Part shown: positions 1 through 43,993 of the stretch, piece after piece | How the letters are laid out: every line of letters begins with the position of its first letter | How positions within the stretch are numbered: position 1 is the stretch's first letter | Assembly (NCBI GenBank): GCA_903863935.1 | Contig: CAIPDV010000033.1 | Coordinates: 1-43,993, forward strand | Direction: 5' to 3' | Origin: an uncultured Bacteroidota bacterium | Lineage (GTDB): Bacteria; Bacteroidota; Bacteroidia; JABEUT01 | DNA length: 43,993 bases | Program-made: the position numbers and the translations under genes | Notes under the pieces: model-generated | Told to the model about the DNA's origin: nothing | The model's input: the letters and a program-made list of their open reading frames with translations, nothing else | Databases searched by the model: none

Positions 1-308
1 ATATGGTTATCAATCTCTGATGTAACTAAACCCTTTTTGTTGAAAAAAAGAAATCCTGTATCCTTAACCCACCAATGCCATCCTGTTAAACCTATAATTT
101 CTTTAACCCGGTTTGCAATTATTTCTTCCCTGCGATAATTAACAATGGTATTGATGTTTTCAAAATCTTCCGGCAGGATTAAATTCCACCCATGCACTGG
201 GTCTGGCGATCTCCAGGATACGGTATCAATCAAGCCAACCTTCCTTTGTGCAAATACAGTAATGGAATGCCCAATCAGAATAAAGAAAAAAAGAAAATAC
301 CTTTTCAT
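1..308 (-). CDS. Secreted protein of unknown function, 3' end cut by window edge
   Basis: The frame opens at the ATG at 306-308 and runs off the left edge, so about 102 N-terminal residues are visible. Residues 1-21 (MKRYFLFFFILIGHSITVFA, then Q) form a clear Sec signal peptide with a cleavage-like VFA-Q. The mature part begins RKVGLIDTVSWRSPDP and later has an aromatic-rich GWHWWVKDTG stretch. I do not recognise a family. A TAnnTTTG promoter box sits 18 bases before the start, so it is probably transcribed separately from gmk upstream. It is likely a periplasmic or outer-membrane protein; the function is open. Confidence 0.7.
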   Translation of the reverse strand, partial: MKRYFLFFFILIGHSITVFAQRKVGLIDTVSWRSPDPVHGWNLILPEDFENINTIVNYRREEIIANRVKEIIGLTGWHWWVKDTGFLFFNKKGLVTSEIDNH

Positions 309-325
309 TGTTAACTTATCTTATT

Positions 326-333
326 CAAAGATA
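326..333 (-). promoter_or_regulatory. Bacteroidota -7 promoter box for the left-edge gene
   Basis: The minus strand reads TATCTTTG, an exact match to TAnnTTTG. It ends 18 bases before the ATG at 308. I found no good TTTG -33 element at the usual spacing. Confidence 0.45.
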
Positions 334-347
334 AGGAAAGAAATAAC

Positions 348-920
348 CTATTTCTCTACTTTCAAAAACTCCCCCACCACTCCTTCCGCTTCTTTAAAAG
401 CCTTTTCCAAATCGCTGTTTTGAATTAGTTTATCAAACTTTGAAGAATAGGAAATTTCTTCAGCAGCTTTTTGTATGCGCTGTGCAAAAAATTCGGGCGT
501 TTCGGTTTTGCGCTTTTGCAGGCGTTGCGCCAATGTTTCCAATGACGGAGGCTGAATAAAAATAGTAATTGCCTGTTCGGGGTAATGTTTTTTTAAATTC
601 ATTGCTCCTTTCACATCGATATCAAAAATAACATCGCGGCCGGCATTCCACAAGCGTTCAACTTCGGTACGCATAGTGCCATAATAGCTGCCGGGATATA
701 CTTCTTCCCATTCTAAAAAATCGCCCTTTTCAATTTTTTCTTTGAACTTTTCTACCGAAAGAAAATAGTAATCTTCACCATCCACTTCTCCTTCACGTTT
801 CTTACGGCTGGCAGCCGAAATAGAAAATGCAAGTCTGGGATAAACTCCCAGTAAATGCCTTACTATGGTAGTTTTTCCGGAGCCTGATGGGCCTGCTACT
901 ATAACCAACTTCCCGGTCAT
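348..920 (-). CDS. gmk: Guanylate kinase
   Basis: This enzyme phosphorylates GMP (and dGMP) to GDP using ATP in the cytosol, an essential step of purine nucleotide supply. The 190-residue protein has the typical length. The P-loop GPSGSGKTT lies at residues 10-18. It is followed by the GMP-binding region with SRKKREGEVDGEDYYF and by the EWEEVYPGSYYGT segment characteristic of the family. The gene lies just downstream of the yicC-like gene, a pairing common in bacteria. The 91-base gap between them holds short direct repeats rather than an evident promoter, so co-transcription with yicC is likely. Assignment is secure. Confidence 0.97.
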   Translation of the reverse strand: MTGKLVIVAGPSGSGKTTIVRHLLGVYPRLAFSISAASRKKREGEVDGEDYYFLSVEKFKEKIEKGDFLEWEEVYPGSYYGTMRTEVERLWNAGRDVIFDIDVKGAMNLKKHYPEQAITIFIQPPSLETLAQRLQKRKTETPEFFAQRIQKAAEEISYSSKFDKLIQNSDLEKAFKEAEGVVGEFLKVEK

Positions 921-979
921 TTACTTAAAAATTGAGAATTAGGAAGCAGGAATCGAAAAGCCTCGTAATGACGAACACC

Positions 980-1011
980 TTCATAGTTCATAGTTAATCG
1001 TTCATAGTTAA
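980..1011. repeat. Short direct repeats TTCATAGTT in the yicC-gmk gap
   Basis: TTCATAGTT occurs at 980, 987 and 1001, the last two extended to TTCATAGTTAAT. It is AT-rich low-complexity sequence abutting the yicC stop codon. No function is evident. Confidence 0.6.
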
Positions 1012-1875
1012 TTAAAGGACATTTAACAACTGTTCTTTTATTTTCTCCAACTCATCTTTCATTTCCACTACCAGTTTCTGTATGCCGGAATCATTAGCTT
1101 TAGAACCAATGGTATTTATTTCACGACCTATTTCCTGGGAAATAAATCCGAGTTTTCTTCCGCCTTTATCTTCTTGTAAATTTTCTTTGAAATAAGCGCA
1201 ATGGGTCTTCAGACGGGCTTTTTCTTCGTTAATATCAAACTTCTCTATGAAATAAATAATTTCCTGCTCAAAGCGGTTCAAGTCCATCTGGCCTTTTATT
1301 CCATCGCTTATTTTTGCTTTCAGTTTTTCTTTCACTTTAGGTATCCTCAATACATCCAGTTTTTCAATTTCAGCCACTTTTTTTTCGATGGATGAAAGAT
1401 TCTTTTCAATATCCTTCACTAACTCTTTACCCTCCGCAATCCTGAATTTTGCCACTGATTGTGCTGCCTTTTTCACTAATACCACCAAGCCTTCCACTTC
1501 AGCTTCCTTTACAGTTTCCTCTACTTTAAATATATCCGGAAAGCGGGAAAGCAACGGCATGAACGGAGTATTCTTTTCATTTATTTCTTTTGCAAAAGAT
1601 TTCAATTCATTGTAATAATGTTTAGCCAGTTCTTTATTCAGGGTAGCCACGCCTCCATCCTTAGCATTCGCTACGTTGATTGAAATATCAATCTTGCCCC
1701 GGTCGAGCAATTCGGCAATTACAGAACGGATCCCCGGTTCAGCCTTATTGTAAAAGAATGGCATACGCAGATTGATGTCCTGTTGCTTGCTATTCAGGGA
1801 ACGGATCTCAATATCAATTTTCTTCCCACCTAATCGGCCGGAAGCACTTCCATACCCTGTCATTGATTGTAGCAT
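1012..1875 (-). CDS. YicC family endoribonuclease
   Basis: The protein has 287 residues, normal for YicC proteins, and opens with the family signature MLQSMTGYGSASG. The C-terminal half has the conserved region around DLNRFEQEIIYFIEKFDINEE and LGFISQEIGREINTIGSKAND. The Escherichia coli member is reported to be an endoribonuclease acting in RNA turnover; activity here is inferred from family membership. The middle (about residues 130-200) is charged and probably coiled coil. It is followed by gmk, the usual neighbour. A TATCTTTG promoter box lies 15 bases before the start codon. Confidence 0.92.
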   Translation of the reverse strand: MLQSMTGYGSASGRLGGKKIDIEIRSLNSKQQDINLRMPFFYNKAEPGIRSVIAELLDRGKIDISINVANAKDGGVATLNKELAKHYYNELKSFAKEINEKNTPFMPLLSRFPDIFKVEETVKEAEVEGLVVLVKKAAQSVAKFRIAEGKELVKDIEKNLSSIEKKVAEIEKLDVLRIPKVKEKLKAKISDGIKGQMDLNRFEQEIIYFIEKFDINEEKARLKTHCAYFKENLQEDKGGRKLGFISQEIGREINTIGSKANDSGIQKLVVEMKDELEKIKEQLLNVL

Positions 1876-1889
1876 ATTTTAATTTTCTT

Positions 1890-1897
1890 CAAAGATA
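1890..1897 (-). promoter_or_regulatory. -7 promoter box for yicC-gmk
   Basis: The minus strand reads TATCTTTG, matching TAnnTTTG, 15 bases before the yicC ATG. This predicts a very short leader of about ten bases. Confidence 0.5.
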
Positions 1898-1941
1898 GTG
1901 AAGGGATGGAAATGCATCACTATGAAAGGAAGATTCTTCAA

Positions 1942-2871
1942 TCAATCTTCGTCGCTCTCACTTGAAACCTCAACAATTGCAACCTTTTCAAGCGGCTTAC
2001 GGCTTCGGCTGACCAGATAAATCCCAATTATGATAAGAAGAGCGGATACTATTTTCACAGAATCCAGGCTATCTTGCTTCATGCTAATAGCAAACAAAGC
2101 AGCAATTACCGGTTGCAGATAGATATAGGTTGCTGCAATAGATGCGCTCAGTTCGGTAAGCGCATACGTATTCAGATAGTAGGCAATGAATGTGCTCCCC
2201 ACCACCACATAAGCCATGCACGCCCATTCCACGCCACCCATTCCCGAAATATTGAATGCTCTTATCCCTGACCAGGCGAAAGGCAAAACATACATAGAAC
2301 CCCAAAGGAAGACCCATTTTACTACGGTAACGGTTTTATATTTCAACATCAAAGGCTTTACCATTACCATATAAATGGACCATGAAATGCAGTTTATCAA
2401 TATCAAAATATCGCCAATTAATAAACTATTGCCGGAGGCCCCTGCCGGTTTAAAAAGCAATAGTGTAAAGGCACCGACGGTACCTGTAACAATTCCCGCA
2501 ATGCGGATAAGTGGTGCTTTTTCTTTCAAAAAAAGTATTTCAATAAGTATTACCACTATTGGACTAAATATCATAATGATGGCCGCGTTAATGGCATTAC
2601 CCATAAACAGTCCTTTGATAAATAAAAGCTGGTTGAGTGCAATAGCAAAAATGCCGAGCAGCATCATTTTACGGAAATCTTTTTTCTCAATCTCTTTATC
2701 TCTTACCAAAAGCCCGGTAACCCAAAAGAGCACCATTGTAACTACAACCCTTATTAATACGAGTGCAAAGGGGTCTATGTAGTGTTCGAGTTTTTTTACA
2801 ATGCTGTAATTTGCTCCGTAAATAAGATTAACTGTAAGTAATGCGAGATGTGCCTTTACAATTTTATTCAT
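1942..2871 (-). CDS. EamA (DMT superfamily) transporter
   Basis: The 309-residue protein is almost entirely hydrophobic, with about ten predicted helices in two homologous halves. The first half starts LALLTVNLIYGANYSIVKK and the second ILINCISWSIYMVMVKPL. This is the classic EamA/RhaT drug-metabolite transporter pattern, with the typical length. A charged tail (SSESDED) ends the protein. It should act in the inner membrane as an exporter of a small metabolite, but the substrate cannot be read from sequence. It starts 16 bases after the patatin-barrel gene stops and has no separate promoter box, so the two are probably co-transcribed. Confidence 0.93.
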   Translation of the reverse strand: MNKIVKAHLALLTVNLIYGANYSIVKKLEHYIDPFALVLIRVVVTMVLFWVTGLLVRDKEIEKKDFRKMMLLGIFAIALNQLLFIKGLFMGNAINAAIIMIFSPIVVILIEILFLKEKAPLIRIAGIVTGTVGAFTLLLFKPAGASGNSLLIGDILILINCISWSIYMVMVKPLMLKYKTVTVVKWVFLWGSMYVLPFAWSGIRAFNISGMGGVEWACMAYVVVGSTFIAYYLNTYALTELSASIAATYIYLQPVIAALFAISMKQDSLDSVKIVSALLIIIGIYLVSRSRKPLEKVAIVEVSSESDED

Positions 2872-2887
2872 GCTTTATTTTCCACTT

Positions 2888-5197
2888 CTAATTAATTGAC
2901 TTCTCATTAAAAATTATAAAGCCCACATGGAAAAATAAACTGAAAGGACTCACTTTTATCTTGGTGGGAACAGCATTATCAAAATAGTTCAAACTTAAAC
3001 TCATTGGTCCTATTGGAGAATGATAAACGAGTGCTGCCATTGCAATGTAGTGTTTGGTGGCAAATGGTTTGGTAAGATTAGCAGTATAATTTGTTGTTTC
3101 ACTGATTCCCTGATAAGGAAGAAACAAGTATGCCTCAAGACGGAAATCAAAAATAGATTTGAAGCTTGTAATAAATTTCGGACCACCGGCAACATATGAA
3201 AACGCGCGGTAGTTGGGCAGGAACAGGGTCATGCTTTCGGGTGTGGGCTGAAAGGCTGATGCAGTGAGAATAGTAGCTGTGTAATTATCAAACAAGGTTT
3301 GATCGGAATAAACAGCCTCAATATACGTTCCGAAACGAACCCATCCCCTCCCTACATAATAATTATCAAATATGGCTTTGAATTGTCCCCAATACCTTAG
3401 CTGGCCTTTAACCTCTGTTGCTATACCAAGATTGCCCGGCCTGAAATCTTCCCTGCCATCAATAAATTGGGCCTGAAAAAGTATGCGGTTACCCGAATTG
3501 GCATATTCCTTTTCATTGAGTGAATTCAAATCATACCGGAAATGTAATGAATAGGCATTGAACCTGGTTTGGTCGGCCGTATCAGCTGATGTGAAATCGG
3601 CATTTGGATTTTCGTAATAATTATTATTAATATTGATATAATTGGTGCCTACTTCAATCTTTCCTTTATTCCCGACCGGGAAACCCAGATCAAGTTTCCC
3701 AAACCCCTCGTAGGTTACGAGATAAGGCGGACGGACATCAATAAAGAAATCGGTGCTGCTGGTAAAATAATCGTAACTGTTATACGTAACGGCAGCATCA
3801 ATATAAAATGGGAATGGGGAAGAGAAATAAATTCTGCCAGAACCAAGAAAAGAAGTATACAGCCTGCCGAAATAAGCATTTCCGTTGAAACAAAATTCTT
3901 CCCTGCCTAAATAATCATATTCCAGCCCGAAGAAACCTTCACTCACAGGCCTTTCTGAAAAATCGCCACCAAAACTCAATGAAAAGTGCTTTTCTTTTTT
4001 CATTCTTATGTTCAGATCATAATATCCGGACGTGTCGTTATATCTTACAAGTGGAAACAGGCTATGTATATTTTCGTCGGTTGCCACCCTGTAGTACCGG
4101 GGCTCGAATTTCTTAATTCCGAGGCTATCGTAATTATTCATCAGGATGCTTTTTATATAGCGGCTCTGTGGATTATTAAGCCCATAAATATTTACTTTGT
4201 TAATTATCAATGGATGCTCTTTTTGTTTGAATTTTTCCCGCTTAAGGGCCAGTGAAGCAGAATCTGTCCTCCGTTTGATCATTTTTAAAAGTGTTGGCAT
4301 CCCTCGCATGGTTGCATTATACCCGCTATCAATAAGTGCTTTCGGGTGATCGGTAGAAAGTATACCGGCTTCCACACCAGGCTCAATTATCAATCCGTTA
4401 GTGGCTGAATCGAGTTTATAGTTTGTTTTGGTAATTAACATTGTTTTCACTTCCGATATAATATTATCCTCGCTTGGAGGAGGAATATTGCCTGACACAT
4501 TACTGCCTATCATCACATCCGGATGAAAACTGGATTTCATTATATCGAGCGGGAAGTTATTGTATAGCCCACCGTCAAAAAGCATTTTGCCCTCAAGCAC
4601 CACAGGCTTCAGGAAGAATGGATATGATATGGATGCCCTGATAGCTTCACCCAGGTTTCCATGCTTAAAAATGTAAGGTTTTTTGTCCATTATATCGGCT
4701 GCTACACAACGAAAAGGAACAAACAAACTGTCGAAATTACCATGCGCAACTGAAGATGCAGCCGAGAAATATCGTAACACTTCAAAATCAACAGGGATCG
4801 GAGATATCAGATGGGTTGGTATACTTGTAATAAGGCTTGTATCGAGTGAAAAACGGAATGAGATCCACGATGCAGTTACTGGCTTTACCTTGAAATAATA
4901 AACAAATTTATTATCGATAGTCCCTTTTGCTATCTCCTGAAATTTGGGCGAAAGAACAATTTTCTCCATTTCTTCGGGGGAATAACCGGCAGAATACATA
5001 GCTCCTATAAAAGCACCCATTGAAGTACCGGTAATATAATCAATTGGAATATGGTTTTCCTCCAGGGCTTTTATCACACCAATGTGCGCTATACCGCTGG
5101 CTCCGCCCCCGCTTAACACCAATCCTACTTTTTGTGCTATAAGCGAAGAAACCCCAAAAGAAAAAAGAATAGAAATGAACAATATCCTTATTTGCAT
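2888..5197 (-). CDS. Patatin-like phospholipase with C-terminal outer-membrane barrel
   Basis: The 769-residue protein begins with a signal peptide (residues 1-21, ending SLIAQ). A patatin domain follows, with the oxyanion glycine loop LSGGGASGIAHIG, the nucleophile elbow GTSMG (Ser about residue 60) and the DGG motif (LFDGGLYNNFPLD) carrying the catalytic Asp. The Ser-Asp dyad is intact. Residues of about 310-400 look POTRA-like. The remainder is rich in aromatic-alternating beta strands and resembles a BamA/Omp85-family barrel. This is the layout of PlpD-type (type Vd) autotransporters and their Bacteroidota relatives. It is probably a lipolytic enzyme placed in or through the outer membrane. 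It is first in a likely two-gene unit with the EamA transporter. Confidence 0.9.
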   Translation of the reverse strand: MQIRILFISILFSFGVSSLIAQKVGLVLSGGGASGIAHIGVIKALEENHIPIDYITGTSMGAFIGAMYSAGYSPEEMEKIVLSPKFQEIAKGTIDNKFVYYFKVKPVTASWISFRFSLDTSLITSIPTHLISPIPVDFEVLRYFSAASSVAHGNFDSLFVPFRCVAADIMDKKPYIFKHGNLGEAIRASISYPFFLKPVVLEGKMLFDGGLYNNFPLDIMKSSFHPDVMIGSNVSGNIPPPSEDNIISEVKTMLITKTNYKLDSATNGLIIEPGVEAGILSTDHPKALIDSGYNATMRGMPTLLKMIKRRTDSASLALKREKFKQKEHPLIINKVNIYGLNNPQSRYIKSILMNNYDSLGIKKFEPRYYRVATDENIHSLFPLVRYNDTSGYYDLNIRMKKEKHFSLSFGGDFSERPVSEGFFGLEYDYLGREEFCFNGNAYFGRLYTSFLGSGRIYFSSPFPFYIDAAVTYNSYDYFTSSTDFFIDVRPPYLVTYEGFGKLDLGFPVGNKGKIEVGTNYININNNYYENPNADFTSADTADQTRFNAYSLHFRYDLNSLNEKEYANSGNRILFQAQFIDGREDFRPGNLGIATEVKGQLRYWGQFKAIFDNYYVGRGWVRFGTYIEAVYSDQTLFDNYTATILTASAFQPTPESMTLFLPNYRAFSYVAGGPKFITSFKSIFDFRLEAYLFLPYQGISETTNYTANLTKPFATKHYIAMAALVYHSPIGPMSLSLNYFDNAVPTKIKVSPFSLFFHVGFIIFNEKSIN

Positions 5198-5221
5198 AAA
5201 GGCTTCCGGTACATTAAGTTA

Positions 5222-5229
5222 CAAATCTA
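5222..5229 (-). promoter_or_regulatory. -7 promoter box for the patatin-barrel gene
   Basis: The minus strand reads TAGATTTG (TAnnTTTG), 25 bases before the patatin ATG. It overlaps the last codon of the upstream BtuF-like gene. Confidence 0.4.
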
Positions 5230-6021
5230 CACTTTAAAACAATTTTCAATAACTCTTTTTAAATATTGCGGGGCACTGAGTAATCTGGAGCCATACCACG
5301 AAAAATATTCTCCATCCACTAATACTGGTGCAGACTTTGGAAACTGAGCTTTGAAATCCTCCAAATGCTTTTCTGTAAAAGGGAAGGGCTCTGAAGACAA
5401 CAATATGAGTTCCGGTTGAAGTTCGGTTATTTGAGATGAACTTATTTCAGGATACCTGCCCAATGGTTCATTACAAACATTTATAAAATTACATTGAGAA
5501 AGCATGAAGTCGATAAATGTATCTTTTCCGGCAGCCATAAACGGGGTTTTCCAGATGAGGTAGACTACCTTAACCGGCTTTGGTTTATTTTCCCTTATTA
5601 ATTCAAAATTATTTCTGATTTGATGTATCAGATTTCCGGCCATTTCAACCGTACGAGTAATCTCTCCAATTGAATTGATCATACTTAAAGCATCCTCCAG
5701 ATTATGAATGTCGCTGGTCCATACCGGGTATTTTTTCATGAGTTGACGAACATCCCTCTCAGTATTCTCTTCCTTATTACAAATAATAAGGTCAGGATTT
5801 ATTTCGTCAATCTTACTGAAATTTACATTCTTAGTTCCACCAACCCGTGTTTTGGAATGAAACCATTCGTCTGGATGGATACAGAATTTTGTTATCCCGG
5901 CAACTTCCTTGCCAAGCCCTAAATAGGCGAGCAATTCAGTTTGGGAAGGCACCAATGAAACGATCTTCTTTGGAGATGATTCAAGCTTAATAGTATGTCC
6001 TATCTGGTCAGTAAAATCCAT
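5227..6021 (-). CDS. BtuF-like helical-backbone substrate-binding protein without signal peptide
   Basis: The 264-residue protein matches the periplasmic-binding-protein-2 fold of cobalamin/iron-siderophore binders. It has PKKIVSLVPSQTELLAYLGLG, then the VGGTKNVNFSKIDEINPDLI segment, and a late YFSWYGSRLL region. These are hallmarks of BtuF/FhuD-type proteins. It has no signal peptide or lipobox: the first 15 residues (MDFTDQIGHTIKLES) are polar and already belong to the domain. Either it stays in the cytosol or the true start is missed, but no upstream in-frame hydrophobic stretch is apparent. No BtuC/BtuD partners are nearby. A corrinoid-related role is a guess from the family. Confidence 0.82.
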   Translation of the reverse strand: MDFTDQIGHTIKLESSPKKIVSLVPSQTELLAYLGLGKEVAGITKFCIHPDEWFHSKTRVGGTKNVNFSKIDEINPDLIICNKEENTERDVRQLMKKYPVWTSDIHNLEDALSMINSIGEITRTVEMAGNLIHQIRNNFELIRENKPKPVKVVYLIWKTPFMAAGKDTFIDFMLSQCNFINVCNEPLGRYPEISSSQITELQPELILLSSEPFPFTEKHLEDFKAQFPKSAPVLVDGEYFSWYGSRLLSAPQYLKRVIENCFKV

Positions 6022-6066
6022 ATTTTTAGCCGGTAGCTAACAGTCAGATGGCTATTAGCTATTTAT

Positions 6067-7431
6067 CTAACAGAATGCTTCAATAATATCCTGACGGGTA
6101 ATAATATGGGGTTCTCCCATAATATCTTTTACAAGTACAGCACGGTTTTCAGAAGTAATTAATCGTGATACTTCTTTTATAGATGCTTTAGGATCAACAA
6201 ATGGGAAAGGGGCCTGAATTATTTCAGAAACCTTATCCTTGCCCAGGTTCGGATTATCGAGCAACTTCATAAATACTTCTGTGTCATTCAGTGAGCCGAT
6301 AAAATTGTGTTTTGAATCAGTTACTGGCACCTGGGAAATATTGTATTTTTTCATCATGTTAACTGTTTCGTGGATGGTATCAGTATCCTTAACAGTAACA
6401 AGGCGGTGCTGCTTGTGCCTTTCAATCAACTGAATAGCAGTAATTTCAGATTCTTCCAAAAAGCCTCTGTCACTCATCCATTCGTCGTTAAACATTTTGC
6501 CCATGTAGCGCGATCCATGATCGTGGAAAAGAACTACCACCACATCTCCTTTTTTAAACTTGTCCTTCATTTGTCTTACGCCTGCCATTACCGCACCGGA
6601 CGAGTTACCAACAAAAATGGCTTCCTCTTTGGTGATGCGTCGTGTCATGACAGCAGCATCTTTATCAGTCACCTTTTCAAAATGGTCGATAATATTCATA
6701 TCTACATTCTCCGGAAGAAAGTCCTCGCCTATCCCTTCGGTAATATAGGGATAAATTTCATCTTTATCAAAAATACCTGTTTCTTTATATTTCTTAAATA
6801 CAGAACCATAGGTATCAATACCCCAAATTTTCACATTCGGGTTCTTCTCTTTTAAATATTTTCCAACGCCGCATATAGTTCCACCGGTACCTACACCGCA
6901 AATAAAATGAGTCACCTTGCCATCCGTTTGCTCCCATATTTCCGGGCCGGTCTGTTCGTAATGTGCAGCAGTATTGGAAAGGTTATCATATTGATTTGCT
7001 TTCCAGGAGCGGGGTGTTTCCTTTTCAAGTCTACTTGAAACAGAATAGTAGGAACGCGGGTCTTCCGGTTCCACATTTGTAGGGCAGACAATTACCTCGG
7101 CACCAAACGCCCTTAATGCATCAAACTTCTCTTTGGATTGTTTATCGGTAGTAGTGAATATGGTTTTATATCCTTTTATGGTTGCCACCATTGCCAGCCC
7201 CATACCAGTGTTGCCTGAGGTACCTTCAATAATTGTATAACCTGGTTTTAAAAGGCCTTTCTTTTCGGCATCTTCCACCATCTTCAGGGCCATACGGTCC
7301 TTAATACTGTTGCCGGGATTGAAGGTCTCCACTTTAGCAAGAAAAAGAGCAGGAATGTCTGCTGTAAGTTTATTGAGTTTCACCATAGGTGTATGGCCTA
7401 TAGTACCAAGGATATTTTCGGAATATTGCAT
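6067..7431 (-). CDS. PLP-dependent cystathionine beta-synthase / cysteine synthase with CBS domains
   Basis: The 454-residue protein has an N-terminal fold-type II PLP domain (about 1-325) and a C-terminal CBS pair (about 335-454). The PLP lysine is Lys44 in NPGNSIKDRM. The substrate loop is EGTSGNTGMG and the phosphate loop GVGTGGT. It therefore makes cystathionine from serine and homocysteine, or cysteine from O-acetylserine and sulfide. The CBS pair favours the first but does not prove it. The N-terminal heme-binding extension of animal enzymes is absent. CBS domains usually bind adenosyl ligands and regulate the enzyme. It has its own promoter box and no tight operon partner. Confidence 0.9.
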   Translation of the reverse strand: MQYSENILGTIGHTPMVKLNKLTADIPALFLAKVETFNPGNSIKDRMALKMVEDAEKKGLLKPGYTIIEGTSGNTGMGLAMVATIKGYKTIFTTTDKQSKEKFDALRAFGAEVIVCPTNVEPEDPRSYYSVSSRLEKETPRSWKANQYDNLSNTAAHYEQTGPEIWEQTDGKVTHFICGVGTGGTICGVGKYLKEKNPNVKIWGIDTYGSVFKKYKETGIFDKDEIYPYITEGIGEDFLPENVDMNIIDHFEKVTDKDAAVMTRRITKEEAIFVGNSSGAVMAGVRQMKDKFKKGDVVVVLFHDHGSRYMGKMFNDEWMSDRGFLEESEITAIQLIERHKQHRLVTVKDTDTIHETVNMMKKYNISQVPVTDSKHNFIGSLNDTEVFMKLLDNPNLGKDKVSEIIQAPFPFVDPKASIKEVSRLITSENRAVLVKDIMGEPHIITRQDIIEAFC

Positions 7432-7439
7432 AGTTTGTA

Positions 7440-7467
7440 AAAGGTTATTTAAAACCTTTCAAAGATA
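7440..7467 (-). promoter_or_regulatory. Promoter box and small hairpin before the CBS-domain synthase
   Basis: The minus strand reads TATCTTTG at 7467-7460, an exact TAnnTTTG, 29 bases before the ATG. Just downstream, AAAGGTT/AACCTTT (7440-7446 and 7453-7459) form a 7-bp inverted repeat with a 6-base loop, which would fall in or at the edge of the short leader. Confidence 0.45.
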
Positions 7468-7500
7468 CTGAAAGAAGGGGAAATGAGGTTGCAGAAATAT

Positions 7501-8760
7501 CTACTCATACTTCAACGTTACAGCCGGCTTAATTCTGGATGTAATAAAGGATGGCAGAATTAGCATGATCATACATGATAAAAATGCTCCTAAGTTGAGC
7601 ACTGCACTATATTTCCAACTCAAATAAATGGGCACTTGGGAGATATAATATGTTTCCTGTGAAAGTTTAATGAATCCGTAGTGGCTTTGAAGCCAGCAAA
7701 CTGAAAGTCCGAATGCATTTCCAAATAATAATCCGAGTATAATGAGATACGAACCGTCTATGATGAATATTTTTTGAATATCCCAATTGGTCATTCCCAG
7801 AGCTTTCAGAAGACCTATCATGCTTGCATTTTCAAGAATCAGAACGATGAGTGCTGATATCATAGCTATTGCAGAAACAATGATCATGAGGGTTATAATA
7901 ACAGCTGCATTGATATTCTGAAGATGGAGCCAGGAAAAAATAGCAGAATTTGTTTTTAAAATACTTGTCGCTTCTAAATCGTTACCAATAAGCTTGTTGA
8001 TGGTCTTTTCATTCTGTTCAACTTTTTTGAAATCGTTGCATTCCACCTCAAATCCCCCCACCAGTCTGCTGTTCCAGAAATTCAGACTTTGTATCTGTCC
8101 TAAATCAACAAACACACTGCTTCTGTCGAACTCTTCCAACCCCGTATGATAAATTCCTTTTACATAAAATGTTTTTACCCTTTGCTCATAGCTGTAATTT
8201 CCTCCTGTATCAGAATTGCGTGTTCGTGTAACGAAGAAAATCAATAATTTACTTCCTGTATCAGCCCCCAGTTCAGTAGCAATTGCTTTAGATATTACAA
8301 TACTATTTCCGGCTACTGTATCCACGGGATGAAAAACGGTTCCTTTTTCAAGATTTTTCTGAATAAAACTCCAGTCATAATCGCTTCCAACCCCTTTCAG
8401 CAATACACCTTCATTCTCCGATTTAGTTTTGATAATTCCATTTTTTGTAGCATACACCTGCACATGTTTTACGTCAGGCAATAACCTCAATGCATTTAAA
8501 AAAGGCTGAGAACGGTCTATGGGAGCAGGTTCCATAGAATTATTATCATCTAACTTGTTAATTTGTATATCGGCATTGAAACCTTCTACCTTATCGCGGA
8601 TCGTATTCTGGAAGCCGACAACAATAGCCACCGTCATCGTCATTACCGAAATTCCAATTGCAACACCTGCAATGGCTATGTTGACAGTCGGGCGCGACAT
8701 TTTACTGACCTTCCCTCTTTTACCGATTACCCGTTTTGCTATGAAGAAAAGGACGTTCAA
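7501..8760 (-). CDS. LolC/E-like FtsX-family ABC permease
   Basis: The 419-residue protein has the MacB/LolCE topology: one helix near residues 26-50 (NIAIAGVAIGISVMTMTVAIVVGFQ), a large periplasmic domain, then three helices at about 283-308, 330-355 and 385-408. The loop EILENASMIGLLKALGM-type region (ENASMIGLLKALGMTNWDI) is the FtsX-domain signature that contacts the ATPase. The family moves lipoproteins or envelope substrates from the inner membrane using a LolD-like ATPase. No ATPase is adjacent; the FtsE-like one at 42289 is a distant candidate only. It is the last gene of the miaB operon, 13 bases after the LptE-like gene. Confidence 0.9.
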   Translation of the reverse strand: MNVLFFIAKRVIGKRGKVSKMSRPTVNIAIAGVAIGISVMTMTVAIVVGFQNTIRDKVEGFNADIQINKLDDNNSMEPAPIDRSQPFLNALRLLPDVKHVQVYATKNGIIKTKSENEGVLLKGVGSDYDWSFIQKNLEKGTVFHPVDTVAGNSIVISKAIATELGADTGSKLLIFFVTRTRNSDTGGNYSYEQRVKTFYVKGIYHTGLEEFDRSSVFVDLGQIQSLNFWNSRLVGGFEVECNDFKKVEQNEKTINKLIGNDLEATSILKTNSAIFSWLHLQNINAAVIITLMIIVSAIAMISALIVLILENASMIGLLKALGMTNWDIQKIFIIDGSYLIILGLLFGNAFGLSVCWLQSHYGFIKLSQETYYISQVPIYLSWKYSAVLNLGAFLSCMIMLILPSFITSRIKPAVTLKYE

Positions 8761-8773
8761 TGGTTCTTAAAAT

Positions 8774-9283
8774 TTACCAGTTATTAAAAGCTTTGTCGAA
8801 AATATCCTGAATAAGCTGATTATTTATTTGCGTAATCAGTCCATCCTGCACAGTCGCTAAATTCTGGCTGCTGGGATAATCGGCATAGCGACTAAATGAA
8901 GCATTAAAGCACTTTTTAGGATCTTTTTTATCGGTATATGTTACATCAACAGTAATGGTAAGTCTGGTTGTGGCAGATTGTGCAACCGCAGCTGACGATG
9001 CAGTTACCGGTGCTATGGAATATCCGGAAATAGCACCCTCAAAATCCAGGTCTCCGGTTGTGGCCATAGCCAAGCGGCTGTGGGAAACGATATAGGTTCT
9101 TAGCGCATCGGTAAAGTTTTGAGATAATGTTGGGCCTGCAAGTTGGGCCTGATTCTTAAAATACTGAACCGAAAAGGTTTTTGCATATTCCGGAATGGAA
9201 GCTCCGCTTAGTGAGAAGCCGGCATGGCAACTTATCAATGAGGCGCAAATAAAAAGTATGAAAAGCCTTTTTATAGTTTTCAT
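8774..9283 (-). CDS. lptE: LptE-like lipoprotein (LPS assembly)
   Basis: The 169-residue protein has a lipoprotein signal peptide with lipobox SLISC (Cys about 19). The mature start HAGFSLSGASIPEYAKTFSV matches Bacteroidota LptE-family proteins. The family plugs the LptD barrel and guides lipopolysaccharide to the outer leaflet. The C-terminal half carries QDGLITQINNQLIQDIFDKAFNNW. Position supports the call: the order miaB, sigma-54 activator, lptE is common in Bacteroidota. It starts 5 bases after the regulator stops. Sequence divergence in this family is high, so identity rests partly on context. Confidence 0.83.
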   Translation of the reverse strand: MKTIKRLFILFICASLISCHAGFSLSGASIPEYAKTFSVQYFKNQAQLAGPTLSQNFTDALRTYIVSHSRLAMATTGDLDFEGAISGYSIAPVTASSAAVAQSATTRLTITVDVTYTDKKDPKKCFNASFSRYADYPSSQNLATVQDGLITQINNQLIQDIFDKAFNNW

Positions 9284-9288
9284 TCTTC

Positions 9289-10506
9289 CTATTCTTCTTT
9301 TATTTTCCTGAACAATGTCCGTTCAGAAATACCTAATTCTTTGGCGGCGGCTTTTTTATTTCCGTTATGTTTTTCAACGGTTCTCCTTATTATTTCACGT
9401 TCCCTGTCATCCAAGGTCTGGCCCGATTCAAGATCTTTTACCCCGTTCTCATGAACTTCAACATGTGCTGTGGGATGTATTTGCATAGCCGTTTCCACAT
9501 TATGAATATCCTTATCCAGTTTGTTTAATATGCGTGTGTTACTTCCTGTAATAGAGGAAACTTTTCCATCTTTTTCGAGTAATCCATACACAATGCTTTT
9601 CATATCTATCATATCCTTTCGCAACTCAAAAAGTACTTTATACAAAAGTTCTTTTTCCGATAATTCGTTGGGTACATTTCCATCAACCCCTGAAGGCCTG
9701 AATAAGGCAGGCATTGTACTTATGCTGTTATCGGGTAAATAGCCGGCAATCGTTTTTGCATCAATCTCCCTGATTTTTTCCAATACGGAAATTTGCTCAG
9801 TTACATTTTTCAGTTGCCTGATATTTCCTTTCCAATAATAACTTATCAGCATTTCTTCGGCATCATGCGAAAGCTTAATAGGCGGCATGTGGTATTTATC
9901 GGCAAAGTCCGCAGCAAATCTACGGAACAAAAGAGGGATGTCTTCTTTGCGTTCCCTCAATGGGGGAATTATAAGCGGTACCGTATTCAGGCGATAATAT
10001 AAATCCTCCCTGAATCTTCCCTTTTCCATAAGTTGAATCATATTCACATTGGTAGCGGCTACAATGCGCACATTTGTCTTTAGCACTTTTGAAGAACCCA
10101 CACGGATATATTCACCCGTCTCAAGCACTCTTAAAAGCCTAACCTGTGTTGGTAATGGAAGCTCACCTACTTCATCTAAAAATATAGTGCCTCCATCTGC
10201 AACTTCAAAGTACCCTTTACGAGTATCGTGCGCTCCGGTAAAGGAGCCCTTCTCATGGCCGAATAACTCTGAGTCTATTGTCCCTTCAGGGATAGCACCA
10301 CAGTTAACGGCTATGTAATGATTGTGTTTACGTGAACTGTTTTGATGTATGATCTGCGGAAAAACTTCCTTTCCTGTGCCGCTTTCGCCGGTTATCAATA
10401 CGCTCAAATCGGTAGCTGCCACCTGCCGTGCTATATCAATTGCTCTATCAAGCAGCGGTGAAGTGCCAATTATCCTGAATCTATTTTTAATTTCCTGAAC
10501 GGTCAT
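9289..10506 (-). CDS. Sigma-54-dependent transcriptional activator, Fis family
   Basis: The 405-residue protein is an enhancer-binding AAA+ activator. Walker A is GESGTGKE at residues 40-47, the sigma-54 contact loop is GSFTGA at 87-92, Walker B is GGTIFLDE at 105-112, and a Fis-type helix-turn-helix fills about 365-405 (NKKAAAKELGISERTLFRK). It has no N-terminal receiver, GAF or PAS domain, so the input signal is not visible. A linker of about 100 residues lies between the AAA and DNA-binding parts. The usual loop is GAFTGA; Ala to Ser at position two occurs in functional members. It sits between miaB and lptE, a conserved placement whose regulatory logic is unclear. Confidence 0.93.
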   Translation of the reverse strand: MTVQEIKNRFRIIGTSPLLDRAIDIARQVAATDLSVLITGESGTGKEVFPQIIHQNSSRKHNHYIAVNCGAIPEGTIDSELFGHEKGSFTGAHDTRKGYFEVADGGTIFLDEVGELPLPTQVRLLRVLETGEYIRVGSSKVLKTNVRIVAATNVNMIQLMEKGRFREDLYYRLNTVPLIIPPLRERKEDIPLLFRRFAADFADKYHMPPIKLSHDAEEMLISYYWKGNIRQLKNVTEQISVLEKIREIDAKTIAGYLPDNSISTMPALFRPSGVDGNVPNELSEKELLYKVLFELRKDMIDMKSIVYGLLEKDGKVSSITGSNTRILNKLDKDIHNVETAMQIHPTAHVEVHENGVKDLESGQTLDDREREIIRRTVEKHNGNKKAAAKELGISERTLFRKIKEE

Positions 10507-10514
10507 ATTTCAAT

Positions 10515-11936
10515 TTAATTTACCATTTCTCCAATTAACGTTCCTGACGTACAACTGGTAACCTTTACGGTAGCATAATCTCCAGCCTTATGTTTATCGC
10601 TTGCAAAAATGATGGCCTTGTTTTGGGTGTTCCTTCCAAACACATGTTCTTTGGATCGTTTTGAATGACCTTCCACAAGCACCTCAAATACTTTTCCAAT
10701 ATCTGATTTATTTCCAATCATGGAGTGATGACGTTGCAGTGCAAGAATTTCCTGCATTCTCTTTAGTTTAACATCTTCCGGTACATCATCCTTATATTTT
10801 TTTGCAGCTGGAGTCCCTGGCCGCTCAGAATAAGGAAACATATACGCATAATCAAACTTTACCATCTCCATCAACGAAATGGTTTCTTTATGTTCTTCAT
10901 CGGTCTCAGAACAAAACCCTGCAATAACATCAGTTGAAAGGCCACAGTCCGGTATTATGGTGCGAATTGCATTAATGCGCTGAATATATTTTTCACGGTC
11001 GTAGCCGCGGTTCATTATACCTAAAACTCTTGTACTGCCCGATTGCATTGGAAGGTGAACATACTTACAAATGTTGTGATGCCTCGCAATTACATGCAAC
11101 ACTTCATCGGTCATATCCTGCGGATTGGAAGTTGAGAAACGCACGCGCAATAAAGGATTCACCAATGCCACCATTTCAAGCAGATCGGCAAAACTCACGG
11201 TTTTAATATCCTTATTTTCTTCCTTTACTTTTCCAAAATCCTTTTTCGGGCCGCCACCAAACCATTTGTACGAATCTACGTTCTGACCTAATAAGGTTAC
11301 TTCACGGTATCCTTGTTCAAAGAGCAACTTTGCTTCTTCCACAATTGATTCAGGATCGCGACTGCGCTCACGCCCTCTTGTAAAAGGCACCACACAAAAG
11401 GAGCACATATTATCGCATCCACGCATAATGGTAATAAAGGCAGTAATTTTATTTCCTGAAAAACGAACCGGATTGATATTTGAATAGGTTTCTTCCAATG
11501 AAAGCACAACATTCACCGCCTTCTCGCCTTCTTCAATTTTATTAATAAGTCCAGGTAAAGAACGATACGCATCAGGGCCAACAACCAGGTCAACCAGACT
11601 TTCCTCTTCCAACAGTTGAGTTTTTAATCGTTCCGCCATACAGCCAAGCACCCCAATTATCATTTCAGGGTTATGTTTCTTCTGACTTTTAAAATCTCTT
11701 ATTCGAGCCCTCACCCTATCTTCGGCATTCTCGCGGATAGCGCAAGTATTAATTAAAACCACATCTGCTTCTTCAGCCGATGGTGCGCTTTCATACCCAT
11801 CTTTTTGAAGTAAGGCAATTACAATCTCACTGTCCGATACATTCATCTGGCAGCCATAGGTCTCAACAAAAAACTTTTTTGTTTTTTTTTCAGCTACTAT
11901 TAAGTCTTCTTTTTCTGTTTCAGTATTGTTCATCAT
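10515..11936 (-). CDS. miaB: tRNA-2-methylthio-N6-dimethylallyladenosine synthase
   Basis: This radical-SAM enzyme adds the methylthio group to i6A37 of tRNAs. The 473-residue protein has an N-terminal UPF0004 domain with cluster cysteines in ETYGCQMNVSDSE (Cys29), NTCAIRENAEDR and GVLGCMAERLK. The radical SAM motif follows in MRGCDNMCSFCVVPFTRGRE (CxxxCxxC), and a C-terminal TRAM domain ends the protein. The second half keeps HLPMQSGS and the DVIAGFCSETDEEH region. All six cluster cysteines are present. It leads a four-gene operon with gaps of 5-13 bases. The first residues are MMNN, so the start could be either Met. Confidence 0.97.
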   Translation of the reverse strand: MMNNTETEKEDLIVAEKKTKKFFVETYGCQMNVSDSEIVIALLQKDGYESAPSAEEADVVLINTCAIRENAEDRVRARIRDFKSQKKHNPEMIIGVLGCMAERLKTQLLEEESLVDLVVGPDAYRSLPGLINKIEEGEKAVNVVLSLEETYSNINPVRFSGNKITAFITIMRGCDNMCSFCVVPFTRGRERSRDPESIVEEAKLLFEQGYREVTLLGQNVDSYKWFGGGPKKDFGKVKEENKDIKTVSFADLLEMVALVNPLLRVRFSTSNPQDMTDEVLHVIARHHNICKYVHLPMQSGSTRVLGIMNRGYDREKYIQRINAIRTIIPDCGLSTDVIAGFCSETDEEHKETISLMEMVKFDYAYMFPYSERPGTPAAKKYKDDVPEDVKLKRMQEILALQRHHSMIGNKSDIGKVFEVLVEGHSKRSKEHVFGRNTQNKAIIFASDKHKAGDYATVKVTSCTSGTLIGEMVN

Positions 11937-11952
11937 TCTATTTTCCGGAATC

Positions 11953-11960
11953 CAAAATTA
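11953..11960 (-). promoter_or_regulatory. -7 promoter box for the miaB operon
   Basis: The minus strand reads TAATTTTG, matching TAnnTTTG, 17 bases before the miaB start. Confidence 0.4.
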
Positions 11961-12035
11961 CGAATAAGAGGGGTATAAATAAAACTTGCGGGAAATATAC
12001 CTCCTCTGTTTTACAATAATTTAACAAGCAGCTTG

Positions 12036-12899
12036 TCAATATTGCCACATATCATGCTCAATTGCAGCAACTTTATCATGAATTTTTTCTGACTCAAGGA
12101 TAGCATTAAGTCCTTTCATATAAGCTGATATGGACCTGTCGAACACATTATTTTGCTGAATGATATAGCTGGAAAACCGCCGCTTCCAGAAAAGATCATC
12201 AATGGACGGTGGTTTTGCATTATTTTTTGAGTTAAAAACAGGGGTTTTGACTGTGTAAGGCCTTATATCCGGGAAATAGAGCCAGAATAAGCTGCTGGGA
12301 GCAACGTTCTCATCTACTTTCCCGGTATTCTTATTAATGTTCTCGGTTAAAGGGCAAATAAAAAGTATGCGAGCGTTCAGACTAGAACGTTGCTTATCAA
12401 AAAACCAATCTTCTTTTAGTGTATATCCCTTGATGGAGGCAGGTTCAACTTCATTTTTCACGGGTACCATATTGCCGTCCTGGTCTTGAACGGTGTCAAT
12501 TGAAAACAATTGCGTTTCAATTTCAGGTTTAGTAAGCAGCAGTTTATAGGAATCATCCAGATCAACCGGATTGAATTCAAACGCCCTTATTTTGCCCAGC
12601 AACAATAGGTTTTTTAATAACTGAAACAAACTTATCCTGTTTTGATTTTGCTGGACAGGGTAATAGAAATCCAGATTTATTTTTTCCCGCAAATCAATTA
12701 TTCTCCAAATCCTGGTAGACCACATCATATCTGCCTCCCGAACGTTTACGTAAGGAACCGGTTTGCGGTCCAGTTGTTCCGAACTACCCCATATAGCATC
12801 TTCTGGTGGGGTACCAACACCACCTGGGGAGCCTTGGCCTGTGGAGACCGTACAGAAAAATGAGAGCAATAAAAACAGGCACCACGATTTAGCGAACAT
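12036..12899 (-). CDS. Second GldN/PorN-like type IX secretion protein (GldO-like paralogue)
   Basis: The 287-residue protein has a signal peptide (residues 1-22, ending STGQ). From there it aligns along its full length with the neighbouring GldN. Shared blocks include READMMWSTRIWR, FNPVDLDDSYK, IKGYTLKEDWFF, INKNTGKVDEN, FWKRRFSSYIIQQNNVFDR and an identical ending IEHDMWQY. It lacks the Gln/Asn/Thr/Pro-rich linker of the first copy. GldN/PorN proteins are periplasmic and form a ring with GldK. Flavobacterium johnsoniae has a comparable gldN/gldO pair. An intrinsic terminator lies between the two copies here, so this one may be expressed at a lower level or from a separate promoter. Confidence 0.9.
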   Translation of the reverse strand: MFAKSWCLFLLLSFFCTVSTGQGSPGGVGTPPEDAIWGSSEQLDRKPVPYVNVREADMMWSTRIWRIIDLREKINLDFYYPVQQNQNRISLFQLLKNLLLLGKIRAFEFNPVDLDDSYKLLLTKPEIETQLFSIDTVQDQDGNMVPVKNEVEPASIKGYTLKEDWFFDKQRSSLNARILFICPLTENINKNTGKVDENVAPSSLFWLYFPDIRPYTVKTPVFNSKNNAKPPSIDDLFWKRRFSSYIIQQNNVFDRSISAYMKGLNAILESEKIHDKVAAIEHDMWQY

Positions 12900-12941
12900 A
12901 GTAACATGTGTTTATTAAAACAATAACACTTTACTCCGAAA

Positions 12942-12973
12942 AAAAATCCCTGACTTTAAGGTCAGGGATTTTT
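12942..12973 (-). terminator. Intrinsic terminator between the two gldN copies
   Basis: AAAAATCCCTGAC at 12942-12954 and GTCAGGGATTTTT at 12961-12973 are perfect 13-bp complements around the loop TTTAAG. On the minus strand the stem is followed by a run of eight T (plus-strand A 12939-12946). It lies 18 bases after the gldN stop and 43 before the second copy starts. Confidence 0.82.
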
Positions 12974-12990
12974 AAAATAAAAATTTGGTA

Positions 12991-13950
12991 TTAATATTGC
13001 CACATATCGTGTTCTATTCCGGCAATATTCTTGTGGATCTTTTCGCCTTCGAGTAAGGCATCGGTACCTTTTACATAAGTACTCATAGCGCGGTCGTAAA
13101 CGTTACTTTGCTGAATGATATAGCTTGAAAATTGTCTCTTCCAAAAGATATCGTCAAAAGTACGACGTTCTGCATCGTTTTGCTGGTTGAAAACCGGTGT
13201 TTTTGCCATTACCCCTCTAATGGTAGGGAAATAGATCCAGAACAAACTTAAAGGTTGTCCGTTTTCATCCTCCTTACCTGTGTTGGTGTTTATGTTTTCA
13301 AAACGAGGAGAAATGAAAAGAATCCTTGGAATTAAAATGGATTGTTGTTTTTCAAAGAACCAGTCTTCTTTCATGGTATACCCCTTAATTGCACCTGCAT
13401 CAATCGAAATGGTAACAACTTTAGCAGTTCCATTTTCATCGGTAACAGTATCTGATCTGGAAAGGTTAGCTAAAACTTCCTTTGTGGTCATCCTGGTTTT
13501 ATAGGTATCATCCAAATCATTCGGATTAAAAGTATATACGGTTATTTCTCCCTGCTTGATCTGTTCTGATAAAATATCGAACAAAGCAACACGGTTACCA
13601 TTTGGTACTGTGGGGAAAAACAACTGCTGGTTTATCTTTTCACGGATATCAATAACCCGCCAAATACGTGTGGACCACATTACATCAGCCTCACGAACAG
13701 CAGCGGGAGGAACAACCCTGCGATACGGATTGTGTTCCGGTTTAAAAACACCATCCTGAATATTATCAGGATTCATCACATTTTGCTGTGATGTTGATTG
13801 GTTTTGTGCCGGAGCCGGAGCCTGTGTTACCGTTGTTTGTGGCGGATTGGTGTTGGTATTTGAATTATTAGTATTTACCTGAGCAACAGAAATTTCCCAC
13901 CCCATGCAAAGCATTAAGGAAGTACTGAAAAATTTAACTGAGTTTCTCAT
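12991..13950 (-). CDS. gldN: GldN/PorN type IX secretion system protein
   Basis: The 319-residue protein is a periplasmic component that partners GldK in the ring under the outer membrane of the type IX secretion apparatus. Residues 1-23 (ending EISVAQ) form a signal peptide. They are followed by a disordered, Asn/Gln/Thr/Pro-rich linker to about residue 65. The folded domain starts near NPYRRVVPPAAVREADVMW and runs to the end, IEHDMWQY. It starts 17 bases after gldM stops. The order gldK-gldL-gldM-gldN is conserved in Bacteroidota. Downstream is a strong terminator and then a second, shorter copy. Confidence 0.95.
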   Translation of the reverse strand: MRNSVKFFSTSLMLCMGWEISVAQVNTNNSNTNTNPPQTTVTQAPAPAQNQSTSQQNVMNPDNIQDGVFKPEHNPYRRVVPPAAVREADVMWSTRIWRVIDIREKINQQLFFPTVPNGNRVALFDILSEQIKQGEITVYTFNPNDLDDTYKTRMTTKEVLANLSRSDTVTDENGTAKVVTISIDAGAIKGYTMKEDWFFEKQQSILIPRILFISPRFENINTNTGKEDENGQPLSLFWIYFPTIRGVMAKTPVFNQQNDAERRTFDDIFWKRQFSSYIIQQSNVYDRAMSTYVKGTDALLEGEKIHKNIAGIEHDMWQY

Positions 13951-13967
13951 GGTTATTTAATTAATGG

Positions 13968-15602
13968 TTATTGGGTAATCGTAATATTCACACCAGGTAT
14001 GGTTCTTGAATCCGGACCGTGAACGTGCACACCCTGAATAATGATGTGGCTGCCGCGTGTAACCTGGTTCATCAATGTTTTCATTTCAGGGGTAAACATG
14101 TTTGAGTTGGATAGCTTTTTAACGGTTTGCCCGTTAACGCTTACAACCATTTCAAAAGATGTAACAGCATAGCTAAGGTCGAAGTCAAAACCATCCATAC
14201 GTGCTTGCACTTGGGTGGCAATAGAAAGCTGAGCCTTAGAAATATCAATGTCACCTTTTTTATTTGCAACATAGCAAACAGGATCAGGAACACGTTTAAT
14301 ACGGAATTTATAAGGAGTTCCAATAGCTTTGTGAGAACCGTCAGCCATTTTACCTGAAACCGAAATAGTGCAGAAAGGACCACTGGTTGCATCTTTGGTT
14401 GGAGTGGTTCCATTCGGAATGTTTACCACATATCCATCAGCAGCTTTGCTTAAAGAGCCGCCACTGCATGAAGGTTGCAGATCGGAGTTTGCAAAACCTG
14501 CCGCAGATATACTTACCGGGTTAGGCACACCAATATAGAACACATTCATTTTGGTTGGAGAAACAACCACAGATGGTCTTGCGCACATATATGTTGACAC
14601 AAAAGGGTAGGAATTTTTCAATTTTCCTGTTGGGTCGTCTGGATTTTGCACATATATTTTTCCACGGAATTCGACAGGACCTTCACTTGGCTTATCTCCA
14701 TAGAAACCTGTACCACCAACAACACCAATATTCTTCTTTTCTATTGCGTGTCCGTTTATTGAATCCACCACAATTTCAGGATTTACTGTGCTTTGAGAAG
14801 CCGCCAGGAAAATTTGAGCATGGAAACTGTCACCTAAAACCACATAGCTGGTTCTTGGTAAAACAACCGGAGTAAATCTATCAACGTGCATTGTGTGGCT
14901 GTAAATAGAACTGTACAACTTTGATGTAACAGACGTTTCAGCGTTCTTAATGTCATTTTGAATACGGGTAAGTGTTACAACCGCTGAAGCTAATGGCTGC
15001 TCTTCAAAGTTATAAGCTTCCCAACTTTGCTTTTCCTGCGCCACCTTGTTGTAAATATCCTTGGTAAGCATACCAATATTTACTGAGGTAGAATCGCCTG
15101 GATTATCAAGCAAAGCCAACATCTGTTTACGAAAAACTCCTAGCATTACTTTTAATTTATGCCCTTCACCTGCTGTTCCATCTTCCTTGACAGAAGTATT
15201 TACCATGATACGTGTCGGGATATCAAAATTTTCCTTTGCATCCACATCGATCAGAGAAATAGTATCAGCTACAGCCCAAGGTCTTTGGTCTGTCACCGAT
15301 ATCAATTGAGTTTTGAGTGAATCAATATGACGGCATAAGTTTTTTGAAAGCAACTGAGCTTGTTTAGCATGATCATACTTAACTTTAGTTTTGCCCGGAT
15401 CTTTTTGCATAGCATCCTCAAAATCCTTATATACCTTTTCATTCTTATCGTCGTAGTTCTTGTTGGTAGTCTTAAGACCACCGTTCACCACAGCAAATGC
15501 ATTCAATACCTGTCTGGAAACGTTCAATGCTAACATTGCCGTTAATACAAGGTACATCATACCTATCATCTTCTGCCTGGGTGACTCTTTTCCACCTGCC
15601 AT
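13968..15602 (-). CDS. gldM: GldM/PorM type IX secretion motor subunit
   Basis: GldM crosses the inner membrane once and reaches through the periplasm. With GldL it forms the proton-driven motor of type IX secretion and gliding. The 544-residue protein shows the conserved start MAGGKESPRQKMIGMMYLVL, where the single helix runs to about residue 36 (TAMLALNVSRQVLNAF). Beyond that lie a helical region and several beta-rich periplasmic domains, with features such as VLPRTSYVVLGDSFHAQIFL and the end SRTIPGVNITITQ. Length and both ends match the family. It lies 61 bases after gldL and 17 before gldN. Confidence 0.96.
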   Translation of the reverse strand: MAGGKESPRQKMIGMMYLVLTAMLALNVSRQVLNAFAVVNGGLKTTNKNYDDKNEKVYKDFEDAMQKDPGKTKVKYDHAKQAQLLSKNLCRHIDSLKTQLISVTDQRPWAVADTISLIDVDAKENFDIPTRIMVNTSVKEDGTAGEGHKLKVMLGVFRKQMLALLDNPGDSTSVNIGMLTKDIYNKVAQEKQSWEAYNFEEQPLASAVVTLTRIQNDIKNAETSVTSKLYSSIYSHTMHVDRFTPVVLPRTSYVVLGDSFHAQIFLAASQSTVNPEIVVDSINGHAIEKKNIGVVGGTGFYGDKPSEGPVEFRGKIYVQNPDDPTGKLKNSYPFVSTYMCARPSVVVSPTKMNVFYIGVPNPVSISAAGFANSDLQPSCSGGSLSKAADGYVVNIPNGTTPTKDATSGPFCTISVSGKMADGSHKAIGTPYKFRIKRVPDPVCYVANKKGDIDISKAQLSIATQVQARMDGFDFDLSYAVTSFEMVVSVNGQTVKKLSNSNMFTPEMKTLMNQVTRGSHIIIQGVHVHGPDSRTIPGVNITITQ

Positions 15603-15663
15603 AATTACTTAAATATTATATGGTTATTAATTATTCTGTTAAATTATATGTTTTCTGCCTGGG

Positions 15664-16578
15664 TTATCTTTTAACGTTCATGGCAGTTAACATATTACCA
15701 TATACAGTATTCAATGATTCCAAATGAGTTGTGAGCTGAGCCATTTCCTGTTTGTAACGACGGGTATCTTCTAAAGAATCTCCAACATTTTCAACCAATT
15801 TGCTCATATTTTCAAACAATTGGCCAGAAGCATTTATCTGGTTGTTTGAAGCTTGCAATTGCATTTCATAAACAGCGTTCAATGAAGCTACGTTTTCAGA
15901 CATTTTATCCATTTGATCTACATAAGTAGAACTGTTTGCATTTGAAAGCTCTCTGAGTAATTCAGAAGCTTTGCTGGATGACGCAGAAAGTTCGCCCATA
16001 TTTTCGGTTACATTCTTTACATTGTTAATGTAATCGCGGGTTGCACCACCTACATCGGTTCCAACCATTCCTTCTAAGGATTCAGCAGCTTTGCCTGAGT
16101 TTCTTGCTAAGTCGCCTATATTTTTAGATGCTGAATTGATTGTTGTTACATAATCTCCGGTTGCAACAGATGCATCTGAAATATTGCCCATCTTGGCAGC
16201 GTTTTCACTTAACGAACGCATACCGGCAGCCAGGCTCTCCATTAATTCAGGACCAATTTTTGCTTCTTCCAGCATATCATCCAATTGCTCGGTGATACTG
16301 CCTTTCTTTTCTTCTTTTGTTTCAACTTCTTCACCATGCATACCTGCTAATTCAGGATACACAAGACTCCAATCCACTTCTTCGTGTGGCTTTTGAATAC
16401 CAAATAATAAAAAGATTGCCGCTTCAACGCCCAGTCCAACAGGCAGAATCGCATTTGCACCAGGATAGTGCTGAATTTTAAAAAGTGCGCCTACAATAAC
16501 TACAGATGCCCCCCAGCTATATGTTTTGTGAAGGATTAATTTGCCTTGCTTGGATTCGAGAAATGAAATAAGTCCCAT
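15664..16578 (-). CDS. gldL: GldL/PorL type IX secretion motor subunit
   Basis: GldL is the inner-membrane stator-like partner of GldM. The 304-residue protein has two helices at about residues 19-34 and 43-60, joined by the family's KIQHYPGAN turn. The second helix carries a buried glutamate (Glu52, GLGVEAAIFLLFG), of the kind thought to carry protons. The cytoplasmic rest (about 70-304) is Ser/Asn/Ala-rich and strongly heptad-like, with repeated segments such as NVTENMGELSASSSKASELL, typical of PorL. It sits between gldK (47-base gap) and gldM. Confidence 0.95.
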   Translation of the reverse strand: MGLISFLESKQGKLILHKTYSWGASVVIVGALFKIQHYPGANAILPVGLGVEAAIFLLFGIQKPHEEVDWSLVYPELAGMHGEEVETKEEKKGSITEQLDDMLEEAKIGPELMESLAAGMRSLSENAAKMGNISDASVATGDYVTTINSASKNIGDLARNSGKAAESLEGMVGTDVGGATRDYINNVKNVTENMGELSASSSKASELLRELSNANSSTYVDQMDKMSENVASLNAVYEMQLQASNNQINASGQLFENMSKLVENVGDSLEDTRRYKQEMAQLTTHLESLNTVYGNMLTAMNVKR

Positions 16579-16625
16579 TGTTAAGTGTGTTTTTAGAGGT
16601 TAGTGAATTGTGTTTATAGATGAGA

Positions 16626-18053
16626 TTAATCGTGTGCTGATGAAACATTGTCGAGGTTATCGCCTTGTGCACGGCCTAAGTAGGTCATTACACAACGGAA
16701 ACCAATATAGCATTTTGCGGTATCCTGATATTCGTAGCTACGGCTGCTGGTTTGCAGGTAGTAACCCACATCTTTCCAGGAACCGCCTCTGATCGCTTTT
16801 CTTTTCAATACATTAGGCTCGTTGTCCGCTGCATTGTATAAGTAATCAGGGTTCAGGTCATGGTCAAAATCATATGCATCTTCGTCGAATGCATTGCTGG
16901 TCCATTCCGCTGCATTACCTGCCATGCAATACAGACCATAGTCGTTCGGGTTATAAGAATAAACACCCACGGTATGGAAACCGCCGTCATCCATATAGCT
17001 ACCTCTCATAGGCTTAAAGTTTCCAAGGAAACAACCTCTGAAGTTACGAATGTAAGGACCACCCCATGGATATGGACTTTGTGCCAATCCGCCACGTGCT
17101 GCCCATTCCCATTCCGATTCAGTTGGTAAACGGTAATCGTTCACAATGGTTTCTCCTATTTTCAACAGGAATGAATTCAATAATTGTGAGCGCCACACGC
17201 AGAAAGCTGTAGCCTGCTGCCATGAAATACCAACTACAGGGTAGTTATCATAAGCCGGATGCCAGAAATACATGTTGGTCATTGGCTCGTTAAACGAGTA
17301 GGTAAAATCATGAACCCAAGCTAAGGTATCAGGAAAAATATTTATTACGTGCTTGTCAATAAAAATTCCACGGTCTTCCTTATCTCTTGTTCTGTCAGGA
17401 TAAGCACTTCCGTTAAATGGTCTGTCCCATACTTTATAGTGGCCCTTTCCATTTACATATTTCTTTGTTTCCTGGTGTTTCTTTTCAACATCATAATCAG
17501 GAAGGAAACGGTTACTCTTTTCAGCTGCCAAACGCAAGTTGATAGTATAAAACAAGAAATTAAGTTTGCGTGTGTCCACTTCTCTTCTTCTGTAGAATCT
17601 TTCTGATTCAGGAAGGTATATGTCAGCCACAGCTTCCTGTGCATCCTGATTATCTAACCTGATTCTTTCATCCCAGTTAATTACAGGTGGATCGATATCA
17701 TTACCAAATTCGTCGGTAGTAACAACATGGTTTTGGTCTAAGTCAACCAAAGCAAGGTGTAACAATGAATCTCTAACCCAATTTACAAACTGGCGGTACT
17801 CATTATTCGATATTTCGGAATCATCCATGTACATTGCCTGAACAGAAACTTCTTTCTGTTTGGTAGTATACGACCATGGCACATCCACATCGTCAGGACC
17901 CATCATATAACTTCCCATTGGCAAATAAACCATACCGTACGGCGTTGCCTGGAAAAAAGAGGGTCTATCCTGCACGCCTATCAGCTGTCCATTATAGCTA
18001 TTACAGCCAGTAATGACAGCAACAAAACATGCAAACAACAACAGTCTTTTCAT
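16626..18053 (-). CDS. gldK: GldK/PorK type IX secretion lipoprotein
   Basis: GldK is an outer-membrane lipoprotein that forms the periplasmic ring with GldN. The 475-residue protein has a lipoprotein signal peptide with lipobox ITGC (Cys17). The body is a formylglycine-generating-enzyme/SUMF1-like fold: MVYLPMGSYMMGPDD, then ISWQQATAFCVWR, RLPTESEWEWAARGG, GNAAEWTSNAF, RGGSWKD and YIGFRCVM. A large insertion (about 100-230) with charged segments is usual for GldK. The family uses this fold structurally rather than as an enzyme. It follows porP by 91 bases and leads gldL-M-N. Confidence 0.96.
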   Translation of the reverse strand: MKRLLLFACFVAVITGCNSYNGQLIGVQDRPSFFQATPYGMVYLPMGSYMMGPDDVDVPWSYTTKQKEVSVQAMYMDDSEISNNEYRQFVNWVRDSLLHLALVDLDQNHVVTTDEFGNDIDPPVINWDERIRLDNQDAQEAVADIYLPESERFYRRREVDTRKLNFLFYTINLRLAAEKSNRFLPDYDVEKKHQETKKYVNGKGHYKVWDRPFNGSAYPDRTRDKEDRGIFIDKHVINIFPDTLAWVHDFTYSFNEPMTNMYFWHPAYDNYPVVGISWQQATAFCVWRSQLLNSFLLKIGETIVNDYRLPTESEWEWAARGGLAQSPYPWGGPYIRNFRGCFLGNFKPMRGSYMDDGGFHTVGVYSYNPNDYGLYCMAGNAAEWTSNAFDEDAYDFDHDLNPDYLYNAADNEPNVLKRKAIRGGSWKDVGYYLQTSSRSYEYQDTAKCYIGFRCVMTYLGRAQGDNLDNVSSAHD

Positions 18054-18144
18054 GGTGATATCTTTAGTTAATATTTATAAACAATTTATCTTAGTGTAGT
18101 CGTCTTTCTACGTAATACTATTGACTTAGTTACAAATTGGCTTC

Positions 18145-19107
18145 TTACAGGGTTCTAACATTCTGGTGGAACTGGGTCTTAGATGTAATTTTCGGACGGA
18201 AGCAGAACTGCAGCATAATTTCATGAGAACCACTGCTGTAGGTTTTAATTTGCGAGGTTGTAAAGTCATATGAATAACCTATCTTAAGGTTTGAATCATT
18301 CTTATCATGGAATGCATAGTTCAATCCTACAAGAGCAATGCCTGCATCTTGCAGACGGTAACCCAAACCGAACCAGATCAATTTATTGTATTCGCCCAAA
18401 ACATCAAGTTGAAATTGGGTAGAAGATGCATCTGATTCTATATATAAGTCCGGTTTGATATCCCAGGTAGGGTTCAGGTTGTAGGTATAACCGGCCATTA
18501 CATAGTAGTGACGGGCAACATCGAACGTATATTGCTTGATATCAGTTCCTGCACCCGGAACATTTGGTGCGGATAAGTGAGTGGAAGATATTCCAACATA
18601 TAATCCTTGTGGGGTAGCATAGTATGCACCTAATCCTAAATCGTAGGTTGTGCTTGAACTTCCTCCACCCGGAATTAACGGATCTGTAGTTCCATTGGTT
18701 CCGTCTGGTGCTAACCATGCACCATTAAGTGAGGTTTGTAAAAAACCTAATGTAGGCCCAACACCCAAAACACCGGTTCCAATTACAATATGATATGAGT
18801 AAGATAATTTTACTTCAAGGGTTTTCTGGAAACCAAGTTTATCATCATATATGGTAATACCTGCTCCACCGCCAATTTGTGGCAAATATGCATCTGCATT
18901 AAAAAGGAAGGTTTCAGGGTTACCCGGAAAGTTTACCCATTGATCCCTGGCAATAAGGCTGGCGCAATATGCTTTGTCCATACCTGCATAACCGGGATTG
19001 TAGTTTAACTTGCCAAACATATTTTGACTGAATTGAGCATCTTGTTGGGCTACAGCTATAAGACTGGCACCTACAAGAGCTACTGAAGTAAATAATTTCT
19101 TCATCAT
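18145..19107 (-). CDS. PorP/SprF family type IX secretion outer-membrane protein
   Basis: The frame is open from 19134, but I take the ATG at 19105-19107, because from there MMKKLFTSVALVGASLIAVAQ is a clean signal peptide; the extra nine upstream residues are polar. The mature protein begins QDAQFSQNMFGKLNYNPGYAGM, the hallmark of PorP/SprF barrels, and contains GAGITIYDDKLGFQKT and YAFHDKNDSNLKIGYSYDF. About 300 residues of alternating beta strands form the barrel. These proteins anchor or help export type IX substrates to the surface. It lies first in line with gldK-L-M-N, as in many relatives. Confidence 0.93.
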   Translation of the reverse strand: MMKKLFTSVALVGASLIAVAQQDAQFSQNMFGKLNYNPGYAGMDKAYCASLIARDQWVNFPGNPETFLFNADAYLPQIGGGAGITIYDDKLGFQKTLEVKLSYSYHIVIGTGVLGVGPTLGFLQTSLNGAWLAPDGTNGTTDPLIPGGGSSSTTYDLGLGAYYATPQGLYVGISSTHLSAPNVPGAGTDIKQYTFDVARHYYVMAGYTYNLNPTWDIKPDLYIESDASSTQFQLDVLGEYNKLIWFGLGYRLQDAGIALVGLNYAFHDKNDSNLKIGYSYDFTTSQIKTYSSGSHEIMLQFCFRPKITSKTQFHQNVRTL

Positions 19108-19412
19108 TTTTTTATTATTTAATAATAATAACACACCCCTTCCATTAAGAAAGAGACCGCTAAATTATGTAGTCTCAATGACAAATACAAATTATTTGGG
19201 GATTATTTTCGTTGAAGCCCTCTTTTTTAACATTTCAATGTTTATATCATTCCATTATAAGCCACACTACATGTTTTGGCACATGTCTTATTAAGCACTG
19301 ATTTTCTGTATATTAATACAAGTAAATCTATCATTTCTTAAAAGATGGAATCCACCATCCTTTAAAAAACTGACGAATATCAGTTTTTTAAAGATGCTTA
19401 AAATATACTGTT
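19108..19412. other. Non-coding gap between porP and hutI
   Basis: It contains the hutI terminator at 19360-19393 and presumably the porP promoter. The closest match to a -7 box is TAATTTAG on the minus strand near 19162-19169, one base off consensus. No open frame or RNA gene was recognised. Confidence 0.4.
19360..19393 (-). terminator. Intrinsic terminator after hutI
   Basis: CTTTAAAAAACTGA at 19360-19373 and TCAGTTTTTTAAAG at 19380-19393 are perfect 14-bp complements with a 6-base loop. On the minus strand the arm gives a T-rich tail. The hutI stop is 20 bases upstream. The A/T ends make it usable in either direction. Confidence 0.7.
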
Positions 19413-20666
19413 TTAGTCCGGCTGCCTGTACATTTTTCCCCCTATTATCACTGTGCTAATCAGGTCACTACCAAAACTATATGGCAAATAATTGTAATGC
19501 GGAATTGGCCGGGTTAGGAAAACATTGGCCCTGTTTCCAACTTTTATTGCCCCATGTGAATTATTTAACCCCATGGCATAAGCGGAATTAATAGTTGCAG
19601 CATTAATAGCCTCTTCAGGTAACATTTTAAGCTTTACACAGGCTAGTGACAGCACGAAAGCCATTTTTCCTGACGGTGATGAACCCGGATTATAGTCAGA
19701 AGCAAGTGCTATGGGCAAACCTGCATCGATCATTTTGCGCGCCGGCGGATACTTTAATCCCAGGAAAAATGCTGTAGATGGCAGCAGGGTCGGCATTGTA
19801 GCGGAATTCAATAAGGAATTTATTTCCTCGTCTCCGGTATATTCAAGATGATCTACTGAAAGGGCTTTGTTCTTAACCCCAACCTGAATTCCACCGGAGT
19901 AATCCAATTCATTCGCATGGATTTTAGGAATAAGTCCATATTTCGCTGCTGCTATTAATATTGCATCTGTTTCATCGGGCGTAAAAAACCCACGGTCACA
20001 GAACACATCACAATAATCTGCAAGCTTTTCATATCCAATAAATGGCAACATTTCATTAATCAATAAATCGACATACTCTTGCCTGTTGAGTTTATATTTC
20101 AATGGAACTGAGTGCGCCCCAAGGAAAGTTGCCTTAATAGTTAAGTCAGTATGATGTTTCAGGCGTTGTATAACCCTCAACATTTTAATTTCTCCATCGA
20201 ACGATAATCCATAGCCACTTTTAATTTCAACAGCACCGGTACCATTCATGGCCATTTCGTGCAAACGAGCCCTCGCGCTTTCAAACAATTCATCTTCCGA
20301 CGTATTATTTAACTTCTCAGCCGAATTAAGTATCCCTCCTCCTCTCTTGGCAATTTCCTCGTAAGTCAAGCCTTTTATCCTGTCTACAAACTCTCCTTCA
20401 CGGCTTCCGGCATAAACAATATGGGTATGTGAATCGCACCAGCATGGAAAAGCAAATTGTCCATCTGCACTAATTAAATGGTCGAATTGCAATTCAGTTG
20501 GCAAGCCTTCTTTCATTTCCCCTACCCCAGTGATGGTATGGCCTTCAATTGAAATCCACCCATCATTAATGCAAGGTAAATTTGCCATTTCTTTTCCTGA
20601 AACTTTATCTTTATTGGCAGTCCTTGCCTGAACAATCGTTTTTATATTTTTAATCAGAATTTTCAT
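19413..20666 (-). CDS. hutI: Imidazolonepropionase
   Basis: This zinc/iron-dependent amidohydrolase opens imidazolone-5-propionate to formiminoglutamate in histidine breakdown. The 417-residue length is normal. The metal-binding entry motif CDSHTHIVYAGSR is present, followed by VEIKSGYGLSFDGEIKMLR, the HANELDYSGG region and SDYNPGSSP near the C-terminus. These are all family signatures. No hutH, hutU or hutG gene is nearby, so the rest of the pathway, if present, lies elsewhere. A TATCTTTG promoter box precedes it and a strong terminator follows, so it is transcribed alone. Confidence 0.96.
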   Translation of the reverse strand: MKILIKNIKTIVQARTANKDKVSGKEMANLPCINDGWISIEGHTITGVGEMKEGLPTELQFDHLISADGQFAFPCWCDSHTHIVYAGSREGEFVDRIKGLTYEEIAKRGGGILNSAEKLNNTSEDELFESARARLHEMAMNGTGAVEIKSGYGLSFDGEIKMLRVIQRLKHHTDLTIKATFLGAHSVPLKYKLNRQEYVDLLINEMLPFIGYEKLADYCDVFCDRGFFTPDETDAILIAAAKYGLIPKIHANELDYSGGIQVGVKNKALSVDHLEYTGDEEINSLLNSATMPTLLPSTAFFLGLKYPPARKMIDAGLPIALASDYNPGSSPSGKMAFVLSLACVKLKMLPEEAINAATINSAYAMGLNNSHGAIKVGNRANVFLTRPIPHYNYLPYSFGSDLISTVIIGGKMYRQPD

Positions 20667-20685
20667 ACTTATTATTTGCGTTGGA

Positions 20686-20693
20686 CAAAGATA
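20686..20693 (-). promoter_or_regulatory. -7 promoter box for hutI
   Basis: The minus strand reads TATCTTTG, 20 bases before the hutI ATG. TTTTTG lies 15 bases upstream of it, slightly closer than the usual -33 spacing. Confidence 0.5.
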
Positions 20694-20740
20694 GCTTTAT
20701 CATCACCTCAAAAATCGCTAAAATTGCATAATTCATTTTT

Positions 20741-23239
20741 ATGTCCACCCAGGAACGCACCACCTTATTTGCCGATGTTATAGTTCCGCTAGCCGTTCAT
20801 AACCTTTTCACCTATCGCATACCCAATAACTGGAACGAATTGGTACAACAGGGTCAGCGGGTAGTAATTCAATTTGGTAAAACCAAATATTATGTGGGTG
20901 TTATTTCTAAAATCCATAACAAGGCACCTAAAGGTTATGAGGCCAAATACATTCAGGACATTTTAGATTCAAAGCCAATTGTAAATAAGGAACAGCTTGC
21001 CTTTTGGGAATGGATATCGAACTACTATATGTGCACTCCTGGAGATGTCATGAATGCTGCATTGCCCTCAGGTCTGCGCTTCAGCAGCGAAACACGAATT
21101 ATAAAAAATGAGAACTTTTCGCTTGAAGAAGTTGCCGAAGATTATTTCACGGAAAAAGAATGGAAACTTATTTCGGAACTTGAAATAAAGATTGAACTAA
21201 GTATGGCAGAGGCTTCCGATGTTCTCGGAATAAAAAATATTCAGCCCATAATTCAAAGCCTTATTTTAAAAGGTGCTGCTCGGGTGATGGAAGAAATGAA
21301 AGGTGAATTCAAACCGAAAAAAGAAAGTTATGTACGGTTCACTGAACAGATTACGGACGAGAAACTGCAAAGCATTTTTAACGAACTTGAAAAGCGCGCT
21401 GTAATCCAACTGGAGATATTGATGAAGTATTTGCAACTTTCCGAGTGGCACACTAAAAAGCCTGTCCCTGTTAAGAAAAGTGAATTATTGAATTCTTCCG
21501 GAAGTTCACTCTCCTCTTTAAATTCATTGGTAAAAAAAGGCATACTGGAAATTTATGAGGCGGAGGTTTCACGACTGAAACTGTCGGAAGAAAAAATTTT
21601 AGAATCGAATGAACTCTCGCTCACACAGCAGGAAGGACTTGAAAAAATAAAGACTTTTTTCAAAGATAAAAACGTTGTTTTACTACATGGTGTAACATCC
21701 AGCGGCAAAACAGAATTATACATGCAACTGATTGATGATGCAATAAAGCAAAATAAAAAAGTGCTTTATATGTTGCCGGAAATAGCACTGACAGCTCAAT
21801 TGGTAAACCGCCTGAAAAAACGCTGGGGAAATAAAGTTGGAATTTATCACTCTAAATTCGGAGATAACGAACGGGTGGAAATATGGAATGGGCTTATAAA
21901 TCCCACTAAAATTGATTATTCAGTAATTGTAGGTACACGCTCTGCTTTGTTTCTTCCTTTTTCAAATCTTGGGCTCATTATTATTGATGAAGAACATGAC
22001 AGTTCCTTCAAACAGCAGGACCCTGCACCCCGCTATAATGCGCGCGATGCGGCAATTTACCTCGCCTCGTTAAATAATGCCAAAGTTATACTTGGTTCGG
22101 CCACACCTTCGGTGGAAACATACCATAATGCGGTATCCGGAAAATTTGGGTTGGTGGAATTATTTACACGTTTCGGTGGAATGGAAATGCCTGAAATAGT
22201 TGTTTGTGATTTAAAGGAAGACACCCGAAAAAAATTAATGAAATCGATGTTCACTCCGCATTTACTAACATGTGTGGAAGAAGCATTGAACAATAACGAA
22301 CAGGTGATTCTTTTTCAGAACAGGCGTGGCTTTGCCAACTTTATAGAGTGTCAGGTTTGCGCTAATGTTCCGCAATGTATACGTTGCGATGTGAGCCTAA
22401 CCTACCACAAAAAAGCAGACCTGTTACGATGCCATTATTGCGGCTATTCCATTCAACTGCCAAAAATTTGTCCTGCTTGTGGAAGCCCTCTGATTTCGAC
22501 GAAAGGATTTGGAACGGAAAAAATTGAAGAGGAACTGGCAGTTTTTTTTCCGAAAGCCCGGATTGCCCGCATGGACCTGGATTCTACTCGTGCCAAGAAT
22601 GCGCATACAGAAATAATTAATTCATTTGAAGAAAGGAAAGTCGATATATTAGTTGGCACGCAAATGGTAACCAAAGGGCTCGACTTCGATAATGTAAGTA
22701 TAGTCGGGATCCTTAATGCCGATGCGGGTTTATACTTCCCTGATTTCCGTTCTACTGAAAAAACATTTCAAATGCTGGCACAGGTGAGCGGGCGTGCCGG
22801 TAGAAAAAACAAACGCGGCAAAGTAGTTGTGCAGGCTTACAATGTGCACCACCCTGTTATTGCGAGGGTGATGGCTAACGATTATATTGGTATGTATTCC
22901 GACCAAATTGAAGAACGGAAAAATTTTGCATATCCTCCGTTTACACGTTTGATCGAAATAACACTCAGTCACAAAAGTCAGATGGACTTAGACGCCATGT
23001 CCCCCGCACTTGCCGATTCTTTAAAGAAACGATTTGGTGCCGACAGAGTACTTGGCCCGGAATACCCCGTTGTTACACGCGTTCAGAATTTTTTCCAGAA
23101 AAAAATATTACTGAAGATTGAGAGAGAGAAATACTCCCTTCAAATGAAAAATATGGTTACTGATTCTATAAATGAGTTTTTGAAAAAAGGAAAAGATTTT
23201 GCAAAGACCAGGATTAAGATTGATGTAGATCCGCAATAG
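20741..23239 (+). CDS. priA: Primosomal protein N' (replication restart helicase)
   Basis: PriA recognises stalled or repaired forks and reloads the replicative helicase. The 832-residue protein has an N-terminal DNA-binding domain (about 8-105). Walker A is GVTSSGKTEL near 317-326, the DEEH box near 414 (IIIDEEHDSSFKQQDP), and an eight-cysteine zinc module runs from ECQVCANVPQC to CPACGS near 534-580. Motifs GTQMVTKGLDFDNV and QVSGRAGRKNKRG follow. All helicase motifs are intact. It is somewhat longer than the E. coli protein (about 730), which is usual in Bacteroidota. Its stop codon directly abuts the stop of the convergent amidase gene. Confidence 0.97.
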   Translation: MSTQERTTLFADVIVPLAVHNLFTYRIPNNWNELVQQGQRVVIQFGKTKYYVGVISKIHNKAPKGYEAKYIQDILDSKPIVNKEQLAFWEWISNYYMCTPGDVMNAALPSGLRFSSETRIIKNENFSLEEVAEDYFTEKEWKLISELEIKIELSMAEASDVLGIKNIQPIIQSLILKGAARVMEEMKGEFKPKKESYVRFTEQITDEKLQSIFNELEKRAVIQLEILMKYLQLSEWHTKKPVPVKKSELLNSSGSSLSSLNSLVKKGILEIYEAEVSRLKLSEEKILESNELSLTQQEGLEKIKTFFKDKNVVLLHGVTSSGKTELYMQLIDDAIKQNKKVLYMLPEIALTAQLVNRLKKRWGNKVGIYHSKFGDNERVEIWNGLINPTKIDYSVIVGTRSALFLPFSNLGLIIIDEEHDSSFKQQDPAPRYNARDAAIYLASLNNAKVILGSATPSVETYHNAVSGKFGLVELFTRFGGMEMPEIVVCDLKEDTRKKLMKSMFTPHLLTCVEEALNNNEQVILFQNRRGFANFIECQVCANVPQCIRCDVSLTYHKKADLLRCHYCGYSIQLPKICPACGSPLISTKGFGTEKIEEELAVFFPKARIARMDLDSTRAKNAHTEIINSFEERKVDILVGTQMVTKGLDFDNVSIVGILNADAGLYFPDFRSTEKTFQMLAQVSGRAGRKNKRGKVVVQAYNVHHPVIARVMANDYIGMYSDQIEERKNFAYPPFTRLIEITLSHKSQMDLDAMSPALADSLKKRFGADRVLGPEYPVVTRVQNFFQKKILLKIEREKYSLQMKNMVTDSINEFLKKGKDFAKTRIKIDVDPQ

Positions 23240-24481
23240 TTACTTTATATACTCCAATATCCCCTCGTAATAAGCCTCCGCAACCAATTCAATTCTTTTT
23301 GAAACTGCCTTGCCGGCTATTATATCATCTTTAGCAGTAAGCAATAAACATTCCGTATTATTATCCTGATATAGCGGTTCACCATAAACCAATGGGCCCT
23401 TGATAAGGCGTGTAAGAGCTAAATCACGCGAGTAGACTCCCTTTTGAGGTGTGGCAAGACAAGCCTGAGATAAATACGTTGCATCACTTTGTCCGGCAAC
23501 CGTAACATTTAATTTTGATGAAAGTTTTTTCACAACCGCTGAAGACAATTTCACCGAATTTTCAATATCGGGGCTAATTAATAGCCGTATAAAATTCAAT
23601 CTTCCGGCAACAGTTTTCAAATCCTCAGCGGTAACGCAACCTGGAACAAAGGTCATCACGTAATCCTTGTCAGTCGTATGGTTCCAGCCCAGATTCTTTT
23701 CATTTACATTGTAATGTATTACAACCGTTACATCCGGTTGAAACGCGTTTATCTTTTTTGCTCTGGAAGCCATATCTACCGAGGCGAATACCTGGGCAAA
23801 CAATTGTTTATCATCTAAATGCTTCTTAAGTAATAACAGCCCTTTTTCCGAAATGAGATTATTCTTTATAAGACTGTCAAGATATTTTTTATTTTTTATT
23901 TTTTTCTTCCATTGAAAAAAAGTAATACCAAGTGAAGACAGGCCTGTATCCGTTCTTGTAAGCATAACCTGGGCACCCATACTGTCTAACTTATGCTTCA
24001 AAATAAGGGCCGTAAAAAATGAAAGATTCCCTTCTACAAGTTCAATTTGCTTGGAACTGTCAATTGAAAGTGTCATGCAGCGGCTCTCTGTTTCTCCCAT
24101 GTGATATGCACCGCCAATATGGCCCGGGTCTATGGCTATTTTCATTCCTTTGATTGAGCGTGGGGGATTCCTTACTCCAATTGAATCTTTCTGCACATAA
24201 TACGGAACGCTGTCAATTTTATCCAGGAGCAGTTTCTTTAATTCAGATTCAGGAATAGTACTTATAAGTGGCGATAGTAAATTCACATTCTCCCAGCTTA
24301 AATATATCTCCGTCTGGTCCGATTGACCATTGAAAATACAGATTCCGAATTTTGTAATTGAAATATAATTTTTCGTTTGATTATGCGAGAAATAAGTACC
24401 TAATTTTTTAGTGTAATATTCCTGTTGTGTTTGTGCAAATGAGGAAAAAGTCATAAAGTTTATAAAGTAAAAAACTATCAT
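23240..24481 (-). CDS. N-acetylmuramoyl-L-alanine amidase (Amidase_3 family)
   Basis: The frame is open to 24601, but that would overlap the divergent arfB-like gene. The ATG at 24479-24481 gives a good signal peptide (MIVFYFINFMTFSSFAQ), so I place the start there, for 413 residues. The catalytic domain starts KIAIDPGHIGG (first zinc His), has VEGNLSFFTALILKHKLDSM (zinc Glu) and TVVIHYNVNE (second His). It cleaves the lactyl-amide bond between MurNAc and the stem peptide during cell-wall turnover. A helical insertion near 230-275 separates the motifs. A long C-terminal region follows without a recognised binding domain. Confidence 0.88.
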   Translation of the reverse strand: MIVFYFINFMTFSSFAQTQQEYYTKKLGTYFSHNQTKNYISITKFGICIFNGQSDQTEIYLSWENVNLLSPLISTIPESELKKLLLDKIDSVPYYVQKDSIGVRNPPRSIKGMKIAIDPGHIGGAYHMGETESRCMTLSIDSSKQIELVEGNLSFFTALILKHKLDSMGAQVMLTRTDTGLSSLGITFFQWKKKIKNKKYLDSLIKNNLISEKGLLLLKKHLDDKQLFAQVFASVDMASRAKKINAFQPDVTVVIHYNVNEKNLGWNHTTDKDYVMTFVPGCVTAEDLKTVAGRLNFIRLLISPDIENSVKLSSAVVKKLSSKLNVTVAGQSDATYLSQACLATPQKGVYSRDLALTRLIKGPLVYGEPLYQDNNTECLLLTAKDDIIAGKAVSKRIELVAEAYYEGILEYIK

Positions 24482-24523
24482 AAACTTTACAAACTTTGTA
24501 ACTTTACAAAATTTATAAACTGA
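24452..24523. repeat. AT-rich imperfect repeats between the amidase and arfB
   Basis: Variants of ATAAACTTT and ACTTTACAAA recur on both strands across about 70 bases, including the amidase start region and the whole divergent gap. They form overlapping weak palindromes. No specific function is evident. Confidence 0.45.
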
Positions 24524-24934
24524 ATGCATACTATCAGAGATACGGATTTTTCTTCCGAATGGAAGTTTACAGCTAGCCGAAGTAGTGGTAAAGGTGGTCA
24601 AAACGTAAATAAATTAGACACGAAGGTAGAACTTCATTTTGATTATTTGAATTCAAATCTGCTGAACGATGAACAAAAAAGTTTGATAGCAAAAAAACTG
24701 GCCAGTTTAATAAATAAAGAAGGCATTCTGAAAATCGTTTCACAGGAGGACCGCAGCCAACTTGCGAATAAAAAGAATACAATTGAAAAATTCTACAACC
24801 ATCTTGAAAAGACATTCAAAAAGGCTAAGAAACGCATACCAACCAAACGGAGCAAACAAAGCAAGATGAAAAGGTTAAAAACCAAGAAAATTCATTCGGA
24901 AAAGAAAAAATTGAGATCAGGAAAGGATTACTAA
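24524..24934 (+). CDS. arfB: ArfB-type peptidyl-tRNA hydrolase (class I release-factor-like)
   Basis: The 136-residue protein has the single catalytic domain with the GGQ motif at residues 24-26 (SSGKGGQNVNKLDTKVEL). It also has the long basic C-terminal tail (about 105-136, KRSKQSKMKRLKTKK) that in ArfB/YaeJ enters the empty mRNA channel of stalled ribosomes. It therefore hydrolyses peptidyl-tRNA to rescue ribosomes without a stop codon. Lack of a codon-recognition domain separates it from true release factors. It is divergent from the amidase with a 42-base gap and is followed by a 407-base non-coding stretch. Confidence 0.94.
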   Translation: MHTIRDTDFSSEWKFTASRSSGKGGQNVNKLDTKVELHFDYLNSNLLNDEQKSLIAKKLASLINKEGILKIVSQEDRSQLANKKNTIEKFYNHLEKTFKKAKKRIPTKRSKQSKMKRLKTKKIHSEKKKLRSGKDY

Positions 24935-25015
24935 CTCGTTTTCTTCAAAATTATAACCTTTTGGTTTTGTTTAATTTACAATCCATGGTCATTGACTTTT
25001 CAAAAAATGCATTTT

Positions 25016-25039
25016 TCATGCCTTATTTTTGAGGCATGA
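25016..25039. repeat. 8-bp inverted repeat over a small open frame's start
   Basis: TCATGCCT at 25016-25023 and AGGCATGA at 25032-25039 are perfect complements with an 8-base loop. The right arm contains the ATG of the 33-codon frame. There is no T-tract, so it is not a typical terminator. Confidence 0.5.
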
Positions 25040-25137
25040 ATCAAAATTTCGAAATCCGGAGCATCATTTTAGTAAGAATTCTCTTAATTGTGGTATTTCT
25101 ATTTTCTGTATTTAACAGGGCATCTCCACATATCTAA
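25036..25137 (+). CDS. Possible 33-residue membrane miniprotein (unproven)
   Basis: An open frame begins at the ATG at 25036 and ends with TAA at 25135-25137. The product is MNQNFEIRSIILVRILLIVV, then FLFSVFNRASPHI: a short polar start, one strongly hydrophobic stretch of about 17 residues flanked by arginines, and a short tail. This is a believable single-helix topology. AT-rich DNA often yields such frames by chance, and I see no ribosome site or homologue. A hairpin covers its start codon. Confidence 0.2.
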   Translation: MNQNFEIRSIILVRILLIVVFLFSVFNRASPHI

Positions 25138-25166
25138 CTAATAATCAACATACATAAAAATTATCC

Positions 25167-25250
25167 CTCCTGTTATTTTTCCTGTTATGCTCCTGTTAAT
25201 TTCCCTGTTACCTTCCTGTTATTTTATCTGTTATCCTCCTGTTATTTTTC
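25167..25250. repeat. 23-bp tandem repeat with CCTGTTA core
   Basis: Three full units (25167, 25190, 25213) and a 15-base fourth unit (25236) follow head to tail. Each full unit holds two CTGTTA cores, so cores fall at 25170, 25182, 25193, 25205, 25216, 25228 and 25239, with alternating spacing of 12 and 11 bases. Between cores the sequence is mostly T with C. Confidence 0.85.
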
Positions 25251-25313
25251 AGTTTTTTCTGCTTTTTTTTGCTCTTCGTAAGCCCCCTCACATTCTCTTA
25301 AATTTAACTTTCT

Positions 25314-25321
25314 TAAATTTG
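25314..25321 (+). promoter_or_regulatory. -7 promoter box for the persulfide dioxygenase-like gene
   Basis: TAAATTTG matches TAnnTTTG and ends 20 bases before the ATG at 25342. No clear -33 TTTG was seen at normal spacing. Confidence 0.4.
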
Positions 25322-25341
25322 CGCAAATAATAACCCTGACA

Positions 25342-26727
25342 ATGTACATACAACAGATTTATACCGGATGCCTTGCACAGGCTGCCTATTACATCGAATC
25401 GGAAGGAGAAGCGGCCATTATTGACCCCTTGCGCGATATTCAGGAATATCTTGATATAGCTAAAGCAAGAAACGCAAAAATAAAATACATTTTTGAAACA
25501 CATTTTCATGCTGACTTTGTTTCCGGTCATATTGACATTGCAAAGAAAACCGGAGCTAAAATAGTGTATGGACCTACGGCTAAAGCCTCTTACAATATTA
25601 TTGTGGGTACCGATGGACAAGATTTTCCTTTGGGAAATGAAAAAATTCAACTCATACATACCCCGGGGCATACCAAAGAATCTTCCTGCTTTGTTGCAAA
25701 AGATGCGAATGGAAAAATTTATGCACTCTTCTCCGGGGATACTTTGTTTGTGGGCGATGTAGGCCGTGTTGATCTTGCAGCCAACGAAACCCTGACTACC
25801 GCAGATCTTGCATCCATGATGTTTGATTCGGTAGAAAAACTGAAAACATTATCGGATGACGTGATTGTATATCCCGGTCATGGTGCGGGTTCTGCTTGTG
25901 GTAAAAATATTGGAAAGGAAACTACAACAACTATTGGCGAACAACGTAAGAATAACTATGCGCTTCAACCAATGGATCGTGAAACATTTGTAAAAACAAT
26001 GGTTTCAGGATTACCAACCCCGCCAAAATATTTCTTCATGGATGCCAAAATAAACAGGGCAGGATATGAGGAAGATATGGACAGCCTTTTGGGCCATAAT
26101 GTAAAAGCACTTTCTGTAGATAATTTCATTCTGGAAAAAGAATCGGGTGCTTTTATTCTGGATACCCGAATGCCTATGGACTTTGCTAAAAGCCACGTTC
26201 CTGAGTCTATAAATATTGGGCTTAACGGAGATTTTGCCGTTTGGGTTGGAACCATAATTGACAATGTGCCACTCATTCTGGTTTGTGATGAGGGTAAAGA
26301 AAAAGAATCTGTTTTGCGTCTCGGACGAGTTGGTTATGATAAAGTAAAAGGGTACTTGCAGGGTGGTGTTAACGCATGGAATGATGCGGGATTAGCCGTA
26401 AAATCAATTCACTCCATAACCGCTGAAGAATTTGCCAGCCAATTAGAAAAAGGAAATGCACAACCTTTGGATGTGAGGAATGAAGGGGAAGTAGCAAATG
26501 GCATGGTTAAAGATGCAATTACAATCCCGCTTGGCAAACTTTCTGAAAAGGTAAACCTATTGGATAAAAATGCACACTATTATGTTTATTGCGCCGGAGG
26601 ATATCGCTCTATGGTTGGTTCTTCCATCCTTGAAAAGAATGGATTTACACACCTTACAAATGTGGAGGGCGGAATAAATGCAATTAAGAAAACAAGTGCG
26701 AAAATAGAGGTGCCTGCAATGGCGTAA
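25342..26727 (+). CDS. CstB-like persulfide dioxygenase with two rhodanese domains
   Basis: The 461-residue protein has an N-terminal metallo-beta-lactamase domain (about 1-240) with THFHADFVSGH, giving His54, His56, Asp58 and His63, then HTPGHTKES. It lacks the full second metal site expected of glyoxalases, as in ETHE1-type enzymes. Two rhodanese domains follow (about 260-350 and 360-455). The second has the normal active loop CAGGYRS; the first has Cys followed by acidic residues (VCDEGKEKES), an unusual loop. The layout matches Staphylococcus CstB, which oxidises low-molecular-weight persulfides and makes thiosulfate. It is probably cytosolic and part of sulfide detoxification. It converges with the PorT-like gene 25 bases away. 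Confidence 0.9.
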   Translation: MYIQQIYTGCLAQAAYYIESEGEAAIIDPLRDIQEYLDIAKARNAKIKYIFETHFHADFVSGHIDIAKKTGAKIVYGPTAKASYNIIVGTDGQDFPLGNEKIQLIHTPGHTKESSCFVAKDANGKIYALFSGDTLFVGDVGRVDLAANETLTTADLASMMFDSVEKLKTLSDDVIVYPGHGAGSACGKNIGKETTTTIGEQRKNNYALQPMDRETFVKTMVSGLPTPPKYFFMDAKINRAGYEEDMDSLLGHNVKALSVDNFILEKESGAFILDTRMPMDFAKSHVPESINIGLNGDFAVWVGTIIDNVPLILVCDEGKEKESVLRLGRVGYDKVKGYLQGGVNAWNDAGLAVKSIHSITAEEFASQLEKGNAQPLDVRNEGEVANGMVKDAITIPLGKLSEKVNLLDKNAHYYVYCAGGYRSMVGSSILEKNGFTHLTNVEGGINAIKKTSAKIEVPAMA

Positions 26728-26752
26728 TTGCTTCTACATTGAGAGGTTATAA

Positions 26753-27514
26753 TTAGCCTTCAAAGGTGAAAGATAGCAGGTAAATTTTCGATGTAAGCGA
26801 ATTAACCGATTTGGTATAAATCGAACTATCCGGAATTATCAGGTTTCGCAATCCCTGTGAAATTTTCAGTTCAAGCCCGAATTTGAAGAAAGGCAAATAA
26901 AATTCTATTCCCCCACCGGCTTCGTAAGACCAGTCGGTGCGCTTTAAACGCACTGTTGCACGAACACCTGCAAGGTTTTGGTTAACATTATTCTGAGAAG
27001 CCAGATCTGTAGAATACTTCATTCCGGCTATAACGTAAGCTTCAAAGTTATTCAGCCGTTTAGAGATCAGTTTTATATCGAGCGGAAAATTCAGAAATAC
27101 GGATTGAACATCTTTGGTTGCAGTAAATGTGTCTCTTTTTCCAATGAAATAATAGTCTATTTGCCTGTCTGAAAAACCTAAGGAAGGTACAAACCTGAGC
27201 TTTAAGTATTGCGATAATTTCAATTCGGTTACAATACCCAGATCAAAACCAATTTGCGGGGTCGACCTGATGTACTTCAATGAATCCCCGGATACACTTG
27301 ACATATTAGGCGCAGGATCCACCACAAAATCGGCCCAGTTGATACCAATAATAAACCCGAAATGAATATGCCCACGCGTATATGCCGGAAGATTAAGTGT
27401 ATGCTGGCTTTGGCCTTTAATACTGCATAAAAGCATAATGGCCACTAGCAGCTTTTTCAAACTAAAAAGTGACTTTAACGACCGGGGAAAAAATGAGTGA
27501 TTCGGGCGAAACAT
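26753..27514 (-). CDS. PorT-like outer-membrane beta-barrel protein
   Basis: The 253-residue protein has an extended N-terminus followed by a hydrophobic signal (SLKKLLVAIMLLCSIKGQSQ). An eight-strand-like barrel follows, with HIHFGFIIGINWADFVV near its start and LLSFTFEG at the end. Features such as QIGFDLGIVTELKLSQYLKL and EAGGGIEFYLPFFKFGLEL match the OMP_b-brl_2/PorT family. PorT is needed for type IX secretion in Porphyromonas gingivalis. Placement right behind ubiE (43-base gap), which I recall as a common arrangement in Bacteroidota, supports the specific PorT call. The first ~15 residues (MFRPNHSFFPRSLKS) are long for a signal and the real start may lie further in. Confidence 0.82.
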   Translation of the reverse strand: MFRPNHSFFPRSLKSLFSLKKLLVAIMLLCSIKGQSQHTLNLPAYTRGHIHFGFIIGINWADFVVDPAPNMSSVSGDSLKYIRSTPQIGFDLGIVTELKLSQYLKLRFVPSLGFSDRQIDYYFIGKRDTFTATKDVQSVFLNFPLDIKLISKRLNNFEAYVIAGMKYSTDLASQNNVNQNLAGVRATVRLKRTDWSYEAGGGIEFYLPFFKFGLELKISQGLRNLIIPDSSIYTKSVNSLTSKIYLLSFTFEG

Positions 27515-27557
27515 ATGTGTAATTAACGGTTAAAGTAGTTTTTTATTTCCCTCCATC

Positions 27558-28289
27558 CTATTTCTTAGCTATGTATATTGACGTTACACCAAAACTTAAA
27601 GGTATATAATGTGTATCAGAAAACCCCGCTTTTACCAATTCGGCTTCAAAATTCTTTCCGGAAGGGAAAGCAGCTACTGACCTATTCAGGTAATCATACG
27701 CCTTGTTTTCAGAAAATGCTCCTCCTATTGCAGGACATACCTTACTCATATAAGCCTTATACAGCTTCTTAAATGGCATATTCTGAGGTTCTGATGCCTC
27801 AAGAATCAGTACCCTTCCACCATGCTTTAATACCCTGCGCATTTCCGAAAGACCTTTATTTAAGTTTTCGAAATTCCTTACGCCAAATGCTGACGTTGCC
27901 AGATCGAAGGAGTTATCCGGAAAGGGAAGGTTCTCACTATCCGCCTCCATCATTTCAATTTTACCTGATAAACCTTTTTGCTCAATCTTTTGCCTACCTA
28001 TCTCAAGCATTTTATCGGCAATATCTATACCTGTAATTTTAGCGGGCTTTAGTTTTGCCAGTTCAATTGCAAAATCACCCGTTCCAGTAGCAATATCGAG
28101 TATTGAATCATGCGGATATTTCTTTACCAGATTAACAGCTTTCCTTCTCCATAAAATGTCGATGCGCATGGTTAGGATACGATTCATAAAATCATATCTG
28201 CCGGCAATGCTATTGAACATTTTCTTTACCTGTTCCTTCTTCCCGAGGTTCAGATTATCGTATGGTATTATGGGAGACGCCGCGCTCAT
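27558..28289 (-). CDS. ubiE: Demethylmenaquinone methyltransferase (UbiE/MenG)
   Basis: The 243-residue SAM-dependent methyltransferase has the UbiE signatures: MFNSIAGRYDFMNRILTM near the start, the SAM loop ILDIATGTGDFAIELAKL, and ATSAFGVRNFENLNKGLSEM. It methylates demethylmenaquinone in the last step of menaquinone synthesis. Bacteroidota normally make menaquinone, not ubiquinone, so the MenG role is favoured. Its start codon directly follows the stop codon of the kinase gene, indicating co-transcription. The menaquinone it makes would feed any cytochrome-based respiration, such as the one suggested at 30580-35218. Confidence 0.96.
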   Translation of the reverse strand: MSAASPIIPYDNLNLGKKEQVKKMFNSIAGRYDFMNRILTMRIDILWRRKAVNLVKKYPHDSILDIATGTGDFAIELAKLKPAKITGIDIADKMLEIGRQKIEQKGLSGKIEMMEADSENLPFPDNSFDLATSAFGVRNFENLNKGLSEMRRVLKHGGRVLILEASEPQNMPFKKLYKAYMSKVCPAIGGAFSENKAYDYLNRSVAAFPSGKNFEAELVKAGFSDTHYIPLSFGVTSIYIAKK

Positions 28290-29291
28290 TTATTTTCCAT
28301 TCATGAATTGAAGAGCCTCTTTCAGGAATTGCTTTTTATCTACTGCCGCCACACCTACCTTTTCTATTACCTGTCCACCTGCCAGGTTCGACAGATAAGC
28401 TGTTTCGTATGGCGATAGATGCAAGGCACAGCATAATGCTGCCACACTTACAACCGTGTCTCCGGCACCGGAAACATCTGAAATATTACGTACATGGGCA
28501 GGTACCAGTTTCTTCTCTTTTTCGGAATTGATAAATACTCCATGCTCTGATAGTGTAACCAGAACACTTTCAATTTTTTGTTTCTTTCTTAATTGTTCAG
28601 TAACAAGTTGAACGTGCTTAAAATCTCCTGCCTGCAAATCAACGCCAAGTCCTTCGCGGAGTTCCTTCAAATTTGGCTTGAACAAGGTAACTTCATTATA
28701 GGCTGTAAAATTTCTCTTTTTAGGATCAACCACTGTTGGAATTTTGTGCTTCTTAGCCAGTGCAATAACGTTCTTAATAAGGTCAGCAGAGATCACACCT
28801 TTGTCATAATCTTCAAAAATGATAACATCAATTTTGCCTCTCTTTATGAATTTTTGAATTTCAGCTAAAAGTCTTTTAGATTGTTTATCTCCAATTATTT
28901 CATCGGTTTCATCATCAATTCTAACAATGTGATGGTTGCTGCTGATAATGCGGGTTTTGGTGGTGGTAGGCCTGTCCTTTGTGGTTATAATACCATCCGT
29001 AGAAAGTTTCTTTTCTTCCAGTATTTTAATAAGTCTTTCTCCGTTACTATCATCCCCAATAACACTGCACAAAATAGGTGTTGCACCCATTGCCTGAATG
29101 TTTATGGCAACATTTCCGGCACCGCCCATGCGGCTTTCTTTTTGGCGAACCGCTACAATAGGCACAGGAGCTTCCGGTGATATACGACTCACATCGCCCC
29201 AGTAATAAACGTCCAGCATTATATCGCCGATAATTAATACCTTCAACTTATTGAATGACTCGAATATTTTAGTTAAGTTTTTACTTTCCAC
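28290..29291 (-). CDS. rfaE1: PfkB-family sugar kinase, probably heptose-7-phosphate kinase
   Basis: The 333-residue protein matches the kinase half of HldE/RfaE. It has LIGDIMLDVYYWGDVSRISPEAPVP-type opening, GGAGNVAINIQAMGA, the catalytic-loop region IFEDYDKGVIS, VVDPKKRNF and the PfkB anion-hole motif DVSGAGDTVVS. It would phosphorylate heptose-7-phosphate toward ADP-heptose for lipopolysaccharide core. The adenylyltransferase half (HldE C-terminus) is absent, so a separate gene would be needed elsewhere. Related PfkB kinases act on other sugars, hence some doubt. It abuts ubiE and follows the aminotransferase by 21 bases. Confidence 0.87.
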   Translation of the reverse strand: MESKNLTKIFESFNKLKVLIIGDIMLDVYYWGDVSRISPEAPVPIVAVRQKESRMGGAGNVAINIQAMGATPILCSVIGDDSNGERLIKILEEKKLSTDGIITTKDRPTTTKTRIISSNHHIVRIDDETDEIIGDKQSKRLLAEIQKFIKRGKIDVIIFEDYDKGVISADLIKNVIALAKKHKIPTVVDPKKRNFTAYNEVTLFKPNLKELREGLGVDLQAGDFKHVQLVTEQLRKKQKIESVLVTLSEHGVFINSEKEKKLVPAHVRNISDVSGAGDTVVSVAALCCALHLSPYETAYLSNLAGGQVIEKVGVAAVDKKQFLKEALQFMNGK

Positions 29292-29312
29292 TTTACTAAT
29301 TTTATAAACTTT

Positions 29313-30506
29313 CTACTTAAGTAGTGCCAGCGTTTCTTTCATTCTTTTTAATGCTTCAACCAGAATTTCCTCCGAAGCCGAATATGAAAAACGAATGTAG
29401 TTATCATTGCCAAAAGCCGCGCCTGGCACCAATGCCACAAGCCCTTTATCGAGCAAATAGAAACACAGATCGGTTGCATTTTTAATTAATGTTCCATCGT
29501 ATGATTTGCCAATATAATAACTAACATCGGGGAAAATATAAAATGCACCGTCAGGTTTATTTGTCTTTAATCCCGGAATGTCCTTCATTAATTCCAACAC
29601 CTTGTCTCTGCGCTTTTGAAAAGTATCGCGCATTGAAAAAGTGATTGAAGGATCCAATAGCACAGCAGTATGGGCAGCCTTTTGAGCAATAGAACAAGTT
29701 GCAGAAGTTATTTGCCCCTGAATTTTATCGCATGCTTTTGCAATTTCTTTTGAAGCACCTAAATAACCAACCCTCCATCCTGTCATGGCAAATGCTTTGG
29801 AAAGTCCATTAACGGTAATTACACGGTCTTTTATAGCTTCTATTCTGCCGATGCTATAATGATGACCGATAAAATTAATGTGTTCATATATTTCATCCGA
29901 TATAATATATATATCCGGATATGCAGCAAATACTTCAGCAAATTCCTCCAGTTCCTTTTGGGAATAAACAGTTCCGGTCGGGTTACATGGTGAACTGAAT
30001 ATCATTAACCGGGTACGTGGAGTTATTGCATTCTTTAACTGACCCGGAGTAACTTTAAAATCATTCTCAATTCCGGCTTCCACCAAAACAGGTTTGCCTT
30101 CGGCTAATTTAATTAGGTCCAGATAGCTTACCCAGTATGGTACCGGTACTATTACCTCATCGCCCGGATTAATAATGCTAAGAATTGCATTCGCAATTGA
30201 TTGCTTGGCACCTGTAGATACAACTATCTGGTCTGCCTCAAAATCAAGGTTATTATCTCTTTTGAATTTTACTGTAATAGCCTCCCGTAACTCCAAATAG
30301 CCTGAGACATGCGTATAATGGCTAAAATCTTTCTCAATCGCTTTTATGGCTGCAAGTTTAATAGGATCCGGTGTTGGGAAATCAGGTTCGCCAAGACTAA
30401 GGTTAATAACATCAATTCCTTTAGCCTTAAGTTCCCTGCTACGTCTTGCCATGGCTATTGTCTGTGATTCAGAAAGCCTGGCAAGCCGAGATGAAAGATT
30501 TTGCAT
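29313..30506 (-). CDS. Aspartate aminotransferase (class I, PLP)
   Basis: The 397-residue protein has all fold-type I landmarks: LSLGEPDFPTPDPIK near the start, VSTGAKQSI, SSPCNPTGTVYS, ISDEIYEHI and the PLP lysine in NGLSKAFAMTGWRVGYLGA. The arginine binding the substrate alpha-carboxylate is in NYIRFSYSAS. It transfers amino groups between aspartate and 2-oxoglutarate; some members also use prephenate. It heads the group aminotransferase, sugar kinase, ubiE, porT-like, with gaps of 21, 0 and 43 bases. A TAGCTTTG promoter box lies 28 bases upstream. Confidence 0.94.
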   Translation of the reverse strand: MQNLSSRLARLSESQTIAMARRSRELKAKGIDVINLSLGEPDFPTPDPIKLAAIKAIEKDFSHYTHVSGYLELREAITVKFKRDNNLDFEADQIVVSTGAKQSIANAILSIINPGDEVIVPVPYWVSYLDLIKLAEGKPVLVEAGIENDFKVTPGQLKNAITPRTRLMIFSSPCNPTGTVYSQKELEEFAEVFAAYPDIYIISDEIYEHINFIGHHYSIGRIEAIKDRVITVNGLSKAFAMTGWRVGYLGASKEIAKACDKIQGQITSATCSIAQKAAHTAVLLDPSITFSMRDTFQKRRDKVLELMKDIPGLKTNKPDGAFYIFPDVSYYIGKSYDGTLIKNATDLCFYLLDKGLVALVPGAAFGNDNYIRFSYSASEEILVEALKRMKETLALLK

Positions 30507-30534
30507 ATATCTTATTTTACTTTATAAAGACCTG

Positions 30535-30542
30535 CAAAGCTA
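30535..30542 (-). promoter_or_regulatory. -7 promoter box for the aminotransferase group
   Basis: The minus strand reads TAGCTTTG, matching TAnnTTTG, 28 bases before the ATG at 30506. Confidence 0.4.
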
Positions 30543-30579
30543 TTAAATTATGAATAAATAGAAGTTAAACCGGAATTCC

Positions 30580-30915
30580 TTACTTTTTCTTTTTGGCAAG
30601 AATATCTTCTCTTTTAGAGAGTATATAGTGCAATACGCTAGCGTATTGTGTAGAATCAAGGTGTGCTTTGCGGCCCATTTTAGGCATTACCTTCAACCAT
30701 TCCTCTTCCGTGTATTTTTTCAACTTTTTTAGGCGGTGGCAATCGGTGCATTGATCAATATATATGTTATACCCCTGTTTTAACTCCATTGTTGTAGTTC
30801 CTGCCCAATGCCCCTTTGCGGTTGCCAAATCAGTTTCATTTGGAATAAGGTAACGGGGAATACAACTTACCAAAACGAAAGACATAAATAACATTAATAC
30901 AGGCACTTTTTTCAT
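30580..30915 (-). CDS. Monoheme c-type cytochrome lipoprotein (mini-cytochrome A)
   Basis: I take the ATG at 30913-30915, which gives MKKVPVLMLFMSFVLVSC, a lipoprotein signal with Cys18. The frame is open five codons further (30930). The 111-residue product has one heme site, CTDCH (Cys56, Cys59, His60), Trp73, and Met77 or Met80 as possible axial ligand, then a Lys-rich end. From the heme His, the spacing to Trp, Met and a Lys-Ala pair is the same as in the small cytochrome at 32403, so the two look like paralogues. It lies divergent to the porin-like gene and downstream of a TAGATTTG box. It is probably a periplasmic, membrane-anchored electron carrier. Confidence 0.85.
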   Translation of the reverse strand: MKKVPVLMLFMSFVLVSCIPRYLIPNETDLATAKGHWAGTTTMELKQGYNIYIDQCTDCHRLKKLKKYTEEEWLKVMPKMGRKAHLDSTQYASVLHYILSKREDILAKKKK

Positions 30916-30979
30916 TTTTATTGATGCCAATTATTCAGCTATATCTGTTTATTTTAAATATACCAGTGATTGAATGGTG

Positions 30980-30987
30980 CAAATCTA
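30980..30987 (-). promoter_or_regulatory. -7 promoter box for mini-cytochrome A
   Basis: The minus strand reads TAGATTTG (TAnnTTTG), 65 bases before the chosen ATG at 30915, predicting a leader of about 60 bases. Confidence 0.35.
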
Positions 30988-31062
30988 ATACAATCCGTAG
31001 AATTTTAAAAAGCTGTCATCTGCTGATTACCTATCGTTTATTGATTATCCCGAATTTTAAAC

Positions 31063-31076
31063 GTGATAATAATCAT
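31063..31076. promoter_or_regulatory. Crp/Fnr-type box 1 (gTGATaataATCAt)
   Basis: TGAT-N4-ATCA palindrome in the divergent region between mini-cytochrome A and the porin-like gene. The Fnr consensus is TTGAT-N4-ATCAA; the core matches and the outer bases do not. Confidence 0.55.
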
Positions 31077-31110
31077 GCAAATCTTATGAGGACTGTCATA
31101 TTGCCCCTAT

Positions 31111-31124
31111 GTGATTTGAATCAC
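31111..31124. promoter_or_regulatory. Crp/Fnr-type box 2 (gTGATttgaATCAc)
   Basis: A perfect palindrome apart from the centre, 44 bases before the porin-like start. With flanks it reads TGTGA-N6-TCACT, one base from the Crp consensus TGTGA-N6-TCACA, so either Crp-like or Fnr-like regulators could bind. It is the strongest of the four boxes. Confidence 0.65.
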
Positions 31125-31168
31125 TTTTGTGACACCAAACATTTCAAACTATAAAAAATAAAAGTAAT

Positions 31169-32359
31169 ATGAAAACAAAAGTAAACAATGTATTTGCAAC
31201 GCTGATAATGGCGGGGATGCTGGTAACCCCAACCGCCAATCTATTGGCACAGGCAGATTCCACTTATGTACCTAATTCACCACAGGGCGGAGGTGAAAAA
31301 TTTTTACTGGCCGGTGAAGTATTCACTTCATTCCAAAGCACAAAAATTCCTGCATTTAATGGTATGCCCGAAATGAGATCCAACTCGTTTGGAACAGATC
31401 CATTGGGTGTAATGATTATGCCTTTGGTTAAAATTACCGACAGGCTGTTCCTTGATGTACAGTTTGGCGTAACCGCAAATCCCGGAGTTGGTGCTGGTGG
31501 AGGTGCTACCGCAGGCCTTAACGAAGCTATCATTTATTACCACATAGCAAACGGGCTTAATATTTTTGGTGGTAACTTTCAACCAAGAGTTGGTTTATAT
31601 GAAGGAATCCTTGATGATTTTACAAATCGTTATTGCTCCGACCCGGTTGGTATGGGAATAAGTGCCGGAACCCAATCTGGTGTTGGAATTCAGGGTGCTT
31701 TTCAATGCGGCTATTCGAAATTGCATTATCAGTTATATGTAGTTAACGGTCCGAGGTTATTAACCGATAGCGCAAGTGCCGGATTAATGGATTATGGCAA
31801 TTATACCGACAACAATGAAGGCAAAGCGTTTGGCGGTGAAATTGGATTCTTACCATTTTCCAATTCCAGTCTCGAAATTGGTGTTTCAGGACAATATGCA
31901 CCCACTACCGGCGACGCAGGCACTCCCTATGAAAAAATCAATAACACTACTATGGCAGCATACTTGAACTACTACCATACATTTAATCCGTTGATGATAC
32001 GCTTGCAAGGTCAATATGAATACACCAATACTTCCAATACAAAAGCAAACGCTTCAGACACGGTAAATCTGCTTCCAAATTTTACAAACACAATGACTGG
32101 ATGGTATGCTGGTGTTACTTTCCGTCTCAGCGGCTCATCCAACCGATTCCTCAGCAATTTGGAATTAGGCGCAAGGCTTGGTCAGTTAAAAGTTCCTACA
32201 GATGCCCCTTGGGGTGCTCAACCACTTAATCAGACAACCATTTGCCTTACTTACTGGTATACCTGGAAAACCCCGATAAATGTTGCTTATGATATTTATA
32301 CTCAATCAGGAATGCCTACTGCATCGGCAATTACTGTAAGAGGAATGTGGTTTTTCTAA
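31169..32359 (+). CDS. Porin-like outer-membrane beta-barrel protein
   Basis: The 396-residue protein has a signal peptide (residues 1-27, ending NLLAQ). It continues with alternating-hydrophobicity strands and ends in Phe-Phe (VRGMWFF), the usual C-terminal signal for outer-membrane barrels. Segments such as GLNIFGGNFQPRVGLYEG and LHYQLYVVNGPRL resemble phosphate-selective-porin (OprO/P-like) folds, but I cannot name a family with certainty. Two cysteines (in NRYCSDPVG and FQCGYSKL) may pair. The gene follows two Crp/Fnr-type boxes and leads into a small cytochrome 43 bases downstream. A role in bringing a respiratory substrate into the periplasm is inferred from context alone. Confidence 0.78.
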   Translation: MKTKVNNVFATLIMAGMLVTPTANLLAQADSTYVPNSPQGGGEKFLLAGEVFTSFQSTKIPAFNGMPEMRSNSFGTDPLGVMIMPLVKITDRLFLDVQFGVTANPGVGAGGGATAGLNEAIIYYHIANGLNIFGGNFQPRVGLYEGILDDFTNRYCSDPVGMGISAGTQSGVGIQGAFQCGYSKLHYQLYVVNGPRLLTDSASAGLMDYGNYTDNNEGKAFGGEIGFLPFSNSSLEIGVSGQYAPTTGDAGTPYEKINNTTMAAYLNYYHTFNPLMIRLQGQYEYTNTSNTKANASDTVNLLPNFTNTMTGWYAGVTFRLSGSSNRFLSNLELGARLGQLKVPTDAPWGAQPLNQTTICLTYWYTWKTPINVAYDIYTQSGMPTASAITVRGMWFF

Positions 32360-32402
32360 AATATCAGATCATAAAGTATAAAACAAATAAAATATTAGTA
32401 TC

Positions 32403-32681
32403 ATGAAAAACAGAATAAAAATAAAACTTACCTTAGCTACTATAGCTTTAGCAGTAGCTGGTTCAGCAATGATAAATGCTTGCAAAGTGCCTGAAGATAT
32501 TGCCAATAAATCGGGAGCCCAGTTATGGGGCGAAAACTGCAACCGTTGCCACAATGCTCCTGACCCACATACCTTCAGCGATGACCAATGGGATGCAGCA
32601 GTTGAACATATGCACCAAAAGGCTATCCTGACCGATGCCGAGGCCAAGAAGATCGTAGAATTCCTGAAGTCAGCCAACTAA
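32403..32681 (+). CDS. Monoheme c-type cytochrome lipoprotein (mini-cytochrome B)
   Basis: The 92-residue protein has a hydrophobic signal ending MINAC, a plausible lipobox with Cys27. One heme site CNRCH follows (Cys46, Cys49, His50), then Trp63 and Met70 in FSDDQWDAAVEHMHQKA. The heme His to Trp distance (13) and Trp to Met distance (7) are the same as in the mini-cytochrome at 30580. It is probably periplasmic and lipid-anchored. It is co-transcribed with the porin-like gene and ends 35 bases before a strong terminator. Confidence 0.85.
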   Translation: MKNRIKIKLTLATIALAVAGSAMINACKVPEDIANKSGAQLWGENCNRCHNAPDPHTFSDDQWDAAVEHMHQKAILTDAEAKKIVEFLKSAN

Positions 32682-32716
32682 ATATAGTTGGATCAGTAAC
32701 AATGAACTCTTAGTGT

Positions 32717-32745
32717 AAGGTGCGGGTCATACCCGCACCTTTTTT
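32717..32745 (+). terminator. Intrinsic terminator after mini-cytochrome B
   Basis: AAGGTGCGGGT at 32717-32727 and ACCCGCACCTT at 32731-32741 pair perfectly (11 bp, GC-rich) around loop CAT, followed by a T run to 32745. It closes the porin-cytochrome transcript. Confidence 0.9.
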
Positions 32746-32867
32746 ATTGCAGTTACTTACGGAAATATAACTCTTCAAAACAATTTGAGGTATTACGAAA
32801 AGCACGATTTTAAGATTTCCACAGTTATGAATACGCTAATTGCCCGAACGGCAATTTAATCACCCTC

Positions 32868-34085
32868 TTACTCCTGTTTTGTTCTGATTCTTGCTACTGC
32901 AATAAGTATTATTCCAATGAGAAGTAAGATACCTGCTCCCCATAAATACCATGGGAATAGCGGACTACTTGCAAGGAAGATATTTCCTAAACCTTGCAGC
33001 ATCAACAGTATTTCATTAATCAATATAGCTATGGTAAATATCATAAATGCGAACTTACTATACCTGCTTCGGATATCAATATATCCTTTTTGCGCAAAAT
33101 ATGCCATTACAAAGAGAGTTACAAAGCCCAGAAAAATCAGGTGCAAAAAACCCATTATCATTGGTCTGTTACCGAATACTAACACATTGATTGAATCAAC
33201 AAAAGTGAGGCTCTGCATTAATATCTTTACCAAAAAAGCCGCAATTGACAGAACAATCATGTAACGGATCGCCGGTTTAACCATTTTGAATTCCTTCATT
33301 AACAAAGGTGCAGCTATTACAAACCATACAAAACTGGAAAGAAGGCATAAGCTGCCGAATCCTGATACTATGCGAACCCACAATGTAGTTGCATGCCATA
33401 GAAATGTGAGGAACATGGTAGGAATAACAGAAACACATAGGAGCAGTGCAAACCAGTGCAGAGCTTTTCTCGCTTTCCAGTCAGTGTTTGAAGCTATCTT
33501 ATTATAGATTAAAGCAAAGACAGCAAGCGTAAAGAATCCATTGTATTGCAAATGCAGGTAACCAAACAATGCATCACGGTATAGGATTGCATTCAGCGAT
33601 TTAATAGAAAATAAAAAGGCCAGCATAATACTACCGGCAGATGAAAGCACCAGGTATATCAATGATGAAACAGAAAGGAGCTTAACAGTTCTGCTTGCAT
33701 TGGTCTTAAGAAAATCCCTGATAAAGACCCAAGAGAATACATAGGTAACAAGTATATTAACAAATGATACATATTCCGAAATGGTTCTGCATTTTTCAAA
33801 CGGTGAAGTAAACAAGGTTGCCCAACTGCAAAAGAAAATTGCTCCTAAAAGAAATTGATAGATCCCTTTATTGTAAAGCGTACCCGGAAGTTCATAAACC
33901 ATTAATACAAGTAACACCAACGTAGCCCAGCCGGCAAAAGCAAAGTGGCCGTGTGTATCTACCAGGCGATTATAATCGATCCAAGGAAGATCAAAAATGA
34001 TCTTGCTCCTCATCAATACCCCGAGCGATGCCACCAGGCAAAGGTTGATGATTGAAAGATTGACCCATATTTTCTTAGAAACCAT
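32868..34085 (-). CDS. Multi-helix membrane protein, heme-copper-oxidase subunit I-like
   Basis: The 405-residue protein is hydrophobic throughout with about twelve helices. Histidines sit in or near helices in a pattern recalling heme-binding quinol/cytochrome oxidase subunit I or NnrS proteins: VDTHGHFAFAGWATL (His45, His47), FGYLHLQYNGFF, FLWHATTLWVRI and MGFLHLIFLGFVTL. I do not see the full set of copper and heme ligands of an active oxidase, and it is shorter than catalytic subunits (450 or more). It ends in basic residues (RIRTKQE). It may bind heme or handle nitric oxide, but this is inference. It is divergent from two cytochromes, with Crp/Fnr-type boxes between. Confidence 0.72.
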   Translation of the reverse strand: MVSKKIWVNLSIINLCLVASLGVLMRSKIIFDLPWIDYNRLVDTHGHFAFAGWATLVLLVLMVYELPGTLYNKGIYQFLLGAIFFCSWATLFTSPFEKCRTISEYVSFVNILVTYVFSWVFIRDFLKTNASRTVKLLSVSSLIYLVLSSAGSIMLAFLFSIKSLNAILYRDALFGYLHLQYNGFFTLAVFALIYNKIASNTDWKARKALHWFALLLCVSVIPTMFLTFLWHATTLWVRIVSGFGSLCLLSSFVWFVIAAPLLMKEFKMVKPAIRYMIVLSIAAFLVKILMQSLTFVDSINVLVFGNRPMIMGFLHLIFLGFVTLFVMAYFAQKGYIDIRSRYSKFAFMIFTIAILINEILLMLQGLGNIFLASSPLFPWYLWGAGILLLIGIILIAVARIRTKQE

Positions 34086-34128
34086 TCCGGGGGTAATTTA
34101 AGGAGTTTACAAAACTAACCAGATTTAG

Positions 34129-34136
34129 CAAAAATA
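34129..34136 (-). promoter_or_regulatory. -7 promoter box for the HCO-like membrane protein
   Basis: The minus strand reads TATTTTTG (TAnnTTTG), 43 bases before the ATG at 34085. Crp/Fnr-type box 3 is centred 26 bases upstream of this box, where the -33 element normally lies. Confidence 0.5.
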
Positions 34137-34151
34137 GGCTTAATAGAGAAC

Positions 34152-34165
34152 ATGATAAATATCAC
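34152..34165. promoter_or_regulatory. Crp/Fnr-type box 3 (aTGATaaatATCAc)
   Basis: TGAT-N4-ATCA palindrome in the divergent region, on the side of the membrane-protein gene. It forms an outer inverted repeat with box 4 (AACATGAT at 34149-34156, ATCATGTT at 34184-34191). Confidence 0.6.
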
Positions 34166-34174
34166 GTTTAAATA

Positions 34175-34188
34175 ATGATTGTAATCAT
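34175..34188. promoter_or_regulatory. Crp/Fnr-type box 4 (aTGATtgtaATCAt)
   Basis: TGAT-N4-ATCA palindrome centred 23 bases from box 3. TATCTTCG at 34203-34210, one base off TAnnTTTG, follows at a distance matching that of box 3 from its own -7 box, so it probably serves the cytochrome gene at 34273. Confidence 0.62.
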
Positions 34189-34272
34189 GTTGTAAATTCG
34201 AGTATCTTCGGACTTTTGAAATTGGGAACGCGAATAAATAGATATCAAATATTATAAAGAGAATTATTTACC

Positions 34273-34701
34273 ATGAAAAATATTTTTAATAAACGAACTC
34301 CTCTAATTTTTACCCTCATTAGTGGAACCATTATTTTAATGTCATTTGCAACCGAAATAAAAATGCAGCAAAAGGGTCCTTGGGTAGCTCCGGCATCAGC
34401 CGATACTATTAAGAATCCTTTGAAAGGAAAACCGGACGCTGTTGCCGCAGGTAAAAAGATATATGCGCAGTATTGTGCAGTTTGCCATGGAGATAAAGGA
34501 AAAGGTGATGGTATTGCGGCGGCTGGGCTTAATCCGAAACCGGCTGACCACACTTCAGCAAAATTTCAGGCACAGTCTGATGGAGCTATATTCTGGAAAC
34601 TAACTACGGGAAGAGCCCCAATGGCCAGCTACGATAAAACACTTACTGTTGCCCAACGCTGGCAGGTACTTAACTTTATGAGAACTTTAAAAGCAAAATA
34701 A
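34273..34701 (+). CDS. Class I cytochrome c
   Basis: The 142-residue protein has a hydrophobic N-terminal segment (about residues 10-26) that serves as signal or anchor. A single cytochrome c domain follows with CAVCHGDKGKGDG (Cys68, Cys71, His72) and axial Met117 in TTGRAPMASY, ending in a C-terminal helix (RWQVLNFMRTLKAK). This is a standard periplasmic electron carrier fold related to the c-type domains of caa3/cbb3 systems. It is the first gene of a two-cytochrome unit, 49 bases before the next, and is expressed divergently from the HCO-like membrane protein. Confidence 0.9.
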   Translation: MKNIFNKRTPLIFTLISGTIILMSFATEIKMQQKGPWVAPASADTIKNPLKGKPDAVAAGKKIYAQYCAVCHGDKGKGDGIAAAGLNPKPADHTSAKFQAQSDGAIFWKLTTGRAPMASYDKTLTVAQRWQVLNFMRTLKAK

Positions 34702-34750
34702 CCCTTCTCTAACTAACTTTGTAATGCACATTCTTAAAAATATAAAAAAC

Positions 34751-35218
34751 ATGAAAAGCAGTATTTCAATTATAACCGTATCGTTGATGGTATTTTTCTT
34801 CTTTAGTTGTAACAACGAAAAGCAAGCTGATAATGCATCATCTGCGGCACCTTCAACAACGAAAAAAGATTCGGCGGCCGATAAAGGGATTGGTAAGTTT
34901 ACCAACATCCGTCTTACCCATCCATTAGATGACAGCATGGTTGTCCGCGGAAAAAACATTTACGATTCCAAATGCATGTCATGCCATAAGCTAAGCGACG
35001 AAAAGTTGGTTGGCCCGGGATGGAAAGGCGTTACTGATCGCAGGACCGCTGAATGGGTTATGAACTTTATTACCAATACCAACGTTATGTTGGACAGCGA
35101 CTTGGTTGCCCAGCAATTAATGGTTACCTGCGTTGCCCGTATGCCTAACCAAAACTTAGGTGATGACCAAGCCCGAGCCGTGCTGGAATACATGCGTAAG
35201 AACGACGGGAAAAATTAG
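34751..35218 (+). CDS. Cytochrome c lipoprotein of the type linked to clade II nos clusters
   Basis: The frame is open from 34724, but the ATG at 34751 gives a clean lipoprotein signal (MKSSISIITVSLMVFFFFSC, Cys20), so I use it. A Ser/Ala/Lys linker leads to the heme domain CMSCHK (Cys75, Cys78, His79). The run LVGPGWKGVTDRRTAEWVM follows, with likely axial Met131 in ARMPNQNL and the C-terminal helix DDQARAVLEYMRK. From memory this pattern resembles the small cytochromes next to nosZ in Bacteroidota, which pass electrons to nitrous-oxide reductase. No nosZ is in the window. An extra Cys127 lies four residues before the Met. Confidence 0.87.
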   Translation: MKSSISIITVSLMVFFFFSCNNEKQADNASSAAPSTTKKDSAADKGIGKFTNIRLTHPLDDSMVVRGKNIYDSKCMSCHKLSDEKLVGPGWKGVTDRRTAEWVMNFITNTNVMLDSDLVAQQLMVTCVARMPNQNLGDDQARAVLEYMRKNDGKN

Positions 35219-35261
35219 TAAAATTAGAGGTGCCCCTGGCATCCGTTCCCCCTTATAGATT

Positions 35262-35289
35262 AAGGTGTGTCTTTGACGCACCTTTTTTT
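35262..35289 (+). terminator. Intrinsic terminator after the cytochrome pair
   Basis: AAGGTGTGTC (35262-35271) and GACGCACCTT (35275-35284) pair with one G-T wobble around loop TTT, followed by a seven-T run. It resembles the terminator at 32717 in its GGTG...CACC core. Confidence 0.85.
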
Positions 35290-35347
35290 GTTTCCCTCAA
35301 TCCGCCTATCTTAGCAATCCCCAATCCAAGATTTTTTACACTAAAAA

Positions 35348-36721
35348 GTGCTTAAGAAAATATTGCATACTATTAAGTTGTCTCTGAATGGAGTTGAGCA
35401 AGATTATACTATCGGTAGCATCCGCATGGCTGTAATTCTGCTTGCCATTCCTATGATTTTAGAATTGAGTTTGGAGAGTGTATTCGCGTTGGTTGATATG
35501 TTTTTCGTTGGTAAACTGGGGCAAAATGCTATTGCAACCGTGGGTCTTACTGAATCTGTTATTACACTTATTTACTCCATTGCAATTGGATTAAGCACAG
35601 CAACAACAGCGATTGTTGCGCGAAGAATTGGAGAAAAGAATCCTGAGAATGCAGCAGTTGCAGGGGCACAATCGCTCATTATTTGCTTTTGCGTTACTAT
35701 CTTTATTACAACATTGGGCGTAGTATTTGCGCCTAACATTCTTTCCCTCATGGGAGCCAACAACACTGTTGTTCGTGACGGAGCCATATTCACCCGAATC
35801 ATGTTTGGAGGAAGCATGGCCATTATGCTTTTGTTTTTAATCAACGGCATTTTTCGCGGGGCGGGCGATGCGGCTATTGCTATGAAAAGTTTGTGGATTG
35901 CGAGTGGAGTCAATATCATTCTATGCCCCATATTTATTCACTTATTTGGATTGAAAGGAGCCGCTATAGCAACCGTTATCGGCAGAAGTTCTGGTGTGCT
36001 TTACCAGAGTTTCCGTTTATTTAATGGCAAAGGAATTATTAAATTTAAGTTGCATCATTTTACTTTTAAGACTGACGTTATTAAATCGATAATTAAAATC
36101 GGTTGGCCTGCTACCTTACAATTCATTATTGCGAGTGGCAGCTGGATTGCATTAATGAGATTGGTCGCACAAACAGGTGGCACGGCTGCATCGGCGGGAT
36201 ACCAAATTGCAATCCGAAATGTGGTATTTTTTATTCTCCCCGCTTGGGGATTGAGCAATGCGGCAGCAACTTTAGTCGGACAAAACCTGGGTGCAAAACA
36301 TATTGACCGTGCAGAACAAAGCGCAATGTTGACCACTAAATACAATATCATTTTTATGAGTTTTGTAATGGTGTTGTTTCTGGTTTTTGCCCATCCTATA
36401 GTGAGCTTTTTTACTGATGACCCTGCCATTGCAAGCTATGCTGCCCAATCATTACGCATCTTTGGTTCGGGCTATATTTTTTATGGTATTGGCATGACCA
36501 TGACTCAAGCGTTAAATGGTGCAGGAGATACCAGAACACCTACTTTAATTAACTTTTTTTGCTTTTGGGTATTTCAAATACCACTTGCTTATTTTTTAGC
36601 CAAAGGTTTAGATTTGAAAGCCACGGGAGCCTTTCTGGCAACACCGATTGCAGAAACATTCGTAGCACTAATTGCCTTGTATTATTTTAAGAAAGGCAAG
36701 TGGAAGGTGGTGAAGGTGTAG
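35348..36721 (+). CDS. MATE family efflux transporter
   Basis: The 457-residue protein has about twelve helices in two related halves, the MATE layout. Typical segments include PMILELSLESVFALVDMFFVGKLG, IFRGAGDAAIAMKSL and, in the second half, MTQALNGAGDTRTPTLINFF. These proteins export cationic or other drugs and metabolites using sodium or proton gradients; the substrate is unknown. The start is a GTG at 35348 (GTGCTTAAGAAA); the next in-frame ATG is near codon 27 and would remove conserved N-terminal sequence. Preceded by a strong terminator, so separately transcribed; it converges with the HNH-type gene. Confidence 0.94.
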   Translation: MLKKILHTIKLSLNGVEQDYTIGSIRMAVILLAIPMILELSLESVFALVDMFFVGKLGQNAIATVGLTESVITLIYSIAIGLSTATTAIVARRIGEKNPENAAVAGAQSLIICFCVTIFITTLGVVFAPNILSLMGANNTVVRDGAIFTRIMFGGSMAIMLLFLINGIFRGAGDAAIAMKSLWIASGVNIILCPIFIHLFGLKGAAIATVIGRSSGVLYQSFRLFNGKGIIKFKLHHFTFKTDVIKSIIKIGWPATLQFIIASGSWIALMRLVAQTGGTAASAGYQIAIRNVVFFILPAWGLSNAAATLVGQNLGAKHIDRAEQSAMLTTKYNIIFMSFVMVLFLVFAHPIVSFFTDDPAIASYAAQSLRIFGSGYIFYGIGMTMTQALNGAGDTRTPTLINFFCFWVFQIPLAYFLAKGLDLKATGAFLATPIAETFVALIALYYFKKGKWKVVKV

Positions 36722-36753
36722 ACTCAAAAAACGCTAGGTTGAAAGGCACAAAC

Positions 36754-37521
36754 CTAATCATGAATGCATTTAAGAAATATGTCAATTTCTGTAATGCTTC
36801 TAATATTGATTGGTGGAAATCTAAAATATGAACCCTTGGCAGACCTACTTTTTCTTAAATAATTATGTATTACTAGGTCCCAACTTCGACTAATCGGAAT
36901 TCCAAAAACATGCCCTAAAAATTCAAATTCAAAAAAACCTGGCTCTTCAACTAAATAAGGATAATGCCTTTTATCAAAACTAAACTCAGGCTTAATCATT
37001 GGTTTTAAAGTAGTAATAAAAGGTAATAATCTGTAATAATAATATACTGGAGGATCTCCTAAATCAAACCGGGCAAATTCACGAATAAAGTCGAATTCTG
37101 AATTATGTCCATTGCCGAATTGTCTTTCGGATTCTTCTAAAAACATTTTATATAATCCTTTCTTAAATTGGCGACAAAACGATTGCTGAAAGCCTGGTAA
37201 ATATTTAAAAGCAGGCTTTGTTGAAATAGATAATTTTTCGATATTTATTTGAAAGTAAAACGATTTAACCCTTGCAAGTTCCTTTGATTTCCCAATTTGT
37301 TTAAAGGCTAGTAAAAAACGGATATATGAAGCATAAAATGTTTCTTTTATAGCAAGGTCTATTTCTGCGTTTCGATTTTGTTTTGCTCCAAAATACGTGT
37401 TGCAGGGATCACAGACATTTTCACAAATAAAACTTCCCCCCAGACTCTCCGGAATAGTATGGGCTAGGTTCAGAAATGTTGTATTCAATTCTGTTTTTGA
37501 ACACCAAAGACACTTTTTCAT
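36754..37521 (-). CDS. HNH endonuclease-like protein
   Basis: The 255-residue protein starts with a compact HNH/zinc module: CLWC (Cys4, Cys7), then AHTIPESLGG with His21, CDPC (Cys37, Cys40) and Asn41 in CNTYFG. This is the HNH_5-type arrangement, in which two CxxC pairs hold zinc and His/Asn line the nuclease site. The remaining 200 residues are mixed, with aromatic-rich stretches such as YFQINIEK and YYYYRLLPF, and match no family I know. Single genes like this are often linked to defence or mobile DNA, but no partner gene is adjacent. No promoter box was seen. Nuclease activity is inferred from the motif. Confidence 0.75.
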   Translation of the reverse strand: MKKCLWCSKTELNTTFLNLAHTIPESLGGSFICENVCDPCNTYFGAKQNRNAEIDLAIKETFYASYIRFLLAFKQIGKSKELARVKSFYFQINIEKLSISTKPAFKYLPGFQQSFCRQFKKGLYKMFLEESERQFGNGHNSEFDFIREFARFDLGDPPVYYYYRLLPFITTLKPMIKPEFSFDKRHYPYLVEEPGFFEFEFLGHVFGIPISRSWDLVIHNYLRKSRSAKGSYFRFPPINIRSITEIDIFLKCIHD

Positions 37522-37582
37522 TCCTAATTCCTAATTATTAATTCTTATTTACCCCCTACTCCTCCAAATAATCCAAACCTCC

Positions 37583-38815
37583 TTATTTATCCTCCTTCCC
37601 ATCGGCATATTCAATCAGCTTATCAATTGCCGCAAATACGCCATTATCCTTATCAAAAATTTTAGTGAAAGTTTCTTTTGCTTTCAGGCAGTAGTCTTTT
37701 GCTATTTTTTTATCGTAGCTTAAATAGGTACGTGCCAGATAAAAATATAAAGAGCCTTGTACCTTATCATTGCCTGTATACAATGGTATTTGCGCTTTAT
37801 AAAAAGCAATCACTTCAAACCCCTGAATGGAGTCGGAATAAATTTGGTAAAGGTCATTATAAATTGTAGGGTTTCCCGGTCCAAGTGCAAAAAATGTTTT
37901 TAGCAACTCCTTTCTCTTAGGATTATGAGTAACAACATAAATATTTAGCAACGATTTAATATTATAATAATTCCCTGTATCTGTTCTGTTTGCCATTTCG
38001 TAATATCTCACAGAGTTGGCTGTATCATTCTTCTCTCCATAAATTTCTCCTATCATCCTTTCTGCATCACCCTTTAGTGATAGATCTTTGTATTCATCAT
38101 CTGCAATTTTGGCGTACATAATAGCTGTATCGCGGCTGTCGCATAATAAATATGCATATCCCAAATTATAGGTAGCATCGGTATAATCCTTATTCATGGT
38201 ATGTGATTTGAGCAAATATGTAATAGCTTTTCTATAAGCCTTGTCATCTTGTATCAAATAAACCGCTACTCTGAAATAAGCATGATAGTCGGCAGCATCA
38301 TGGTCAATAGCCATCTGGTAATTATTCCTTATTAAATCATTTAAACTATCCTCCCCAATAAGCCAATTACTACCGTAATGGTTATGTGCACTTTCGTAAA
38401 AATCCCCCAGCCCTTCATACAGTTTGTAATTGGTAGGATATTTTTTTATCAGTTTATTCAGGATTTTATCGGGCTCAAATACTACCATACTCGAGGTGCC
38501 TTCCTTACCACGATAATCTTCAATATTTTCATCTTCTTTAATGTCCATAAGTGAAAACATTTGATGCGAAATGCTTGTAACAAAATAATTCAGAAGAATA
38601 TCTTCCTTCAGTAATACAATGTCAGGTTTTGCATTACCGGTATCAGCTTCTTCAAGCAATTGAAAAGCGGAATAATACTTTTTGTGTTCAACAAGGTTTT
38701 TTGCCTTTTTTATGGTTTCGTTATCGCCAGCCGGATTTGAATTCTTCGCTAAAGAATTTCCTTTACAAGCCAACACACTCAAAAGAATTGATAAAGAAAC
38801 AAGATAGACGCGCAT
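37583..38815 (-). CDS. TPR-repeat lipoprotein
   Basis: The 410-residue protein has a lipoprotein signal with lipobox VLAC (Cys17). The body is alpha-helical with several tetratricopeptide-like repeats, for example YTDATYNLGYAYLLCDSRDT, SVRYYEMANRTDTGNYY and QGSLYFYLARTYLSYDKK. TPR arrays act as protein-binding scaffolds; the partner and role are unknown. It is probably anchored in the outer or inner membrane facing the periplasm. It stands between the MFS transporter and the HNH gene with gaps of about 60 bases on each side. Confidence 0.82.
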   Translation of the reverse strand: MRVYLVSLSILLSVLACKGNSLAKNSNPAGDNETIKKAKNLVEHKKYYSAFQLLEEADTGNAKPDIVLLKEDILLNYFVTSISHQMFSLMDIKEDENIEDYRGKEGTSSMVVFEPDKILNKLIKKYPTNYKLYEGLGDFYESAHNHYGSNWLIGEDSLNDLIRNNYQMAIDHDAADYHAYFRVAVYLIQDDKAYRKAITYLLKSHTMNKDYTDATYNLGYAYLLCDSRDTAIMYAKIADDEYKDLSLKGDAERMIGEIYGEKNDTANSVRYYEMANRTDTGNYYNIKSLLNIYVVTHNPKRKELLKTFFALGPGNPTIYNDLYQIYSDSIQGFEVIAFYKAQIPLYTGNDKVQGSLYFYLARTYLSYDKKIAKDYCLKAKETFTKIFDKDNGVFAAIDKLIEYADGKEDK

Positions 38816-38876
38816 GATGAATTTTTATAGATTGAAATTCAACGCAATATAATTATTTTTCCTTTTTCAGGAGAAT

Positions 38877-40121
38877 TTACTCCTCCACATAATCCAAACT
38901 CTTACCAAATGTCTCGCTTAATTTATATAGCGAGAAAAGGGAAAGCAGGATGCAGAAAACACCAATAATTAAAGCGGCATTCCACATTCCTAAAGAGGAT
39001 GATTTCATATCCTTAAACCAAAGTGTAAGCAAAGTAACCGAGCCTCGCACAAAGTTGGGTACAGTGGTGGTAACGGTAGCCCGCATATTGGTTCCAAACT
39101 GTTCGGAAGCAACGGTGACAAAGACAGTCCAATAGCCCTGAGATATCCCCAGGAAAAATATAATCAGGTAAAACATGATGGAGGTGAATCCGAATGCAAA
39201 AAAGTAGCACGAAGTGAATACAATTAAAGTAGCCAAGGCAAACCACAAAGCTTTTTTCCGCGAATGCAAATACTGGCTTAACATGCTCCATATTAGGCTG
39301 CCTATGGATGCACCTGTATAATGATACATGATAGCGGTACCGGGGTCAATCGTTCCTTGAATATGAAAAACCGATTGGGCAAACTCAGCAGAGTAGAAGA
39401 TTAGAATTCCAATAATAAACCAGACAGGCAGCCCTAGTAATATACAATAGAGATACTTGAAGAAGTTCTTCCTGGAAGTGAAGAGTTTTAGAAAGTTGCC
39501 TTTTTTAACTGCGCTTTCTTTAAGCTTATTAAACATTCCTGATTCGCTGACAAAAATCCGAAGTGCCAATAACAACAAGCCCAAAACCCCGCCTACCAGA
39601 TATGCACTTTGCCAATCAAAAGTCTTAGCTACTATATTAGCGACCACCGCACCCAAGACTCCTACCCCACCTACTATCATAGTACCGTAAGTTCTTTTCT
39701 CTTTCGACATGATTTCGGCTACAAGGGTAATTCCTACCCCCAGTTCACCCGCCAATCCCAGTCCGGCAATAAACCGTAAAACTGCATACTGGGTTAGGTT
39801 ATGTACATAAGCATTCGCAATATTTGCAATGGAATACAGTAAAATTGTAGCAAAAAGAACTGATAGCCTTCCTTTTTTGTCGCCCAATACCCCCCCAATT
39901 ATACCTCCGATAAGCATTCCATACATTTGCATATTGAATATGAAAATGCCGTTATTCATCAAATCGGCTCCTGTAAAACCCAAGGTTTTCAAACTGGGAG
40001 TCCGTACAACCCCGAATAAAATAAGGTCATAAATATCAACGAAGTAGCCAAGGGCAGCCACTATAACCATAGTATTCAGTGCCCTATGGGTTAGGGTATG
40101 TTCGTTGGAGAGCTTATTCAT
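38877..40121 (-). CDS. MFS transporter, metabolite:proton symporter-like
   Basis: The frame is open from 40169, but the ATG at 40119-40121 (MNKLSNEHTLTHRALNTMVI) puts a normal short polar end before the first helix, giving 414 residues. Twelve helices are visible. The loop 2-3 motif appears as GGVLGDKKGRLSVL, and GLAGELGVGITLVAEIMSKEKR resembles sugar and organic-acid proton symporters of the MFS. The first helix has GYFVDIYDLILFGVVR, typical of that group. Substrate is unknown. The gene diverges from the thiolase operon. Confidence 0.9.
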   Translation of the reverse strand: MNKLSNEHTLTHRALNTMVIVAALGYFVDIYDLILFGVVRTPSLKTLGFTGADLMNNGIFIFNMQMYGMLIGGIIGGVLGDKKGRLSVLFATILLYSIANIANAYVHNLTQYAVLRFIAGLGLAGELGVGITLVAEIMSKEKRTYGTMIVGGVGVLGAVVANIVAKTFDWQSAYLVGGVLGLLLLALRIFVSESGMFNKLKESAVKKGNFLKLFTSRKNFFKYLYCILLGLPVWFIIGILIFYSAEFAQSVFHIQGTIDPGTAIMYHYTGASIGSLIWSMLSQYLHSRKKALWFALATLIVFTSCYFFAFGFTSIMFYLIIFFLGISQGYWTVFVTVASEQFGTNMRATVTTTVPNFVRGSVTLLTLWFKDMKSSSLGMWNAALIIGVFCILLSLFSLYKLSETFGKSLDYVEE

Positions 40122-40182
40122 AGAGTAATGGAGGTATTCAATACGTCTTTTATAGCCCCAAACGTACATAAAAAAGTGGAAA

Positions 40183-40249
40183 GTTGAGAGTTGAGAATTG
40201 AATGTTTGGCAAGAACATACTCAACTCTCGATTTTCAACTCTCAATTCC
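40183..40249. repeat. Interrupted inverted repeat with TTGAGAGTTGA arms
   Basis: TTGAGAGTTGA at 40184-40194 and TCAACTCTCAA at 40235-40245 are perfect 11-bp complements, 40 bases apart. A further TCAACTCTC copy lies at 40221-40229. It occupies the gap between the MFS and thiolase genes. Confidence 0.65.
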
Positions 40250-40260
40250 TGTAAAAGGCT

Positions 40261-40268
40261 TACTTTTG
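40261..40268 (+). promoter_or_regulatory. -7 promoter box for the thiolase operon
   Basis: TACTTTTG matches TAnnTTTG and ends 23 bases before the thiolase ATG at 40292. Confidence 0.45.
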
Positions 40269-40291
40269 GGACATAAATCAAAACAAGAAAT

Positions 40292-41473
40292 ATGTCAAAA
40301 GAAGTTTATATCGTATCGGCAGTCCGCACACCTATTGGTAGTTACGGAGGAGTATTATCGGATGTTCCTGCAACCATGCTGGGAGCAACCGCAATTAAGC
40401 AGGCATTGGCCAAAATAAATCTGGACCCTTCCAACGTGAATGAGGTATTTATGGGCAATGTATTACAAGGCGGTGTTGGACAGGCACCTGCACGCCAGGC
40501 TGCACGTGCAGCAGGCATCCCTGATAATGTGCCATGCACAACTGTAAATAAAGTTTGCGCTTCGGGTATGAAATCTATCATGTGGGGAGTGCAAAGCATT
40601 CTGCTTGGTGACGCCGATGTGGTAGTTGCGGGAGGAATGGAAAGCATGTCTATGGCACCCTATTATTTAGATAAAGCCCGCAAAGGCTATCGCATGGGCA
40701 ATGGTACACTTATCGATGGAATGATGTTTGACGGGCTAACTGACCCTTACACCAATACTCCTATGGGGCTTTCAGGGGAGCTTTGCGCTACCGAATGCAA
40801 TATTTCCCGCCAGGAACAAGATGCACATGCAATCACCTCTTATACTCGCTCTGCTGAAGCATGGAAAGCCGGAAAATTCAAAGATGAAGTGGTGCCTGTA
40901 GAAGTGCCACAACGCAAAGGGCCCGCAATCGTAGTAAGTGAAGACGAAGAATATAAAAATGTAAAATTCGATAAAATACCAAGTTTGCAACCGGTGTTCA
41001 AAAAAGACGGTACCGTTACTGCTGCAAATGCATCTACTATTAATGATGGTGCTGCTGCCGTAGTTTTAATGAGCAAAGAAAAAGCAGATGCATTAGGTAT
41101 TAAACCATTGGCAAAAATAATTGGTTATGCCGATGCTGAACAGGCTCCGGAAAAGTTTACAACCACTCCTTCTAAAGCAATGCCAAAAGCGATTGAGAAA
41201 GCGAACTTAAAAATCAGTGACATTGATTATTTTGAAATTAATGAGGCCTTTTCAGTGGTGGCGATTGCTAATAGTAAAATATTAAATCTCAATCCGGATA
41301 AGGTGAATGTAAATGGTGGGGCCGTTTCTTTAGGGCATCCACTCGGAGCGTCAGGTGCACGGATTATTGTAACGCTCATCAATGTATTGAAACAAAATAA
41401 TGCAAAATATGGTGCTGCAGGAATCTGCAATGGCGGCGGTGGTGCAAGTGCATTGGTAATTGAAAATTGTTAA
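40292..41473 (+). CDS. Acetyl-CoA C-acyltransferase (thiolase)
   Basis: The 393-residue thiolase has the acyl-carrying Cys89 in NKVCASGMKS, the GHPLGASGAR histidine motif and the CNGGGGAS second cysteine near the C-terminus. It joins two acetyl-CoA molecules or cleaves 3-ketoacyl-CoA, so it serves fatty-acid or ketone-body metabolism. Length and motifs fit the AtoB/PhaA biosynthetic branch as well as FadA, and sequence alone does not decide. The NlpC/P60 gene begins six bases after its stop, so they are likely co-transcribed, and a crotonase lies three genes on. Confidence 0.95.
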   Translation: MSKEVYIVSAVRTPIGSYGGVLSDVPATMLGATAIKQALAKINLDPSNVNEVFMGNVLQGGVGQAPARQAARAAGIPDNVPCTTVNKVCASGMKSIMWGVQSILLGDADVVVAGGMESMSMAPYYLDKARKGYRMGNGTLIDGMMFDGLTDPYTNTPMGLSGELCATECNISRQEQDAHAITSYTRSAEAWKAGKFKDEVVPVEVPQRKGPAIVVSEDEEYKNVKFDKIPSLQPVFKKDGTVTAANASTINDGAAAVVLMSKEKADALGIKPLAKIIGYADAEQAPEKFTTTPSKAMPKAIEKANLKISDIDYFEINEAFSVVAIANSKILNLNPDKVNVNGGAVSLGHPLGASGARIIVTLINVLKQNNAKYGAAGICNGGGGASALVIENC

Positions 41474-41479
41474 TCAGAA

Positions 41480-42262
41480 ATGAATCTTTACGGCTTTTGT
41501 AATTTGAGTGTTGTGCCTTGTCGAAGGGAACCTTCTGACAAGAGCGAAATGACCACGCAATTGTTGTTTGGCGAGCATTTTGAAATACTTGAGGAGCATA
41601 AAAGTTGGGTTTATATTTCTTCGGCAATTGATGGGTATAAAAGTTGGATTGACCGGAAACAATATTTGCCAATAGCCAAAGAAACGTACGACAAACTGAG
41701 TGCTGAAGCCTATTCCCGTTCATCTGACATTGTTGGTATCATAACAGAAACCACGGAAAATATTTCTTTTCCTATAACTATTGGGAGCCGTTTACCCTTC
41801 ATTAAAGGAAAGGATTTTTCTATTGAAAAAAAGAAATTCAGTTTCCAAGGGAGCGTAACAACACCGGGAGCAAAACCAAAACGTGCCAAAATAGTGGAGG
41901 ATGCATTTATTTATCTTAATACACCTTACTTATGGGGAGGCAGAACCCCTTTTGGGATTGACTGCTCAGGGTTTACCCAAATGGTTTATCGTTTAAATGG
42001 TATAAAACTGTTACGGGATGCATCCATGCAAGTGGAACAAGGCGAAACATTAGATTTCCCAGAAGAAGCAAAACCGGGAGACCTAGCTTTCTTTGATAAT
42101 GCTGATGGCGCAATAACCCACGTTGGTATTGTGTTGCCTGATATGCAAATCATTCATTCATCGGGCAAAGTACATATTGACCGACTCGACCATCTGGGTA
42201 TTTTTAACGAGGAGAAAAAAATATACACCCATAATCTGCGGATATTAAAAACATTATTTTAA
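41480..42262 (+). CDS. NlpC/P60 (C40) cysteine peptidase with SH3-like domain
   Basis: The 260-residue protein has an N-terminal SH3-like part (about 1-65; CNLSVVPCRREPSDKSEMTT resembles bacterial SH3b starts). A middle segment follows, then a C-terminal NlpC/P60 domain. The catalytic Cys162 is in GIDCSGFTQM and His214 in AITHVGIV. Such enzymes cut between D-glutamyl and diaminopimelate residues in peptidoglycan stems. No signal peptide is visible, so it may process imported muropeptides in the cytosol, as known for some related enzymes. Its place behind a thiolase and ahead of an FtsE-like ATPase is not explained by function. Confidence 0.92.
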   Translation: MNLYGFCNLSVVPCRREPSDKSEMTTQLLFGEHFEILEEHKSWVYISSAIDGYKSWIDRKQYLPIAKETYDKLSAEAYSRSSDIVGIITETTENISFPITIGSRLPFIKGKDFSIEKKKFSFQGSVTTPGAKPKRAKIVEDAFIYLNTPYLWGGRTPFGIDCSGFTQMVYRLNGIKLLRDASMQVEQGETLDFPEEAKPGDLAFFDNADGAITHVGIVLPDMQIIHSSGKVHIDRLDHLGIFNEEKKIYTHNLRILKTLF

Positions 42263-42288
42263 TTTTACTCCCGACACGCACTTAAATT

Positions 42289-42993
42289 ATGGAGCCAAAC
42301 GTAACTATCAGTCTTAAAAATGTTGCCATTTACCAGGGGGATAACCTTATTCTCAGTCGTGTAAACTTAGAAGTAAAGAAAGGAGAGCATATTTATCTGA
42401 TGGGAAAAACCGGAAGCGGAAAAAGTAGTTTACTTGAAACATTATACGCTGAACTTCCTTTGATGGACGGCGAAGCACACATTGCAGAATACGATTTGAG
42501 CAAAATAAAAAGGAAACAAATTCCGCAATTGAGAAGGAAACTGGGTATTATTTTCCAGGATTTTCAATTGTTGAATGATCGTACTGTTAAGGATAATCTA
42601 CTCTTTGTACTCCATGCCACTGGTTGGAAAGATAAGGAGAAAATGGATGAACGCATAAATGAAGTTCTGGATAAAGTTGGGTTACAAACTAAAGGCTTTA
42701 AAATGCCCCATGAACTTTCAGGTGGCGAACAGCAACGTGTGGCAATAGCACGTTCACTTTTAAATCGCCCTGAAATTATTCTGGCAGACGAGCCCACCGG
42801 TAATCTTGATCCTGAAACTTCGGAAGATATCATTCGGTTATTATCAGGTGTTACTGAAACTGATTGTTCTGTAATTATTGCTACACACAACTTGTCTCTA
42901 GTGCAAAAATTTCCTGCACGGACTTTGCGCTGCGAGAATGGCGAAGTAACCGAAGACAGCGTGCTTTCAGCAGGTTTTATTAACTCCTATTAA
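42289..42993 (+). CDS. ftsE: FtsE-like ABC transporter ATP-binding protein
   Basis: The 234-residue ATPase has Walker [10 protein letters not shown] (39-47), the Q-loop at [14 protein letters not shown], signature [15 protein letters not shown], Walker [14 protein letters not shown] and the switch His in IATHNL. It belongs to the FtsE/LolD/MacB group. FtsE partners FtsX to control cell-wall hydrolases at division, which fits the peptidase next door. LolD would instead partner a permease such as the one at 7501. No ftsX lies beside it. I favour FtsE from its length and the lack of LolD-specific features, with moderate certainty. Confidence 0.82.
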
Positions 42994-43000
42994 TATTTTC

Positions 43001-43765
43001 ATGGATTCAGGCAAAGTCGCTACAATCATTTCAAATGGAATTGCAACGATAGAATTTTTCCATCCTCAAAGTAATTCGCTTCCCGGAACTTTGTTGCGTA
43101 ATCTTGCACAAGAAATTGAAAATGCAGGGAAAAACCCGGATGCAAAAGTCATCGTTATAAAAAGCGGTGGAGAAAAAACATTTTGCGCAGGTGCCTCATT
43201 CGATGAGCTAATTTCTATTTCAGATTTAGAGACAGGCAAAAAATTCTTTTCAGGCTTTGCAGCGGTAATTAATGCCATTCGTAAAGCTCCTAAATTTGTT
43301 ATTGCACGGGTACAAGGCAAAGCGGTTGGAGGCGGTGTGGGAATTGCATCTGCGGCGGATTATACATTGGCAACGGAAGCGGCATCTGTTAAATTAAGTG
43401 AGTTGAATGTAGGAATTGGTCCCTTTGTGGTAGGCCCTGCAGTGGACAGAAAAGTTGGCAAAGCCTCATTTGCGGCACTCACAATCAATGCCAGTGAATG
43501 GTTCAGTGCAGAATGGGCAAGAGAAAAAGGAATGTATGCCAATGTTTATCCGAGTATTAATGAACTAGATAAAGCAGTTGAAGAACTTGCCATAAAACTC
43601 TCCAATAGCAACCCTGAAGCTATGATGATGCTTAAAAAAGTATTTTGGGAAGGAGCTGAGAACTGGGATGCGTTGCTTGCGGAACGTGCTGAAATGAGTG
43701 GCAAGCTTGTTCTTTCAGAGTTTACAAGGAACTTCATTGAAAAATTTAAACAAGGGGTAAGGTAG
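43001..43765 (+). CDS. Enoyl-CoA hydratase/isomerase family protein (crotonase)
   Basis: The 254-residue protein has the crotonase fold with oxyanion-hole segments KTFCAGASFDEL and GKAVGGGVGIASAADYTLA. In the active region, the glutamate corresponding to Glu144 of rat hydratase appears in VKLSELNVGIG, but the position of Glu164 falls in KASFAALTIN, where I see no acidic residue. The family includes hydratases, isomerases and methylglutaconyl-CoA hydratases. With one of the two glutamates missing, the exact reaction is uncertain. It starts seven bases after the FtsE-like gene and its stop codon directly precedes the MerR gene's ATG. Confidence 0.88.
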   Translation: MDSGKVATIISNGIATIEFFHPQSNSLPGTLLRNLAQEIENAGKNPDAKVIVIKSGGEKTFCAGASFDELISISDLETGKKFFSGFAAVINAIRKAPKFVIARVQGKAVGGGVGIASAADYTLATEAASVKLSELNVGIGPFVVGPAVDRKVGKASFAALTINASEWFSAEWAREKGMYANVYPSINELDKAVEELAIKLSNSNPEAMMMLKKVFWEGAENWDALLAERAEMSGKLVLSEFTRNFIEKFKQGVR

Positions 43766-43993
43766 ATGCCATACAAGGAAAAGGAAATAGAAAAAATGTT
43801 TTACTCTATAGGAGAGGTGGCGGATATGTTCCAGGTGAATACCTCGTTACTGCGTTTTTGGGAAAAAGAATTTTCGACTATCCTTGATTTGTCCAAAGAT
43901 AGCCGAGGCAACAGGCAATATACCGCACAAGATATTTCTAAGATAAGAGTACTTTATAATCTAATCAAAGAACAAGGATATACACTTGAAGGG
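43766..43993 (+). CDS. MerR family transcriptional regulator, 3' end cut by window edge
   Basis: The ATG at 43766 follows the crotonase stop with no gap, and 76 codons are visible to the edge. The sequence MFYSIGEVADMFQVNTSLLRFWEKEF is the winged helix-turn-helix start of MerR proteins. SRGNRQYTAQDISKIRVLYNL then forms the wing and following helix, as in MlrA/CueR-like members. The effector domain lies outside the window, so the signal cannot be read. Translation coupling with the crotonase suggests shared expression. Confidence 0.88.
   Translation, partial: MPYKEKEIEKMFYSIGEVADMFQVNTSLLRFWEKEFSTILDLSKDSRGNRQYTAQDISKIRVLYNLIKEQGYTLEG

Follow-up and report, generated by a model that had tools for sequence, protein, structure and literature searches.

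An island of monoheme cytochromes, a porin-like barrel and a degenerate oxidase-fold membrane protein, probably in a low-oxygen/NO regulon of Bacteroidia

What do small cytochromes do in a cluster that holds no terminal reductase? The island that raises this question, at 30580-35218 of the window (the whole 43,993-nucleotide stretch of Bacteroidota DNA analysed here), has four monoheme cytochrome genes, a gene for an OprO/OprP-type barrel and a gene for a 12-helix membrane protein, MEM, arranged in two divergent units. A first-pass annotation made from the sequence had described these six genes, paired TGAT-N4-ATCA boxes between them and a strong terminator closing each plus-strand unit, with no terminal reductase in the window; we found every element where it had been placed, and agree that no reductase is present. 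The features are:

CYT1, 30580..30915, minus strand: monoheme cytochrome (CTDCH) with a lipobox-like LVSC, 111 aa from the ATG
Box 1 of the CYT1/PORIN divergent promoter, 31064..31075, unstranded: TGAT-N4-ATCA, 48 bp from box 2
Box 2 of the CYT1/PORIN divergent promoter, 31112..31123, unstranded: TGAT-N4-ATCA
PORIN, 31169..32359, plus strand: predicted 396-aa outer-membrane beta-barrel of ~16 strands, OprO/OprP-type fold
CYT2, 32403..32681, plus strand: monoheme cytochrome (CNRCH), probable lipoprotein
Terminator of PORIN-CYT2, 32717..32741, plus strand: Rho-independent, 11-bp stem, AAGGTGCGGGTCATACCCGCACCTT then a T-run
MEM, 32868..34085, minus strand: 405 aa, 12 TM, predicted HCO subunit I fold, conserved H45, H47, H178 and H315
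Box 1 of the MEM/CYT3 divergent promoter, 34153..34164, unstranded: TGAT-N4-ATCA
Box 2 of the MEM/CYT3 divergent promoter, 34176..34187, unstranded: TGAT-N4-ATCA, 23 bp from box 1
CYT3, 34273..34701, plus strand: monoheme cytochrome (CAVCH) with an N-terminal signal/anchor
CYT4, 34751..35218, plus strand: monoheme lipoprotein (CMSCH), with a further in-frame ATG at 34724
Terminator of CYT3-CYT4, 35262..35284, plus strand: Rho-independent, 10-bp stem, AAGGTGTGTCTTTGACGCACCTT then a T-run

The two terminators have the most pairs and the longest T-runs of the region. CYT3 and CYT4 score clearly above the Pfam Cytochrom_C cut-off and CYT2 barely above it, and CYT1 is a weak match; the island has no multiheme cytochrome. 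PORIN, which has no Pfam match, consists of a signal peptide followed by the barrel, with no CxxCH, and its model (moderate confidence, pLDDT 75.7) bears out the claim of a porin-like protein, matching OprO and OprP at Z 26.3 (4rjw) and 26.1 (2o4v), the structures on which the porin of Cyc2 has been modelled (PMC8406198).

The annotation had proposed a search for conserved co-occurrence, and the neighbourhood is indeed kept in relatives, as a five-gene cassette: CYT3-PORIN-CYT2-CYT4-MEM is found again in other Bacteroidia, eight relatives share the order CYT3-PORIN-CYT2, and CYT2 adjoins PORIN in every locus that has both. The "six-gene" description therefore stands for these five genes and fails for CYT1, which is local. 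At the closest sister locus (L020) CYT1 is missing, with the aminotransferase gene coming directly after the porin, and the few cross-matches to CYT1 in other loci are CYT2-family genes; CYT1 is probably a diverged CYT2 paralogue. In one relative (L040) the cassette adjoins norC-norB-Rrf2. A 944-aa protein with a heme motif, encoded beside a second cassette in another (L027), was considered as a reductase and rejected, being a secreted SprB-repeat protein.

MEM had been called oxidase-like, which is right for its fold and wrong for catalysis, as the active-site ligands are missing. The AlphaFold model (pLDDT 90.8) predicts a full-length HCO subunit I fold with 12 TM, aligning with CcoN (8smr_E) at Z 35.2 over 399 residues (rmsd 3.2) and with NorB (4xyd_A) at Z 33.3; Foldseek matched it to 3o0r_B at E 2.6e-7. 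The COX1 profile (PF00115) gives MEM a sub-threshold 13.4 bits, versus a cut-off of 34.8, and only one of the 42 MEM-family members matches PF00115 at all. Run as a profile against PDB sequences, the MEM alignment returned no match, and local and profile alignments with NorB produced nothing convincing; a forced global profile alignment pairs H45 with the TM2 His of NorB, with uninformative TM6 and TM10 registers. Because the NorB alignments gave no usable register for TM6 or TM10, we mapped the ligands by helix order and motif spacing, and assigned TM10 by motif spacing. H45 and H315 are conserved in 55/55 aligned sequences, and the TM6 HLQYNG is retained (H178 in 54/55, N182 in 55/55). At position 313, two residues before H315, 54 of the 55 have Phe or Tyr, leaving H315 alone of the TM10 HxH. 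TM7 has no His-His pair, with W230-H231 there instead (W in 52/55, H in 38/55). MEM thus lacks the TM7 His-His pair and one of the two TM10 His that HCO catalysis calls for, and the active site of NO reductases (cNOR, qNOR, sNOR, gNOR or eNOR) is incomplete, having neither the TM7 pair nor the heme b3 ligand. The remaining histidines fit one low-spin heme, which MEM is predicted to bind. Judged by these residues, MEM is related to oxygen and NO reductases but catalytically dead. The family is unnamed, and no published name was found in the literature searched, which covered few subscription papers.

The boxes suggest when the island is expressed. Shuffled sequences lead us to expect 1.25 occurrences of TGATNNNNATCA in the 44 kb of the window; there are four, and since all four lie inside the two divergent intergenic regions, ~1% of the window, we conclude that they are not there by chance. 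At the closest sister locus, CYT1/PORIN-type boxes at 12899 and 12947 have the same 48-bp spacing, one of them with one mismatch. Exact pairs at a gap of 5-35 occur at only two places genome-wide, the island and upstream of the REC-Crp/tryptophanase/norC/norB genes, both with a spacing of 23 bp, and the reversed control pattern had zero matches in the same search. Nineteen orthologous or norCB upstream regions contain nine pairs at 22-23 bp, versus a shuffle mean of 0.017. Since the norCB operon is the only other place with an exact pair, the island is probably part of a low-oxygen/NO regulon that also covers the cell's NO reductase; the type of box and the genomic company together point to a response to oxygen or NO. 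The norCB operon is headed by a response-regulator-Crp (REC-Crp) fusion gene (L079, 5424-6488), whose product is, by position, a candidate regulator of the boxes.

The MEM family is present in 90 of 296 sampled Bacteroidia genomes. Of these, 74 also have nosZ, versus 32 of the 206 genomes without MEM (Fisher p 2e-28, phylogeny ignored), and MEM lies ≤12 kb from nosZ in 50 of the 74; class-wide, the association is with nosZ and not with oxidase genes. CYT4 relatives stand directly 5' of nosZ in nos clusters, and the clusters shared with MEM also hold genes for nosB, nosL, RIC/ScdA, hemerythrin and Rrf2, the family that contains NsrR. The majority of MEM loci have no porin, and PORIN and CYT2 were seen in no nos locus.

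The window's own genome has its norCB operon outside the island. Searches of this genome, which is 98% complete, found no copper nitrite reductase (TIGR02376) and no NosZ, the NosZ protein search having matched 20 of 60 relatives; the absence of NosZ rests on this search, the PF18764 profile having matched no control genome. MEM, CYT3 and CYT4 are also present in two sister genomes, G005 (96% complete) and G006 (99%), one of the G006 matches being a contig-end fragment, and G005 also has the porin and CYT2. We found no NosZ, NorB-like protein or cbb3 in either, and their HCO enzymes are aa3-type oxidases only. Neither NOR nor NosZ is obligatory for the module, because these genomes have it without both.

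We propose that the island encodes a module for respiratory electron transfer, controlled within a low-oxygen/NO regulon and running from MEM through CYT4 and CYT3 to nitrogen-oxide reductases, a reading that we believe and doubt in about equal measure. A Crp/FNR-family activator would bind the tandem boxes and switch on both divergent units together with norCB elsewhere in the genome. MEM would be a former HCO subunit I whose site of oxygen/NO reduction has been lost, probably with a single low-spin heme b retained. It would draw electrons at the inner membrane, with menaquinol the most likely donor, and pass them to periplasmic CYT4 and CYT3. From there they would reach reductases of nitrogen oxides in the periplasm: NosZ in most Bacteroidia, NOR here. 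In some lineages PORIN and CYT2 would add an outer-membrane extension, which may be a channel for anions (nitrite/nitrate). The annotation had suggested an oxygen- or nitrogen-oxide-responsive electron-transfer module matching no named operon; the conserved neighbourhood, the boxes upstream of norCB and, in relatives, of universal-stress genes, and the class-wide nosZ link favour such a module, and our data also favour the view that it matches no named operon. Several points count against our proposal: G005 and G006 keep MEM, CYT3 and CYT4 without NosZ, a NorB-like protein or cbb3, the paired boxes upstream of universal-stress genes suit low oxygen no less than NO, and quinol electron transfer through a single low-spin heme is unusual. 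A bolder version, in which MEM represents a new respiratory class, an HCO subunit I turned quinol:cytochrome c electron-supply protein that feeds clade II N2O reductase (and NOR) in many Bacteroidia in place of NosR or NosGH, is possible but rather unlikely.

Alternatively, MEM may assist NosZ or NOR, as an accessory or in their maturation (handling of copper or heme), or may be an NO-stress protein in the manner of NnrS, a heme protein of the membrane that binds or senses NO. We consider this unlikely. The gene content of the shared nos clusters would suit either role, and NnrS, too, is a membrane protein with heme and copper that belongs to NO-responsive regulons (PMC1274295). However, none of 42 MEM members matches the NnrS profile (PF05940) up to E 10 and no MEM locus is among the PF05940 matches in 60 genomes, so that we reject membership of that family, and MEM is kept beside cytochromes where NosZ and maturation genes are missing (G000, G005 and G006). 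The HxH followed by FG(G)W in TM2 of MEM resembles what we take to be an NnrS motif, and serves only as a lead.

It is also conceivable, if quite improbable, that the island carries electrons to aa3/caa3 oxidases at low oxygen and has, in this genus, nothing to do with nitrogen oxides, the nosZ linkage elsewhere being ancestral. The oxidases of G005 and G006 are in keeping with such a route, FNR-type boxes commonly report oxygen, and the relatives with tandem boxes upstream of universal-stress genes are G009 and G025; against it, the sole other exact tandem pair in the genome precedes norCB, and MEM is linked to nosZ rather than to oxidase genes. Finally, a cell-surface conduit from quinol through MEM and CYT3/CYT4 to CYT2 and PORIN, carrying electrons to or from the surface as Cyc2, a fused cytochrome-porin, would in split form, is in line with the conserved CYT3-PORIN-CYT2 order, the shared model structures and the presence of the module in G005 without NOR or NosZ, but is about as improbable, given that PORIN is fused to no cytochrome, that none of the four cytochromes has the Cyc2 motif, that OprO/P-type porins are common anion channels, that the island has no multiheme cytochrome and that most MEM loci have no porin.

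To our knowledge, the electron route to the N2O reductase of Bacteroidota is unsettled. MEM, an unnamed degenerate HCO encoded beside nosZ in a large share of Bacteroidota nosZ carriers, is a candidate for the missing electron step or, alternatively, for an NO/N2O accessory function. N2O, which the nosZ enzyme destroys, is a greenhouse gas, and one genome survey attributed 53% of nosZ-type "terminators" to Bacteroidota (PMC12569097). The module has outlasted nosZ in the genus of the window, which recommends this genus for work on the core function.

Set against known systems, MEM shares with HCO subunit I (CcoN, NorB) the predicted 12-TM fold and the conserved TM2, TM6 and single TM10 His, but is shorter (about 405-420 aa), falls below the Pfam cut-off and has Phe/Tyr at the position of the high-spin heme ligand; unlike NOR, it has Asn where the active site has Glu. 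NnrS is similar in length, without a detectable profile match. As in Cyc2, an OprO/OprP-type 16-strand barrel adjoins a monoheme cytochrome, but here the genes are separate, with two flanking cytochromes, and the Cyc2 motif AxPxFAR[QK][TY] before CxxCH is found in 0/4 cytochromes; the missing fusion and motif rule out Cyc2 membership. The clade II (Sec-dependent) nos cluster has CYT4 relatives and often MEM at nosZ, whereas our genome has no nosZ; such clusters lack nosR, and the nos genes named for them do not include MEM (PMC9697520). The closing comparison is with DNR, the NO-responsive activator of nir, nor and nos in Pseudomonas, which binds a TTGATnnnnATCAA motif (PMC1274295). The island resembles DNR/FNR-type regulons, which include nor and nos among their targets, in its TGAT-N4-ATCA core and in the placing of boxes upstream of probably co-regulated denitrification genes, and differs from them in its candidate regulator, a response-regulator-Crp fusion, and in its tandem boxes at a fixed 22-23 bp, a spacing that provides a searchable signature of the regulon.

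The main new element of the island is MEM, a 405-aa protein with 12 TM segments that represents a nameless family of dead heme-copper oxidases (HCOs) and is encoded among four cytochromes and a porin-like protein.

Genes of the island in the window
30580-30915, minus strand: CYT1, cytochrome (Pfam cytochrome c, weak or moderate)
31169-32359, plus strand: PORIN (no match in a Pfam search)
32403-32681, plus strand: CYT2, cytochrome (Pfam cytochrome c, weak or moderate)
32868-34085, minus strand: MEM (COX1 match below the Pfam threshold)
34273-34701, plus strand: CYT3, cytochrome (Pfam cytochrome c, weak or moderate)
34751-35218, plus strand: CYT4, cytochrome (Pfam cytochrome c, weak or moderate)

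The ORFs, heme motifs and terminators described in the first-pass annotation are all present as stated. Lipobox-like N-termini can be read in CYT1, CYT2 and CYT4, and a signal or anchor in CYT3. A few genes upstream of the island (25342-26727) is a gene for a 461-aa persulfide dioxygenase/rhodanese-like protein that keeps its place in the closest sister locus, L020 (91% identity), indicating that the whole block is syntenic.

The AlphaFold model of MEM (pLDDT 90.8) matches CcoN (Z 35.2) and NorB (Z 33.3; Foldseek E 2.6e-7) over nearly the whole chain. Polar residues R26, H45, H47, H178, Q180, N182, K287, Q291, R307, H315 and E358 are invariant or nearly so across 55 MEM relatives. H45 lies in TM2, eight residues ahead of W53, the spacing of the low-spin heme ligand in CcoN, and a global profile alignment places it opposite the TM2 His of NorB; in TM10, H315 is favoured as a low-spin ligand because there is a Gly at +5. 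H178 falls within HLQYNG, which matches HLWVEG of NorB. TM7 has W230-H231 rather than HH, and H315 is the single His of TM10, with Phe/Tyr two residues ahead, where catalytic enzymes have HxH. With the TM7 HH and TM10 HxH missing and H315 as the probable low-spin ligand, sequence and model indicate that MEM would be expected to hold no more than one low-spin heme in the usual mode, and cannot form the usual binuclear site.

The PORIN model (pLDDT 75.7, ~16 strands) has OprO and OprP as its top structural matches (Z 26), and the Cyc2 porin was modelled on the same proteins (PMC8406198). Given these common templates, it is conceivable that PORIN and a cytochrome form a split Cyc2-like cytochrome-porin; however, Cyc2 hallmarks are missing from the island, and OprO/OprP-like porins are common.

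Used as a query against genome contigs, MEM identified 43 relatives, every one in a Bacteroidota-type record, and gene clustering and tblastn revealed two recurring settings. In one, PORIN, MEM, CYT3, CYT4 and CYT2 form a cassette of variable orientation (loci L020, L024-L027, L030, L031, L040 and L059). In the other, mostly in Chitinophagales, norC-norB-hemerythrin-Rrf2-MEM-RIC precedes nosY-F-D-L-B-Z, and a CYT4 relative lies immediately before nosZ; NosZ, NorB-like, hemerythrin, Rrf2 and RIC proteins were identified by Pfam and NCBIfam, and NosB by the HYIGM motif described in PMC9697520, which is present in 17 of 17. Eighteen of the 43 loci have nos genes, 15 have nor genes and 21 have either. 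Both settings are united in L040, where norC-norB-Rrf2-MEM-CYT4 lies near CYT2-PORIN-CYT3. The six-gene island originally described is conserved in five genes; CYT1 is in neither setting, its cross-matches in other loci being CYT2-family genes, and L020 lacks it, with an aminotransferase gene immediately after PORIN. Three further observations concern these neighbourhoods. The L027 contig carries, upstream of its main cassette, a second and diverged CYT3-PORIN-CYT2 triad (52-2006) with a MarR-type gene after it. Near norCB, 11 loci (L040:4007-5839 and 10 others) share a protein of ~610 aa for which neither Pfam nor NCBIfam gave a match. In the nos clusters of five loci (L033:13043-14299 and four others), another membrane protein (~418 aa) that matches COX1 weakly (E 0.0016) is encoded downstream of a DUF1858/DUF2249 protein.

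Among 296 Bacteroidia genomes of at least 90% completeness, searched with a 42-row MEM alignment (E 1e-10), MEM matches occur in 90 and NosZ matches in 106: 74 have both, 16 only MEM, 32 only NosZ and 174 neither (odds ratio 25, Fisher p 2e-28, ignoring shared ancestry). The two are on one contig in 57 of the 74 genomes and at most 12 kb apart in 50, and this argument from adjacency is independent of the shared-ancestry caveat on the p-value.

The window's own genome has norC-norB, on a different contig from the island, and two oxidases as its remaining HCOs; NosZ and NirK were not found in it. Its NorB-like protein has cNOR NorB as top PDB match (3o0r, E 1.4e-13) and lacks several canonical ligands. 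All 16 NorB-like proteins adjoining NorC (L079:9729-11108, in the own genome, and 15 in other loci) lack the FeB-binding TM6 His and Glu of cNOR, with Asn or Tyr for His and Val for Glu, and have Met for the second TM10 His. From sequence, these may be a divergent NOR type or have a different activity. The own-genome operon (L079:5424-11108, contig C122) is an unusual combination, norCB being headed by a response-regulator-Crp fusion (REC-Crp) and two tryptophanase-like genes (beta-eliminating lyases).

The paired TGAT-N4-ATCA boxes reported in the intergenic region of each divergent unit were confirmed: TGATNNNNATCA has four copies in the window, all inside the two divergent intergenic regions. 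Exact pairs (gap 5-35 bases) occur at two sites in the 3.76-Mb own genome, the island and upstream of the REC-Crp/tryptophanase/tryptophanase/norC/norB operon, and the reversed control pattern gave zero pairs there. With one mismatch allowed, the MEM/CYT3 promoter pairs are kept 22-23 bp apart in sister genomes (L020, L021, L023), 22-bp pairs lie at CYT3 or CYT4 in L024, L025 and L027, and the PORIN promoter has a 48-bp spacing common to the window and L020. In 19 regions, picked for their position upstream of these genes and not for boxes, 30 sites were observed versus 5.5 in shuffles, and nine 22-23 bp pairs versus 0.017, the nine including the two exact pairs from which the spacing was first inferred. 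Similar tandem pairs lie upstream of universal-stress and other genes in two relatives, G009, where a REC-Crp gene adjoins MEM, and G025. Tandem boxes precede universal-stress/unknown genes at L021:5190-5881, L117:3639-3672, L117:7829-7862 and L118:5499-5532, spaced by 22 bp except for the first L021 pair (82 bp). They suggest that these genera have a low-oxygen regulon reaching beyond the island.

The best-supported chain is one in which a Crp/FNR-family protein would switch on both island units and norCB, and MEM would move electrons from a donor, probably the quinone pool, to CYT4/CYT3, as gene order suggests; these cytochromes would supply periplasmic reductases, consistent with the NosZ and NOR linkage. 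NOR, NosZ and cbb3 were not found in sister genomes G005 and G006, though both carry the module, which disfavours a strict tie to NOR/NosZ. The sequence evidence supports the earlier reading of an electron-transfer module responsive to O2 or nitrogen oxides. In other bacteria, the NO-responsive FNR-like activator DNR recognises the same box core ahead of nir, nor and nos genes (PMC1274295).
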